64,000 nucleotides of DNA from Erythrobacter sp. ANT-B3C2 (GTDB taxonomy: Bacteria; Pseudomonadota; Alphaproteobacteria; Sphingomonadales; Sphingomonadaceae). The stretch spans positions 51,050-115,049 of the forward strand of contig LXQI01000021.1 in the NCBI GenBank assembly GCA_001683845.1, given 5' to 3'. Under the pieces are notes generated by a model. The model searched no databases. It was not told the DNA's origin and saw only the letters and a list, made by a program, of their open reading frames with translations. Positions 1 to 64,000 of this stretch are shown in pieces; the stretch's first letter is position 1, and the number at the start of each line of letters is the position of its first letter. The translations under genes and the position numbers were made by a program.

Positions 1-549
1 GAGGATGCGCGCGCCATCAGCCGGCAAGAGGTGATTGAGCGAGAAGGGGTCGCTGACGACGCTGCCGCACGGCTGGCGGTGGCGCGCGCCGAGATCCGCG
101 AGGCGCAGGCTGCGGCCGCCGCTGCGCGGGTCACGCTCGATCGGCTCACCATCCGCGCGCCGCTGGCGGCTCAGGTGCTGCAGGTTCGCACCCGCGAAGG
201 TGAATATGCCACCGCCGGCCGGGCGCAGGGCAATAATAGCGAGCCGCTGATGACGCTGGGTGTCACCCGGCCGCTGCATGTCCGCATCGATATCGACGAG
301 AACGAAATCGCGCGCGTGGCGCTGGGCCGGCCGGCGATCGTCAGCGCGCGCGGTGCCGCCGATCGCCGGGTGCGCGCCGGCTTCGTGCGGGCCGAGCCGC
401 TGATCGTGCCCAAGCGATCGCTGACCAATTCGGCGACCGAGCGGGTCGACGTGCGCGTGCTGCAGCTGATCTATGCGCTGCCGGCCGATGCAGGGTTCTT
501 CGTCGGCCAGCAGGTCGACGGCTTCGTGCCGGCCGGCCCTGGGCAATGA
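1..549 (+). CDS. Efflux RND/HlyD-family periplasmic adaptor subunit (5' end outside window)
   Basis: Frame open from base 1; coiled-coil Ala/Arg-rich helix followed by 'LTIRAPLAAQVLQVRTREGEYA', typical of HlyD-type membrane fusion proteins; next to an outer-membrane factor gene. Confidence 0.8.
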   Translation, partial: EDARAISRQEVIEREGVADDAAARLAVARAEIREAQAAAAAARVTLDRLTIRAPLAAQVLQVRTREGEYATAGRAQGNNSEPLMTLGVTRPLHVRIDIDENEIARVALGRPAIVSARGAADRRVRAGFVRAEPLIVPKRSLTNSATERVDVRVLQLIYALPADAGFFVGQQVDGFVPAGPGQ

Positions 550-1943
550 AGCGGGTACTGCTCCTGACGGTGCTGCTTGCGGGCTGTGCCGCAGTCGATC
601 GGGCGCCGCCGGCTGCCGGGGTGGTGCTCCCCGACGCTTTCGCGCTGCTTGATCGTGAGCGGGCGAACGACGGGGCGGTGAGCGATCTGCTGCCGCATGG
701 CGACCCGGCCTTCGCGGCACTCCATGCCCGCGCGCTGGCCGATGCACCGACGCTTGCCGCGGCCGTGGCGCGGATCGACATCGCGCGGGCCGGCCTGCGG
801 GCCAGCCGTGCGGCACGCTTGCCGGCGCTCGACGCAAGCGGCGCGATCGCGCGGCAGCGGGTCAATCCGGCGCAGTTCGGCGGTGCGATCCCCGCCGGCG
901 CTCCGGTCGAGCCGAACCGCACGACCTTCGACCTGGGCCTATCGGCAAGCTGGGACGCCGATCTGTTCGGGCGCCTGCGCGCCAGCGAGCGGGCCGCGGC
1001 GGCGCGGATCGGCGCGGCCGGCGCCGATGCCGCGGCTGTGCGCCTATCGCTGACCGCCGATATTGCCGCCACGGTGATCGATGCGCGCACGCTCGCCGCG
1101 CAGGCCGAGGTGGTGCGCGCCGACATCGCCAGCGCCGCCGATCTCGTGCAGATCACCCAGGTGCGCAGCCGCGCCGGCCTCGTGCCGGGCTTCGACCTGG
1201 TTCGGGCACAATCGCTGGAGGCCGATGCGCGGGCGCGGCTGGAGCCGATTCGGTCCGAGCAGGCGGCGGCCCTGGGTCGCCTCGTCACGCTCACGGCCAT
1301 TCCCGCAACCGAGATCCAGGCGGCGATGGAACTGCCGCCCGCCCCGCCGATGCGCGCGCTCCCCGCGCTGGCAGTGCCTTCGGTTCTGCTGCGTGGGCGA
1401 CCCGACATCATTGCCGCCGAACGTCGCCTGCTCGCTGCCGATGCCGAGATCGCCGCTGCTGCCGCAGAGCGCTTCCCCCGGCTGAGCATCACGGCCACGC
1501 TGGGCCTGTTTGCGCTCGCCTTGGGCGATGTGTTCGACGAAGCGTCGCTGATCGGATCGGTTGGCGCGGGGCTGGCAGGGCCGCTGCTCGATTTCGGGCG
1601 GGTGGGCGCGCGGATCGACCAGCGCCAGGCCGAAGCGCGTGAGGCCTTCGCGCTTTATCGCGGCGCGGTGTTCACCGCGCTGGGCGAGACCGAAGCCGGG
1701 CTGGGCGCGATCAATGCGGCCGACGCCCGGCTGGCGCTGCTCGAACGACAGGCGCTGCTCGACCAGGATGCCACCGCTCTGGCGCGCGAACGCTACCGGC
1801 GCGGGCTTGACACATTCCTGACCGTCCTCGATGCCGAGCGCAGCGCCAACAGCTCCCGCAATGCGGCGATCGAAGCTGCGGGCCAGACGTCGCGTGCCCG
1901 GATCGAACTGTACCGGGCCATCGGTGGTGCCGAACCGAAATGA
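546..1943 (+). CDS. Efflux transporter outer membrane factor lipoprotein (NodT/OprM-like)
   Basis: Lipobox 'LLAGCAA', two OEP-like repeats, 'LLRGRPDIIAAERRLLAADAEIAAAAAERFPRLSITA'; overlaps adaptor stop (ATGA). Confidence 0.9.
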   Translation: MKRVLLLTVLLAGCAAVDRAPPAAGVVLPDAFALLDRERANDGAVSDLLPHGDPAFAALHARALADAPTLAAAVARIDIARAGLRASRAARLPALDASGAIARQRVNPAQFGGAIPAGAPVEPNRTTFDLGLSASWDADLFGRLRASERAAAARIGAAGADAAAVRLSLTADIAATVIDARTLAAQAEVVRADIASAADLVQITQVRSRAGLVPGFDLVRAQSLEADARARLEPIRSEQAAALGRLVTLTAIPATEIQAAMELPPAPPMRALPALAVPSVLLRGRPDIIAAERRLLAADAEIAAAAAERFPRLSITATLGLFALALGDVFDEASLIGSVGAGLAGPLLDFGRVGARIDQRQAEAREAFALYRGAVFTALGETEAGLGAINAADARLALLERQALLDQDATALARERYRRGLDTFLTVLDAERSANSSRNAAIEAAGQTSRARIELYRAIGGAEPK

Positions 1944-2150
1944 GGAGGCAGGCTCGGGCGGCGGCCTGGGGCCCACCTTGTGGCCGTAGAGAGGAGCGCC
2001 GCTCGATCGCATGACGCACCACTGCGACATTAGCCCCGCAGGCAACACTGGCTGGCGTCTCAGTTTGCAACTAAACCCATTAAGTACTTGCAATCGCTAG
2101 GCGGTTCATACAGCCCCCGACTCCTATTGCCACGCGGCTTGGGATGACGA

Positions 2151-3335
2151 ATGAACAAATCCGCGCGCTACGATGATCTGGAACTGCTTCGGGGAATCGC
2201 CGCACTCGCAGTAGTCGTGTACCATTTCCTGCAAGCCTTCTTGCCCCATCACAAGGCATTGCCCCTTGTGGCTGCCCTGGGCTTGACAGTCGAGCGACCG
2301 TTCTTGCTCGCGCCCGTCAACGGGCCCTTTATGGTCACGATCTTCTTCGTGTTGTCGAGCTACGCGCTCACCCTCAAGCTGGTAGAGAAACGCGCCCCAG
2401 GAGCCGTCCTGACGGCGATCACCAAACGGTTTCCCCGCCTTTTGCCACTCACCCTGATTGGCACGGTCATTCCTGCCGCGCTGTTTGCGATAGGCTGGCT
2501 GTTCAACGATGAAGTTGCGCCACTGACAGGCTCAGAATGGCTTCGACTCCATGGCGGGATTCATCCCAGCGAGAACGCCCCATGGATTGCCGGGGCGCTG
2601 TTCGACAGTGTGCAATTGTTCGACCGTGGCTGGAGCCCATACAACTCGGTTCTTTGGACAATGCGTTACGAGCTGCTTGGCAGCCTGGCGGCTCTGTTCA
2701 CCGCTCTGGTCATTGCGGGCCCGCGGAAGCCGCTGCTAGACTTGGCGATCACCGTCTTGCTCGCGATGGCAGCGCTCAAGGTTCATGCACTGTGCGCAAT
2801 CTGTGTCGCCACGGTGCTGCTGACGAAGTACCTTCGCAACTCGAACGTAACGTTTGCCCCCAGAAGGGCGATGGTGCTGATCGTGTGCGGCCTGCTTATA
2901 GGAAGTACCTATAAGCCCTTTCCGGAATCCATGGCCATGGATCCGGACATTGGTCACCATGTCATTCGGATGGATTGGCTTATCCACGGGGTGGGCGGAA
3001 TTATGATCTTTCTCGGCGTCCACTGCTGGCGTCGTGCCTCGGTACCGGACTGGCCGGCGGCTCGCTTGCTGGGACGGCTATCCTTTGCGGTGTATGTCTT
3101 GCACGTGCCGGTGATAAGCTCGCTAGCGAGCGGAATAGTCTATTGGCTGGGGTATGGTTGGCTGAGCGTCATCGTGGCAGGCCTCGCGACAGCAGCGGCG
3201 ACGGGGGCCTTGGCTTTGGTCGCTTCAGGCTTTGACCTATGGTGGGTGGGTCGCCTGAACTGGGCAGTACGTTCGGTTGTCTCGCGTCAAGCTGCTCACC
3301 GGGGATTGCAGGCCCGTGGGACCGACGCTCCCTGA
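2151..3335 (+). CDS. Acyltransferase family protein (acyltransferase 3, OafA-like)
   Basis: N-term 'DDLELLRGIAALAVVVYHF' plus multiple TM segments. Confidence 0.85.
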   Translation: MNKSARYDDLELLRGIAALAVVVYHFLQAFLPHHKALPLVAALGLTVERPFLLAPVNGPFMVTIFFVLSSYALTLKLVEKRAPGAVLTAITKRFPRLLPLTLIGTVIPAALFAIGWLFNDEVAPLTGSEWLRLHGGIHPSENAPWIAGALFDSVQLFDRGWSPYNSVLWTMRYELLGSLAALFTALVIAGPRKPLLDLAITVLLAMAALKVHALCAICVATVLLTKYLRNSNVTFAPRRAMVLIVCGLLIGSTYKPFPESMAMDPDIGHHVIRMDWLIHGVGGIMIFLGVHCWRRASVPDWPAARLLGRLSFAVYVLHVPVISSLASGIVYWLGYGWLSVIVAGLATAAATGALALVASGFDLWWVGRLNWAVRSVVSRQAAHRGLQARGTDAP

Positions 3336-3715
3336 ACCTAAGCGGCCAGTGCCCTCAAGGATTGCGTGTGTCCACAAGCGCCTCCCCGAAAAGCTTACGG
3401 ATACCGGATTGGTCATCCATTGGATCGGCGCGTCTTGTCGCCGATTCCGTGATCGTCCCGGCACGGCGGGCCCTCTCCTGCACGCCAAGGCACGTCTGGT
3501 GCGGGCCGCTGCGGTGTGAAGAAGCGCCTCGCATCCGCCTTTCGGGCATCACCGCGCCGGAGCCAGACGGCGGTTGCCGCAGTGCGCAGCCTCGCGTCGA
3601 TGTGAACGCGCACGAAGCCTGCCGATCTTAATTCGAACGAATGATTACCTCCTATTTGCTAGCCGAGAAGAACCAGGGCGGCCGAGCGGCAAGGTGCAGC
3701 AAAATTGTTGATTTA

Positions 3716-3791
3716 TGGTGAGCCCTGCTGGGTTCGAACCAGCGACCTACTGATTAAAAGTCAGTTGCTCTGCCGACTGAGCTAAGGGCCC
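3716..3791 (-). tRNA. tRNA-Lys (TTT)
   Basis: Reverse complement GGGCCCTTAGCTCAGTCGGCAGAGCAACTGACTTTTAATCAGTAGGTCGCTGGTTCGAACCCAGCAGGGCTCACCA folds as a cloverleaf with anticodon TTT and encoded CCA. Confidence 0.97.
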
Positions 3792-3816
3792 CACCGCGCC
3801 GCGCGGGCGCGAGCGG

Positions 3817-4335
3817 TCACCTAGGCAGGCGCCCCGGGCGGGTCAAGCGTGCGGCGAGCTGGCGCAGGGTGTGGCCCCGCGTTCGCCCCGGAGCGGGGTC
3901 GCGCCAATGCGGTGCGATCTCGGCGGCCGGGCCGAGCACGAACAGCCGCTCGCGAAACGCCCTGTGCGGCAGCGTCAGCCCGGGCGAGGCCCAGCGTCCG
4001 CCGCTCCACAGCACGATATCGAGATCGAGCACCCGCGCCCCCCAACGCCGTCCACCCTGCCGGCGGCCGAACGCGCTCTCGATCCGCTTCAGCAACGCAA
4101 GCAGCGGAACGGGAGCGAGCGCCGTCTCCACCACTGCCGCCGCATTGGCATAGCGCCGGATAGACGGGCCGAGCGGAGCACTCCCGATCACCGCCGAACG
4201 CGCGCGCACCGCCAGCCCCTCCGCCTCCAGTCGTACGAGCGCCGCCTCCAGCACCCGCATCGGCGGTCCGTAGCGATGGTGCCGCCGATTGGAGCCCAGC
4301 GCAATCAGATAGCGCTGCTGCGCCCCGCCGCTCAG
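3817..4335 (-). CDS. folK: 2-amino-4-hydroxy-6-hydroxymethyldihydropteridine diphosphokinase
   Basis: 'RYLIALGSNRR', 'RRWGARVLDLDIVLW', 'LTLPHRAFRERLFVLGPAAEIAP'; start uncertain (overlaps upstream stop). Confidence 0.85.
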   Translation of the reverse strand: MSGGAQQRYLIALGSNRRHHRYGPPMRVLEAALVRLEAEGLAVRARSAVIGSAPLGPSIRRYANAAAVVETALAPVPLLALLKRIESAFGRRQGGRRWGARVLDLDIVLWSGGRWASPGLTLPHRAFRERLFVLGPAAEIAPHWRDPAPGRTRGHTLRQLAARLTRPGRLPR

Positions 4336-5183
4336 ATATCCTCGCAAAGCCGCCCGTAGAGCTGCGGGCGCCGATCGCGGAAAAAGCCCATTCCCGCCCG
4401 GTGCCGCGCCGCCTCGGCAAGGTCCAGCTCCGCGACAAGCGCCCCGGTATCCTCGCGCGCGGCTTCGGCCACCAGATCGCCCCATTCGTTGGTAATGAAG
4501 CTGTGGCCGTAGAAGGTCTGCCCTGCTTCGCAGCCGATGCGGTTGGCAGCGACCACCGGCATGCAGTTGCTCACTGCATGGCCCACCATCGCCCGGCGCC
4601 ACATCCGGCTGGTATCGAAACTGGCGTCGTAGGGCTCGGAGCCGATGGCGGTGGGGTAGAACAGCAGCTCGGCCCCCATCAAAGCCATCGCCCGGGCGGT
4701 TTCGGGATACCATTGGTCCCAGCAAATGCCCACGCCGATGCGCGTTCCCGCGACGTCCCACACCCTGAAGCCGGTATTGCCCGGACGGAAATAATATTTC
4801 TCCTCATAGCCCGGCCCATCGGGAATATGGCTCTTGCGATAGGTGCCGAGCACCTCCCCGTGCTCGTCGATCATCGCCAGCGTGTTATAATAATGGTGGC
4901 CGTCGCGTTCGAAGAAGCTTGTTGGGATTGCCACCCTGAGCCGTGCGGCCAGCTGCTGCATCGCCAGCACCGCCGGATGCTCTGCGGTGGGGCGAGCGAG
5001 GGCAAAGAAGCGCTCATCCTCCTCGCGGCAGAAATAGCCGCCGGAAAACAGCTCTGGCGGCAGCACAATCCGCGCACCCTGCCCTGCTGCCTGCTCCACC
5101 AGCGCGCTGACCGCTGCGATGTTGTCCTGCTCCGCCTCCAGATCGAGCGAAAGCTGCAGCGCGGCGACGGTGATCCTGGTCAT
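4332..5183 (-). CDS. aguB: N-carbamoylputrescine amidase (nitrilase superfamily)
   Basis: 'MTRITVAALQLSLDLEAEQDNIA', 'GVGICWDQWYPETARAMALMGAELLFYPTAIGSEP'. Confidence 0.85.
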   Translation of the reverse strand: MTRITVAALQLSLDLEAEQDNIAAVSALVEQAAGQGARIVLPPELFSGGYFCREEDERFFALARPTAEHPAVLAMQQLAARLRVAIPTSFFERDGHHYYNTLAMIDEHGEVLGTYRKSHIPDGPGYEEKYYFRPGNTGFRVWDVAGTRIGVGICWDQWYPETARAMALMGAELLFYPTAIGSEPYDASFDTSRMWRRAMVGHAVSNCMPVVAANRIGCEAGQTFYGHSFITNEWGDLVAEAAREDTGALVAELDLAEAARHRAGMGFFRDRRPQLYGRLCEDI

Positions 5184-5336
5184 GGCCGGGGTGAGGTAGG
5201 TCCACTCCCGGCCGTGAACAAGCGGGAAACCCGCGCAACCTGGTCCGATCGTCGCGTTCGGCGCAGGCGCCACGATGCCGCGCGCGTCGTCACGGGCATA
5301 TCGGGCCCCGCCGCCGAACTGCGGTTGCCCTGCCGA

Positions 5337-6176
5337 TCAGTCGCGCTTGCGGAACAGCAGCGTCATCCGGTCGCTCTCGCCGATGTCGCGCAATTCCGCG
5401 CGCTGGGTGCGCCATGAGGGGGAGACCTCCCACACGCCCTCGGGATGATCGGCACTGTCCTGCGGATTGGCGTTGATCTCGCTCTGGCCAGCCAGTTCGA
5501 AGCCCATCGCTTCGACCAGGCCGATCACGTCCTTCTCGCGCACATAGCCCATCGGGCCGCCCGCATAGCTGGCGGGCGCATCGGCCTTGGCGCGGTGCTG
5601 GACGATGCCGAGCATGCCGCCCGGCTTGAGCAGGTCGCGCATGGCTTTCAACTCGCTATCGGCGAAGTTCCAGCGCATCATGTTGTGCATCATGCGGATG
5701 ACCACGATGCGGTCGAAGGTGCCCTTGTCCGCATCGCTCACCGCATCGAGCGTCAGCCCCGCGGTGCCCGCCTGATCGCGCCCGGTCCATTCTGCGACCT
5801 TGCCCGGGAAATCCTCGGCACCCTTGCGAATGCCGGCCTGCGCCTCCTCGCTGAACGGGCCGTTATCGGGCGTGAAATACAAGCCCACCAACTGGCCCTG
5901 TGGGCTCAGATAGTTACCCAGCACCCGCGAGTACCATCCGCCGCCCGGCGCATATTCGCCCACCTTCATGTCCGGCTCGATGCCGAAGAAGGCGAGCGTT
6001 TCGGCCGGGTGCCGGTGTGCGTCGCGCGGCTGGTCCGCCGCCCGGTTCGGGTTGGCGACCGCGGCCTGCAGCGCGGCCTGCCCCTCGGCGCTGATCGTGT
6101 GATTGTGGGCCGCGGCAGGTGCGGTGGCGGCGAGTGCAAGCCCTGCTGCAGCAAGGGTGGCCAGAATGGTGCGCAT
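5337..6176 (-). CDS. Exported class I SAM-dependent methyltransferase-like protein
   Basis: Signal peptide 'MRTILATLAAAGLALAATAPAAAHNH', methyltransferase motif 'MKVGEYAPGGGWYSRVLGNYL'. Confidence 0.75.
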   Translation of the reverse strand: MRTILATLAAAGLALAATAPAAAHNHTISAEGQAALQAAVANPNRAADQPRDAHRHPAETLAFFGIEPDMKVGEYAPGGGWYSRVLGNYLSPQGQLVGLYFTPDNGPFSEEAQAGIRKGAEDFPGKVAEWTGRDQAGTAGLTLDAVSDADKGTFDRIVVIRMMHNMMRWNFADSELKAMRDLLKPGGMLGIVQHRAKADAPASYAGGPMGYVREKDVIGLVEAMGFELAGQSEINANPQDSADHPEGVWEVSPSWRTQRAELRDIGESDRMTLLFRKRD

Positions 6177-6282
6177 CGTCGATTCTCTCCCAGAGGCAAG
6201 TCAGGCCCAGCCTAGGCGAGCACGCGGAGATGACAAGCGGGGCGGCGCTTCCTATCTGCCCTGCAGCAAGGAGATGCGCATA

Positions 6283-6816
6283 ATGGCAAGCGAAACGGCG
6301 ATCGTGGCGGGCGGCTGCTTTTGGTGCACCGAGGCGGTGTTCCGCATGTGCACAGGGATAGAGGAGGTCGAGAGCGGCTATATCGGCGGCACCGTGGAGC
6401 ACCCCACTTATAAGCAGGTGTGCAGCGGCAGCACCGGCCATGCGGAGGCGGTGCGGCTCACTTTCGACCCCGATGCAATCGGCTATTCCGATCTGCTCGA
6501 CGTTTTCATGGGCACGCACGATCCGACACAGCTGAACCGGCAGGGGGGAGATGTCGGCACGCAGTATCGCAGCGCGATCTTCCCGCTGAGCGACGCCCAG
6601 CGCGCGGAGGCGGAAGCGGCCATCGACCACTGGAATGCCGAGCACGGTGCCAATGCGGTGACCACCATCGAGGGCCCGGCGCAATGGTACCCGGCCGAGG
6701 ATTACCATCAGGAATATTGGGCAGGCGAAGGCCAGCGAAACCCCTATTGCCAGGCGACGATCCCGCCCAAGCTGATGAAGCTGCGCAAGGGTTTTGGCGA
6801 GAAGGTCAAGGCGTAG
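6283..6816 (+). CDS. msrA: Peptide-methionine (S)-S-oxide reductase
   Basis: Active-site 'GGCFWCTEAVF', 'YWAGEGQRNPYCQATIPPKLMKL'. Confidence 0.92.
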   Translation: MASETAIVAGGCFWCTEAVFRMCTGIEEVESGYIGGTVEHPTYKQVCSGSTGHAEAVRLTFDPDAIGYSDLLDVFMGTHDPTQLNRQGGDVGTQYRSAIFPLSDAQRAEAEAAIDHWNAEHGANAVTTIEGPAQWYPAEDYHQEYWAGEGQRNPYCQATIPPKLMKLRKGFGEKVKA

Positions 6817-6876
6817 CTTGACCAAAGAAGGGGTGCCGATAGCGGGCGAATGAGGGCAGCGCTCAGCGTTCCCCAC

Positions 6877-7059
6877 CTAGCGCTTCTTCAAGATCTCGAT
6901 CTTGTTCTTTTTGGCAAAATCCTTGGTTGATTCCTCGCTGCGGCCGAGGGCCTTGGCGATGGCTTGGAGGCCGTGACCCTTGGCGGCGAGGTTGCGCAGT
7001 TTGCCGGCTTCCTCGCTGTTCCACGGCTGCTTATGGCGCTCGAAGAACTCCTTGGCCAT
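6877..7059 (-). CDS. Small conserved hypothetical protein, possible SANT/HTH-like fold
   Basis: 60 aa 'MAKEFFERHKQPWNSEEAGKLRNLAAKGHGLQAIAKALGRSEESTKDFAKKNKIEILKKR' directly after topA. Confidence 0.7.
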   Translation of the reverse strand: MAKEFFERHKQPWNSEEAGKLRNLAAKGHGLQAIAKALGRSEESTKDFAKKNKIEILKKR

Positions 7060-9644
7060 CAGCTTGCCTCCTTCTTCGCGGCCGCCTTGCTGGCAGGCGC
7101 CTCCTTCTTGGCCGGGACCTTCTTGGCCGCTGTCTTTTTAGCCGGGGCTTTCTTGCGCCCGCCCTTCTTGGCCGGGGCCTTGGCCGCGCGCTCATCGATC
7201 AGGGCAATCGCCTGTTCGTCGGTCATGTCCTCGGGCTTCATGTCCTTGGGAATAGTGGCGTTGGTGGTGCCGTCGGTGACGTAGGCGCCGTAGCGGCCCG
7301 GCATCACGCGCATCTCCGCGCCGCTGGTGGGGTGCACGGCCAACACCTTGATCGGCTCGGCCTTGCCCCGCCCTTCCCCGCTCTTGCGGTTGGCCGCCTC
7401 CGCGAGCAGCGCCACCGCGGCGTTCATGCCGGTTTCGAACACGTCCTGCGTGGAGGAAAGCTTGGCGTACTTGCCGGCGTGTCTCAGGTAGGGCCCGTAG
7501 CGGCCGATGGCGGCCTCGATCGGCTCGCCTGTATCGGGGTGCTGGCCTACGATGCGCGGCAGGCTGAGCAGCCTGAGCGCCCATTCGAGGTTGAAATCCG
7601 GCAGATCCTTGGGGATCGAGGCGCGCTTGGCCTCCTTGCCCTCGCCCAGCTGGATGTAGGGACCGAACCGGCCGACTTTGCGCTCTACCGGCAGGCCGCT
7701 CTCAGGGTCGGTACCCATCGACTCGTCCTCGCCCGCGCCATCCTCGCCGCCCGGCTGGCCGAAGCGACGGCGGAAGGTGCATTCGGGGTAATTGCCGCAA
7801 GCGATAAAGGCTCCGAACTTGCCGCCGCGCAGCGAAAGCCGTCCGCCGTCGCGCCCTTCGGCCACACATTTGGGGCAGGCGCGCGGATCGGCGCCATCGG
7901 CCTGCGGGGGGAACAGGTAGTCCGAGAGGAACTCGTCCAGCACCTCGGTGACCTCGGAGGGCTGGCGCTCCATCACCTCATCGCTCTTGGGCTTGAAATC
8001 GCGCCAGAAGGCTTCGAGCACCGCCTTCCATGCCGCGCGCCCGCCGGAGACATCGTCAAGCTCCTCCTCCATGCCGGCGGTGAAATCGTAGGCGACGTAG
8101 CGCTCGAAGAAGCGTTCGAGGAAAGCAGTCAGCAGGCGCCCCGATTCCTCGGCGAAGAAGCGGTTCTTCTCCATCCGCACATAGGCGCGATCGCGCAGCG
8201 TCTGGATGGTGGAGGCGTAGGTGGAGGGGCGGCCGATTCCCAGCTCCTCCAGCCGCTTGACCAGGCTGGCCTCGGAGAAGCGCGCCGGCGGCTGGGTGAA
8301 ATGCTGCGTGGCGGCAACGCCCAGCTTGGCGGGCGCATCGCCCTTGCGCATCAGCGGAAGCAGACTGTCCTCCTCGTCCTCGTCCTTCTGGTCGCGCCCT
8401 TCCTCGTAGATCGCCAGGAAGCCGGGGAACTTCACCACCTGGCCGGTGGCGCGCAAGCTGTGGCGTCCGGTGGGATCGCGCAGGGTGACGGTGGTGCGCT
8501 CCAGGCTGGCCGCGGCCATCTGGCTCGCCATCGCGCGCTTGAAGATCAGCTCATACAGCCGGCCCTCGTCGCCGCTGCCCGCACGGTCGCGGGTGAACTC
8601 AGTCGGGCGGATCGCCTCGTGCGCTTCCTGCGCGTTCTTGGCCTTGCTCTGGTAAATGCGCGCCTTCTCGGGGAGGTAGTGCCCGTCGTAGCGCTCGGTG
8701 ATGGCCTTGCGGCAGGCGCTAATGGCGCTGCCGTCCATCTGCACGCCATCAGTCCGCATATAGGTGATCGCGCCGGCCTCGTAGAGCGATTGCGCCAGCC
8801 TCATAGTGTGCGCGGCGGAATAGCCGAGCTTGCGCGCGGCCTCCTGCTGCAGCGTGGAGGTGGTGAAGGGCGGCGCGGGGTTGCGCTTGAACGGCTTGGT
8901 CTCGACCTCTTCCACCGTGAAGCGCGAAGCCTCCACCGCGGCGCGCGCACGTTCAGCGGTGGCGCCGTCGCCGATGGAGAGGCGGTCCAGCCTCTCGCCA
9001 TCGAAGCTGACGAGCCGGGCGGCGAACTCGGTGCCGTCCTGCTCCATGCGGGCGACGACCGACCAATATTCCTGCGCGACGAAGGCCTCGATCTCGCGCT
9101 CGCGGCTGACGATCAACCGCAATGCCACCGATTGCACGCGGCCCGCGCTCTTCGCGCCCGGCAGCTTGCGCCACAGCACGGGCGAGAGGGTGAAGCCAAA
9201 CAGATAATCGAGCGCGCGGCGGGCGAGATAGGCGTCGATCAGATCGGTATCGAGCTGGCGGGGTGTCTTCATTGCCTCGGTCACCGCCTGCTTGGTGATG
9301 GCGTTGAAGGTGACCCGGTCCACCTCGGCGGGCAGCGCCTTGCGCTTCTTGAGCAGCTCCAGCACGTGCCAGCTGATCGCCTCGCCCTCCCGATCGGGGT
9401 CGGTGGCGAGGATCAGGCGAGTGGCCTTCTTGGCGCTATCGGCGATGGCTTTCACCTGGTCGCGGTTGCGCTTGTCGGCATAAACCTCCCAATCCATTTC
9501 GAAGCCTTCGTCCGGCCGCACGCTGCCATCCTTGGGCGGCAGATCACGGACGTGGCCGTAGGAGGCGAGGACCTTGAAGTCCTTGCCGAGATAGCCCTCG
9601 ATGGTCTTGGCCTTGGCGGGGGATTCCACGATAACAAGCTGCAT
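7059..9644 (-). CDS. topA: DNA topoisomerase I
   Basis: 'MQLVIVESPAKAKTIEGYLGKDFKVLASYGHVRDLP', zinc-ribbon 'CPKCVAEGRDGG..ACGNYPEC', Lys/Ala-rich tail. Confidence 0.97.
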   Translation of the reverse strand: MQLVIVESPAKAKTIEGYLGKDFKVLASYGHVRDLPPKDGSVRPDEGFEMDWEVYADKRNRDQVKAIADSAKKATRLILATDPDREGEAISWHVLELLKKRKALPAEVDRVTFNAITKQAVTEAMKTPRQLDTDLIDAYLARRALDYLFGFTLSPVLWRKLPGAKSAGRVQSVALRLIVSREREIEAFVAQEYWSVVARMEQDGTEFAARLVSFDGERLDRLSIGDGATAERARAAVEASRFTVEEVETKPFKRNPAPPFTTSTLQQEAARKLGYSAAHTMRLAQSLYEAGAITYMRTDGVQMDGSAISACRKAITERYDGHYLPEKARIYQSKAKNAQEAHEAIRPTEFTRDRAGSGDEGRLYELIFKRAMASQMAAASLERTTVTLRDPTGRHSLRATGQVVKFPGFLAIYEEGRDQKDEDEEDSLLPLMRKGDAPAKLGVAATQHFTQPPARFSEASLVKRLEELGIGRPSTYASTIQTLRDRAYVRMEKNRFFAEESGRLLTAFLERFFERYVAYDFTAGMEEELDDVSGGRAAWKAVLEAFWRDFKPKSDEVMERQPSEVTEVLDEFLSDYLFPPQADGADPRACPKCVAEGRDGGRLSLRGGKFGAFIACGNYPECTFRRRFGQPGGEDGAGEDESMGTDPESGLPVERKVGRFGPYIQLGEGKEAKRASIPKDLPDFNLEWALRLLSLPRIVGQHPDTGEPIEAAIGRYGPYLRHAGKYAKLSSTQDVFETGMNAAVALLAEAANRKSGEGRGKAEPIKVLAVHPTSGAEMRVMPGRYGAYVTDGTTNATIPKDMKPEDMTDEQAIALIDERAAKAPAKKGGRKKAPAKKTAAKKVPAKKEAPASKAAAKKEAS

Positions 9645-9890
9645 AGGCGGGTGCGGTGGTCCTTGCGTGTGTGTACGCGCGAGAGTGCTGACGGGGTGGC
9701 GGGTTCGTCAAGCGGCTGTTGCTTGGTTATGCCGATGCCATAAAGGCTGGGGAAGCGCATGGGCCGGCTGCCGCCCGATGCCGGGGTCTCCATGCGCCTT
9801 TCTGTCATCAACGGGTGCTACCGCCCGTCAAATCGATTGTTCGAAACCAATCGGAATGAACTGAAGGAACCTCGCTTGCCCCATCGCTAC

Positions 9891-11369
9891 ATGCTGATCC
9901 TCGCGCTCGGTTCGGCGCTGCTCGGAACCCCGGCGCTGGCCGATCCGGCGCAATCCACCACGCAGCAATATCGCCAGCAGGCGCAAGCGGAGCTGGAAGT
10001 TCGCAAGAATGCCGCCGAGCGGCCGGCCCACGCGCGCAACGTGATCATTTTCATCGGCGACGGCATGGGGATCTCGACGCTGACAGCGGCCCGGATCCTG
10101 GCCGGAGAGGCTGCCGGTGTGGACGGTGAATCCTTCGTCACCGCGATGGACCGGCTGGACCACGCGGCGCTGGTCAAAACCTACTCGCACAACGCCCAGG
10201 TGTCCGACAGCGCATCCACCGCGACCGCGATCCTGGCTGGCGTGAAGACCCGCAGCGGCGTGATCGGCGCCGGCCCTGAAACAATGCTGGACGATTGTGC
10301 CACCATGTTGGCGAACCGGGTCCCCTCACTCTTCGCAATGGCCCAGGAGGCCGGTCTCGCGACCGGGGTGGTCACCACCACCGGCATCACCCACGCCACG
10401 CCGGCGGCGGCCTATGCGCATACGCCGCAACGCAATTGGGAGGCGGACGCCGACATGCCGGCCGAGGCGCTGGCGCAGGGCTGCCAGGATATCGCTCGCC
10501 AGCTGATCGAGGGCCCGGTCGGCTCAAAGCTCGAGGTCATGTTCGGCGGCGGGCGACGCGCGTTCCTGCCGGCCAGTGCGCCGGATCCCGAATATCCCGA
10601 CCAGACCGGCGAGCGAAAGGATGGCCGCGATCTCATCGCCGAATGGCGCGCCGCCAATCCGGGGTCCGCGTTCGTCTGGAATGCGGCGCAGTTCGCCGAA
10701 CTGGACCAGGCAGCCGGCACCCGCCTGTTGGGCTTGTTCGAGCCAGGGCACATGCAATTTGAGGCCGATCGCGCGAAAGACGCGGCCGGCGAACCGTCGC
10801 TGGCGGACATGGTCGCGCTCGCCATTGCCCGCCTGTCGCATGGGGATCAGGGCTATGTCCTGCTGGTGGAAGGCGGACGCATCGATCATGCGCACCACGC
10901 GGGGAATGCCTATCGCGCGCTCACCGACGCCGTGGCGTTCGATGCCGCGATTGCGAGGGCGGTCGAACTGGTGGACCCGGACGAAACGCTGATCGTCAGC
11001 ACCGCCGACCATAGCCATGTGTTGACCATCAGCGGCTATCCCGAGCGCGGCAATCCTATCCTCGGCACGGTCGCTTTCGGCGAAAATCGGCCCGTCCTGG
11101 CGCTCGACGGCAAGGCCTACACAACGCTGGGCTATGCCAACGGCCCCGGGGCCATCGGCGCGGGCGGGCGGCCCGATTTGGCGCCCGAGGAAGCCGTTGC
11201 GCACGATTACCGGCAGCAGGCCACGGTGCCGCTCGGCTCGGAAACGCATGCCGGCGAAGACGTGGTGGTCAAGGCATCGGGCGCCGGCGCCCAGCTGTTT
11301 CGCGGCACCATTGAGCAGCACACGATCTTCTACCTGATGCACGAGGCCCTGTTCGGCGAGAGGCCGTGA
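9891..11369 (+). CDS. Alkaline phosphatase
   Basis: 'NVIIFIGDGMGISTLTAARI', 'QVSDSASTATAI', 'VEGGRIDHAHHAGN', 'STADHSHVLTISGY'; signal peptide; start chosen among several in-frame ATGs. Confidence 0.92.
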   Translation: MLILALGSALLGTPALADPAQSTTQQYRQQAQAELEVRKNAAERPAHARNVIIFIGDGMGISTLTAARILAGEAAGVDGESFVTAMDRLDHAALVKTYSHNAQVSDSASTATAILAGVKTRSGVIGAGPETMLDDCATMLANRVPSLFAMAQEAGLATGVVTTTGITHATPAAAYAHTPQRNWEADADMPAEALAQGCQDIARQLIEGPVGSKLEVMFGGGRRAFLPASAPDPEYPDQTGERKDGRDLIAEWRAANPGSAFVWNAAQFAELDQAAGTRLLGLFEPGHMQFEADRAKDAAGEPSLADMVALAIARLSHGDQGYVLLVEGGRIDHAHHAGNAYRALTDAVAFDAAIARAVELVDPDETLIVSTADHSHVLTISGYPERGNPILGTVAFGENRPVLALDGKAYTTLGYANGPGAIGAGGRPDLAPEEAVAHDYRQQATVPLGSETHAGEDVVVKASGAGAQLFRGTIEQHTIFYLMHEALFGERP

Positions 11370-11446
11370 GCGCGGCGCCGCTCGGATCGGCCGTCGACCG
11401 AAAAATCCGCCTCCGCGCATGGCCTCCCGACAGCCGTAGCTCGGCT

Positions 11447-12586
11447 TCATCCCGCTAGGCTCACCCGGCCCCCCGCGTGGCGCACCAGCAGCCCAGCGAT
11501 CTCCAGCTCCAGCAGCGCGGTCTGAACCGCGCCCGCAGGCTGGCCGGTCTGCCGGATCAGCTCGTCGACGCCGATGGGCGCGGTGGTCAGCAGGGCGGCG
11601 ATGTCCGCCGGATCGGCGGGCCATTCGTTCTCGGTTGGCCCGTCGCCAAGAGGCAAGACATGCGGGTGGGCCTCGCTGACGGTTGAGCGGGGGTGGCCGG
11701 TGAAGCCTTCCAGCAGCTCGACCACTTCGGCCGGCGACTGGACCAGCACCGCGCCATCGCGGATCAGCTGGTTGCAGCCGTGGCTGCGCGGCTCCAGCGG
11801 GCTGCCGGGAATCGCCATCACCTCGCGCCCCGCCTCACCCGCCAGCCGGGCAGTGATCAGCGAGCCCGATCTGGGCGCCGCCTCGATCACCAGCGTGCCC
11901 AGCGAAAGGCCGGCGATGATCCGGTTACGGCTAGGAAAGTGGCTGGCGCGCGGCTCGGTGCCGGGGGGCTGCTCGGCCAGCAGCAGCGCCTCGCTGGCGA
12001 TGCGCTCCTGCAGGCCGGCGTGCTGCGGTGGATAGGCGATCTCGATGCCGCTGGCGATCACCCCGATCGTGCCGCCCCCACCACCGCCCTTGCCCGCGGA
12101 AAGCGCGCCCTGGTGCACCGCACCGTCGATCCCGCGGGCGAGGCCCGATACGACGACAAAGCCCTGCTCCGCCAGCGCGGCCGCGAACTCGCGCGCTAGT
12201 TTCACCGCCACAGCCGAGGCGTTGCGCGCGCCCACCAGCGCCACGCAAGGGCGGCTCGCCAGCGCGAGGTCGCCGCGGAAGGTGAGCACTGGCGGCGCGC
12301 TTTCGAGCTGGCCAAGCAGTTCGGGATAGTGCGGCGAATCGTGGAACAGGTAGCGCGCGCCGGCTGCCCGTGCAGCGAGGATCTCGCGCTCGATCCGCTC
12401 CACCGGCGCCGCGCTGTAAGGACGGCCGCCGCGCCGGGCAAGATCGGGCAGCGCCTCGATCGCCGCCGAGGCCGTGGCGAAGCGCCGCAGCAGCTGGAAA
12501 TAGGAGATCGGCCCGATGTTGGGCGAGCGCAGCAGGCGGATGCGGGCGAAGGCCTCCTCCTGACTGAGGTGGATCGGCGCGCTCAC
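11447..12586 (-). CDS. dprA: DNA-processing protein DprA
   Basis: 'CVALVGARNASAVAVKLAREFAAALAEQGFVVVSGLARGIDGAVHQGAL', 'PRSGSLITARLAGEAGREVMAIPGSP'; GTG start overlapping plsY stop. Confidence 0.92.
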   Translation of the reverse strand: MSAPIHLSQEEAFARIRLLRSPNIGPISYFQLLRRFATASAAIEALPDLARRGGRPYSAAPVERIEREILAARAAGARYLFHDSPHYPELLGQLESAPPVLTFRGDLALASRPCVALVGARNASAVAVKLAREFAAALAEQGFVVVSGLARGIDGAVHQGALSAGKGGGGGGTIGVIASGIEIAYPPQHAGLQERIASEALLLAEQPPGTEPRASHFPSRNRIIAGLSLGTLVIEAAPRSGSLITARLAGEAGREVMAIPGSPLEPRSHGCNQLIRDGAVLVQSPAEVVELLEGFTGHPRSTVSEAHPHVLPLGDGPTENEWPADPADIAALLTTAPIGVDELIRQTGQPAGAVQTALLELEIAGLLVRHAGGRVSLAG

Positions 12587-13200
12587 TTCGTGCGGCCGAG
12601 GCGCGGCTCCGTTCCGCTGGCCAATCGCTGGAGATTGGCGCGGTGCAGCCACACCACCAGCGCTGCGATCACCGCCAGCACGGGCACGTAGGCGCCGTAG
12701 CCCAGCAGCGCCGCCGCAAGGGCTGCCGCGACCACCGCGCTCATCCCGGCCACCGAGCTGATCCGCATCAGCGCTAGCAGCGCCAGCCACACTGCCGCAT
12801 AGGCGAGCCCGATCGGCCAGGCGAGGCCGAAGCTCACCCCCGCGTTGGTCGCCACACCCTTGCCGCCCCTGAAGCCCAGCCACACGGGGAAGCAATGGCC
12901 CAGCACCGCCCCCAGCGCCGCGGCCGGGACCGGGCCGATGGCACTCGCCGCCCCCTCTTGGTCGAACAGCGCGCGCGCGAGCAGCACCGGTGCCAGCCCC
13001 TTCGCCATGTCCAGCAGCAGCGTCGCGGCCGCCAGCCATTTGCTGCCGGTGCGCAGCACGTTGGTGGCGCCGATATTGCCGCTGCCGATGGAGCGGATGT
13101 CACCCTTGCCCGCCGCCGCCGCGAGCAGCAGGCCGAACGGGATCGAGCCGATGGCATAGCCCAGCAGGAGGGCGTAGAGCGCGTCTGGAGCGATGGGCAT
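12583..13200 (-). CDS. plsY: Acyl-phosphate glycerol-3-phosphate acyltransferase
   Basis: 'GYAIGSIPFGLLLA', 'DIRSIGSGNIGATNVLRTGSK', 'GHCFPVWLGFRGGKGVATNAGV'. Confidence 0.93.
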   Translation of the reverse strand: MPIAPDALYALLLGYAIGSIPFGLLLAAAAGKGDIRSIGSGNIGATNVLRTGSKWLAAATLLLDMAKGLAPVLLARALFDQEGAASAIGPVPAAALGAVLGHCFPVWLGFRGGKGVATNAGVSFGLAWPIGLAYAAVWLALLALMRISSVAGMSAVVAAALAAALLGYGAYVPVLAVIAALVVWLHRANLQRLASGTEPRLGRTK

Positions 13201-13273
13201 GTCCTTCCCCTTGGCCCCCGCCATAGCCGCTCGCTTGCATTTCGGGAGGGGGAAAATTAGCGCGAGGGCCACC

Positions 13274-14089
13274 ATGGTTGACGAACCACGGCAGTCCCGT
13301 GCCGCCGCCCCCATCCTGCTGTTCGATTCCGGCATCGGCGGCCTCACCGTGCTGGCCGAGCTGCGCAAGCTGCTGCCGCAAGCGCCGGTGATCTACGCGG
13401 CCGATCATGCGGGGCTGCCCTATGGCGAGAAGAGCGAGGCCGAGATCGCCGCGCGGGTGGCCGGGCTGCTCGGGCTGCTGGCGGAGCGCTACCATCCGCG
13501 GCTCATCTGCATCGCCTGCAACACCGCCTCCACCATCGCGCTGGGCATGGTGCGCGAGGTGCTGCGCGTGCCGGTGGTCGGCACCGTGCCCGCGATCAAG
13601 CCTGCCGCTAAGATGACGCGCAGCGGCACGATCGGCCTGCTCGGCACCGCGGCGACGGTGCGGCAGGCCTATGTCGACCGGCTAGAGGCCGAGTTCGCCA
13701 CCGGCAGGCGGCTGCTGCGCCATGCCGCGCCCGAACTGGTGGGCGCGGCCGAGCGCAAGCTGCGCGGCGAGGCAGTGGCGCCCGAAGCGATTGCCGCGGC
13801 CGCCCGAGGCCTGCGCGACCAGCCGGGCGGCGAAGCGATCGACACAATCGTGCTCGCCTGCACCCATTTCCCGCTGCTCGAGCCCGAACTCGCCGGGGCT
13901 TTCGGCCCGGGCGTGCGCTTCGTCGACGGCGCAGCAGGCATCGCCAGGCGCATCGCCCATCTCACCGCCGGGCAGAATTTCGAGCGCCAAGTGCCTGATT
14001 GTGCGGTGTTCACGGGGTCGCCGGAGAGCACCGCCGCGCTGGCCCCGGCGCTCGCCCACTATGGGCTGGAGCATTGTGGTGCGGTTTGA
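13274..14089 (+). CDS. murI: Glutamate racemase
   Basis: '[23 protein letters not shown]', 'CIACNTAST', '[15 protein letters not shown]'. Confidence 0.93.
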
Positions 14090-14195
14090 TGCGAATCACT
14101 CGCAAAGTGAGTGCTTTAATCGGAGCAGCGGAGCGATTAAGTGCGCGTCAGACACAGGCCGGGCAATCTGCGCGGCGCCGTTTGGGGCAGGTCCG

Positions 14196-15416
14196 CTGAA
14201 CTACGACCAGATTTTCGACCAGGCGATCGACCGCCTCCATTCCGAGGGGCGATATCGCGTCTTCATCGATATTCTGCGCAACAAGGGCGCCTATCCCAAC
14301 GCGCGCTGTTTTGCCGGGCACAACGGCCCCAAGCCGATCACCGTTTGGTGCTCCAACGATTATCTTGCGATGGGCCAGCACCCCAAGGTGGTCGCGGCGA
14401 TGGAGGAGGCGCTGCATGATGTCGGCGCGGGCAGCGGCGGCACGCGCAATATCGGCGGCAACACGCATTACCATATCCAGCTGGAGCGCGAGCTGGCGGA
14501 TCTGCATGGCAAGGACGGCGCGCTGCTGTTCACCAGCGGCTATGTCTCGAACGACGCCACGCTCTCCACCATCGCCCGCCTGCTGCCGGGTTGCGTGATC
14601 TTCTCGGACGAACTGAACCATGCCAGCATGATCGCCGGCATCCGCAATTCCGGCTGCGAGAAGCGCATCTTCCGCCATAATGATATGGCGCATCTGGAAG
14701 AACTGATCGCCGCCGAGGACCCGCGCCTGCCCAAGCTGATCGCCTTCGAGAGCGTCTATTCGATGGATGGCGACGTGGCCCCGCTGCACGCTCTGTGCGA
14801 CCTCGCCGCCAAGTACAACGCGCTGACCTATTGCGACGAGGTGCACGCCGTGGGCATGTATGGCGCGCGCGGCGGCGGCATTTCCGAGCGGGATGAGGCG
14901 GCGCACCGGATCGACATTATCGAGGGCACGCTGGGCAAGGCCTTCGGCGTGATGGGCGGCTATATCGCGGCAGACCAGCGGATCGTGGATTGCGTGCGCT
15001 CCTATGCGCCGGGCTTCATCTTCACCACCTCACTCTCGCCGGTGCTGGTGGCGGGCGTGCTGGCCGCGGTGCGCCACCTCAAGCAATCGAGCGAGGAGCG
15101 CGAAGCGCAGCAGGCCGCCGCCGCCACGCTGAAGCGCCTGTTCCGGCATGCCGGCCTGCCGGTGATGGATTCGACCACGCATATCGTGCCGCTAATGGTG
15201 GGTGACCCGGTGCGCGCCAAGCGGATCAGCGACATCCTGCTGGCCGAATACGGCGTCTATGTGCAGCCGATCAATTACCCCACCGTGCCGCGCGGCTCCG
15301 AGCGGCTGCGCTTCACCCCTGGCCCGGCCCACACCGAGCCGATGATGGAAGAGCTGACCGGCGCGCTGATCGAAATCTGGGACCGGCTGGAGCTGGAGCT
15401 CAAACAGGCGGCCTGA
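14196..15416 (+). CDS. hemA: 5-aminolevulinate synthase
   Basis: '[35 protein letters not shown]', '[42 protein letters not shown]', '[15 protein letters not shown]'; start codon uncertain. Confidence 0.93.
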
Positions 15417-16006
15417 CCCGCCGCTAGACGGGGCGCTGGATCATCCTTCGCGTCCGTGCTGCTGGTGACCGAGCTGATGCTCGATGCTGCGGAGCGCAGC
15501 GAGCACGGCGTCCCACTCTCGGTCCCTGTCGTCTTCGCGCTCTGTCGGGTGGCGATGCTGGTGCTGATGCCGGTCAGCGACGCGCGAGGCGTGGCTGGCG
15601 TGGCCGCCGTTGATCGCCTTGCTGGTGCCCGGCGAAAAAGGCCACCCTGTTATGCAGGTCTGATCTCGCCAAGCTCTCGATTTTATACGTCCCTAGCGCT
15701 GGGCAGGCGTGCACTCAGCCTCACCGGGCAATCCACGCCTTGCGCTCTCAATGCTGCGACGGTCGGACTAATAGAATCTGCCCGCGGGACGTCGTGCAAA
15801 GCATAGTTGATGCATCTCTCTTTGACCGGTTTTCTCCACGACATGATATAATTCAATTTTGATCTACTTACCTTAGCTTCAAACCACCAACTTAGATCAT
15901 TCATCATCAATTAAGGATCAGGTGATCTTTCTCGGAACACTGCCACTGCCCATCCATTGCTTAAGTGCGGCACCGACGTCGCAAAATCAAAATGGAAAGG
16001 ACGGAA

Positions 16007-16465
16007 ATGGCAGAGATTCCCGTTGAAAAACGGTCTTCGAACAACTGGCTCTGGATCCTCCTGGCGCTGCTGCTCGTTGCGCTGCTCGCCTGGTGGCTGC
16101 TGAGTGACGATGATACCGACACGGTGGATTACACCCAAACCGACACAGTGGCCGCCGCCCCGATGGCTGGCGCACTAACCGTGGGCCAGCAAATCGACTT
16201 GGACAATGTGGAGGTCACGTCGCTCGCGGGTGATATGGCATTCTATATCGACATGAACGGCGAGCGCGTGCCCGTGTTCTTCGATCAGGTGCCGACCCCC
16301 GGCACCGCCACTGAAGGCCGGTATGACATCAATCCCGGCTCGGTCGTGAATATTGACGGGGAAGTCCGCGCGGCGACCGATGGGCTGCCGGCAAATGCCG
16401 ACCCCTCGATCCTCGGCCCCTCGCAGAACTATATCTGGGCGGAAAGCCTCGAGATGGTGAACTGA
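16007..16465 (+). CDS. Membrane-anchored hypothetical protein
   Basis: N-terminal TM 'NNWLWILLALLLVALLAWWLLSDDDTD' then soluble domain; RBS-like GGAAAGGACGGAA upstream. Confidence 0.75.
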   Translation: MAEIPVEKRSSNNWLWILLALLLVALLAWWLLSDDDTDTVDYTQTDTVAAAPMAGALTVGQQIDLDNVEVTSLAGDMAFYIDMNGERVPVFFDQVPTPGTATEGRYDINPGSVVNIDGEVRAATDGLPANADPSILGPSQNYIWAESLEMVN

Positions 16466-16512
16466 GCGAGCCTCGCGGCCTGACAACAACTCTAAAATCT
16501 AAGGATTACATT

Positions 16513-17187
16513 ATGCGAAACGACAAACGATATGACAATCTGGAAACCCTCGGTGACTGGAAGCTGGAAGATGACTCGCAGGATATTCGTGGCCGGCCAC
16601 TGGTGAATGCCAATGGCGAACGCTACGGCATCATCAAGGACCTGCTGGTCGACCAGAAGAAGGGCCGCGTTGCCGCCGTCCGTCTGGAGGACGGCCGCAC
16701 CACCGCAATTGAGCCGCTTGAGATCCACGACAATGCCGTGGTCTATGGCGCAGCCGCTCAGGCCCATGCCCAGGAAGGCGTCAGCCAAGGCCATGTGGTC
16801 GAGGAAGAGGTGGTTCCCGTGGTTGAGGAGCGCGTCGCCATCGGCAAGCGCGTATCCGAGCATGGCCGCGACGTCCGCGTGACCACCGGCGTGGTGTCGG
16901 AGCGCGTCTCGGAAGATGTGCATTTGCGCGACGAGACCGTCAGCGTCGACACCCGGTCGGTCGACCGCAAGGTCAGTTCCGCCGAGGCCGAGAGCCTGCT
17001 AAAGGGTGGTGACCGCACAATCAGCATGACCGAGCGTGACGAGGAAGCCGTTGTCGCCAAGGACGCCGTCGTTACCGACGAGGTGGTGATCCAGAAGTCG
17101 GCCGGCGACCGCGTCGAGCGGGTCGAGGAAACCGTCCGCAAGACCACGGTCGATGTGGACGATGGCACGCGCAATCGCCGCACCTGA
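16513..17187 (+). CDS. PRC-barrel + DUF2382 (YsnF/AvaK-like) stress protein
   Basis: PRC-like 'DIRGRPLVNANGERYGIIKDLLVDQKKGRVAAVRL' and DUF2382-like 'VEEEVVPVVEERVAIGKRVSEHGRDVRVTTGVVSERV'. Confidence 0.8.
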   Translation: MRNDKRYDNLETLGDWKLEDDSQDIRGRPLVNANGERYGIIKDLLVDQKKGRVAAVRLEDGRTTAIEPLEIHDNAVVYGAAAQAHAQEGVSQGHVVEEEVVPVVEERVAIGKRVSEHGRDVRVTTGVVSERVSEDVHLRDETVSVDTRSVDRKVSSAEAESLLKGGDRTISMTERDEEAVVAKDAVVTDEVVIQKSAGDRVERVEETVRKTTVDVDDGTRNRRT

Positions 17188-17210
17188 TCTTCACGACAGG
17201 CACAAACGAG

Positions 17211-17243
17211 ACAGGCCGGGGCAGCATGCCTCCGGCCTGTTTC
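17211..17243 (+). terminator. Candidate intrinsic terminator after the DUF2382 gene
   Basis: Perfect 9-bp arms ACAGGCCGG / CCGGCCTGT followed by TTCC. Confidence 0.6.
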
Positions 17244-17265
17244 CATTCATGCGAGGACAGCACCG

Positions 17266-17658
17266 ATGAACAACCCCAATGACCAGAAACCCGGACAAAT
17301 CGTCGAAGAAGAGGTGATCCCCATCGTCGAGGAGCGCGTCCACCTCGAAAAGCGCGTGCGCGAGGGCCGTACCGTCAGCGTCAGAGCGCACACCGTTGCC
17401 GAAACGGTGAGGCTGGCCGCGCCCTTCGCCCGCGAGCGGGTCACCATCGAGCGGGTGCCTGTCGACCGGCAAGTGAATGGTGTGCCGCCCATGCGTACGG
17501 AGGGTGACCTCACTATCATCCCCGTGGTCGAGGAGCGGCCGCGGATCGTGATGGACCTTGTCCTCATTGAGGAGATCCACTTGCGCCGAACGCGCGAGGA
17601 AGGCGAGAACGAGATCGAGGTTGAGCGGCGCAGGACCGAGATCGACGTCACGGATTAA
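17266..17658 (+). CDS. DUF2382 domain-containing protein
   Basis: '[39 protein letters not shown]', paralogous to the preceding gene. Confidence 0.78.
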
Positions 17659-17659
17659 A

Positions 17660-18263
17660 GGTTGGCGCACCAGCCCGGTCGAGAGCCGGTGCATTAGTTC
17701 GCGCCCCTGCTCGGCGGCCGAGATGCTGGCCAGCGTCGTCTCGGCAATGGCAGCCAACGCCTCCTCGGTCAGGAAGGCCTCGTGGCCCGTGACGAGGACG
17801 TTGGGGAAGGTCATCAGCCGGGCGAACACCTCGTCGTCGATGATCTCGCCCGAAAGGTCGCGGAAGAACAAGTCGCCCTCCTGCTTGTAGACGTCGAGCG
17901 CCACGCCGCGCACCTGCCGGCTCTTGAGCGCGGCGATCAGCGCCGGCGTATCCACCAGCGCGCCGTGTTGACCAGCACCAGCCCCGGCCGCGCCCGTTCG
18001 AGCATCGCGGCATCGATCAGATGGTGAGCCTCGGGCGTCAGCGGGCAGTGCAGCGTCACGATCTCGCTGGTCGCCAGCAGCTCTTCCGGCGGCACGTAGC
18101 GGACTCCCATCGCCGCCACCTCGGGATCAGGCTGCGGGTCGCAGGCGAGCACCTCGCAGCCAAAACCGCAGCGCAGGACCTTCGCCACCAGCGCGCCAAT
18201 CCGCCCGGTGCCGACCACGCCCGCCACCCCCTGGCTCCGAAGACGGGCACGCGCATGGGCCAT
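17660..18263 (-). pseudogene. D-2-hydroxyacid (D-lactate) dehydrogenase remnant, truncated and frameshifted
   Basis: NAD-binding 'GVVGTGRIGALVAKVLRCGFGCEVLACDPQ', '[37 protein letters not shown]' continue in another frame as '(V)[49 protein letters not shown]'; N-terminal substrate domain missing. Confidence 0.85.
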
Positions 18264-18310
18264 GCCTCCCCCGCGCGCCGCGCCCCGTCAAGCCATGCCC
18301 CCGCCTGGTC

Positions 18311-19594
18311 TCAGCGCAGGCTCACCACATTGTCGCTGCGGCGCTGGTCCTTGCGCTCGCCGGTGTAAAGGCTCGTCATCGGCTCGTCCCCGGCCACCAC
18401 CGCCACCGCTGCGCCAAAGCCGTTGAAGCCGGTCTTCATCGCCGCGCCGTAGGCGCCCAGCATCCCGATCTCGATATAGTCGCCGGCCTGGATATCGGCC
18501 GGCAGTTCAAACGGGCCCTTCATATAATCGGCATCGTCGCAAGTCGGGCCGTAGAAGGCGAATTCGGCCAGCGGCTTCGTCAGATCGTCCTCCAGCGCAT
18601 TCACCGGGAAGCGCCAGTCGATATGCGCGGCATCGAACAGCGCGCCATAGGCGCCATCGTTGATGTACAATTCCTCGCCGCGGCGCTTTTCCACGCGCAC
18701 GATGACGGACGAATATTCGGCGCACAGAGCACGGCCGGGCTCGGCCCACAACTCCGCGTTGTAGGCGATCGGCAGGGCCTCGAAATGGCGGTGGATGATG
18801 GCGAAATAATCCTCCAGCGGCGGCGGCTCCATGCCGGGGTAGGAGCTGGGAAATCCGCCGCCCACGTCCACGATGTCGACCGTTACCGCCGCCTGCGCGA
18901 TTGCCGCGCGCACCCGGTCGAGCGCCTGAACATAGGCGAACGGCGTCATCGCCTGGCTGCCGACGTGGAAGCAGATCCCCAGCGCATCGCAATGCTGGCG
19001 GGTGGCCTGCAGCAGTGGCGCGGCATCGACCAGATCGACGCCGAACTTGGCCGCCAGCGACAGCTCCGAATGCTCGGACGAGACGCGCAGCCGCACCAGC
19101 AGGTTCAGGTCCACCGCCGATGCCCCGTCAGCCGCCGCAGTGGCCTCGACGATCTTCTTCAGCTCCTCGAGGGTATCGAGGCTGAAGGTGCGCACGCCAT
19201 GGCTGTGATAGGCCTCGGCGATGGCGCGCGGGGTCTTCACCGGGTGCATGAAGCACAGCGTTGCCGCGGGCAGGAGCGAGCGCACCAGCCGCACCTCGGC
19301 AATCGAGGCGACGTCGAAATGGGTGATGCCGTTCTCCCACAAGAGCTGGATCAGCTCCGGCGAGGGATTGGCCTTCACCGCATACATACTGGTCCCGGGG
19401 AAGCGCTGCGCAAAGAATTGCGCAGCCCGCGCCGCGGCATGCGGGCGGTTGATCATCACCGGTTCGTCCGGAACGAGGTCGCGGACTACAGACCGTGCGT
19501 CAGGATAGATGTGCAATTCAAGGGACCCCCAAACGTTTGTTTGAACAAGCTGCCTTGCGGTTAGGAAGTCCCCATGGGGCAGCGGAGGGCGCAT
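18311..19594 (-). CDS. Type III PLP-dependent decarboxylase (ornithine/lysine decarboxylase, eukaryotic-type fold)
   Basis: 'YAVKANPSPELIQLLWENGITHFDVASIAEVRLV', 'VDIVDVGGGFPSSYPG', 'FYGPTCDDADYMKG'. Confidence 0.9.
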   Translation of the reverse strand: MRPPLPHGDFLTARQLVQTNVWGSLELHIYPDARSVVRDLVPDEPVMINRPHAAARAAQFFAQRFPGTSMYAVKANPSPELIQLLWENGITHFDVASIAEVRLVRSLLPAATLCFMHPVKTPRAIAEAYHSHGVRTFSLDTLEELKKIVEATAAADGASAVDLNLLVRLRVSSEHSELSLAAKFGVDLVDAAPLLQATRQHCDALGICFHVGSQAMTPFAYVQALDRVRAAIAQAAVTVDIVDVGGGFPSSYPGMEPPPLEDYFAIIHRHFEALPIAYNAELWAEPGRALCAEYSSVIVRVEKRRGEELYINDGAYGALFDAAHIDWRFPVNALEDDLTKPLAEFAFYGPTCDDADYMKGPFELPADIQAGDYIEIGMLGAYGAAMKTGFNGFGAAVAVVAGDEPMTSLYTGERKDQRRSDNVVSLR

Positions 19595-19714
19595 ATAGGG
19601 CCCCTGTTCCACAACGCAAGCTGAATTGGGGGCAAGCGGCCGGGGGTACGACGAACCGAGCGGCCGCTTGGGCAACCTCTTGAACTCAGGACGTTCCTTC
19701 GCGGGCTGCCGCGA

Positions 19715-20905
19715 TCAGCCCAGCCGGTTGCGGAAGTCTTCGTAATCGAAGCGGCGGATGCATTCCAGCGAGTCCGTCTCCGAATCCCACAGCCAGATCG
19801 AGGGCAGCGGGACGCCGTTGAAAGTGCTGGTCTTGACCATCGAATAATGCGCCTGGTCGAGAAAGGCAAAGCGCTCGCCCGGCCGGCAGGGCACCGGCAG
19901 GCGGTAATCGCCGATCACGTCGCCCGCGAGGCAGGAGGGGCCACCGAGGCGCACCAGCGCGCCGCCGCTTTCAATTGACCCCCGTTCCTCCTCGTGCAGC
20001 ATGGCGGGGCGGTAGGGCGCCTCGATCACATCGGGCATGTGGCATGTGGCCGAAACATCGGTGATCGCCAGCGGCATGCCGTTCCAGTGGCTGTCGAGAA
20101 TGGTGCCGACCAGGATCCCGGCGTCGAGCGCCACCGCCTCGCCGGGCTCGAGGTACAGCTCGGCGCCGGTGTCGTCCTTCGCGTCGCGCAGGAATTCGAC
20201 CAGCTCCTCGCGCTGGTAATCGGCGCGGGTGATGTGGTGGCCACCGCCGAAATTGAGCCATTTGAAGCGGCCGAAATGAGGCTCCAACTGGTCGAACAAC
20301 TGGTCCCAGGTGCGTTGCAACGGGCCCAGATCCTGCTCGCAAAGGGTGTGGAAATGGATGCCGTCGACCAGCTCCAGATGCTCCTCGCGCAGCTGGTCGA
20401 TCGGGAAGCCGAGCCGCGAGTGGGGGGCGCAGGGGTCGTAGCGCGGCACCTCGCCTTCGGGGTGGAGCGGGTTGATCCTGAGGCCAATATCGAAGCTGCC
20501 GCCAGCGGCGCGGGCCTGCTCGATGATCAGGCGGGCGCGTTCGATCTGCGCGGGGGAATTGAAGATCAGATGGTCCGACAGGCGGCAGATCTCGGGCAGG
20601 TCGTCCGGCTTGTAGGCGGCGCAATAGGTGGCGATTTCGCCATCGTAGAACTCGCTCGCCAGCCGCGCTTCCCACAGGCCCGAGGTGCACACGCCGTCGA
20701 GATATTCGCCGATGATGGGCGCGGTGCTCCACATCGAGAAGGCCTTGAGCGCGGCGAGTACCTTGATCCCGGCCGCATCCCGGATGCCGGCGAGCACCTG
20801 CAGATTCGCGCGCAGCTTGGCCGCATCGACCACGAAGGCGGGCGAATCGACGCGATGGAGGTCGAAGCGGGCAAAGGCACCCGGGTCTCCGGCACGGGTT
20901 TCCAT
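19715..20905 (-). CDS. nspC: Carboxynorspermidine/carboxyspermidine decarboxylase
   Basis: 'SPAFVVDAAKLRANLQVLAGIRDAAGIKVLAALKAFSMW', 'LNFGGGHHITRADYQREELVEFLRD', 'YLEPGEAVALDAGILVGTILD'. Confidence 0.9.
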   Translation of the reverse strand: METRAGDPGAFARFDLHRVDSPAFVVDAAKLRANLQVLAGIRDAAGIKVLAALKAFSMWSTAPIIGEYLDGVCTSGLWEARLASEFYDGEIATYCAAYKPDDLPEICRLSDHLIFNSPAQIERARLIIEQARAAGGSFDIGLRINPLHPEGEVPRYDPCAPHSRLGFPIDQLREEHLELVDGIHFHTLCEQDLGPLQRTWDQLFDQLEPHFGRFKWLNFGGGHHITRADYQREELVEFLRDAKDDTGAELYLEPGEAVALDAGILVGTILDSHWNGMPLAITDVSATCHMPDVIEAPYRPAMLHEEERGSIESGGALVRLGGPSCLAGDVIGDYRLPVPCRPGERFAFLDQAHYSMVKTSTFNGVPLPSIWLWDSETDSLECIRRFDYEDFRNRLG

Positions 20906-21294
20906 CAGGCGGCACCCGTCTGCGTGGCGATCCACCAGGTGATGCCGCCGGGATCGCGGAAGCCGCCGCGCCGGTCTTCATCGTCCTTCTGCACCGGTTC
21001 CTGCACCGGCTCTGCGCCCCGTTCCAGCGCGCGGCGATAAACCGCGTCCACATCCTCGACGTAGAGGTGGAAATGGGGCTGGCCGGCGGGCCAGTGGGGC
21101 ATGGCCTGCCCCATCATCAGCACGGCCTCGCCGATGCGAATTTCGGCGTGCATGATGCGGCCGTCTTCCTCCCGCTGGACGCGCAGCCGGTGCCCGCCGA
21201 ACATCCGCTCGATAAAGGCGAGCGATGGCTCCGGATCGCTCAGCACAAGGTAGGGCGAGAGGGACGGATAGCCGGCCGGCTTGTACTCGGGCAT
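20905..21294 (-). CDS. VOC/glyoxalase superfamily protein
   Basis: 'YPSLSPYLVLSDPEPSLAFIERMFGGHRL', 'HFHLYVEDVDAVYRRALERGAEPV'. Confidence 0.85.
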   Translation of the reverse strand: MPEYKPAGYPSLSPYLVLSDPEPSLAFIERMFGGHRLRVQREEDGRIMHAEIRIGEAVLMMGQAMPHWPAGQPHFHLYVEDVDAVYRRALERGAEPVQEPVQKDDEDRRGGFRDPGGITWWIATQTGAA

Positions 21295-21305
21295 CGTGCG
21301 CTCCC

Positions 21306-22517
21306 CTAGAACCCGAGCGGCCCTTCAAGCTCTTCGACGCTCCACGGGAGGCCCTGGCTGTTCAGCATGTCCATGAACGGATCGGGATCGAACTGTTCCA
21401 TGTTGAACACGCCTTTTCCGGTCCACTCGCCGGTCAGCATCATTGCCGCGCCGATCATTGCGGGGACGCCGGTGGTGTAGCTGACCGCCTGGTTGCCGGT
21501 TTCGCCATAGGCCTCTTCGTGATCGCAGATGTTCTTGATGTAGAACGTCTTTTCGCCCGATCCATCCTTGGCCTCGCCCGTGGCGATGACGCCGATGTTG
21601 GTCTTGCCCTTGGTCAGCGAGCCGAGGCTGGAAGGCTCGGGCAGCACGGCCTTGAGGAATTGCAGCGGGACGATCGGGCGTCCTTCGTAGATCACCGGGT
21701 CGATCCGCGTCATGCCGACATTCTGCAGCACGGTCAGGTGCTTGATGTACTCATCGCCGAAGGTCATCCAGAAGCGGGCGCGTTCCAGCTCGGGCACGAA
21801 CTTCGCCAGGCTCTCCAGCTCCTCGTGGTACATCAGGTACATGTTCCGCTCGCCAACGGCCTCGAAATCGAAGTTCTGGCGCACGCTCATCGCCGGGGTC
21901 TCCACCCATTCGCCATTTTCCCAGTGGCGAGCGGGCGCGGTGACTTCGCGGATGTTGATCTCGGGGTTGAAATTGGTGGCGAAGGCCTGGCCGTGATCGC
22001 CGCCGTTGCAATCGAGGATGTCCAGCTGGCGCAGCGTCTCCAGCCGGTGCTTCTTCAGCCACATGGCGAACACGCTGGTGACGCCCGGATCGAAGCCGCT
22101 GCCCAGCAGCGCCATCAGCCCCGCCTCGCGGAAGCGATCGTGATAGGCCCATTGCCAATGATATTCGAACTTGGCCTGATCGCGCGGCTCGTAATTGGCG
22201 GTGTCGAGATAGTCGACGCCCGCTTCGAGGCAGGCGTCCATGATCGGCAGGTCCTGATATGGGAGCGCCAGATTGACCACCAGCTTGGGCTGCACGCGGC
22301 GGATGAGGTTGACCATCGCGGGCACCTCCTCGGCGTCGATCTCGTAAGTGGAGACCGTTTGGCCGGTGCGCTGCTGCACGCTGGCAGCGATGGCATCGCA
22401 TTTGGATTGCGTGCGGCTGGCGAGGTGGATGTTCGAGAAGATGGCGGGGTTCATCGCCATCTTGTGGACCGCGACCGAGCTGACGCCGCCCGCGCCGATC
22501 ACCAGGATTGTGGACAT
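21306..22517 (-). CDS. Saccharopine dehydrogenase family protein, probable carboxynorspermidine/carboxyspermidine dehydrogenase
   Basis: 'MSTILVIGAGGVSSVAVHKMAMNPAIFSNIHLASRTQSKCDAIA', position beside nspC. Confidence 0.88.
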   Translation of the reverse strand: MSTILVIGAGGVSSVAVHKMAMNPAIFSNIHLASRTQSKCDAIAASVQQRTGQTVSTYEIDAEEVPAMVNLIRRVQPKLVVNLALPYQDLPIMDACLEAGVDYLDTANYEPRDQAKFEYHWQWAYHDRFREAGLMALLGSGFDPGVTSVFAMWLKKHRLETLRQLDILDCNGGDHGQAFATNFNPEINIREVTAPARHWENGEWVETPAMSVRQNFDFEAVGERNMYLMYHEELESLAKFVPELERARFWMTFGDEYIKHLTVLQNVGMTRIDPVIYEGRPIVPLQFLKAVLPEPSSLGSLTKGKTNIGVIATGEAKDGSGEKTFYIKNICDHEEAYGETGNQAVSYTTGVPAMIGAAMMLTGEWTGKGVFNMEQFDPDPFMDMLNSQGLPWSVEELEGPLGF

Positions 22518-22647
22518 GGGGCTCCCCCGTTTTGAATAGCAAACGATCATGCGCTGGCGCATGGCCGGCCGGGTGGCCGGGAATGCGCCCGCTTTAGGCA
22601 AACGCCCAGGAACAACAAGATGACAACAACAAGATGACAGCCCCACG

Positions 22648-23631
22648 ATGACTCAGGGTGAAATGCGCGAACCCACCCGCGAAGGCGTGCTGCGCGCGGC
22701 GGAAAAGATCGCCGCGCTGCTGCCGCCCACGCCGGTGCTGCCGGTGGAGATCGGTGGGCAGATTGTATGGGCCAAGGCCGAGTGTTTGCAGCCCATCGGC
22801 GTGTTCAAGATCCGCGGGGCGTGGCACCGGCTGAGCGATCTGAGCGAGAAGGAGCGGGCGCGCGGGGTGATCGGCGTTTCCAGCGGCAACCATGCGCAAG
22901 GGGTGGCCTGGGCGGCGCGGCGGCTGGGGATCAAGGCCGCGATCGTGATGCCGCGCGATGCGCCGCGCGTAAAGCTCGAGCGGGTGCGCGCGATGGGCGC
23001 CGAGATCGTGCTGTACGAGCGGCCGGGCGAGGACCGCGATGCGATCGCCCGCGCGCTGGCGGAGGAGCGCGGCGCGACACTGGTGCACCCCTATGGCGAC
23101 CCCTGGGTGATCGAGGGACAGGGCAGCGCAGGAATCGAGCTGGCGGCGCAGTTGGAGGTGCTGGAGGGCTTGGGGGCCGGTGGCCCGCCGGAGCGGATCG
23201 TGACCTGCTGCGGCGGTGGCGGGCTGGCGGCCGGGCTGGCGCTCGCCTGCCCCGATGCCGAGCTGATCACGGTGGAGCCCGAGGGGTGGGACGACGTCGC
23301 CCGCAGCCTCGCCAGCGGCACGATCCAAAGCGTCGGCCCCAACCCTCCGCCGACCGCCTGCGATGCGCTGCAAACGCCTGCCACCTGGCCGATCAACTTC
23401 GCGGTGCTGAACGGGCGTGCGCGCGGCGTGGCGGTGAGCGAGGCCGAGGTGCGCGCGGCGCAGCGCTTCGCCTTTGCGCAGCTTCGGCTGGTGCTGGAGC
23501 CGGGCGGCGCGGCGGCTTTGGCGGCGCTGCTGTCGGGCAAGGTGGCGGCGGATGGCCGCACCGCGGTGCTGCTGACCGGCGGCAACACCGATGCGGAGAG
23601 CTATGCCGCGGTGCTGGCCGAGGCGGGTTGA
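22648..23631 (+). CDS. Threonine/serine dehydratase (PLP-dependent)
   Basis: 'KAECLQPIGVFKIRGAWHRL', 'GVSSGNHAQGVAWAARRLGIKAAIVMP', 'CCGGGGLAAGLALA'. Confidence 0.88.
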   Translation: MTQGEMREPTREGVLRAAEKIAALLPPTPVLPVEIGGQIVWAKAECLQPIGVFKIRGAWHRLSDLSEKERARGVIGVSSGNHAQGVAWAARRLGIKAAIVMPRDAPRVKLERVRAMGAEIVLYERPGEDRDAIARALAEERGATLVHPYGDPWVIEGQGSAGIELAAQLEVLEGLGAGGPPERIVTCCGGGGLAAGLALACPDAELITVEPEGWDDVARSLASGTIQSVGPNPPPTACDALQTPATWPINFAVLNGRARGVAVSEAEVRAAQRFAFAQLRLVLEPGGAAALAALLSGKVAADGRTAVLLTGGNTDAESYAAVLAEAG

Positions 23632-23680
23632 TCTTCGCGTTGGCCGGCGGCACTCTCGGCGGCCTGAGCAGGAGACAAGC

Positions 23681-24121
23681 ATGATCGCCGTCAATCTCGC
23701 GCTGCTGGCGCCCGCGGCCGCTCTGGCGGCATGGTCGCTGGTGGTGCTGGTATGGATGGCGGTGCGGCGGCTGCCCGCCTTCCGCTCGGCCGGGATCAAC
23801 CTCGAGAACGTGCCGGCCGGCGCGCGCGGGCAGGATCTGGAGAAGCTCTCGCCTGGAAAGGCGCACTGGATGGCGCACAATTACGTGCACCTCATGGAGC
23901 AGCCGACGCTGTTCTACCCGCTGGCGGTGGTTCTGGCGCTGGCCGGCGGCGGCACACTCGATGCGATCTTGGCCTGGACCTATGTGGTGCTGCGGGTGGG
24001 CCACTCGCTATGGCAGGGGCTGGTCAACACCGTGCCGGTGCGCGCGGCGCTGTTCGGTTTGGCGACACTGGTGCTGGTGGCGATGGCGGTTCGGGCGCTG
24101 GTGCTGACTCTCGGGGCCTGA
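23681..24121 (+). CDS. MAPEG family membrane protein
   Basis: 'AHNYVHLMEQPTLFYPLAVVLALAGG..VLRVGHSLWQGLVNTVPVRAALF'. Confidence 0.82.
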   Translation: MIAVNLALLAPAAALAAWSLVVLVWMAVRRLPAFRSAGINLENVPAGARGQDLEKLSPGKAHWMAHNYVHLMEQPTLFYPLAVVLALAGGGTLDAILAWTYVVLRVGHSLWQGLVNTVPVRAALFGLATLVLVAMAVRALVLTLGA

Positions 24122-24133
24122 GCGAGCGCGGCG

Positions 24134-25537
24134 CTATTCGGCCGTGCTGGGTTCGGGGAGGATGCCCTCCAGATCATTGATGATGTTCTGCGTCCAGCGC
24201 TGCACATTGTCTTCACGCACGGTGACGATCAGCTTTTCCCAGCGGGCGCGGCGTTCTTCCAGCGGCATGTCGAGCGCCTGGCGGATGTGGTGGGCCACAT
24301 CGTCCGGGCTGTGCGGATTGACCAGCAGCGCATCGGTCAGCTGCAGCGCGGCGCCTGCGAAGCGCGAGAGGATCAGCACGCCGGGATCTTCCGGGTCCTG
24401 CGCGGCGACATACTCCTTGGCCACCAGGTTCATCCCGTCGCGCAAAGGCGTGACGAGGCCGATCTTGGCGGCGCGGTAGAAGCCGAACAGCTCGGCGGTG
24501 TTGTAGCCCTTGTTGACGTAGCGGATGGGCACCAGATCGATATCGGAGCGCTCGCCGTTGATCTGCCCGGTCTTCTGTTCGAGCGCGGCGCGGATGGTCT
24601 GGTAGGAGCCGATATCCGCCCGGCTGGGCGGGGCGATCTGGATGAACACGAGGTCCTTCACCCGCTCGGGATAGGAATCGAAGAACCGTCCGATTCCGTC
24701 CAGCCGCTCGGGGAGGCCCTTGGAATAATCGAGCCGGTCCACGCCCAGCATCGCAGTGCGGTTGCGGGTGCTGCTGGCGAGGCGGCGGAAAGCCTGGCGG
24801 GCCTCCACGCTGTCTCCGTGCGACATGAAGTGATCGTAATCGATGCCGATGGGATAGGCGCGCGCCAGCGTGCGGCGCCCGTCCAGTTCGACCGTGCAGT
24901 TCTCCTCGTCGACCGTGGCGCCGAGTTCCTTGCGGCAATAATGCAGAAAGCTTTCGAGCCATTCCTCGGTCTGGAAGCCCAGTACGTCGTAATGCAGCAG
25001 CGCGCGCACCAGCCGCTCGTGAAACGGCAGCGAGACGAACAGCCGGGTCGGCGGCCAGGGGGTGTGGAGGAAGAAGCCCATGCGGTTCTTGAGGCCGCGC
25101 GAGCGCAGCCGTTCGCCCAGCGGCATGAGGTGGTAATCGTGCACCCAGATGGTGTCTTCGGGCTCGATCAGCGGCATCACGGATTCCGCGAAGCGCTCGT
25201 TCACCCGTTCGTAGCCCTTGCCGAATTCCTGTTCGTATTCGGTGAGGTCGATCCGGTAGTGAAACAGCGGCCACAGCGTCGAATTGGCATAGCCGTTGTA
25301 ATATTCGTCGACGTCCTGCTGTTCGAGATCGATCGTGGCGGTGGTGACGCCCTCGTGCCGGTCGACGTTGAGGCTGCCGGTGAAGCGGGCGGTTTCCTGC
25401 CCGGACCAGCCGAACCAGATGCCGCCATTGGCCTTCAGCGCGGCATTGAGCGCGCCGGCCAGCCCGCCTTGTGCGCCGGCGGCGCCGCGCGCCTTGGGGA
25501 CGGCTACGCGGTTCGAGATGACGATCAGACGGCTCAC
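24134..25537 (-). CDS. otsA: Alpha,alpha-trehalose-phosphate synthase
   Basis: 'SRLIVISNRVAVP', 'WVHDYHLMPLGERLRSRG', 'LRDGMNLVAKEYVAAQDPEDPGVLILSRFAGAA'; GTG start. Confidence 0.95.
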   Translation of the reverse strand: MSRLIVISNRVAVPKARGAAGAQGGLAGALNAALKANGGIWFGWSGQETARFTGSLNVDRHEGVTTATIDLEQQDVDEYYNGYANSTLWPLFHYRIDLTEYEQEFGKGYERVNERFAESVMPLIEPEDTIWVHDYHLMPLGERLRSRGLKNRMGFFLHTPWPPTRLFVSLPFHERLVRALLHYDVLGFQTEEWLESFLHYCRKELGATVDEENCTVELDGRRTLARAYPIGIDYDHFMSHGDSVEARQAFRRLASSTRNRTAMLGVDRLDYSKGLPERLDGIGRFFDSYPERVKDLVFIQIAPPSRADIGSYQTIRAALEQKTGQINGERSDIDLVPIRYVNKGYNTAELFGFYRAAKIGLVTPLRDGMNLVAKEYVAAQDPEDPGVLILSRFAGAALQLTDALLVNPHSPDDVAHHIRQALDMPLEERRARWEKLIVTVREDNVQRWTQNIINDLEGILPEPSTAE

Positions 25538-27360
25538 CGAACGGTGCTCCAGCTTTTGGACAGCAGGCTTGCACAATTGATCACTCCCACCAGCGAGTAG
25601 GTTTGCGGGAAGTTCCCCCAAAGCTCGCCGGTGGCGATGTCGATATCTTCCGAGAGCAGGCCCGAACGGGTGCGATGGCCGAGCATGGTGCCGAACAGCG
25701 CGCGCGCCTCCTCGTTGCGGCCCATCCGCGCGAGCGCGTCGATTAGCCAGAAGGTGCAAAAGTTGAAGGCGGTTTCGGGCAGGCCGAAATCGTCTTCCGC
25801 AGCGTAGCGCAGCATGTGCTCGCCGCGGCGCAGCGCCTGCTGCACCGCCTCGAAGGTGGCGACGAAGCGCGGATCGTCGGCCTCGCAGAAGCGCAGTTCG
25901 AGCAGCTGGAGCAGGCTGGCATCGAGATAATCGGTTTCGAAGCTGGCCTTGAAGCGGGTGATCGTCCCGCCATCGTCGCCCTCCTCCGCCACCAGCGCCT
26001 CGTGCTCGATGCGGGTACGGATGCGCGCCGCGCGGTCGCGCCAGAAGGCGGCGCGATCGGGCTTGCCCAGATGCTCGGCCACGTTCGCCAGGCGGTCGCA
26101 GGCCGCCCAGCTCATCACTGCCGAATAGGTGTGCACCTCGGCGCGGGTGCGGAACTCCCACAGGCCGGCATCGGGCTGGTCGTGCATTTTCCAGGCCATC
26201 TCGCCCACCTGTTCGAGGCTGGCGAGATCGCCCTCGTCGGCCATGCGCAGCAGTCGCTTGTCGAAGAAGCCCTGCGCGGTGGGCAGCACGATCTGGCCGT
26301 AGCAATCGTGCTGCACTTGGCGGTAGGCGGCATTGCCCACGCGCACCGGGCCCATACCGCGATAGCCGGGGAGATGCGGCGCGGTGCCCTCTTCCAGTTC
26401 GGCCACGCCCATCACCGAATAGAGCGGCTGGATCTGCCCGCCGCGCGCATCGTCGACGATGTTGCGCAAGTACGCGAGATACTTCTCCAGCACGTCGAGC
26501 GCGCCCAGCCGGTTGAGCGCCTGCACCGTATAGTAGGAATCGCGGATCCAGCAGTAGCGATAGTCCCAGTTGCGCATCGAATGGGGCGCTTCGGGGATCG
26601 AGGTGGTCAGCGCGGCGACGATCGCGCCGGTCTCCTCGTGCTGGCACAGCTTGAGCGTGATGGCGCAGCGGATCACCTCCTCCTGCCATTCGAACGGGGT
26701 GGCCAGGCTGCGCACCCACAGCCGCCAGTATTTGCGGGTCTGCGCCTCCATCCGCCGCACTTCGGAGCGCAGATTGCCGGTGAACGGCTCGTCCGGGCCG
26801 AGGAAGAAGTGCTGGTCGCTCTCCACCCGGTAGGTGCGCCGTTCGAGGATGTAGCCGATGGGCGCATCGGTGGAGAGGCGCAGCGCCTGTTCGCCCAGCA
26901 GGTAGCGGATGTGGTTGGTGCCGCGGGTGGTTTCGGCCATGCGCTCGCCGTAATGCACCATCGGCGAGAGCGTTACGGTCAGCCGGGGGACGCCGGCCAC
27001 CGGGCGAACGATGCGGGCAAAGGCGACCGGGCGGTACATCCGCCCCGCCCCCTCGTAGCGCGGACAGAAATCGGTGATCTCCACCGCGCTGCCATCCCCC
27101 GCCTCCAGCCGCGTGACGAGAATCGGCGTGTTGTGCTCGTAATGCTGGCTGGAGCGGACCTGGCCCTCCAGCTCGAAGCGCCACAGACCTTCGTCCGCCC
27201 GATCATGGTTCAGCAGCGCGCAGAAGGTCGGGTCGCCATCGACTCGCGGCACGCAGCCCCACACCAGCGCCGCGCGCTCGTCGACCAGGCCGGACACCTG
27301 ACAGTTGCCGATTGGCCACAGATCGAGGCTGGCGGGCTGAACGGGACTGGCGGGTTGCAC
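25534..27360 (-). CDS. Glycoside hydrolase family 15 protein (glucoamylase/trehalase-like)
   Basis: 'ALVWGCVPRVDGDPTFCALLN', 'NWDYRYCWIRDSYYTVQALNRLG', 'FNFCTFWLIDALARMGRNEEARALF'. Confidence 0.92.
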   Translation of the reverse strand: MQPASPVQPASLDLWPIGNCQVSGLVDERAALVWGCVPRVDGDPTFCALLNHDRADEGLWRFELEGQVRSSQHYEHNTPILVTRLEAGDGSAVEITDFCPRYEGAGRMYRPVAFARIVRPVAGVPRLTVTLSPMVHYGERMAETTRGTNHIRYLLGEQALRLSTDAPIGYILERRTYRVESDQHFFLGPDEPFTGNLRSEVRRMEAQTRKYWRLWVRSLATPFEWQEEVIRCAITLKLCQHEETGAIVAALTTSIPEAPHSMRNWDYRYCWIRDSYYTVQALNRLGALDVLEKYLAYLRNIVDDARGGQIQPLYSVMGVAELEEGTAPHLPGYRGMGPVRVGNAAYRQVQHDCYGQIVLPTAQGFFDKRLLRMADEGDLASLEQVGEMAWKMHDQPDAGLWEFRTRAEVHTYSAVMSWAACDRLANVAEHLGKPDRAAFWRDRAARIRTRIEHEALVAEEGDDGGTITRFKASFETDYLDASLLQLLELRFCEADDPRFVATFEAVQQALRRGEHMLRYAAEDDFGLPETAFNFCTFWLIDALARMGRNEEARALFGTMLGHRTRSGLLSEDIDIATGELWGNFPQTYSLVGVINCASLLSKSWSTVR

Positions 27361-27425
27361 GGGGCTGGCGGGCTATCCGTGCGCCGCTGGAGCGGCGTCC
27401 ACGGGCCCCTGCCCCTCAGAATCGC

Positions 27426-28172
27426 TCAAAGCGCGAGCCAGTCGTGGACGGCGGCGGGGCCCGCCAGCTGGTAGCTTGCGGCGGTGGGGCTGCGCTCGCC
27501 CACCAATATGCCGAAACCGCCCATTGCGGCGGTGGCGGCGAAGCCATCCTCGTCGGTGATGTCGTCGCCCACGAACACCGGGCGCGAGCCGGCGAAGGGT
27601 GGCAGTTCCATGAAGGCGCGCACAGCGCCCGCCTTGCTGGCGCCGGGGCGGACCAGCTCGATGACAGACTTGCCGCGCTTGACCTCCAGCCCATGGGTGC
27701 GCGCCAGCTGCTCGGCAAAGGTGAGGCCGTGCGGCTCCAGCTCAGGCGCGGCGCGGAAGTGCAGCGCGGCGCCGTGCTGCTTTTCCTCCAGCGCGAAGCC
27801 GCGCTCGGCGGCAAAGGCCCGCAGCGCCCCGGCCGCGTCCTCCGGCAGCGCCTCTGCCAGTTCGCCGATTGGCGTACCGTCGGCCAGTTCGCGGGCGATG
27901 CCGTGCGATCCGGCGCGGGCGACGCGCAAGGGTCCCAGGTGCCGCTCGATATCAGGGATGGCTCGGCCGCTGACCAGCGCCAGCCGCCCTTCCATCCGCG
28001 TGGCGAGCGCGAACAGCGCATCGCCCAGTCGTTCGGGCACGGCAATGCCATCGGGCGTGGCGGCGATCTCCACCAGCGTGCCGTCGAAGTCGAGGAACAG
28101 CGAAAGCGGCCCGGCGGCGCACAATTCCTGCAAGGTTGGGGGCGATGCGAGAGAGTGGGTTTTGGCCATCAC
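27426..28172 (-). CDS. otsB: Trehalose-phosphatase
   Basis: 'LSLFLDFDGTLVEIAATPD', 'ALVSGRAIPDIERHLG', 'VFVGDDITDEDGFAAT'. Confidence 0.93.
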   Translation of the reverse strand: MMAKTHSLASPPTLQELCAAGPLSLFLDFDGTLVEIAATPDGIAVPERLGDALFALATRMEGRLALVSGRAIPDIERHLGPLRVARAGSHGIARELADGTPIGELAEALPEDAAGALRAFAAERGFALEEKQHGAALHFRAAPELEPHGLTFAEQLARTHGLEVKRGKSVIELVRPGASKAGAVRAFMELPPFAGSRPVFVGDDITDEDGFAATAAMGGFGILVGERSPTAASYQLAGPAAVHDWLAL

Positions 28173-28293
28173 GGCGGGATAGCCCGCGCACCACCCCCGT
28201 CAATCGCCAAGGGTGAAGCAAGCGCCGCATGCCGCGGCAGGCACGGGAAGCGGGCTCGCCCTTCGGGAAGGCGAACGCCTTGATCCTCAACCG

Positions 28294-28326
28294 AAAAGGC
28301 CGCCGGCATTGCTACCGACGGCCTTG
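28294..28326 (-). terminator. Intrinsic terminator for the 28351-28569 gene
   Basis: On minus strand AAGGCCGTCGGTAGCAATGCCGGCGGCCTTTT: arms AAGGCCG/CGGCCTT followed by T-run. Confidence 0.65.
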
Positions 28327-28350
28327 CCGAAATCTGTGATCAGGACCGCC

Positions 28351-28569
28351 TTACGGGCTGGTCGGCAGATCCTCGTCATTGTCTTCGCTGATCTGCCAGA
28401 TGATCAGGCCGAGGACGATGGCGCCCAGCAGGCCGAGGAAGATGGTGCCGCCGAACAGGCCTTCGGACTGATCGACCGGAGTGGCGGTGCGGGCAACCGG
28501 AGCGGCCTGCGCGACGGTGCCACTGGCAACCAGGGCTGCTGCGGCAGCGCCGACGATGAACTTACGCAT
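28351..28569 (-). CDS. Small exported/membrane hypothetical protein
   Basis: 72 aa with signal peptide, Gly-rich TM helix, acidic tail 'ISEDNDEDLPTSP'; terminator downstream. Confidence 0.7.
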   Translation of the reverse strand: MRKFIVGAAAAALVASGTVAQAAPVARTATPVDQSEGLFGGTIFLGLLGAIVLGLIIWQISEDNDEDLPTSP

Positions 28570-28716
28570 TTGCTTCTCCAGCGGTTGTTACGCCGTTGCC
28601 ACTACCCAATTGCAACGGTGCCACGCAAGAGCCTTTCGCATCTGCTCAAGGATAGTACCTAGTTTTTACCCACATATCCTCCGTTTCGTTGCATCGCTGC
28701 AACGCCCGCCGCCGGA

Positions 28717-29982
28717 CTACAAGCGCGGAACTGGCCCTGACCCATTCTGGTTCACCTCTTCAGCGTCACCCATCCGCGTCACCGGCGCGGACGATTGCTG
28801 CACCATCATTGCCGCGGTTGCCCGCAGCGCGGCCATGAAGGCCTCCTGCAGCGGCGTGGGGTACCAGTCGCGCCGGGTGATCGCGCCGATCGTGCGGCTG
28901 GTATCGGGCACCACAGATCGGATGCGGATCAACGTGCCGGCCGCGATTTCCGCCCCCACCTGGTCGGGCGAGAGCAGGGTGAGGAAATCGCTGCGCACCA
29001 GCAGGCTGCGGATCATCGCCACCGATCCACAGCGGATCGGCGCTTCGGGTCGGGGCACGCCCGCCTCGTCGAACAGGCTCTGCCAGCGTTCGAGCAGGTT
29101 GGAGGCGCGGCGCGCGACGATCCAAGGGTAATCGGCCAGTTGCGCGAAGCTGGCGGTGGCGGCGGCCAGCGGATGGCCGGCGCGGCCGATGACGGTCAGC
29201 CAGTCGGCAAACAGCGGCTCCTGCTGAAGATCGCGCGTCGGATGCTCGCGCAGCGCGCCGACCATCACGTCGATCCGCCCGGAGCGCAGGAACTCGACCA
29301 GTTCGAGGTATGAGCCCTCCACCACGTCCACCTGCGCATCGGGCGCGGCTCGCAGCAGGTCGGCCAGGGTGGCCGGGAGCAGGTGCGAGCGGGACAGCGC
29401 CATCGCCCCCACCGCCAGCCGCCGGCCGCCATGGGTGCTCTCGTCCAGCGCGGTGGTCAGCTCGGCCATGCCCAGCATGAAGCCGCTCGCCAGCCTCGCC
29501 CCGGCACGAGTGAGGCCGACGCCCCGCCCGCGCCGCTCCACCAGCGGCGTGCCGCACAATTGCTCCAGATCACGCACCGAGCGATGCAGCGCGGGCACCG
29601 ATACGCCCGCGAGGCTGGCTGCATGCATGAAGCTGCCCGCTTCGCTCACGCCCAGCAGGCCGCGGACATGCGCACTGGTCAGAGCGCGTTCGGGCGTGCT
29701 TCGGTGTGAGCCGGTGCCGGCCGCTCGCAAGGCGGTTGCGAGCCGTTGCATCGCCCGTGCAATCCGCCGCAGCACGCGGCGCCCGGCCGGCGTGGGGGCG
29801 ACCCCCATCGGCGTGCGCTCGAACAGCTGGAGCGCGAAGGCGACCTCCAGCTTGGCCAGCGCCTGGGTGAGCGCGGGCTGCGAGATCCCCTCCTCCCGCG
29901 CGGCGGTGCTCAGGCTGCCGTGGCCGACAACGGTGCCCAGCAAGCGCAGGTGCCGCAGGTTGAGTTCATAGACCCGGTCCAT
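28717..29982 (-). CDS. LysR-family regulator with two tandem N-terminal HTH domains
   Basis: HTH 'LRHLRLLGTVVGHGSLSTAAREEGISQPALTQALAKLEVAFALQLFERTPMGVAPTPAG' then second 'LTSAHVRGLLGVSEAGSFMHAASLAGVSVPALHRSVRDLEQLCGTPLVERRGRGVGLTRAG'; LysR substrate domain follows. Confidence 0.9.
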   Translation of the reverse strand: MDRVYELNLRHLRLLGTVVGHGSLSTAAREEGISQPALTQALAKLEVAFALQLFERTPMGVAPTPAGRRVLRRIARAMQRLATALRAAGTGSHRSTPERALTSAHVRGLLGVSEAGSFMHAASLAGVSVPALHRSVRDLEQLCGTPLVERRGRGVGLTRAGARLASGFMLGMAELTTALDESTHGGRRLAVGAMALSRSHLLPATLADLLRAAPDAQVDVVEGSYLELVEFLRSGRIDVMVGALREHPTRDLQQEPLFADWLTVIGRAGHPLAAATASFAQLADYPWIVARRASNLLERWQSLFDEAGVPRPEAPIRCGSVAMIRSLLVRSDFLTLLSPDQVGAEIAAGTLIRIRSVVPDTSRTIGAITRRDWYPTPLQEAFMAALRATAAMMVQQSSAPVTRMGDAEEVNQNGSGPVPRL

Positions 29983-30091
29983 GCCCCCTGTTTAACATCA
30001 GCTTATGACCTTCCGCTATTCGAAATTGCGCCCAAGCAGGAGCGGGCATAGCGCGATCGTGAGAAGATGCCGTTCCGGGAGAGAACACGAA

Positions 30092-31927
30092 ATGCTCGTC
30101 CAGCCCAATTTGCAGGCCGATGCGCCCGCCCCCACCCGCCATCGCGCGCTGCTCGAATGGGTCGGGCGGATCGCTGAACTGGCTCGCCCCGATGCCGTGC
30201 AATGGTGCGATGGCTCCGAAACCGAGTGGGATGCGCTCAGCGAACAGCTGGTCGCCGCCGGCACGCTGGAGCGGTTGAACCCTGCGCTGCGGCCCAATAG
30301 CTTCTACGCCCGCTCCGAACCCGGCGATGTGGCCCGGGTGGAAAGCCGCACCTTCATCTGCTCGCAAGAAGAGGCGGATGCCGGGCCGACCAACAATTGG
30401 GTCGATCCAGGAGCGATGCGGGAGCGGCTGGAGGGCCTGTTCGCCAGCTGCATGGCGGGGCGCACGATGTATGTCGTGCCTTTTTGCATGGGTCCGCTGG
30501 GTTCGGACAAGAGCGTGATCGGGGTGGAGATCACCGACAGCGCCTATGTGGTGCTTTCCATGCGGATTATGGCGCGGATGGGTACACCCGCGCTCGAAGC
30601 GCTGGGGGAGGACGGCTTTTTCGTGCCTTGCGTCCACTCTGTCGGCATGCCGCTTGCGGCAGGGCAGGCGGATGTGCCGTGGCCGTGCAACTTGGAGAAG
30701 TGGATCGTCCATTTCCCCGAGACGCGCGAGATCTGGTCGTACGGATCGGGCTATGGCGGCAATGCGCTGCTCGGCAAGAAATGCCTCGCCCTGCGCATCG
30801 CGAGCGTGATGGCGCGCGACGATGGCTGGCTGGCCGAGCACATGCTGATCCTCAAGCTGACCAGCCCTAAGGGCGCGGTGCATTATCTCGCCGCAGCCTT
30901 TCCCAGCGCCTGCGGCAAGACCAACCTTGCCATGCTGGAGCCCACCATCACCGGCTGGAAGGCCGAGACGGTGGGGGACGATATCGCCTGGATGCGGTTC
31001 GGCCAGGACGGGCGGCTGTATGCGATCAACCCGGAGGCCGGCTTCTTCGGCGTGGCGCCGGGCACGGGCGTCGACACCAATCGCAATGCGGTGGAGACGC
31101 TGTGGGGCAATGCCATCTTCACCAACACCGCGCTGACCCCCGAGGGCGACGTGTGGTGGGAGGGGCTGAGCACGCCCGCGCCCGAGCGCCTGACCGACTG
31201 GCGCGGCGAGGAGTGGACGCCTGCTTCCGCCACTCCCGCAGCGCACCCCAATGCTCGCTTCGCGGTACCCGCCGCGCAATGCCCCTCGATCGCGCCCGAA
31301 TGGGATTCGCCCGAGGGCGTGCCGATCTCTGCGATCCTGTTCGGCGGGCGCCGCGCCAGCGCAGTGCCGCTGGTGGCCGAGGCGCTCGACTGGGAGCAGG
31401 GCGTGTACCTGGCCGCCAATATCGCCAGCGAGGGCACCGCCGCGGCCGAGACCGCGGTGGGCGAATTGCGCCGCGACCCGTTCGCGATGCTGCCGTTCTG
31501 CGGCTACCACATGGCCGATTATTTCGCCCATTGGCTGCGGATCGGCGCCACCCAGGGCGCTGAATTGCCGGGCCTGTATCTGGTGAACTGGTTCCGCAAG
31601 GATGCAGAGGGGCGCTTCCTGTGGCCGGGCTTCGGCGACAATGCCCGCGTGCTGAAGTGGATCGCCGAGCGGATCGAGGGCGATGCCGATGCGGTCGAAA
31701 CGCCGATCGGCCGGGTGCCCGCACGGGGCGCGCTGGATGTAGAAGGGCTGGCGCTGGAGCAGGCTGCGTTCGACACGCTGCTCTCGGTCGATCCCGTGGT
31801 TTGGACCGACGAGGCGGCGCGCAACCGGGCCTATCTCGAAAGCTTCGGCGAGGCGCTGCCGCCCGCGCTGCTGCGCCAGCAGGAGCGGCTGGAGCACCGG
31901 CTGAGCCAGCATCGGCGGGGCGACTGA
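30092..31927 (+). CDS. pckG: Phosphoenolpyruvate carboxykinase (GTP)
   Basis: '[15 protein letters not shown]', '[15 protein letters not shown]', '[11 protein letters not shown]'-like region, '[23 protein letters not shown]'. Confidence 0.95.
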
Positions 31928-32299
31928 GAGCGGCGCCGGCTGGTAGGCGGAGGCGTCATCCCCATCGGGGGTTGCCTCTGCTCGCGTTCCGCCGATAGAT
32001 CTCCCAGACGGGTCCGTCCAGGCGCGGTGAAACCGCTGCCGTACGCCGCCCGCCTGTTTTGCGCTTCTCCGAGACCATCGGCCGGACGAGGCCTGGCGCC
32101 AAGGCTGGTCGGCGCCGGCATCGCTGGGCCGGCGATCGATCGGCAGCGTGTCGCCGGGCCAAGTGCCGGGCTCGCCGATGCAGGCCTTCATCTCGGGCGC
32201 GGCATTTGATAGGGAGCACCGCACAGCATCGTCGCCCGCAGCCGGCCCGGCCCTTCTGCCCGCAAGTGGCGAAGGCCGGGTCTTCGCAGGCCAGCCAGG

Positions 32300-33346
32300 G
32301 TGAGCCGCTTGACCTTCGACGCATCGAACCATCCCCATCGGCGGCTGAACGCGCTGACCGGGGAGTGGGTGCTCGTCTCGCCGCACCGCGCCCGGCGGCC
32401 GTGGCAGGGGGAAAGCGCTCCGGCGGGCGATGAAACGGCGCCAAGCTACGAGCCGAGCTGCTACCTGTGCCCCGGCAACCAGCGCGCCAACGGAGCGGTG
32501 AATCCGCACTATCGCGCGCCCTTCCTGTTCGCGAACGACTTCGCCGCCCTGATGCCCGACACCCCTGCCCCGCCCGGCGATGACGAATTGCTGGTGCAGA
32601 CGGCGGCCCGGGGGGAGGCGCATGTGCTGTGCTTTTCGCCCGACCACTCGCGCAGCCTGCCGCAGCTGAGCGCGCCCGAGGTGCGCGCGGTCGTCGATGC
32701 ATGGAAGCAGATCTCGCGCGAGCTGTTCGAGAAATACGCTTTCGTGCAGCTGTTCGAGAACAAGGGCGCGATGATGGGCTGCTCCAGCCCGCACCCGCAT
32801 GGCCAGATCTGGGCGACCGATTACTGGCCCACCGAAATTGTCAAGGAAGATGCGCAGCAGGCCGCCTGGCTGGCCCGCACTGGCACGCCGCTGCTGCAAT
32901 CGGTGATCGAGCGCGAGGATGCAACGGGCGAGCGGGTGGTGGACAGCAATGCGCGTTGGCTGGCGATCGTACCGTGGTGGGCGGCCTGGCCGTTCGAAAC
33001 GCTGCTGATCGCGCGCGATCCGGTGAGCCGCATCGACCAGCTGGACGCGGAGGCGAGCGATCTGCTGGCAGAGATCCTGCGCCGCCTTACCGCCCGCTAC
33101 GACAATCTGTTCGCCACGGGCTTTCCCTATTCGATGGGTTGGCACCAGCACCCCGCCGGCAGCGCTTCGCCCGAGGGCTGGCGGCTGCACGCGCATTTCT
33201 ACCCGCCGCTGCTGCGCTCCGCGACGGTGCGCAAGTTCATGGTCGGCTTCGAGCTGCTGGCCGAGCCGCAGCGCGACCTGACCGCCGAACAGGCTGCCCA
33301 GCGGCTGCGAGACATGAGCCCCGAACTGATGGAAGAACTGCGTTGA
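32300..33346 (+). CDS. galT: Galactose-1-phosphate uridylyltransferase
   Basis: 'HRRLNALTGEWVLVSPHRARRPWQG', 'CYLCPGNQRANG', 'MGCSSPHPHGQIWA'. Confidence 0.95.
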   Translation: MSRLTFDASNHPHRRLNALTGEWVLVSPHRARRPWQGESAPAGDETAPSYEPSCYLCPGNQRANGAVNPHYRAPFLFANDFAALMPDTPAPPGDDELLVQTAARGEAHVLCFSPDHSRSLPQLSAPEVRAVVDAWKQISRELFEKYAFVQLFENKGAMMGCSSPHPHGQIWATDYWPTEIVKEDAQQAAWLARTGTPLLQSVIEREDATGERVVDSNARWLAIVPWWAAWPFETLLIARDPVSRIDQLDAEASDLLAEILRRLTARYDNLFATGFPYSMGWHQHPAGSASPEGWRLHAHFYPPLLRSATVRKFMVGFELLAEPQRDLTAEQAAQRLRDMSPELMEELR

Positions 33347-34521
33347 CGGACACATTGAACGAGCGCCTGCAGGCAGGCTTCGAGGCTGCATTCGGCGGAT
33401 CGCCCGAGTTGGTGGTGCGTGCCCCGGGGCGGGTGAACCTGATTGGCGAGCACACCGATTACAACGATGGCTTCGCCCTGCCGGTGGCGATCGGGGCGGA
33501 GACGCAGGTCGCCTTCCGTCCCTCGGGCGATAGCCTGCTGGAGGTGGTGGCGCTGGATTTCGAAGCCGAGCGCGACGTGTTCCAACCCGCGGCCAACGTC
33601 GCCCACAGCGAAGCGGGTGGCTGGCGCGATTATGTGCGCGGCACCATCGCGGTGCTGGCCGGGGCGGGCCACGAGATGCCGGGCGGCGAGATGGCGATCG
33701 CGGGTGACATCCCCCGCGGTACCGGCCTTTCCTCCTCGGCCTCGCTGGAGGTGGCGGTGACGACAGCGGTGCTGGCCACGCTCGGCCGCAGTGAGGACCG
33801 GTGGCAGGTGGCGCTGTGGGCGCAGCGGGCGGAGAACGAGTTCGTCGGCGTGAAATGCGGCAATCTCGACCAGCTTTCCGCCGCGGCCACCGTGCGGGGC
33901 CACGCGCTGCTGATCGATTGCCGCAGCCTGGAGCTGCGCCCCGTGCCGCTGCCCGAGGGGACCGCGGTGGTGATCCTGCAATCGGGCGTGGTGCGCGGCT
34001 TGCTCGACGGGGAATACAACAATCGGCGGCGCGAGTGCGAAGAGGCTGCGGCGGTGCTCGGCGTTCCGGCGCTGCGCGATGCCGACCTGCCGATGCTGGA
34101 GGCCGCGCGCGACCGGATGCCCGATGTGGTGTTCCGCCGCGCCCGGCACGTCATCACCGACAATGCGCGCACGCTGCTCGCCACCGAGGCGCTGGAAGCG
34201 GGTGACCTGGCGCTGATGGGGCGGTTGATGGTGGAAAGCCATGCCTCGCAGCGGGACGATTTCGGGATTACCGTGGACGATACCGACCGGCTGGCTGGGC
34301 TTGTGAACCAGGCGATCGCCGACATTGCCGGCGGCGCAGGTGGCGCGCGGCAGACGGGCGGTGGGTTCGGCGGCGCGGTGGTCGCGGTGTTGCCGGAGGA
34401 GAACGTGGAGGCGGTGTGTGCCGCCGTGCTCGATGGCTACCGCACGCCGGCGGGCGCAATGCCCGACATCTACATCGAGACCGCCTGCGACGGTGCTTCG
34501 ATCGTGAGCCGGCGCCCATGA
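33343..34521 (+). CDS. galK: Galactokinase
   Basis: 'VRAPGRVNLIGEHTDYNDGFALPVAI', 'GDIPRGTGLSSSASLEVA', 'RQTGGGFGGAVVAV'; TTG start overlapping galT stop. Confidence 0.94.
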   Translation: MTDTLNERLQAGFEAAFGGSPELVVRAPGRVNLIGEHTDYNDGFALPVAIGAETQVAFRPSGDSLLEVVALDFEAERDVFQPAANVAHSEAGGWRDYVRGTIAVLAGAGHEMPGGEMAIAGDIPRGTGLSSSASLEVAVTTAVLATLGRSEDRWQVALWAQRAENEFVGVKCGNLDQLSAAATVRGHALLIDCRSLELRPVPLPEGTAVVILQSGVVRGLLDGEYNNRRRECEEAAAVLGVPALRDADLPMLEAARDRMPDVVFRRARHVITDNARTLLATEALEAGDLALMGRLMVESHASQRDDFGITVDDTDRLAGLVNQAIADIAGGAGGARQTGGGFGGAVVAVLPEENVEAVCAAVLDGYRTPAGAMPDIYIETACDGASIVSRRP

Positions 34522-35348
34522 CCATCACGCTGCGAGCGGGCGCGTTCGCCTGCGAGGTTGAGCCCGCGCTCGGCGGCTCGCTCCTCTCGCTCACGCAACG
34601 GGGCCAAGACCTGCTGCGTCAGGCGCCGGCCGGGACGACCAATGTGCTGGAGGCGGCCTGCTTTCCGCTGGTGCCCTTCGCCAACCGCATCGCCCATGGC
34701 CGCTTCCGCTTCGAGGGCGAGAACATCGTGCTGCCGCCCGACCCTGCCGCGCTGCCCCATGCCCATCACGGGCAGGGCTGGCGCGGGGCATGGCAGATTG
34801 CCCGGCAAACGGAGGACTGTGCCACGCTGGTCTTCGCGCATGCGCCGGGCGACTGGCCCTGGCGCTACGAGGCGACGCAGACGATCCTGCTGGACGAGAC
34901 CGGCATTTCGCTGACGCTCGAATTAGCCAACCGGGACCATCGCGTGATGCCCGCTGGCCTCGGGCTGCATCCCTTCTTCCCGCGCGGGCTCGAGACTGCG
35001 ATCGTCACCACCGCGCACCGGATGGTGACTACCGGGCCGGACGACATCCCCGATGGCGAAGCCGCATTCGAGCCCGGCCCCCGCTCGTTGGCTGCGCTGG
35101 AGGGGCTCGACAATCTCCTGCTCGGGGGTGGCGACGCGATCGCCTTTGAGGATGGGCCGGGCTCGGTGCGGCTGGCCGCGAGCGGTCCGCTGGCGGGCTG
35201 GCATTGCTACGTGCCGCTGGGCAAGGATTTCTTCTGCATCGAGCCGGTCACCCACCGGCCGGACAGCTTCCGCGATCAGCGCTCCTCGGAGCGGCTGGAG
35301 CCGGGTGGCAGCTGCCGGCTCGCGCTCCGGATAGAACCCTCCGCCTGA
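34518..35348 (+). CDS. Aldose 1-epimerase family protein
   Basis: 'VEPALGGSLLSLTQRGQDLLR', 'FPLVPFANRIAHGRFRFEGE', 'LPHAHHGQGWRGAWQ'; ATGA overlap with galK. Confidence 0.9.
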   Translation: MTITLRAGAFACEVEPALGGSLLSLTQRGQDLLRQAPAGTTNVLEAACFPLVPFANRIAHGRFRFEGENIVLPPDPAALPHAHHGQGWRGAWQIARQTEDCATLVFAHAPGDWPWRYEATQTILLDETGISLTLELANRDHRVMPAGLGLHPFFPRGLETAIVTTAHRMVTTGPDDIPDGEAAFEPGPRSLAALEGLDNLLLGGGDAIAFEDGPGSVRLAASGPLAGWHCYVPLGKDFFCIEPVTHRPDSFRDQRSSERLEPGGSCRLALRIEPSA

Positions 35349-35548
35349 GATCACCGGCTACCGTGTCGGCGGAGGAGCTTCGCAGATGGGTCGCTGGTGA
35401 GAGCGGCGACAGATCCACGGCGCGCGAACCTTGTACCATTCTATTGAATACGCTTGGTATGTTCGCACTTTGAACGCCAAGAACCTTCGCATTTGCTTGA
35501 TTTACGCGCCAGACTGTCTGTGGGAGACCAACAGATTAGGGTGGGAGA

Positions 35549-38500
35549 GTGGGGATGTCGCGGGTTTATGCGCTCCTGGTCGGCATCAACGACTATGTTG
35601 ACGGTGTCAGCAAGTTGCATGGCTGCCTCAATGACATTGATAATGCTAGCGAATATTTGAACGAACAATGCCGGGACCCGGCTATCCTGGTGCTCAAGGA
35701 TGCCGAGGCGACCCGGGTCAACGTGATCGAGGGCATTCGCCGGCACCTGGCCCAAGCCGGTCCCGGCGACGTGGCCTATCTCCAGTTCTGCGGCCACGGA
35801 GCCCGCTCGCGATCCGCGCCCGAGTTCGGCGAATTCGACCTCGAGCGGCGCGACACCGGCCTAGTCCTCTACGACAGTCGCCGAAGCGACCAGACCTTCG
35901 ACTTGGCGGATAAGGAGCTGGCGCTGCTGATTGACGAGCTGGCGCGGCGTGGCCCGCACATCTCGCTGATGTTCGATTGCTGCCATGCGGGTTCCGGCAC
36001 CCGCAGCGACGAGGCGGACGAGGGCGTCAACGTCCGCACTGCCCGCCCTTCCCAATTCCCGCCCCGCCCGCTCGAGACCTACCTCGAAGGGCAATACAGC
36101 GCCCTGCACGCGCGCGGCGAGCTGGCGATCCCCATTGCGCCGCACATGCTGCTGGCCGCCTGCGACCGCTCCCAAACCGCCAAGGAGAGCGTCGTCGAGC
36201 ATCGCGGCTTCTACACGACCTCGTTCTACGACGTGCTGCGCAAGTCCGGCGGCACGGTGAGCTACGCCGAGCTGTTCGTGCGCGCCCGCGCGGCGGTGCG
36301 GCAGCTGGTGCGCGAACTGGGCAAGAGCGATCAGGACCCGCAATTCGAGGCGATCGGCGGCTTCGATGCCTATGCGGGATTTCTCAGCAGCGACGCAGCG
36401 AAGGCGCGGCGCCGCTACATGCTGGTGGACGCCGGGCAAGGCTGGCGGGTCGAATGCGGCGCGGTGCAGGGCCTTTCCACCGACCCGGCGCGCGCCGCTG
36501 CCTTTGCCATTTCCGCCGAGGGTGACGAGGGCGAACGGCTGGGCACGGCCCGTGTCGTCAGCGTCGGCGCACAGACCAGTGCCGTCGCGCTCGATTTCGC
36601 CGCCGACCCCGCTGTGCGCTACCAGGCGGAGGCGATCAGCATTCCCCAGCCACCGCTGATCGTCGGCTTCGCCGGCGATGAGGCGCTTCGCCCGCCTATC
36701 GAGGCAGCGCTGCGGGCCGATCCGGCCGGCACCGCCATGCTGGGCGACGGGGATGATGCTGATGATGACTTCGTCCTCACCGCCGGCAACGGAGTCGTGC
36801 GGCTGACCGAGCGCGGACGAGACGGGACGATCCGGCAGGTCCCGGTAAGCGAGGACGGTACCGGCTGGGCCGCGCCGCTGATCGCCGCGCTGGCGCATCT
36901 CGCGCAATGGCGGCGCAGCCTGGCGCTGCGCAACCCGCACCCGCAGCTTGATCCCGAACAGGTCGATCTGCTCGTCACCGAGCGGCGGCCCGGCGCCCCG
37001 GACCAGCTTCATGCTGGACCGGCGGTGACGCTGGTGGCCACCGAGACCGGGCCCAAGGGGCCGCAGGTCAAGTCGCGCCTGCAGCTGCGCAACCGCACCG
37101 GGCAGCTGCTGCATTTCGCGCTGTTCCACTTCACTGGCGAGCATGCGGTCAAGCTCCACAACAATGGCCAGATCGTCAGCGGCAAAGAGGCGATGACGAT
37201 CCTGGAGCCGCGCTTCTCGATCCCGCAGGGCACGAGCGCGACCGAGCGGCTGAAATTGATCTGCAGCACCGAGCCGATCGACGATTTCCTGCTGGTCCTG
37301 CCGCCGCTGCGCAATGATCGCGACATGGACGTGGACGAGCCCGGCGAGGCGAAGAAGCCGGTCACCGACGATTGGTTCACCCGCGATCTGACCGTTCAGG
37401 TGGTGCGCGGCGAGACCCGGATCGGCGCTGCGCCGACGACGCTGGCAGGGGGGCGCATCACCATCGCGCCGCACGCTTCGCTGAGCGCGACAGTCGCCCT
37501 GACCAGCACCGCCGGCGGCGGTTCACGCAGCGCGGGCGCCGAGGGTGCCGCCGCGCGGCTGCTGCTCGCCTCCGGCCTCCTGCCGGCTTCGCTCGACGGC
37601 GGCAGCCGAGATACCGAGGGCGCAGCCGTGCTGGTGCTTGGCGATATCGTCCATGCCGAGGCGCTGGAGGACGAGCCGCTGGCGCTGCGGCTCGATGTGC
37701 CGCTGGGCGAGCGGGAGGTGCTGGTTCCGCTGTTCCAGGCCGGTGGGCGGATGATCGTCGCCGGCGAGACCTGGCGCGATGAGGACGGGGCGACTCAGCT
37801 GCGGATCGCGCACCTTCCCAATGGCGGTGACGAGCGCAATCTCGTCCAGACCGCCAAGCTGTTCCTGTTCAAGGCGGTGCTGAATGCCGGCGATGTCGAC
37901 CTGCTGCGGCAGGTGGTGTTTTCGGAAGCGAGCCGACCGGAATGGCGCCGCTCGGGGATCGTCGAGGCGGTCGCCGCTGCCGACCGTGTCCTGCTGCTGC
38001 TCCACGGCATTGCTGGTGGCAGCGAGCCGATGGCCGCGGGAGTCCATGCGGCGGGGCTGGACGGGCAATTCGGCTGCGTGCTGGCCTATGATTACGAGAG
38101 CCTGTCGACGCCGATCGAGGACACCGCGCGATTGCTGAAGGCCGCCCTGGCCGGGGTGGGTCTGCAGGATGGCAGCGGCAAGCGGCTGACGATCCTGGCC
38201 CATTCGACCGGCGGGCTCGTCGCGCGTTGGCTGGTGGAGCGCGAGGGCGGGGCTGCGTTCATCGATCATGTGGTGCTGTGCGGTACGCCCAATGCGGGCT
38301 CGCCGCTCGGCCGGGTGGGGCAGGCGCGCAGCGTCGCGCAGATGCTGGCGACGCTGGGGCTGACGATGGGCATGCCGGTTTGCGGGCCAGTGCTGGCGGT
38401 GCTCGGCTATTCCTCGAAGCTGACGCCGAGCCTGGAGCAGACCGCCGCCAATTCCTCGCTGATGAAGGCTCTTGCGCTGAGCGAACGGCCCGCCGGCACG

Positions 38501-38767
38501 CGCTACACCATCGTGGCCGGCGATGCCTGCGACTACGAGGCGCAATCGGGCAGTGGCCTGAGCGAAGCGCTGCTGGCGGTGGGCCAGGGATCGCTGGTGG
38601 GCAGCCTGTTCAGCGGCGAGGCGAACGACATCGCGGTCGCGCGGGAAAGCGCGCACGGCGCCGGGGCGCGGGCGCTTGCCGGGGCGGAGCGGCGAGACAT
38701 CGCCTGCCATCACCTCGGCTATTTCAGCGCGCCGGAGGCACTGGGGGCGTTGAGGGCCATCGAATGA
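35549..38767 (+). CDS. Caspase-family (peptidase C14) protein fused to a C-terminal alpha/beta-hydrolase domain
   Basis: Caspase-like His motif 'LQFCGHGARS' and Cys motif 'MFDCCHAGSG'; C-terminal 'VLLLLHGIAGG' and nucleophile elbow 'LAHSTGGLVARWL'; 1072 aa. Confidence 0.9.
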   Translation: MGMSRVYALLVGINDYVDGVSKLHGCLNDIDNASEYLNEQCRDPAILVLKDAEATRVNVIEGIRRHLAQAGPGDVAYLQFCGHGARSRSAPEFGEFDLERRDTGLVLYDSRRSDQTFDLADKELALLIDELARRGPHISLMFDCCHAGSGTRSDEADEGVNVRTARPSQFPPRPLETYLEGQYSALHARGELAIPIAPHMLLAACDRSQTAKESVVEHRGFYTTSFYDVLRKSGGTVSYAELFVRARAAVRQLVRELGKSDQDPQFEAIGGFDAYAGFLSSDAAKARRRYMLVDAGQGWRVECGAVQGLSTDPARAAAFAISAEGDEGERLGTARVVSVGAQTSAVALDFAADPAVRYQAEAISIPQPPLIVGFAGDEALRPPIEAALRADPAGTAMLGDGDDADDDFVLTAGNGVVRLTERGRDGTIRQVPVSEDGTGWAAPLIAALAHLAQWRRSLALRNPHPQLDPEQVDLLVTERRPGAPDQLHAGPAVTLVATETGPKGPQVKSRLQLRNRTGQLLHFALFHFTGEHAVKLHNNGQIVSGKEAMTILEPRFSIPQGTSATERLKLICSTEPIDDFLLVLPPLRNDRDMDVDEPGEAKKPVTDDWFTRDLTVQVVRGETRIGAAPTTLAGGRITIAPHASLSATVALTSTAGGGSRSAGAEGAAARLLLASGLLPASLDGGSRDTEGAAVLVLGDIVHAEALEDEPLALRLDVPLGEREVLVPLFQAGGRMIVAGETWRDEDGATQLRIAHLPNGGDERNLVQTAKLFLFKAVLNAGDVDLLRQVVFSEASRPEWRRSGIVEAVAAADRVLLLLHGIAGGSEPMAAGVHAAGLDGQFGCVLAYDYESLSTPIEDTARLLKAALAGVGLQDGSGKRLTILAHSTGGLVARWLVEREGGAAFIDHVVLCGTPNAGSPLGRVGQARSVAQMLATLGLTMGMPVCGPVLAVLGYSSKLTPSLEQTAANSSLMKALALSERPAGTRYTIVAGDACDYEAQSGSGLSEALLAVGQGSLVGSLFSGEANDIAVARESAHGAGARALAGAERRDIACHHLGYFSAPEALGALRAIE

Positions 38768-40560
38768 GTGCGGTAAGCGCCTTTGCGCCGGTCGTCCTGC
38801 TGGCCTTTGCCAACGACCAGGGCAGCTATCTCGAGAACCTGGTGCGCGAGCGAAAGGCGATCGCGGAGGGTCTCCAGCAGTTCGAGGACCAGCGCTACCT
38901 GCGCGTCCATGTCGAGCCCAATGCGGGGATCGACGATCTGTTCGCTTTGTTCGGCCGCTTCGCCAACCAGTTGGCGATCTTCCATTATGGCGGCCATGCG
39001 AACGGCTCGGCTCTGCGGCTCGAGGCGAACGGCGGTGCCAATGAGACGGCCCATGCCGGCGGGCTCGCGCAGATCCTCGGGCAATTGCGCGCGCTGAAGC
39101 TGGTGTTCCTCAACGGCTGCGCCACGCGCGACCAGGTGAAACGGCTACTCGAAGCCGGTGTGCCGGCGGTGATCGCCACCTCGGCCAAGATCGACGACAG
39201 CGCAGCCAGCAGCTTTGCCGCGCAGCTTTATGCCCGGCTGGGCGAGGGGCGCACGATCGCCGAGTCCTTCGCCGCCGCCCGCGCGGGGCTTGCCACCCGC
39301 GAGGGCGAGAGGCGCACGATCGACGCCTTTCGCGCGATGGATGTGGACGGCGAGGAATCTGCGCCGGGCAGCGATGCGCTGACCTGGGGCCTCTATACAA
39401 GGCCCGACGATGCGGGCGATGCGGCGCTCGGCTGGACGCTGCCGCAGGTCGCCGAGACAGAAGTGGTGATCGGGGCCACCCACGGCGGATTTGGCGCGCC
39501 GGCGGCCGAGCCCAATGCGGTGCTGCGTCAGACGCTGTTCAACGCGGTTGCCCGCCACAACGAGACGGTGTTCCGGCGGCTGGAGCAGGCGCGCGACAAT
39601 TCCATCGACGACGTGCGCGTGATCCCCGCCTCGATCTACGACAACATCCCCGCGCCCGTGGGCGAGCATATCCGCATGCTGTTCTCGCTAGCCGAACCGG
39701 ACCTGCAGCGGCTGCGGCAGCTGGCCCGCACCTACGAGATCGCGGCCAAATTTCTGGCGTTCGCGCTGGCTTCGCAAATCTGGAATGCGCGACTGGCGCA
39801 GCCCGGCTTCGCGCTGTCGGACATCGCGTGGGAGCAGCTCGACGCGTTCCACGCGCTCGACCCCGCGGCGGAGGCAAGTTTCGATCATCTCGGCCTCGCG
39901 CTGGCGCTGATCGCAGGGCTGGAGGAAAACGGGGTGTTCCCCTTCATGGCCGAAAGCGCCGGCTTGCCGGCCGCACTGCTGGCCCAGGAGCCGGCCGAGG
40001 CGCGTGCTTTTCTGAAGGAACTGCGCGAGCAGCTGGCGGCGGGCGATCCGCCAGTGCATGAGGTGGAGCGGCTGTGTTTCGATGGCGAACGCCACCTCGC
40101 GGCGCTGCTGGCGGAAATGGCCTTCATCGCCGGGTACAAGCTGGCGGTGGTCAAGCAGATCGCCATTACAAAGGCTCGCAACCGGCCCGCAACATACCGC
40201 CAGACGCGGGTGGAGCTCGACCAGATCTCGCTCAACATGTTCGCCGATGTGAGCCGGGAGGCCAGCGGCTTCAGCGACAACCAGGCGGTGCTGCTGTTCC
40301 GCTCGCTCGCCCATCCGGACGTGTTCCTCAACCTCACCCCGTTTCTGCTGGACCCGCTGGCGATCCGCAACCGGCCGGGTGCACAGCTGTTCTTCCTGCG
40401 ATCCTGGAGCGCCGAGCAGCAGGAGGCGACTTACCATCTGGTGGTCGACCCCACGGTCACGCTGGTCGTTTCGGGAACCTCGCCTGATCGGGACTCGGCG
40501 CTGTTCGCGCCGATCCGCGAGCAGCTGAGCGAGTTCCGGCGGGTGGTGGCGCGCCCGTGA
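38764..40560 (+). CDS. CHAT domain (caspase-like) protein
   Basis: 'LAIFHYGGHANGSALRL' (His) and 'LKLVFLNGCATRDQVKRLLEAGVPAVIATSAKIDD' (Cys); ATGA overlap with the upstream gene. Confidence 0.88.
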   Translation: MSAVSAFAPVVLLAFANDQGSYLENLVRERKAIAEGLQQFEDQRYLRVHVEPNAGIDDLFALFGRFANQLAIFHYGGHANGSALRLEANGGANETAHAGGLAQILGQLRALKLVFLNGCATRDQVKRLLEAGVPAVIATSAKIDDSAASSFAAQLYARLGEGRTIAESFAAARAGLATREGERRTIDAFRAMDVDGEESAPGSDALTWGLYTRPDDAGDAALGWTLPQVAETEVVIGATHGGFGAPAAEPNAVLRQTLFNAVARHNETVFRRLEQARDNSIDDVRVIPASIYDNIPAPVGEHIRMLFSLAEPDLQRLRQLARTYEIAAKFLAFALASQIWNARLAQPGFALSDIAWEQLDAFHALDPAAEASFDHLGLALALIAGLEENGVFPFMAESAGLPAALLAQEPAEARAFLKELREQLAAGDPPVHEVERLCFDGERHLAALLAEMAFIAGYKLAVVKQIAITKARNRPATYRQTRVELDQISLNMFADVSREASGFSDNQAVLLFRSLAHPDVFLNLTPFLLDPLAIRNRPGAQLFFLRSWSAEQQEATYHLVVDPTVTLVVSGTSPDRDSALFAPIREQLSEFRRVVARP

Positions 40561-41291
40561 ACCGGCCGTTCAAGTTCCTCGATGCGTTCGAGGCCGAGGA
40601 CCGTGACAGCTTCTTCGGCCGCGAACGCGAGGTCGAGGAGCTCTACGCGCTGGTGCTTGAAAGCGAGCTGACGCTGGTGTTCGGCACGTCCGGGACGGGC
40701 AAGACCAGCATCATCCAGTGCGGCCTCGCTAACCGGTTCCCCTCGACCAACTGGCACCCGATCTTCGTACGGCGCGGCGACGATCTCAATGTTGCGCTCG
40801 ACCGCGCGCTGCGCGCGCAGGGCCGCACGCCGATCCCCCCGGACGCCCCGACAAGGGAGGCGCTGCGCTCGCTTTACCTCGACATACAGCGGCCGCTCTA
40901 CCTCGTGCTCGACCAATTCGAGGAAATCTACGTGCTCGGCAGCGAGGCCGAGCAGGAGCGGTTCTACACCACTGTCTCCGAGATCCTGGCGGGGGAGGTG
41001 AGCTGCCGGATCATCATCAGCCTGCGCGAGGAATATCTCGCCGCGCTGACCCCGTTCGAGGCGGTCGTCCCACGGTTGTTCGATGCGCGGCTGCGGGTGG
41101 AGACGATGCGCCCGCGCTGTGTGATCGAGGCGATCATGGGCATGACCGCGGCCGCTGGTATCACGCTCGAACATGGCGAGGCGACCGCGCAGCTGATCGT
41201 CGACCAGCTCGATGATCAGCGCGTCGGCGTTCAGCTGACCTATCTGCAGGTCTATCTCGACGCGCTGTACCGCCGAGCCGCGCATCGATGA
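40557..41291 (+). CDS. STAND-like P-loop NTPase, apparently C-terminally truncated
   Basis: Walker A 'FGTSGTGKTSII', Walker B 'LYLVLDQFEEIYVLG', 'RIIISLREEYLAALTPFEAVVPRLFDARLRV'; GTGA overlap with CHAT gene; stops after 244 aa, before any C-terminal helical/repeat region. Confidence 0.82.
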   Translation: MNRPFKFLDAFEAEDRDSFFGREREVEELYALVLESELTLVFGTSGTGKTSIIQCGLANRFPSTNWHPIFVRRGDDLNVALDRALRAQGRTPIPPDAPTREALRSLYLDIQRPLYLVLDQFEEIYVLGSEAEQERFYTTVSEILAGEVSCRIIISLREEYLAALTPFEAVVPRLFDARLRVETMRPRCVIEAIMGMTAAAGITLEHGEATAQLIVDQLDDQRVGVQLTYLQVYLDALYRRAAHR

Positions 41292-42972
41292 TGGCGAGGC
41301 CGGTGAGGCCGAACAGGCTGCTCGGCTCGCGCGCGAAGGCCGCGCGCGCGGCCGCCGGTTCGCCCAGCATAAGCTGGCTGGAACCGATGGCGGCATGCAC
41401 GACCGAGAGCTGCGGATTGAGTGCGAGCGCCTGTTCCAGCGGCGGAATCGAAGCGGCATAGGCGCGCGCGGCATATTCGATATCGCCCTTCTGCCGAAAG
41501 ACGCGGGCATTGAGCGGATCGAGCGCGACGGCCTTGGCGATGGCGGAGCGCGCCTCCGTTGCCCGGCCGCAGCGCGCGCTGTAGAGAGCGTAGCGGGCCA
41601 GCACGTCGGCATTCCCTTGCCCAAGATCGCGCGAGCGCTCGAACGGCACGCGGGCCGCCTGTGCGTCGATTGTGCCGTTGAACAGCGCGAAGCCGAGCGC
41701 GGATTGCGTCTCCGCGCTGTCTGCCCGCAGGGCGACAGCGCGACGCGCCGCGGCGATGGCGGTTTCGTAGCGGGCCCGGCGAGTTGCGCCCTGGTCGTAC
41801 TGGTTGCCGATCACCGTCAGCGAACGCGCGCGCGCCGCATGGGCCGCGGCATAGGACGGATCGGCCTCGATCGCGCGATCGAACATCGCGAGCGCCGCCA
41901 TGTCGTCTTCCTGCTCCGCCGCGCGATTGTAGAGGTCCCGGCCGCGCAGGTAGAAATCATAGGCCTGCAGATCATCGGTGCCGACCTGCGGGCCGGCGCC
42001 ATTGTCGACGAGGCTGCGGGTGAGTTCGAGAGTGACGGTGCCGGCGATCTCGCTCTGCACCGCGAAGACATTGTCGACCGGCCGCTCAAAGGTTTGCGAC
42101 CAGCGGCTGAAGCCCGTAGCGCCCTCGATGAGTTCGGCCGAGACGCGCATGCGGTCTCCCGCCCGGCGCACGCTGCCATCGAGCAGGAACCGCACGCCCA
42201 AGGCGCGGGTAATGGTGCGGGCATCCTCGGTGCTGTCGCGGAAGCTGTTGGAGGAGGTTTGCGCGACGACCCTGAGCAGCGGATTGGCCGCGAGTTCGGT
42301 GCGCAGTTCCGCTGCCAGCCCATCGGAGAAATAGGCCTGCTCGGCCGAGCCGCTCAGATTGTCGAACGGCAGGACCGCGAGGCTGTTGTCGGTCTCCGCC
42401 GCCCCGCCCGGCCGGTTCCAGTCCAGCAGGTCCCAGTGCCAGGCACCCGCCGCCCCGGCTGCGCCTACGGCGGCAATTCCGCCGATGAGCGCGGTGCGGC
42501 GGGACAATAATGCGCCCCGCGCCGGTGCTGCTGCTGCGGGGGTCGGCAGGCGCTCCCCATCGTGTAGCGCCGCGACAGCGCGGAGCATGGCCGCGATCGC
42601 CTCCGCGCGGCCGTGCGAGAAATCGATCGTCTGGACTTGGCGGAAGCCGAGCGGCGGCGGGGTGCCATCGAGCGTGAGTGGTACGAGGCGCTGGCTGTCA
42701 CGCGCCACCCCCGCCTCGTCGCGCACCCAGTGCGATGCCACCGCGCTTTTGGACCACAGGACGATGACTGCGCGCGCGCTGGAAAGCGGAGCCTCGATCG
42801 AGCTGGCGAACACCTCGCCCCCGCCGATCATACCATCCCACCAGACCGAATAGCCCGCCCGTTCCAGAGCTTCAAGCAGCGGCGGCAGCGCCTTGCGATC
42901 GGTGCTCGAATAGCTGACGAACACGGTGGGCTCGGTCGAAGGCGCTGGTTGCACTGCCGCCGGCCCGACCAT
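41275..42972 (-). CDS. TIR domain + TolB-like + TPR protein, probably C-terminally truncated
   Basis: TIR 'PTVFVSYSSTDRKALPPLLEALERAGYSVWWDGMI..SHWVRDE', TM, 'SLAVLPFDNLSGSAEQAYFSDGLAAELRTELA', TPR region. The ORF continues to 41161 but residues after 'GLAIIDARLGG' look like antisense read-through of the NTPase gene. Confidence 0.85.
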
Positions 42973-43370
42973 CAGCGAACGCTCCCTTCCCCCGAACTCT
43001 GAAAGGAATATGGCTTTTCGCTCCGGGTCACAAGATCAGCTCCGGATCGCCCCTGCCACTCCCCTCAGTGAAATGGCCGCGACACCCGATCTCTTGCCCC
43101 GCCGATCAGTACAGCTCCGTATGTTTCACCTTTTAATGGACCTCATCCTTCACCCAATTACGGCGGTTTCGTGGGCGTCTCGGGGGGCGGGTTGGGTCTC
43201 TTTTCTCAACTGATCCATAGAATTACGCGAGCAATCGATGCGCCATCGTCCATCTCCCTCCTCGTGATGACAAAGATGGTGTACAAGCGGGGCATTCGTC
43301 TACCAGCATGAGAGTCGATCATGGCGCCAGCTTCCCGAAAGCGGTACGCTAGAAGCACGGGTGTTTCCGT

Positions 43371-45221
43371 GTGACCGAGCGTTTCTCCGCTTTCATCAGC
43401 TATAGTCACAGCGATGAGCCGATCGCCCGCTGGCTTCATCGCGCGATCGAAACCTACCGCTTTCCTCGCGGCATCGTCGGGCTGGAGGGTCAGTTTGGCG
43501 CAGTTCCCGGACGGCTGCCGCCGGTCTTCCGCGACCGTGAAGAACTGGCGGCCAGCGGTGATCTGGGTGCCGAATTGCGACAGGCGCTGGCGTGCTCGCG
43601 CTTCCTGATCGTGATCTGCAGCCCTCGCTCGGCACAGTCTCACTGGGTTAACGAGGAGATCCTCGCCTTCAAGCGGCAACATGGCGAAAACCGGTGCTTG
43701 GCTCTGATCGCGTCGGGCGAACCGAACGTTGGCGGCGCCCTCGAATGCTTTCCCGAGGCATTGCGGTTTCGGCTCGGCCCCGATGGGGCGCCGTCTGGCG
43801 AGCCGGCGGAACCGATCGCTGCCGACATCAGGCCCGGAAAGGATGGCAAACGGCTCGCGTCCCGAAAACTGCTGGCCGGCCTCTCCGGGGTTCGCCTCGA
43901 TGTCCTCGTGCGGCGCGATACCGTTCGTCGCCAACGGCAACTGATGTTCACGACCGCGGCAGCATCAATGGTTGCCCTGTTCACCCTCGGCCTTGCCGTT
44001 TACGCCGAAGGGCAGCGAAGAGTCGCGGTCGAACAGCGCGATCTGGCGGAGAGCAGTCTCGAGTTTCTAATCGGCACGTTCGAGGTCGCGAACCCGGCGA
44101 CGGAAAACCCGCGAACGATCACCGCCCTAACCTTTCTCGACCGGGCGAGCGAACGGGCCGTTGTCGAGTTCAGGCAGCAACCGCAGGTTGCAGCCCGGCT
44201 CCTGCGAGCCACCGGAGACATCTATTACAATCTCGGGCTGCCGCAGGAATCCGAACGTGCCCTTCTGACTGCCCTGAAGCTGGAGCCTTCCGCTGGAGCG
44301 GGACGCGCGACAACGCTCCTCAAACTGGCATCTGTCGCGAAAAGCCGCGGCGATGTGGACGCCGTGGAAAGCCTTATCGAACAAGCGGTGGCGGCGCACG
44401 ACGGGGAAAATTCGCGAAGTGCTGAGATCGAGGCGATGGTGGCCGAACAGGAAGCGCACATCGCTCATCTGAAAGCGGAGTACCCGCTGGCTGCCGAGCG
44501 CTACGCCGCGGCAGTGGTTCGCTATCAGCAACTGCCGGGCGATCATCGCGGCAAGATCGGCGAGAACCTGATGAACCAGGCCCACTCGCTGGTCCAGGCC
44601 AACGATTTTACCCAAGTCGACAGGCTTTACGAGCAGGCGCGCGACGTCTTCGTCGCCAAGTTCGGCGTGCGCGACGTGCGCACGGCCCGGTCGTTTCACA
44701 ACCAGGCCCTTGCGAACCTGTCCGCCAACCAGCCCGATGCAGCCGTGGCCGAGATGACAAGAGCCTTGAGAATTTACCAACGTGTATTGGAGCCGCGCCA
44801 CCCCAATTTCGCTGCGGCCCACTTGCTGATGGGACGCATATTATCGGGGCAAGGCCGGCACGAAGAGGCTTCGGCAAGTTTCAGCCAGGCGCGGCAGATC
44901 TTCGCGAGCCTGTATGGTGCTGACAATCCGGCCTTGGGAGATGTCGACTTCTACGCGGCCGAGGCGGAAGCAAGGGGCGGACGCTTCGACAAAGCAAAGT
45001 CCCTCGCGGCCAATGTGAAGCGGATCTATGATCTTCATTATGGCGCAGACGATCCGGATCAGGTTGCCCTGCTGTTGCTTCGTTCCCGCATCGATTGGAT
45101 GGCGGGGAATGGGGCGGCAGCCCGGCAGCGGTGCCGCAGCGCCATGGCTCTTCAGCGCAAGATCGAAAACAAACCAAACGTGATCGGTAATTTGGAGAAA
45201 CAATGTAATGAATTGACTTAG
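43371..45221 (+). CDS. TIR domain + TM + TPR protein
   Basis: 'FSAFISYSHSDEPIARWLHRAIETYRFP..CSRFLIVICSPRSAQSHWVNEEI', TM 'FTTAAASMVALFTLGLAVYA', C-terminal TPR (kinesin-light-chain-like) repeats; GTG start. Confidence 0.88.
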   Translation: MTERFSAFISYSHSDEPIARWLHRAIETYRFPRGIVGLEGQFGAVPGRLPPVFRDREELAASGDLGAELRQALACSRFLIVICSPRSAQSHWVNEEILAFKRQHGENRCLALIASGEPNVGGALECFPEALRFRLGPDGAPSGEPAEPIAADIRPGKDGKRLASRKLLAGLSGVRLDVLVRRDTVRRQRQLMFTTAAASMVALFTLGLAVYAEGQRRVAVEQRDLAESSLEFLIGTFEVANPATENPRTITALTFLDRASERAVVEFRQQPQVAARLLRATGDIYYNLGLPQESERALLTALKLEPSAGAGRATTLLKLASVAKSRGDVDAVESLIEQAVAAHDGENSRSAEIEAMVAEQEAHIAHLKAEYPLAAERYAAAVVRYQQLPGDHRGKIGENLMNQAHSLVQANDFTQVDRLYEQARDVFVAKFGVRDVRTARSFHNQALANLSANQPDAAVAEMTRALRIYQRVLEPRHPNFAAAHLLMGRILSGQGRHEEASASFSQARQIFASLYGADNPALGDVDFYAAEAEARGGRFDKAKSLAANVKRIYDLHYGADDPDQVALLLLRSRIDWMAGNGAAARQRCRSAMALQRKIENKPNVIGNLEKQCNELT

Positions 45222-45296
45222 TTGCTGTATTCTGCACTAGGATAGTGATCCAAATCACCGTTTTTTTGAAGAACGGGAGACGAAAGGACTGAACCG

Positions 45297-46373
45297 ATGC
45301 GCAAATTCGATCTGTTTCAAGGATTTGCTCCTTTCGGGCTGATTTTCTTTTTGGCTCCGTCAACTGCTCTGGGGCAGGTCGTGGAGACTTCAACCATCCA
45401 GAACAGCTTCTGGTACGACCTAGCAGGGCAGCAAGGATCCGGCTTCAACTCTGGCGGGTCGGAGGCTATATTCGAACGGAAAACCACCGAGACCGGCATA
45501 TCCGAAGTGGGCTTATCGCTGACTGGAACACTGGACAACGGCAGCTTTTTCTTCCTTCACAACGGCCAATGTGTCGGCAATTGTTCGCTGACCATTACCA
45601 CGAACATCAACTTCACGCTGTTCAACAGCGGTCCCTCACCGGTGGATCTGCGGTTTGACTCCCAGATCACGCCCGGTCATCTGGCGAATTCTTTCCTTAA
45701 TCCTGGAGGAGGATCGCAGGCGAATTTCGTCTTCTCGATTTTTCAGCCCCCAGGCTTCGGGCAAGGCGCGCTCTATCGGACAAGCGGCAGCGCGGCGCAG
45801 TCTCCTCCGGAGGTGCAAACGAGCGACATGTCTGTCTTCAACGGCTTCAATATTCAGGACAATGCGCCCGAGTGGACGGTGGCCGACTGGAGCGCGACCA
45901 ACATCAGTGTCAACCTCAGGACGCTTGACCCGGGACAGACGACCAGTCTTCTTTATTCTTCGACCTTGCGGATCTCGACCAGCCAGGTGGATTGTGGAAA
46001 CCCGCAACTCTGCGAAAGCTTCCAGGTTGCTTTCGGCGATCCCCGGAACACGGGCGGGGTCATGCAGGCTGCTTCGCTTGCGTCCTTCACATCCTTTCTG
46101 GATGGCCCGCTGACGATTGGGCAGTCGCCCAACCCGGCCGTCGGCTCGATCTACGATCCCTTCCAGGTGTTCTACCGATTTGTCGAAGTTGGCTCCTCCC
46201 CACCGCCATTTCCGACTTCGATCATTCCGCCCATCACCTACGATGTGAACTATGCCGGCCCCACCATTAGCGCCATTCCCGAACCCGAGACCTGGCTCTT
46301 GTTGGTGGTGGGCTTCGGTGTTCTTGGAGGGATGATGCGGCGGCAGCGTGCACCCCGCGCATCATCTGCATAG
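45297..46373 (+). CDS. PEP-CTERM sorting domain-containing exported protein
   Basis: Signal peptide and C-terminal 'AIPEPETWLLLVVGFGVLGGMMRRQR'. Confidence 0.9.
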   Translation: MRKFDLFQGFAPFGLIFFLAPSTALGQVVETSTIQNSFWYDLAGQQGSGFNSGGSEAIFERKTTETGISEVGLSLTGTLDNGSFFFLHNGQCVGNCSLTITTNINFTLFNSGPSPVDLRFDSQITPGHLANSFLNPGGGSQANFVFSIFQPPGFGQGALYRTSGSAAQSPPEVQTSDMSVFNGFNIQDNAPEWTVADWSATNISVNLRTLDPGQTTSLLYSSTLRISTSQVDCGNPQLCESFQVAFGDPRNTGGVMQAASLASFTSFLDGPLTIGQSPNPAVGSIYDPFQVFYRFVEVGSSPPPFPTSIIPPITYDVNYAGPTISAIPEPETWLLLVVGFGVLGGMMRRQRAPRASSA

Positions 46374-46770
46374 CCGCTCGCGCCATGCCGATAGGGTACA
46401 ACGGCTGAAAAGCCCGGCTGTCTGCCCGATCCAGGCTCACGCCTGCCGTGCGGTAATCGCTGTTCGCAACTGCAGACCTCAACCGGAATGTTGCCGGTGC
46501 TCGGATGGCCTCGCTCGCTTTCCTCATCTCCCTGTCGCCGCGCCCGGTGAAATGGCATATTGAAGTTCCTCGGTGGGCCGGTGGCCTCACTCGCCCTGTT
46601 TTCACCCTCGGAACCCCTTCGTCGGACTGCCGCTTGCCCGCCCTCGCATCCAATGACAGCCATTCATGGTGGTTGTGTTCTATCAAGGCTCGAATCGCCT
46701 TGCTTGGGCGTCAGCTACGCGGTGGGTTGTGCAGGGCCGACCTGATGCCTTCAATGCTAGGATACTGACC

Positions 46771-47790
46771 ATGCAGAACTCACTGACCCAGTTCCTGATC
46801 GAGCAACAGCGCAGCGAGCAGCTGATCGAGCCGGAGCTGCGGCTGCTGGTCGAGCTGGTTGCGCGGGCCTGCAAGCGCATCGGCCATGTGATCAGCAAGG
46901 GTGCTCTTGGCGATGTGCTGGGAAGCCTGGAGAGCGAGAACGTGCAGGGCGAGGTGCAGAAGAAGCTCGACGTCATCGCCAACGAGATTTTTCTCGAGGC
47001 AAATGAATGGGGTGGGCACCTAGCCGCGCTCGCCTCGGAGGAAATGGAAACCATCCACCCTGTTCCCAATCGCTACCCCAAAGGTGAATATCTGATCCTG
47101 TTCGATCCAATCGACGGTTCGAGCAATGTGGACGTGAACCTCTCGGTCGGAACCATCTTCTCGGTGCTCAAGGCCCCTGACGACATTTCGGGGCGCGATG
47201 CATCCGAAGCGGATTTTCTCCAGCCGGGCAATCGCCAGGTTGCTGCCGGCTACGCCATTTATGGCCCCCAGACCCAACTCGTTATCACGCTCGGCAGAGG
47301 CGTGTTCGGCTTCACTCTCGATCGCGAAATGGGCAGCTGGCGGCTGACCCATCCCGACATGCGAGTACCGACCAAGACGACCGAATACGCCATCAATGCC
47401 TCGAACGCCCGGCATTGGGATGAACCGGTTCGCCAATATATCGAGGATTGCCTCGCGGGCACCGACGGCGGGCGCGAATCCGACTTCAACATGCGCTGGA
47501 CGGCATCGATGGTGGCGGATGTGCATCGCATCCTGACCCGCGGCGGGGTCTTCCTCTATCCTTCGGACTCGCGCCCTTCAGTCACCGAGGGCAAGCTTCG
47601 GCTGCTTTACGAAGCGAACCCGATGGCGATGCTGATCGAGCAGGCCGGGGGTGGGGCGATCACGGGGGATCAGCGCATCCTGGACGTCCAGCCTATCGGC
47701 CTGCATCAGCGGGTCAGCGTGATTCTGGGCTCTGCCGACGAGGTCTCGCGGATCAGCAAACTCTACGAGGCCGCACGGATCGATCTGTGA
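46771..47790 (+). CDS. fbp: Class 1 fructose-1,6-bisphosphatase
   Basis: '[29 protein letters not shown]', '[22 protein letters not shown]'. Confidence 0.95.
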
Positions 47791-47970
47791 ACGTGCAGCG
47801 CAGAATGCGACGATCCGTACCCCCGCGAATGAGCGCCTTCGCTACACGGAAGTACATCTTCGATTTGTCGCCAGCAAGCTTCAGAACAACTGAGGCAAAC
47901 GCCGAGAGGCGCGTCGATCCGCCGGCGCGCCGAAGACATTTGTGAACCATAGCTGGGAGGATGTGCGGCA

Positions 47971-48486
47971 GTGAAAATCAGTGACCGAAAAGAGCTTTTC
48001 CAGAAAGCCAAGCCGCTCACCTGCCCTCCATCGCAATCCGTGTTCGACGCGGTCACTGCGATGGCTGAAAAGAACTTCGGCTCGATAATCGTGGTCGACC
48101 AGGCAAATCGCGTCATCGGAATGATGACCGAGCGCGATATATTCCGCCGGCTGATCGCGGCGGAACTCGATCCGAAGACCACCACGGTCGAGCGGATCAT
48201 GACCAAACCGGTGCGAACCGCCAAAGCCGATGACGAACTGGTCGACTGGTTGCGAATGATGTCGAACGAACGCTTCCGGCGGCTCCCCATCGTCGATCAT
48301 GACGGGCAGCTGGTGGCGGTGATGACGCAGGGAGATTTTGTCTCCTACACCTGGCCCGAATTGCTGGGGCGCTTCCGCGAACTGGCACAGGCCAGCCTGC
48401 CGGAGCGGGTCAATCCGGTGTTCCTGATTATCGCGATCCTGCTCTACACGGTGATCCTCGTCGTGGCGATCACGCAACTGGCCTAG
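47971..48486 (+). CDS. CBS-domain pair protein with C-terminal TM helix
   Basis: 'SVFDAVTAMAEKNFGSIIVVDQANRVIGMMTERDIFRRL' and 'RFRRLPIVDHDGQLVAVMTQGDFVSYT'. Confidence 0.88.
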   Translation: MKISDRKELFQKAKPLTCPPSQSVFDAVTAMAEKNFGSIIVVDQANRVIGMMTERDIFRRLIAAELDPKTTTVERIMTKPVRTAKADDELVDWLRMMSNERFRRLPIVDHDGQLVAVMTQGDFVSYTWPELLGRFRELAQASLPERVNPVFLIIAILLYTVILVVAITQLA

Positions 48487-48739
48487 CGCGGCAGGTGCAG
48501 CAGAAGGAACGCCCGCTTTGTCGCAGGGAGTTTGGCCTGGGGCGACGGCTCGACCGGCGTGGGGCAGTCCATTTCGTCGATATGGCCGACAGCCGATCCC
48601 AGTGGCCAAGGAATCATTGCGAGTTGCTCGCGCGCTTTCATGCGCGGGAGAACGGCGTGGTCCTGCCAGGCGCCGCCGCCCTCCCCGCGATGTGGCGGGC
48701 GACTCGATGCTGCAGCCGCTCGGCTCGATCGCACGCCTG

Positions 48740-48967
48740 CTAGTCGCTCTCGCTGCGCTTTCCGGACAGAAGAGCGTAAACGGCCATAGCGTGGCCATGA
48801 CCAAGAGAGTACTCGCCCTTCAACCAGTCTGTAACCTGCCCAGCCTTGATCCCGGGCTTCAAGCGGCCTTGCTCCGAGTATCCCTTTGCATCCGACGCAG
48901 CCTTAAGGCCGGATCCATCCAGCCCAGTCTGCCGTTCGATGGTTTTCAGATAAGCTTGAAACGACAT
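48740..48967 (-). CDS. DUF4287-like small protein
   Basis: 'MSFQAYLKTIERQTGLDGSGLKAASDAKGYSEQGRLKPGIKAGQVTDWLKGEYSLGHGHAMAVYALL'. Confidence 0.8.
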   Translation of the reverse strand: MSFQAYLKTIERQTGLDGSGLKAASDAKGYSEQGRLKPGIKAGQVTDWLKGEYSLGHGHAMAVYALLSGKRSESD

Positions 48968-49543
48968 TCTCAGTTTCCCCATCCACTCGCGTCAGATGTT
49001 AGACGGCGCTGGGCGGCCAGAGTGGGTGGAGCCGACACAATGCCGGATCGCGAAGCCAATGCGCCCCCCCTGACGTGCTCTCCTGAAGTTCCGCCATTCT
49101 GAGCTAGAGCCCTGCAAAATCATGTGGCTTCGTGTCAATGTCGTGGACGCCAAACGGTGCCTCCGCCGCGTTGGCCATTGCGATGGCGGTGAAAGCCATT
49201 ACCCTCTGAAAGGGTGTGTTTGGGCTAAAATCCGCAATCGCAAATTTGAAAGTACCGATCGGGCGGCGCAACCTGCTGGCTGGCGTACATTTCAACACCG
49301 CTTGCTCGTTCCTGTGGCTGATGGGTAGTCTCGTTGAAGAAGAAGCTGAATTGTGCGCTTGTCCCGCAATGGCGCAAGCTCGGGGCGACCTTACTCCTAC
49401 AAGGGTCCGACCACGTGTTCCTGCGAAACGGCGCGCGCGCCGCGAGGGCGGAGGCCGGATTTCATGGCTGATCGACGCGGTGGGCAGGGTCAGCGGTCCC
49501 GCGGACTCACCTCTAATGGCAACTCACATGGGGCGCTGAGCCA

Positions 49544-51904
49544 ATGACCTCGCGCACCAGAACCTCCAAGGCGGAAAGTCCGCAGGCGATCCAGTCCGAT
49601 CGGCTGGCGCTGCTGGAGACGATCGACGCGCGGCTGCGATGGTTGGCCTCGTGGACGATCCACAACGCCAATCATCTGCGCGAAAGCCGCGATGGGCTCA
49701 AGGTCGGCGGTCATCAGGCGTCGTGCGCCTCGATTTCCACGATCATGACGGCATTGTACTTCGAGGCAATCGGCCCCAACGATCGCATTGCCGTGAAGCC
49801 CCACGCCGGGCCGATCCTGCACGCGATCCATTACCTGCTGGGCACCCAGAGCCTGGAACAGCTCAAGGCGTTCCGCGGGTTCAACGGCATGCAGAGCTAT
49901 CCCAGCCGGACCAAGGACCTTATCCCGGTCGACTTCTCGACGGGCTCGGTCGGTCTTGGAGTTGCGGTCACGGCGTTTGCCTCGCTCGTGCAGGAGTACC
50001 TTGTCGCACACAACATGCTGGCGCCCGAAGACACCGGGCGGATGATCGCCTTGTTGGGCGATGCCGAGCTCGACGAGGGCAATATCTACGAATGCCTCAT
50101 CGAGGCCTACAAGCACGACATCCGCAATTGCTGGTGGATCGTCGATTACAATCGCCAAAGTCTCGACGCGACGACCGCAGACAGGATGTTCGACCGGTTC
50201 GGCGACATTTTCGAAACCTGCGGCTGGCGGGTGCTGACGCTGAAGCACGGTAAACTGCAACGGGCAGCGTTCCAACAGCCCGGCGGTTCGAGCCTGCAGG
50301 ATTGGATCGACAGATGTCCCAATGCCGACTTCGCCGCGCTGACATATAGCGGGGGAGCGGCCTGGCGCGAACGATTGACGCGCGACATCGGCAACCGCGA
50401 CGGTGTGTCCGATCTGCTCGCAGGCCACGACGATGCAGCGCTCGCTCGCCTGATGACCAACCTCGGCGGTCATTGCATCGAAACGCTGCTGGATGCCTTC
50501 GCGGAGGCCGACGACGACCGGCCAACCTGCTTCATTGTCTATACGATCAAGGGCTACGGCCTGCCCTTTGCCGGGCACAAGGACAATCACGCGGGCCTGA
50601 TGAATCCCAGCCAGATCGAGGCGCTGCGGGACCAGATGGGAATTGCCCCTGGTGATGAATGGAAGCCCTGGGCCGGGCTGGGCGCCAATAAAGAGGCGAG
50701 GCTTGCGGCATACGTCGATGGCTCGCGGCTCAAGCGAAAGCTGGGCGATCGCGATTGCACAATGGTCCCGATCCCGGACCAACTCCCGGTCCCCGAAGGA
50801 TCCGAGCAATCGACCCAGACCGCATTCGGCAAGATCCTCCTCGATCTCGCCAAGTCGAACCATCCACTTGCCGCCCACCTCGTGACCACCTCGCCCGACG
50901 TCACGGTCTCCACCAACCTTGGTGCATGGGTCAACCAGCGTGGGCTCTATCGGCGGCAGGACACAGTGGACGTCTTCGCCGCCGCACGCATACCCTCGGC
51001 CCAGAAGTGGGCGGCTCGCCCCGCCGGCCAGCACATCGAACTGGGAATTGCCGAGAGCAACCTCTTCCTCCTGCTCGCGGCCGCGGGGATCGCCGGACCT
51101 CTGTTCGGCACGCGCCTGTTTCCCGTGGGCACGGTCTACGACCCGTTCATCGCCCGAGGCCTCGATGCGCTCAACTACGGCTGCTACATGGACAGTCGGT
51201 TCCTCCTCGTCGCCACGCCTTCGGGTCTCACGCTGGGTCCGGAGGGCGGCGCCCATCAATCGATCAATTCCCCGCTGATCGGTATCGGCCAACCCGGGCT
51301 CACCTATTACGAGCCGGCTTACGCCGACGAGCTTGCGCTTCTAATGCAGCACTCTTTCAACCACATCCAGGCACCCGGGGGAGGTTCCGTCTACCTGCGG
51401 CTGTCGACGCGGAGCATTGAGCAAATTGAGCGCGAAGGCGATCATTGGCAGAGCGGCGCCGTCAAGGGCGGTTACTGGCTGAAGCAGCCCGCTCCGGGAT
51501 CAGAAGCCGCAATTGTGGTAACCGGCGCAATTCTCCCCGAGGCACTTGAGGCGTGGGAGCAATTGCAGGATGATATTCCTGGGATGGGCCTGATGGCAGT
51601 CACCTCGCCCGATCTGCTCCATCGGGGGTGGTCCGACGCGCGTGCCGCCCGTTGGAACGAGGGGCCGGGCGAACCGGCCCAGATCGCAACCCTCCTCGGC
51701 TCGCTGTCACCGACAGCCGGCCTCGTAACGGTGATCGACGGCAGTCCCGCGACGCTCTCATGGATCGGAGGGGTGCGCGGGAACCGTGTGTCTCCCCTGG
51801 GCACCGACCGATTTGGACAGACAGGCGATCTTCCCGATCTCTACCGGGAGTACCGACTGGACGCCCGCGCCATCCTGGACGCCGCCGCGGAGCTGTTTTT
51901 GTGA
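49544..51904 (+). CDS. Transketolase-like / homodimeric pyruvate dehydrogenase E1-like (AceE-like) protein
   Basis: 'KPHAGPILHAIHYLLGTQSLEQLKAFRGFNGMQSYPSRTKDLIPVDFSTGSVGLGVAVTAFASL', ThDP motif region 'ALLGDAELDEGNIYECLIEAYKHDIRNCWWIVDYNRQSLD'. Confidence 0.88.
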   Translation: MTSRTRTSKAESPQAIQSDRLALLETIDARLRWLASWTIHNANHLRESRDGLKVGGHQASCASISTIMTALYFEAIGPNDRIAVKPHAGPILHAIHYLLGTQSLEQLKAFRGFNGMQSYPSRTKDLIPVDFSTGSVGLGVAVTAFASLVQEYLVAHNMLAPEDTGRMIALLGDAELDEGNIYECLIEAYKHDIRNCWWIVDYNRQSLDATTADRMFDRFGDIFETCGWRVLTLKHGKLQRAAFQQPGGSSLQDWIDRCPNADFAALTYSGGAAWRERLTRDIGNRDGVSDLLAGHDDAALARLMTNLGGHCIETLLDAFAEADDDRPTCFIVYTIKGYGLPFAGHKDNHAGLMNPSQIEALRDQMGIAPGDEWKPWAGLGANKEARLAAYVDGSRLKRKLGDRDCTMVPIPDQLPVPEGSEQSTQTAFGKILLDLAKSNHPLAAHLVTTSPDVTVSTNLGAWVNQRGLYRRQDTVDVFAAARIPSAQKWAARPAGQHIELGIAESNLFLLLAAAGIAGPLFGTRLFPVGTVYDPFIARGLDALNYGCYMDSRFLLVATPSGLTLGPEGGAHQSINSPLIGIGQPGLTYYEPAYADELALLMQHSFNHIQAPGGGSVYLRLSTRSIEQIEREGDHWQSGAVKGGYWLKQPAPGSEAAIVVTGAILPEALEAWEQLQDDIPGMGLMAVTSPDLLHRGWSDARAARWNEGPGEPAQIATLLGSLSPTAGLVTVIDGSPATLSWIGGVRGNRVSPLGTDRFGQTGDLPDLYREYRLDARAILDAAAELFL

Positions 51905-52008
51905 CTCCCGATTTGATCACCATCGACGACGTGCGCGCCGCCGCGGCTGCTTTCGACCGCAGGATCGACGATACCCGTTTGTGCATTCGCCAACACTGTC
52001 GAACCTGA
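51901..52008 (+). pseudogene. N-terminal remnant of a threonine dehydratase-like gene
   Basis: GTG start overlapping upstream TGA; 'VTPDLITIDDVRAAAAAFDRRIDDTRL' resembles threonine ammonia-lyase N-termini, then unrelated residues and a stop next to tRNA-Arg. Confidence 0.65.
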
Positions 52009-52011
52009 AAC

Positions 52012-52088
52012 TGGTGCGCCCTGGTGGACTCGAACCACCGGCCTCAGGATTAGAAGTCCCGTGCTCTATCCAGCTGAGCTAAGGGCGC
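52012..52088 (-). tRNA. tRNA-Arg (TCT)
   Basis: Reverse complement GCGCCCTTAGCTCAGCTGGATAGAGCACGGGACTTCTAATCCTGAGGCCGGTGGTTCGAGTCCACCAGGGCGCACCA, anticodon TCT. Confidence 0.97.
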
Positions 52089-52146
52089 GCCGCGGCGCGA
52101 CATAGCGCGCTTTACCCGAACCGCAAATCGACGCTAAACACGAGGC

Positions 52147-52905
52147 ATGACGGGCGAACCGGCACGGCTGGACGGCGCCCAGGGCGCGGGCATGCGCTTT
52201 CGCTATCTCGATTATCTGATGGCCGCCTTCGTCGCCATCCTGCTGCTCTCCAACATCATCGGCGCGGCCAAGCCCAGCTACATCGTGCTGCCCTCGGGCG
52301 CCGAATGGTCGTTCGGCGCGGGGGTGCTGTTCTTCCCGATCAGCTACATCATCGGCGACGTGCTGACCGAGGTGTATGGCTATGCGCAGGCGCGGCGGGT
52401 GATCTGGACGGGCTTTGCCGCGCTCATCTTCATGGGTTTCATGGCCGCGGTGGTGGTCGCGCTGCCCCCGGCCGAGGGCTGGCCGGGCCAGGAGGCCTAT
52501 GAATTCGTGTTCGGCAACAGCTGGCGGATCGTCGGCGCCTCAATCCTGGCCTTCTGGGTCGGCGAATTCGTCAACGCCTTCGTCCTCGCAAGGCTGAAGG
52601 TGGCGACCAACGGCCGGTTCCTGTGGCTGCGCACGATTGGCTCCACCTTCGTTGGCCAGGGGCTCGACAGCGCGATCTTCTACCCGCTGGCCTTTTGGGG
52701 GCTCGCCGGTTGGCCGCCCGAGCTGATGCTGCAGGTGGTCCTCTCGCAATGGCTGATCAAGACCGCGTGGGAGGCGCTGCTCACCCCCGTCACCTACGGC
52801 GTCGTGGGCTTCCTCAAGCGGCGCGAGGGGGTCGAGGTGTTCGACGCGGATACGGATTTCTCGCCCTTCGCCCGCTCCAACGGCGGTGCCCCGGCCGGCG
52901 AGTAA
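52147..52905 (+). CDS. Queuosine precursor transporter (YhhQ-like)
   Basis: 'FPISYIIGDVLTEVYGYAQARRVIWTGF', 'RTIGSTFVGQGLDSAIFYPLAF'. Confidence 0.9.
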   Translation: MTGEPARLDGAQGAGMRFRYLDYLMAAFVAILLLSNIIGAAKPSYIVLPSGAEWSFGAGVLFFPISYIIGDVLTEVYGYAQARRVIWTGFAALIFMGFMAAVVVALPPAEGWPGQEAYEFVFGNSWRIVGASILAFWVGEFVNAFVLARLKVATNGRFLWLRTIGSTFVGQGLDSAIFYPLAFWGLAGWPPELMLQVVLSQWLIKTAWEALLTPVTYGVVGFLKRREGVEVFDADTDFSPFARSNGGAPAGE

Positions 52906-52930
52906 GGGGGCGCGACCGCGCGCCGGCGGA

Positions 52931-53158
52931 TCAATCCGCCAGCAGCGCGATCGCGAGATAGAGGAGAATGAAGCTGCCGATGCCCAGCACCGCGCCGAGC
53001 ACGAAGACGATCCGCACGGTCAGCGGGTCCCAGCCGAAGTGCCGCGCCATCCCCGAGCAGACGCCCAGCAGCTTGCCGTTGGGCTTGTCCAGCCGGAACT
53101 TGCCCGGCGCCTCGTCCGCTGGCCGGACGAGGTCGCTCCGGCGGTTATGATCGCTCAT
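52931..53158 (-). CDS. PspC domain-containing protein
   Basis: 'KFRLDKPNGKLLGVCSGMARHFGWDPLTVRIVFVLGAVLG'. Confidence 0.88.
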   Translation of the reverse strand: MSDHNRRSDLVRPADEAPGKFRLDKPNGKLLGVCSGMARHFGWDPLTVRIVFVLGAVLGIGSFILLYLAIALLAD

Positions 53159-53286
53159 GCGATCAGCCCGGAAACGGCGCTCATCTGCGGGCCGGTGGAG
53201 AAGCTCGCAATCAGCAGCGTGGCGGTGAGGGCGGCGGCGCTCAGGCCGGCGAACGCGTGACGGACGAAGTGCGAAATGTTGCTCAT
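53155..53286 (-). CDS. Small membrane hypothetical protein
   Basis: 'MSNISHFVRHAFAGLSAAALTATLLIASFSTGPQMSAVSGLIA'; overlaps pspC-like start. Confidence 0.6.
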   Translation of the reverse strand: MSNISHFVRHAFAGLSAAALTATLLIASFSTGPQMSAVSGLIA

Positions 53287-53528
53287 GATGGTGTTCCCTT
53301 CTTGCCGGGCAGCCTGTCCGCCCGGATGTCCAATGTGTTGCAGGGGGCGTGCCAGTTTGCGAAAGGCCAAGTTAATCAGGGGTTTAGCCAAAACAGCTCG
53401 TCGCGCGCCGCGCACGCTTCGCCGAGACTTGGCAAGATCCGCCAACCTGTGGCATCCACCTTTGCGCTTTGCCGCCGGCTGGCCGATCGCCTAAACCGGC
53501 ACGCTTCGCACTCCCCGCTTCAGGACCC

Positions 53529-54632
53529 ATGACGCTCGACCGGATCACCCTTGCCAGCTTCCGCAATCATGGTTCAACCACGCTAGAAGGCGCCGGCCGG
53601 CTGAACCTGCTGGTGGGCGAAAACGGCGCGGGCAAGACCAACGTGCTGGAGGCGCTCTCGCTGTTTGCCCCCGGGCGGGGCCTGCGTCGCGCGCAACTGG
53701 CCGAGATTGCGCTGGCGGAGCCCGCCGAGCGCCCGGAGAGCAGCGCCGGTTTCGCGATCAGCGCACGGCTTGATCCCGGCGATGGCGGCGAGCCGGTGGT
53801 GCTGGGTACCGGCACCGCGCCCGAGCGGCCGGGCCGCCGGCTGGTGCAGGTCAACGGCGCCGAGGCGAGCGCCGCCAGCCTCGCCGAATGGCTGGCGATC
53901 GGCTGGCTGACTCCGGCGATGGACGGCCTGTTCACCGATAGTGCGGGCGCACGGCGGCGCTATCTCGACCGTTTGGCGGTAGCGCTGTTTCCCGATCATG
54001 CCACCATCGCCGCGCGCTTCGAGCGGGCGCTGCGCGAGCGCAATCGCCTACTAGCCGAGCCCGGCACCGATGCCGCCTGGTTCCTCTCGGGCGAGAAGCA
54101 GTTGGCCGAAGCGGGAGCGGCGCTGGCTCAGCGGCGCGCGGCGCTGGTGGAGCGCCTCTCCGCCGCCCTAGCTTCCGAGCCGGAGCAACCCTTCGCCCGC
54201 CCGCTGCTCACCTCTCGTCCCGGCGGCCCCGCCACGGCCGAGGCGCTGGCCGAGACGCTCGCCGCCAGCCGCACGCGTGATCGCGAGGCCGGCCGGACGC
54301 TGACCGGCCCGCACCGCGACGAACTGGCGGTGGTGATGGCCGGCAAGCACCAGCCCGCCGCCGCCTGCTCCACCGGCGAGCAGAAAGCGATGCTGATCGC
54401 CCTCACCCTCGCCCATGCCGCGCTGGCCAGCGCCGGGCGCCCGAGCGTGCTGCTGCTCGACGAGGTGGCCGCGCATCTCGATCCGCTGCGGCGCGAAGCG
54501 CTGTTCGAGCGGCTGCGCGCCGGCGCCGCGCAAGTCTGGCTGACCGGCACCGAACCGACTCCTTTCGCCGCCATCACCGGAGAGGCAGCGGTCTGGCGGG
54601 TGGCCGGCGGCACGGTGGAACGGGTGGGCTGA
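53529..54632 (+). CDS. recF: DNA replication/repair protein RecF
   Basis: 'LTLASFRNHGSTTLEGAGRLNLLVGENGAGKTNVLEALSLFAPGRGLRRA', 'VLLLDEVAAHLDPLRREALFE'. Confidence 0.94.
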   Translation: MTLDRITLASFRNHGSTTLEGAGRLNLLVGENGAGKTNVLEALSLFAPGRGLRRAQLAEIALAEPAERPESSAGFAISARLDPGDGGEPVVLGTGTAPERPGRRLVQVNGAEASAASLAEWLAIGWLTPAMDGLFTDSAGARRRYLDRLAVALFPDHATIAARFERALRERNRLLAEPGTDAAWFLSGEKQLAEAGAALAQRRAALVERLSAALASEPEQPFARPLLTSRPGGPATAEALAETLAASRTRDREAGRTLTGPHRDELAVVMAGKHQPAAACSTGEQKAMLIALTLAHAALASAGRPSVLLLDEVAAHLDPLRREALFERLRAGAAQVWLTGTEPTPFAAITGEAAVWRVAGGTVERVG

Positions 54633-54692
54633 TACGCGCTCCTTGGCGGATTTCGGATCAGGCGCCGCCGCCTCTGTTGCAGAAGATGCGCC

Positions 54693-55403
54693 TCAGCCCT
54701 CGTCCTCGGGCAGCGCTTCCGCCACCGCATCCACGGTCGCCGCCACCATTGCCTCGATACCTTGCGCGGTCGGGTGGATGCGGTCGGGTTGGACGAGGCC
54801 GGGTCGGATCAGCACCGGCTCCATGAAGAACGGCACCAGCGCCGCGTCGTAGCGTTCGGCCAGCGCGGAGTAGATCGAATCGAACGCCCGCACATATTCC
54901 ACGCCCAGATTGGGCGGCGCGCGTATCCCCATCAGCAGCACCGGAATGCCCCGCGCCTCCAGTTCGGCCAGCATCGCATCAAGATTCTCGCGGGTCTGCT
55001 CGGGCGGCAGCCCGCGGAGCAAATCGTTGCCGCCCAGCTCCACGATCACAAGGTCCGGCACGCGCTTCTCATTGTCGAGCACGAAGCCCAGCCGCTGGCG
55101 CCCGGCGGCGGTGGTATCGCCCGAAACGCCGGCATTGCTCACCCGCGCATTCACGCCGCGCTCGCGCAACACCGCCTCCAGCCGCGCCGGATAGCTCTCG
55201 CCCTCCTCCAGCCCATAGCCCGCGAACAGGCTGTCGCCAAACGCGAGGATGCGCCGCTCGGGCCCGCTCATCTCGGCCCGCGAGCCGACAGCAGCCGCAG
55301 CGCCATCGCCCCCGGCCGCGCGGCGCTCCGGCGCCTCTGCCACCGGCTCCGCACCGCAACCGGCGAGCGCCAGCACCGCCACCATCAAACCAACCACGCG
55401 CAT
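54693..55403 (-). CDS. SGNH arylesterase / TesA-like lipoprotein
   Basis: 'LAFGDSLFAGYGLEEGESYPARLEAVLRERG', 'LVIVELGGNDLLRGLPPEQTRENLDAML', 'DRIHPTAQG'; lipobox 'LALAGCG'. Confidence 0.92.
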   Translation of the reverse strand: MRVVGLMVAVLALAGCGAEPVAEAPERRAAGGDGAAAAVGSRAEMSGPERRILAFGDSLFAGYGLEEGESYPARLEAVLRERGVNARVSNAGVSGDTTAAGRQRLGFVLDNEKRVPDLVIVELGGNDLLRGLPPEQTRENLDAMLAELEARGIPVLLMGIRAPPNLGVEYVRAFDSIYSALAERYDAALVPFFMEPVLIRPGLVQPDRIHPTAQGIEAMVAATVDAVAEALPEDEG

Positions 55404-55448
55404 GCTCGCCTCCTTGTCCGCGCGGGTTAGCTATGCCATCGCACCCGC

Positions 55449-56216
55449 GTGACAAGTCCCCCGGCCATCGCGGCGCGCGATCTTCGCCTCACCCTTGGCG
55501 AAGGCTCCGCCGCCGTCCCCATCCTCAAGGGCATCGACCTCACCGTGCAAACGGGCGAGACGCTGGCGCTGCTCGGCCCCTCGGGCTCCGGCAAAAGCTC
55601 GCTGATGGCGGTGCTGACCGGGCTGGAACGCGCCAGCGGCGGCACGCTGCAAGTCGCCGGCGCCGATTTCGCCGCGCTGGACGAGGATGCGCTGGCGCTC
55701 GCCCGGCGCGGGCGAATCGGCATTGTGCTGCAGGCCTTCCACCTGCTGCCCACGATGAACGCGCAGGAAAACGTCGCCACCCCGCTCGAACTCGCCGGCA
55801 TGCCCGATGCGTGGGATCGCGCGGCACGGGAGCTGGGGGCGGTGGGCCTCGGCCATCGTCTCACCCACTATCCGGCGCAGCTTTCGGGCGGCGAGCAGCA
55901 GCGCGTCGCCATCGCCCGCGCGCTCGCCCCGCGCCCGCCGCTGGTCTTTGCCGACGAGCCGACCGGCAACCTCGATGCGGTTACCGGCGGCGAGATCGTC
56001 GAGCTGCTGTTCGCCCGCCGCGCCGAGACTGGCGCCACGCTGATCATCATCACGCATGACGAAGCGCTCGCCACCCGCTGCGAGCGCGTCATCACTCTGG
56101 CCGACGGGCAAATCGCCAGCGACACCGCCAGCGACCCAGACAGCGACCCAGACAGCGACACCGCCAACGCCTCGGCCAACTCCGCCGACATCCCGCTCGA
56201 CACCGCCGCGCAATGA
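55449..56216 (+). CDS. ABC transporter ATP-binding protein
   Basis: Walker A 'GPSGSGKSSL', signature 'LSGGEQQRVAIARAL', Walker B 'LVFADEP'. Confidence 0.94.
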   Translation: MTSPPAIAARDLRLTLGEGSAAVPILKGIDLTVQTGETLALLGPSGSGKSSLMAVLTGLERASGGTLQVAGADFAALDEDALALARRGRIGIVLQAFHLLPTMNAQENVATPLELAGMPDAWDRAARELGAVGLGHRLTHYPAQLSGGEQQRVAIARALAPRPPLVFADEPTGNLDAVTGGEIVELLFARRAETGATLIIITHDEALATRCERVITLADGQIASDTASDPDSDPDSDTANASANSADIPLDTAAQ

Positions 56217-58744
56217 GCGCGCCGCTCCGCGCACTCGGCTGGGCGGCCGCCTGGCGCATCGCCCGGCGCGATCTGCACCGCCGCTTCCGCGGCCTGCGCC
56301 TGCTGCTCGTCTGCCTGTTCCTCGGCGTGGGCGCGCTAGCGGCGATCGGCACACTCACCGCGGCGATCCGCGGCGAACTGTCCACCCAGGGCCAGGTGCT
56401 GCTCGGCGGCGATATCGAGGTCGAGGTATGGCAGCGTCCGCTCTCGGACGAAGAGACCGCGCTGCTCGAAAGCTACGGCACGGTCTCGCAAGGCCTGCGG
56501 CTGCAGGCGATGGCCAGCACCGAAAGCGCCGCGACCCCGGTGGAGCTCAAGGCGGTCGATGCCAACTGGCCGCTCTACGGCTCGCTGGTGCTCGATGGCG
56601 GGAGCCGCATGGGCGCCCCGCCCCCCGGACAGGCGTGGCTGGCGGAGGGCGCGGCCGAGCGGCTGAACGTGCGCCCGGGCGACCTCATCCGCATCGGCAG
56701 CGAGAGCCTGCGCGTGGCGGGCATCATCGCCGACGAGCCCGACCGACTGAGCGAGGGCTTCCAGCTCGGCCAGACGGTGATCGTCCCGTTCGATTTCCCC
56801 CGCGCCGCCGGCCTCATCGCGCCCGGCTCGATGTACGAGACCAAGACTCGCCTGCGCTTCGCCTCCGAGCAGGACCCGGACGAGGTGGCCGAAGCCATCG
56901 AGAGCCGCTTCCCCGGGGCCGGGCTCGATCTGCGCACCCGCAATCGCGCCTCGCCCGGTGCCGAACGCTTCGTGGGCCGAATGGGCGAATTCCTCACGCT
57001 GGTGGGCCTTGCCGCGCTGGTGATCGCCGGCATTGGCATCGGCGGCGGCGTCGCCTCGTATCTGGAGGCGCGCCGGGCGAGCATCGCCACGCTCAAGATC
57101 CTGGGCGCCACCAGCGGAGACATCGCGCGGATCTATTCGCTGCAGGTCGGCGTGGCGGCGCTGGCGGGCTCCCTCGCCGGGCTGGCGGTGGGAGTGCTGG
57201 TGACGCCGCTACTGGCCGCCGCACTGGGCGAGCTGCTTCCGGTGGACACGGGGCTGGTGATCGACCCGCCCTCGCTGCTGCGCGCCGCGCTGTTCGGCCT
57301 GCTGGTGGTGCTGGTGTTCGCCGCCCCGCCGCTGATCCGCGCGCGCGATTTCCCCGCCATGGCGCTGATGCGCGCGCGCGTCTCGCCGCTGGCACAGGCC
57401 TGGCGCGGAGCGGCAAAACCGGTCGGCCTCGGGCTGCTGGGAATCGTCCTACTGGCGGTGCTGGGCTCCCCCCAGCCCTGGCTCAATGCGCTGTTCCTCG
57501 CCGGAGCGGCAGCGCTGCTGGCGCTGCTCGCCGGGCTCGGAATGCTGATCCGCCGCTTCGCCGCCCGCGCGCCGCGACCGTCCAATCCCATCGCCCGCGC
57601 GGCGCTGGCCAATCTCCACCGGCCCGGCGCCTCCACCTCTTCGCTGGTCACCGCGCTCGGCTTCGGCCTCTCCGCCTTCGTGCTGCTGGCGGCGGTGGAA
57701 ACCAGCCTCGATGCCAATATCCAGCGCAGCGTTCCGGAGCGCGCGCCCGATTATTTCATGCTCGATATCCCGCGCGACCGGCTCACCGAGTTCGAGACGC
57801 TGGTTGAACAGCGCGCCCCCGGCGCCGTGGTCGAGACGGTGCCCACCCTGCGCGGCGCGATCCTCGCCTACGGTCCGCCGGACGAGCAGATCATTGTCTC
57901 CCAACTGGAAGAACTGCCCGAAGGCGCCTGGGCGCTGCGCGGCGAGCGCGGGCTCACCTATGCGCCCAGCCTGCCGCAGGGCAATTCGCTGGTCGCGGGC
58001 GAATGGTGGCCACGGGATTACCGCGGAACCCCGCTGGTCAGCGTGGACGAGGAGTTGGCCAAAGCGGCTGGCCTCGCCATCGGCGATACGCTCACCGTCG
58101 GCCTGCTCGGCGTGGAGCGCACCGCGCGCATCGCCAATCTGCGCCGGATCGATTGGGAGAGCCTGGGCTTCAACTACGTGCTGGTGTTCTCCCCCAACAC
58201 CTTCGACGATGCGCCGCACAATCTTGCCGCCACCATCGCCCTGCCCCCAGGCGAGCGCGCCAGCGGCCTGCTGGGCGACATGGTGCGCACCTTCCCCTCC
58301 AGCCAGGTGATCGAGGTCGGCCCGCTGCTGGTGCAGGCCCGCGCCATTCTCGAACAGGTGGCGCTGGCGATCCTCGCCGCCTCGGGCGTGGCGGTGCTGG
58401 CGGGCCTCGCGGTGCTGCTGGGCGCGATCGCCTCGGCCCGTGCGCAGCGCACTTACGATAGCGTGATCCTGCGCGTGCTCGGCGCCAGCAGCCGCCAGCT
58501 GCTGCTGCTCCAACTGGCGGAATTCGCCATGCTCGCGGCGGTGCTGGGGGTAGTGGCGCTGCTGTTGGGCAGCGCCCTCGCCTGGGGAATCGTCACCCAG
58601 CTGTTCGAGTTCGACTGGCTGCCCGATTGGAACCGCGTGCTGGCGGTGCTGGGCGGCGGCGTGGGGCTGGTACTGGTATTCGCGCTGGCCGCATCGCTCC
58701 CGGTGCTGCGCGCCCGCCCCTCGCAGAGCCTGCGCACTCTGTAA
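56213..58744 (+). CDS. ABC transporter permease (FtsX/MacB-like)
   Basis: 843 aa with FtsX-like TM bundles; ATGA overlap with ATPase gene; 'ASIATLKILGATSGDIARIYSLQVG'. Confidence 0.93.
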   Translation: MSAPLRALGWAAAWRIARRDLHRRFRGLRLLLVCLFLGVGALAAIGTLTAAIRGELSTQGQVLLGGDIEVEVWQRPLSDEETALLESYGTVSQGLRLQAMASTESAATPVELKAVDANWPLYGSLVLDGGSRMGAPPPGQAWLAEGAAERLNVRPGDLIRIGSESLRVAGIIADEPDRLSEGFQLGQTVIVPFDFPRAAGLIAPGSMYETKTRLRFASEQDPDEVAEAIESRFPGAGLDLRTRNRASPGAERFVGRMGEFLTLVGLAALVIAGIGIGGGVASYLEARRASIATLKILGATSGDIARIYSLQVGVAALAGSLAGLAVGVLVTPLLAAALGELLPVDTGLVIDPPSLLRAALFGLLVVLVFAAPPLIRARDFPAMALMRARVSPLAQAWRGAAKPVGLGLLGIVLLAVLGSPQPWLNALFLAGAAALLALLAGLGMLIRRFAARAPRPSNPIARAALANLHRPGASTSSLVTALGFGLSAFVLLAAVETSLDANIQRSVPERAPDYFMLDIPRDRLTEFETLVEQRAPGAVVETVPTLRGAILAYGPPDEQIIVSQLEELPEGAWALRGERGLTYAPSLPQGNSLVAGEWWPRDYRGTPLVSVDEELAKAAGLAIGDTLTVGLLGVERTARIANLRRIDWESLGFNYVLVFSPNTFDDAPHNLAATIALPPGERASGLLGDMVRTFPSSQVIEVGPLLVQARAILEQVALAILAASGVAVLAGLAVLLGAIASARAQRTYDSVILRVLGASSRQLLLLQLAEFAMLAAVLGVVALLLGSALAWGIVTQLFEFDWLPDWNRVLAVLGGGVGLVLVFALAASLPVLRARPSQSLRTL

Positions 58745-58747
58745 CCC

Positions 58748-59758
58748 TTATCGCCGCCGCGAGAGCGCCCAGGCGAGCCCGCCCGCTACCAGCGTCGCGC
58801 CGAGGCTCAACGCCGCCTCCGCGCGATGCGTGGTCAGCCACAGCTGGCTCGAACGCCGGTGCGCAATCGCGTCGAACCGCCCATGCGCCCCGCGATCGCC
58901 CGGCACCGGCTCGTGGAGATTGTCGCGCCGATCCGGCGCCACCCGCTCCTCATCCTGCTGCCCCTCGATCCCGGTCGCCGCGAGATAGCGGTCCACCAGC
59001 CCGGAGGCGAACCAATCGCCCCAGATCGCCTGCAGGCTCGGCCAGCCCAGCGTGATCTCCTTGCGCCGGTGATAGGCGGCATAATGGATCGCCTCTGCCG
59101 CGATCTCCGGCTGATAGGGTGGGCTCGCTGGCTTGGGCTTCTTCGGCATGGTGGTGCGGATCCAGTCGAACTGCGGCGTGTTGACACCGGGCAGCTGCAC
59201 CATGCTCACATGCACCTTCGATCCGGCCGAGAACAGTTCGCTGCGAACCGAATCCTGAAAGCCCTGAACCGCATGCTTGGCCCCGCAATAGGCCGATTGC
59301 AGCGGAATCCCGCGATAGGCCAGCGCACTGCCCACCAGCACGATCGAGCCGCGATTGCGCCTCATCATCCGCTTCAGCGCCGCGCGCGTACCGTTCACCT
59401 GCCCCATGTAGGTGACATCGGTGACCCGGGCATAATCCTCGACGCTCACCTCCATGAACGGCGCGAGGATCCCGGCAAAGGCGGCGTTGATCCAGATGTC
59501 GATCGGCCCGAGTTCGTTCTCGAAGGTCTCGGCGGCAGCTTCCATTTCGGCAGCATCGGCCACGTCGCAGGGGTAGATCAGCGCCTCGCCGCCGGCCGCC
59601 TCGACCTCAAACCGCGTCGCCTCCAACCCCTCGATGCCGCGGGCGATCAGCCCGATTTTCGCACCATCCCGGGCAAAGCGCTGTACCACCGCCCGGCCAA
59701 CCCCGGCGGAGGCACCGGTGATTACGACAACGGGCGGATGGGGAAGATCGATGGCCAT
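58748..59758 (-). CDS. SDR family oxidoreductase
   Basis: 'VVVITGASAGVGRAVVQRFARDGAKIGLIAR', 'YCGAKHAVQGFQDSVRSEL'; C-terminal TM. Confidence 0.92.
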   Translation of the reverse strand: MAIDLPHPPVVVITGASAGVGRAVVQRFARDGAKIGLIARGIEGLEATRFEVEAAGGEALIYPCDVADAAEMEAAAETFENELGPIDIWINAAFAGILAPFMEVSVEDYARVTDVTYMGQVNGTRAALKRMMRRNRGSIVLVGSALAYRGIPLQSAYCGAKHAVQGFQDSVRSELFSAGSKVHVSMVQLPGVNTPQFDWIRTTMPKKPKPASPPYQPEIAAEAIHYAAYHRRKEITLGWPSLQAIWGDWFASGLVDRYLAATGIEGQQDEERVAPDRRDNLHEPVPGDRGAHGRFDAIAHRRSSQLWLTTHRAEAALSLGATLVAGGLAWALSRRR

Positions 59759-59831
59759 GGCGTTCTAAAGCGCACCCGCCGCTCAGGTTCCGCGGTTCGA
59801 AAGCTCTCGAGGAGCTTCCATGCCCAAACGA

Positions 59832-59867
59832 GAAAACGCCGCCCGGACCAGCCGAGCGGCGCTTTTC
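59832..59867 (-). terminator. Intrinsic terminator for the lipoprotein gene 59915-60160
   Basis: Minus strand GAAAAGCGCCGCTCGGCTGGTCCGGGCGGCGTTTTC: arms GCGCCGC/GCGGCGT with A- and T-tracts. Confidence 0.65.
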
Positions 59868-59914
59868 TCAGCCGGCAACCGGCCCGCAATCGGACCAGCC
59901 GCCGGTGCCTGCGA

Positions 59915-60160
59915 TCAGACGCAGTTGAAGGTAATGGTCGAGCGGCCGCCGCCGGTGGGCGTGACAGTCCGAAGCTCGGCGTTACGGTTGCGAGCCCGGC
60001 AATAATCCCGCGCGGCACTCTCAGCCTTGGATTGATCCTCGGGCTTCACTTGGTAAGTGATGCCCTGATTGTTAGCCGATACCACCCGCGGCATGCTCGA
60101 AGCACACCCGGCCACGGCCATCAGGGCAACGGCGCCGAATAGGGTCTTGATGTAAATCAT
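59915..60160 (-). CDS. Small putative lipoprotein
   Basis: Lipobox 'MAVAGCASS'; compact 81-aa ORF with downstream hairpin. Confidence 0.7.
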   Translation of the reverse strand: MIYIKTLFGAVALMAVAGCASSMPRVVSANNQGITYQVKPEDQSKAESAARDYCRARNRNAELRTVTPTGGGRSTITFNCV

Positions 60161-60355
60161 GTAAAAATCCTCTTGGTCCGACGAATCGGTGATGTCTGGT
60201 TAACGAAGCCGTTGGCGTCATGTTCCGCATCGCCCCGGATCAGCGGCGAGCGGACGGCATTTTTGGTGAACAGTGGCCCACAAGACGCATTCGGTCTTCT
60301 GGCTTTCCCATTGGCTCTGGTGCCAGACCCTCCATCGTTGCATGGCCGCACGCGC

Positions 60356-61939
60356 ATGGCCGACGAACAGCAGCACGCCTGGTGGCAAAGCGGGGTGATC
60401 TACCAGATCTACCCGCGTTCCTTCGCCGACAGCGATGGTGACGGCGTGGGCGACCTCGCCGGCATCGAGGCGCGGCTGGATCATGTCGCCAGCCTCGGAG
60501 TGGATGCCATCTGGCTCTCGCCCGTGTTCCCCTCGCCGATGGCCGATTTCGGCTACGACGTGGCCGATTATTGCGCCATCGACCCCCTGTTCGGCGATCT
60601 GCCCGCCTTCGATCGCCTGCTCGCCGCGGCCCACGCCCGCGGGCTGAAGCTGCTGCTCGATTACGTGCCCAACCACTCGTCGGATCAGCACCCCTGGTTC
60701 GTCGAGAGCCGATCCAGCCGCACCAACGCCAAGCGGGACTGGTACATCTGGCGCGATCCCGCGCTAGATGGCGGCCCGCCCAACAACTGGATCAGCGATT
60801 TCGGCGGCCCAGCCTGGGAGTGGGACGAGCCCACCGGCCAATTTTACCTCCACGCCTTCCTGCCCCAGCAGCCCGATCTCAACTGGCGCAACCCCCAGAT
60901 GAAAGCGGCCATGCTCAACGTGCTGCGCTTCTGGCTGGATCGCGGCGTGGACGGCTTCCGCATCGACGTGCTGTGGCACATCGTAAAGGCCGAGGCCCTG
61001 CCCGACAATCCGCCCAACCCCGCCTGGACCCGCGCCCAGACCGAACGCGACCGCCTCATCCAGCGCCACTCGACAGACCAGCCCGAAGCCCACGCCCTCT
61101 CCGCCGAGTTCCGCGCGCTGGCGGAGCAATACACCGGCGCCACCGGCCGCGAACGCGTGCTGATCGGCGAGATCTTCCTCCCCAACGAGCGCCTCGCCCG
61201 CTGGTACGGCCCGCCCGAACGCCCGCAGGTCCACCTGCCGTTCAACTTCCAGCTGATCGAGAACGAGTGGGACGCGGCCACCCTCGCCCGCGTCGTCGCC
61301 GATTACCTCGCCTCCCTGCCCCCACACGGCTGGCCCAACTGGGTGCTCGGCAGCCACGATGCCCCGCGCATTGCCGCACGCATCGGCGGGGCGCAGGCGC
61401 GCGTGGCGATGATGCTGCTGCTCACCCTGCGCGGCACCCCCACGCTCTACCAGGGCGACGAACTGGCCATCGGCCATGTCCCGATCCCGCCCGACCGCAT
61501 CCGCGACCCGCAACACCACCGCCAGCCCCACCTTGACATCGGCCGCGACCGCTCCCGCACCCCGATGCCATGGAACAGCTCACCCCATGCCGGCTTCAGC
61601 ACCGCCGAACCCTGGCTCCCGCTCAACCGGGACTGGCCCACCCGCAACGTCGCCACGCAAGCGCAAGATCCCGCCTCGATGCTCGCCCTCACCCACGCCC
61701 TGCTGGCACTCCGGCGAGCGGAACCAGCGCTCTCCGTCGGCGCCATCCAGCTGCTCGATGCACCCGCCGGCCTGCTCGCCTACCAGCGCACCCACGGCAC
61801 CCGCCAGCTCACCATCCTGCTCAACCTCACCGCGCAAGGTATCGACACCGAGTGGCGGGGCACCCCCCTCCTCTCCACGCTCGTCGGCCCGCCGCAGCCC
61901 GGCACCCTCCGCGCCAACGAGGGCATCGTCTTGGCATGA
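60356..61939 (+). CDS. GH13 alpha-amylase family protein (alpha-glucosidase-like)
   Basis: 'WWQSGVIYQIYPRSFADSDGDGVGDLAGIEARLDHVASLGVDAIWLSPVFPSPMADFGYDVADY', 'GVDGFRIDVLWHI'. Confidence 0.95.
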   Translation: MADEQQHAWWQSGVIYQIYPRSFADSDGDGVGDLAGIEARLDHVASLGVDAIWLSPVFPSPMADFGYDVADYCAIDPLFGDLPAFDRLLAAAHARGLKLLLDYVPNHSSDQHPWFVESRSSRTNAKRDWYIWRDPALDGGPPNNWISDFGGPAWEWDEPTGQFYLHAFLPQQPDLNWRNPQMKAAMLNVLRFWLDRGVDGFRIDVLWHIVKAEALPDNPPNPAWTRAQTERDRLIQRHSTDQPEAHALSAEFRALAEQYTGATGRERVLIGEIFLPNERLARWYGPPERPQVHLPFNFQLIENEWDAATLARVVADYLASLPPHGWPNWVLGSHDAPRIAARIGGAQARVAMMLLLTLRGTPTLYQGDELAIGHVPIPPDRIRDPQHHRQPHLDIGRDRSRTPMPWNSSPHAGFSTAEPWLPLNRDWPTRNVATQAQDPASMLALTHALLALRRAEPALSVGAIQLLDAPAGLLAYQRTHGTRQLTILLNLTAQGIDTEWRGTPLLSTLVGPPQPGTLRANEGIVLA

Positions 61940-62940
61940 GGATCGCCATGCTGGCCCCCATCGCCTGGCGCACCCCGCCGCGTCATTATGGCCCGTGGGA
62001 ACTGGTCACCAGCCTGCTGACCGAGGCGCTGGTGGCCAAAGGCTTGGACGTCACCTTGTTCGCCACGCAGGACAGCCTCACCGCCGCCACGCTCGCCGGC
62101 GTGGTCCCCGCACCCTACAGCGAAGACCCGTCCATCGACGCCAAGGTGTGGGAGCACCGCCACCTCGCCCATCTGTTCGAGCGCGCCGGCGAGTTCGACC
62201 TGATCCACAACCAGGCCGATTTCCCCGCCCACGCCTTCGCCAATCTCGTGTCCACGCCGATGGTCACGACGATCCACGGCTTCTCGTCGGACCGCATCCT
62301 CCCGATGTACGCGCCCTACGACACGCGCGTGCACTACGTCGCCATCAGCGCGTCCGACCGCCACCCGGCACTTCGCTACGCCGCCACCATCCACCACGGC
62401 ATCCGCATGGACGAGTTCCCGCTCGATCCGCACGGCGCCGAAAGCCTGCTGTTCTTCGGCCGCATCCACCCGGACAAGGGCCCCGCCGCCGCCATCGCCG
62501 CTGCCCACGCCGCCGGCCGCCCGCTCGATCTCTACGGCATCGTGCAGGACCAGGACTGCTTCGAGCGCGACGTCGCTCCCGCGCTCAGCGACAGCGTGCG
62601 CTACCACGGCCCCGTCGGCGGGGCGGAGCGGGTGCAGGCACTCGGCCGCGCCCGCGCGCTGCTGCACCTGATCGATTTCGACGAGCCCTTCGGCCTGTCG
62701 GTGGTGGAGGCGATGGCCTGCGGCACCCCGGTGATCGCCACCCGCCGCGGCTCGATGCCCGAACTGATCGAGCACGGCATCACCGGCTTCCTGGTCGACA
62801 GCCCGCAAGAGGCAGTCGAGGCAATCCACCATGCCGGAGAACTCGATCGCACCACCATCCGCCGCCACGCCGCCGCCCGCTTCGGCATCGAGCGCATGGC
62901 CGACGAATACATCGCCCTGTACCGCCGCATCCTCGGCTGA
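61936..62940 (+). CDS. Glycosyltransferase family 4 protein
   Basis: 'MRIAMLAPIAWRTPPRHYGPWELVTSLLTEALVAKGLDVTLFAT', 'DEPFGLSVVEAMACGTPVIATRRGSMPELIEHGITGFLV'; ATGA overlap. Confidence 0.93.
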   Translation: MRIAMLAPIAWRTPPRHYGPWELVTSLLTEALVAKGLDVTLFATQDSLTAATLAGVVPAPYSEDPSIDAKVWEHRHLAHLFERAGEFDLIHNQADFPAHAFANLVSTPMVTTIHGFSSDRILPMYAPYDTRVHYVAISASDRHPALRYAATIHHGIRMDEFPLDPHGAESLLFFGRIHPDKGPAAAIAAAHAAGRPLDLYGIVQDQDCFERDVAPALSDSVRYHGPVGGAERVQALGRARALLHLIDFDEPFGLSVVEAMACGTPVIATRRGSMPELIEHGITGFLVDSPQEAVEAIHHAGELDRTTIRRHAAARFGIERMADEYIALYRRILG

Positions 62941-63033
62941 GCGCGCGAATGGATTGCAGGTCCGCAAGTGTCCCCCCGCTAAAGCTGCCTGTCGGGGGGC
63001 GGCCCATGAGCGGACATTCGAAAGCGCGGTAGA

Positions 63034-63444
63034 CTAGGCGTTTTTCGGACGAACCAGCGGGTAGGTCAAAGCCCCGGACACCATGGCCACGGCCATGCCG
63101 ATCAACGCAGCAAAGGCGAGGCTCAGGAGAATAGGAGCACTCACGGCGACTCCCCCCTCGGCGCCTAGGGACTTAGCGACCGGCTCGAAGCTGGGCTGGC
63201 CAAGGATAAACAGCGCCGCAGCGGTCGCTACAAAAAAGAACGCCGCAGCAGCGAAGCCCACCTTTGCAGATGCCGAAAGGCCCTTCCAGAAGCTCTGCGC
63301 ACCACCTCGCTGTGACACCAGATAAACTGCCGCTACGCCTCCCAAAAGTGGCCACACCAATGGCCACGCGTGGCTGAATGGGATCATTGCGTGGGCAAAG
63401 AAAAGAAAACCTGATAGCAGTCCAATCTTGGTGATCGATGTCAT
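63034..63444 (-). CDS. Hypothetical multi-TM membrane protein
   Basis: 'MTSITKIGLLSGFLFFAHAMIPFSHAWPLVWPLLGGVAAVYLVSQRGG' with further TM helices; RBS-like GGAGAAG upstream. Confidence 0.7.
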   Translation of the reverse strand: MTSITKIGLLSGFLFFAHAMIPFSHAWPLVWPLLGGVAAVYLVSQRGGAQSFWKGLSASAKVGFAAAAFFFVATAAALFILGQPSFEPVAKSLGAEGGVAVSAPILLSLAFAALIGMAVAMVSGALTYPLVRPKNA

Positions 63445-63597
63445 GGTCTTCTCCTCTTTAGAAAAGAACCGCATCATGCAGCCAGGTTCCAATGGCAGAT
63501 TACCACCCGGTCTTGCTCTTCCCACCGAAACTCGCGAGAGGTAAAAGCCAACGGGTCGCCGGCGCCTCAATTTCCATACAGCCTAAGCCGTTGTCGT

Positions 63598-63906
63598 CTA
63601 CAGCTTCATCATGATGAGACCGCTGACGATCAGCACGGCAGCGAAAACCCGCATAGGGCTCAAGGCCTCGCCGAAATAGGCTATGCCGACAATGAAAGCT
63701 CCGACGGCTCCAATACCGGTCCAGATTGTGTAGGCAGTGCCAAGTGGCAGCACCTTCATCGACCAGGCCAGCAAGCCAAAGCTGAGCAGCATTGCGACTG
63801 CCATCACGATGGTCGGCAAGGGCCGGGTGAAGCCTTCCGACTGCTTCATGGCAGTCGCCCAGACGATCTCGAACAAACCGGCCAAAACAAGCGCAATCCA
63901 CGCCAC
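63598..63906 (-). CDS. SMR family multidrug/guanidinium exporter
   Basis: 'MAWIALVLAGLFEIVWATAMKQSEGFTRPLPTIVMAVAMLLSFGLLAWSMKVLPLGTAYTIWTGIGAVGAFIVGIAYFGE'. Confidence 0.93.
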   Translation of the reverse strand: MAWIALVLAGLFEIVWATAMKQSEGFTRPLPTIVMAVAMLLSFGLLAWSMKVLPLGTAYTIWTGIGAVGAFIVGIAYFGEALSPMRVFAAVLIVSGLIMMKL

Positions 63907-64000
63907 AGCAACCCTCCTTAATCCGCCGGACCGTCCCGTTCTTGAAAGCCAAAACGGCGCGGGAACGTGGTGGCCGCGCGGCTCAAATAAGCAGGTTAGG

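Follow-up and report, generated by a model that had tools for sequence, protein, structure and literature searches.

The question raised by this locus is whether a run of overlapping genes for two caspase-clan proteases and a STAND-like NTPase forms a genuine conflict system and, if so, which of its parts are constant. In the window, the whole 64-kb stretch of DNA that was analysed, the three consecutive plus-strand genes described in the initial annotation are confirmed as open reading frames, that of the first (A) spanning 35549-38767 and those of the second and third (B and C) as given in Table 1, and the overlaps ATGA (38764-38767) and GTGA (40557-40560) are both present. The conserved catalytic dyads and the 4-bp B/C overlap, which is common to many relatives, indicate that the observation is not due to chance. 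The A-B-C unit is real, but its description as a three-gene locus was too narrow, as the convergent TIR-TPR gene D belongs to it too.

Table 1. Features of the locus (nucleotide positions in the window, or residues of the encoded protein).
Feature	Position	Strand	Remarks	Evidence
Gene A, caspase-lipase-like fusion	35555-38767	+		Pfam, homologue alignments, AF2 model, PDB folds
Gene A, caspase C14 domain	residues ~4-290		dyad H83/C145, numbered from GTG 35549	
Gene A, beta-rich middle	residues ~290-800			
Gene A, lipase-like alpha/beta-hydrolase	residues ~800-1072		S886, D1027, H1054/H1055	
Gene B, CHAT protease with C-terminal domain	38764-40560	+		
Gene B, CHAT domain	residues ~8-190		dyad H78/C119	
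Gene B, C-terminal domain	residues ~200-598		helices 252-457, strands after	
Gene C, nSTAND1 NTPase	40557-41291	+	cut short	
Apparent deletion junction	41272-41285	.		alignments of C and D
Gene D, TIR + TPR protein	41161-42972	-	convergent	Pfam, alignment
Gene E, TIR + TM + TPR protein	43371-45221	+	adjoins D	Pfam

Gene A encodes a Peptidase C14 caspase with a His/Cys dyad. The ATG at 35555 is a better start than the GTG at 35549, with homologues beginning there in the alignment. The Pfam C14 match covers residues 6-267 (E 7.5e-16, 59 bits against a cut-off of 21.4), and the dyad residues attributed to this gene are placed at H83 (encoded at about 35.795 kb) and C145 (about 35.98 kb). Across a 13-sequence homologue alignment the Cys is invariant and the His is kept in all homologues covering that position. 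The C-terminal part matches the alpha/beta-hydrolase family DUF7379 (residues 816-941, E 6e-12); its Ser is replaced by Gly in loci L039 and L051 of the same alignment, which suggests that the hydrolase activity is under weaker constraint than the caspase. The AF2 model of A is of moderate quality (pLDDT 70). In a PDB fold search, 3BIJ, a prokaryotic caspase-like structure, and animal caspases are matched by the N-terminal part, and lipases are among the other top matches, with the sequence profile likewise grouping the C-terminal part with lipases.

Gene B encodes a CHAT fold with a His/Cys dyad, matched in Pfam over residues 23-180 (E 7e-10, 39.2 bits against a cut-off of 24). The dyad proposed from the sequence, H78 and C119, is invariant in 37 aligned homologues. 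The AF2 model is confident (pLDDT 87), and in the PDB it matches at E <0.001 nothing but the activated SAVED-CHAT filament, chains of 8TL0 aligning with its CHAT part (E 6e-8). The presence of caspase and CHAT folds had been set beforehand as a test of the annotation, and here the Pfam and AF2/PDB fold matches agree. The C-terminal half of B, of about 400 residues, has no identity in Pfam, NCBIfam, PADLOC or the PDB.

Gene C encodes an nSTAND1 STAND NTPase, recognised by its P-loop domain (Pfam E 1.5e-36, 127 bits against a cut-off of 27.1), and the alignment bears out both the Walker A (GTSGTGKT) and Walker B (LVLDQFEE) motifs. The assignment as a STAND-like NTPase therefore stands, but the truncation of the gene had been overlooked. 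Only positions 1-240 of the 379 in the nSTAND1 profile are covered, and the protein has 244 aa, compared with 657-1391 aa in its close relatives (Allopontixanthobacter sediminis, an Erythrobacter MAG, Pacificimonas pallii and Polymorphobacter arshaanensis), of which the Polymorphobacter arshaanensis protein runs on via a TM segment into WD40 repeats. Compared with these relatives, the C protein of the window is incomplete and is without the winged-helix end, the HD motif, the TM segment and the sensor region; the winged-helix end and the sensor region are intact in the relatives. A natural length of 244 aa was considered and rejected, as the other aligned C proteins on continuing contigs all have at least 353 aa.

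The homology of C and the reverse-strand homology of D both stop within about 12 bp, at the junction listed in Table 1. The part of D with homology extends over about 41272-42972; the protein aligns to its relatives up to about residue 567 and is out of frame beyond, its final ~80 residues being replaced by out-of-frame sequence. Relatives hold about 1.7 kb at the C-D junction that the window is missing. A simple deletion of about 1.7 kb fusing the convergent C and D would apparently account for the junction. As such a deletion took the regulatory end of C together with the end of D, the copy is most likely non-functional, provided that the assembly is correct. An assembly error, with an intact four-gene system in the source strain, would fit an assembly of 43 contigs and 91% completeness, and the rest of the locus is open with the motifs of A and B intact. 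It is nevertheless unlikely, as C and D both stop cleanly at one point within a 150-kb contig and the lost ends are found nowhere else in the genome assembly, as a simple deletion predicts.

The locus is chromosomal and lies amid housekeeping sugar genes of the 64-kb window. Scans for sigma-70 promoters and terminators performed no better than on shuffled sequence, and the upstream epimerase, just 36-43% identical in the nearest genomes, was too diverged for an empty-site comparison. The membership of gene E in the locus is uncertain; it is not found in the neighbourhoods of the relatives' loci.

Within the family, some genomes encode A, B and C at full length and in identical order, with D convergent downstream in most, and any match is present in 7 of the 251 genomes of the family search, several of these being to the CHAT domain only. 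The A-B-C-D order, with D convergent, is found again in five other loci (L027, L028, L030, L032 and L035); L039 has a divergent A, with its D nearby at a greater distance. Relatives of D outside these loci adjoin other genes, which indicates that D is not exclusive to this system. A single-sequence query with B returned no match in genome contigs, whereas a scan with the B alignment returned 78 loci (one genome per species), including known Sphingomonadales, KSB1, Aminicenantes, Acidobacteriota, Saprospiraceae, Lewinella, Chitinophaga and others. Domain profiles built from alignments identified 48 full-length B proteins, present in Alphaproteobacteria, KSB1, Bacteroidota and others. The gene following B encodes an nSTAND1 protein in 43 of the 43 loci whose contig continues, the remaining five of the 48 ending at the contig end and standing outside this count. 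The distances among B and C proteins are correlated (r=0.88, reached by none of 2000 permutations), a mirror-tree value that partly reflects shared species phylogeny. CHAT and nSTAND are also fused in one protein in several loci (L068, L069, L080, L085, L087 and others), which suggests that the two domains probably act together physically.

The companions of the B-C pair are far more variable. About half of the B-C pairs have a caspase gene within reach, either A-type or more distantly related, which suggests that A is perhaps neither the only target nor an obligatory one; other caspases are present in many of the Bacteroidota loci. Across the neighbourhoods, the swappable companions are caspase-lipase, caspase, caspase-subtilase and TIR proteins, and Polymorphobacter has a second B-C pair without an A of its own. 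The gene trio is kept in other genomes, as the initial annotation had anticipated, but it is the B-C pair and not the trio that is constant. Gene order thus shows an invariant core of B and C, with A, other caspases and D appearing as exchangeable effectors around it. In C proteins the NTPase is followed by one TM segment, near residues 440-460 and preceded by basic residues, and the sensor-type domains WD40 and FGE-sulfatase are carried by C itself or by neighbouring genes; in Erythrobacter-type C proteins no domain is recognised in the sensor region. No relative was found in the viral contigs searched with B and A, and plasmids and phages gave no full-length match to B, so that a plasmid or phage origin is unsupported in the collections searched.

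In 14 Bacteroidota loci, C is 353-375 aa long and ends just ahead of a YELAHD motif, the HD of which is invariant in fused C proteins. This motif may be the counterpart of the MHD motif in NLRs of plants and animals. In 13 of the 14 loci a neighbouring gene has a YELAHD-type motif within its first residues, then some 80 aa and in most cases a TM segment; in the remaining locus, L062, the motif has the variant form WELRHD. Outside the short-C loci, one scanned open reading frame fits the pattern, an antisense one in L101. The domains attached to the HD tail are WD40 and FGE-sulfatase and, in L047, a caspase, and Aureispira has a separate array of four HD-tail genes followed by a caspase gene. 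As HD-tail genes are found on both sides of the B-C pair, frameshifts do not account for the split. Intact C proteins, searched by sequence against the PDB, returned weak P-loop matches only. At roughly even odds, these loci encode a split receptor, in which interchangeable, membrane-anchored sensor or effector subunits would bring the HD motif and so complete a shared NTPase in trans, with CHAT as the constant output.

Taken together, the favoured reading, held at a probability of about 0.6, takes the locus for a decayed member of a putative STAND-gated two-protease conflict system, running from sensor to NTPase to CHAT and on to the caspase/lipase and TIR proteins. The order and direction of activation are inferred from the tight link between CHAT and NTPase and by analogy with SAVED-CHAT. 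When intact, C leads from the nSTAND1 NTPase through the HD motif and TM segment to a sensor, such as WD40 repeats, which would perceive an invader or damage, either at the membrane or beyond it. The NTPase would then change its nucleotide state and oligomerise, and in its switched form turn on the CHAT protease B, which would cut and thereby activate the caspase A. The caspase and lipase-like halves of A, together with a TIR NADase-type activity of D, may in turn harm or kill the cell.

The direction of this chain could be reversed, with A as the apical protease gated by the NTPase and B as the executioner that A activates. This would suit the position of A as the first gene of the set, the Aureispira array followed by a caspase gene, and the L047 protein, whose fusion of a caspase to an HD-TM tail normally part of the STAND protein suggests that a caspase is able to sit directly on the NTPase. 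The reversed order is nonetheless improbable, as the NTPase is obligately paired with CHAT (43 of 43), fusions of CHAT to nSTAND are frequent, and CHAT acts upstream of the caspase in SAVED-CHAT systems. No more probable is an arrangement without any cascade, in which A, B and D are parallel effectors on a common STAND platform with separate host targets. The exchangeability of the companions and the second Polymorphobacter pair would be expected of such a platform, but the A-B-C operon is tight, with coupled overlaps, and the nearest fold to B belongs to a proteolytic cascade system. Slightly less likely again is a role outside defence, as physiological regulated proteolysis or a stress response sensing the envelope or metabolic state. 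The chromosomal location amid housekeeping sugar genes and the lack of full-length matches on plasmids and phages point that way; against it stand the patchy presence, the exchange of effectors and the WD40, FGE and TIR companions, which are typical conflict-system traits (PMC8195603, PMC10907252).

The favoured cascade has its closest parallel in the type III-B CRISPR SAVED-CHAT/prokaryotic caspase cascade (Steens et al. 2024, as cited in PMC11417357), whose CHAT protease reportedly acts in one proteolytic chain with a caspase. B shares with it the CHAT protease, 8TL0 being the closest solved fold; unlike SAVED-CHAT, B is without SAVED, its CHAT domain starting at about residue 8 and being followed by an unrelated C-terminal domain, and the switch is an nSTAND1 NTPase instead of a cyclic nucleotide. 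A SAVED domain has no match in the B protein of the window, which leaves no space N-terminal to CHAT, and the PADLOC SAVED_CHAT model matches only 3 of the 37 B homologues (best E 1.1e-6). The 8TL0 protein is the protease of a type III-B system described as a "cascade of proteolytic cleavages" in the title of a work cited in PMC11417357. The pairing of caspase and alpha/beta-hydrolase, fused in A, resembles the VMAP (MoxR-vWA) ternary systems, in which every caspase domain comes together with a gene for an alpha/beta-hydrolase (Kaur et al. 2020, PMC7159879); neither a MoxR ATPase nor vWA is present among A-E, and VMAP-C reaches 13.9 bits against a cut-off of 27. The NTPase and the lectin/FGE-type sensors are shared with the nSTAND1 conflict proteins, for which parts of two papers (Kaur et al. 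2021, PMC8195603; Dore et al. 2024, PMC10907252) list caspase, CHAT and TIR as effectors. Those proteins are, in the same parts, mostly single multidomain or adaptor-linked, with WD40, FGS and effector-associated domains, and these parts contain neither a constant CHAT-nSTAND1 gene pair nor a STAND split ahead of the HD motif.

The CARD-NLR/LypABC system (PMC13236601) is similar in that LypABC is a tripartite set of peptidases with a STAND/NLR-like ATPase that lyses cells in an alphaproteobacterium, and different in using trypsin-like peptidases and CARD where caspase-clan proteases are found here. No CARD-like domain, trypsin-like peptidase, gasdermin or nuclease effector is matched by Pfam or PADLOC in A-E. 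Craspase/TPR-CHAT (PMC9729208, PMC10028731) likewise places a CHAT protease under a nucleic-acid or NTP-dependent sensor; control there is by RNA-guided Cas7-11, whereas the loci scanned here contain no Cas protein. The EACC1 caspase model NF047832 of NCBIfam gives 27.6 bits against a cut-off of 140, and for AVAST/Avs the Avs4 model gives 15.3 bits against 1500 with an intact relative of C.

No account of a constant pairing between a CHAT gene and an nSTAND1 gene was found in the open-licence literature, which is weak evidence of absence. The suggestion that the arrangement may be undescribed is consistent with this literature and the family libraries searched: a recurring gene set with CHAT always beside an ATP-driven switch protein, often with a second, caspase-lipase-like protease, is apparently new. 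The novelty lies in the CHAT-nSTAND1 core, in the unclassified domain of about 400 residues brought by B and in the split STAND form, and not in this copy. The layout resembles the sensor-switch-protease chains of animal cell death, and a single STAND switch over two caspase-clan proteases is the layout of animal apoptosome-type pathways. The split STAND, if true, points to a means by which bacteria could add further receptors to a single NTPase, and it gives a direct biochemical handle on the role of the HD motif in STAND switching. As the CHAT-nSTAND1 pair recurs across phyla, it is testable as a new defence family with exchangeable effectors.

The short nSTAND1 NTPases of 14 Bacteroidota loci (L043, L044, L046-L051, L053, L058-L062) are only 353-375 aa long and end directly ahead of the YELAHD motif, which is conserved past the NTPase part of fused C (nSTAND1) proteins. 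In these loci the motif (as the variant WELRHD in L062) opens the products of adjoining genes, with WD40, FGE-sulfatase or caspase domains attached, and the short nSTAND1 together with these HD-tail proteins would form a split STAND. The HD-tail array of Aureispira sp. CCB-QB1 (L121) lies apart from the CHAT-nSTAND1 pair of the same genome (L053). CHAT and an nSTAND-type NTPase are also joined in single proteins of ~1000-1900 aa (L068, L069, L078, L080, L083-L085, L087-L091 and others). In Chitinophaga (L065 at 4282-6885, L066, L071, L073, L079), the CHAT and nSTAND1 genes (B-C) are adjoined by a divergent caspase pair; in L065 the second caspase forms one protein with a subtilase.

Variant, additional and neighbouring genes at homologous loci and in the window
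Feature	Coordinates	Organism
Homologue of A (caspase-hydrolase), nucleophile Ser to Gly, conserved His also missing	L039:6537-9872	
Homologue of A, Gly in place of hydrolase nucleophile Ser	L051:13050-16448	
Extra B-C pair without own A, immediately upstream of full A-B-C set	L029:786-6346	Polymorphobacter arshaanensis
Four HD-tail protein genes in array, then caspase gene	L121:8823-19229	Aureispira sp. CCB-QB1
Second TIR-TM-TPR gene (E), adjoining the operon, not conserved with it	window 43371-45221	Erythrobacter sp. ANT-B3C2
PEP-CTERM protein gene, downstream	window 45297-46373	Erythrobacter sp. ANT-B3C2

TIR-TPR relatives of D, the gene convergent to the operon, also occur outside any A-B-C locus (L107, L108, L109). 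These relatives have a large gene nearby, which early in its sequence encodes a VTGHR motif (L108, L109) and, in L107, the similar VTGHRE; the D relatives with this gene possibly represent a different TIR system.
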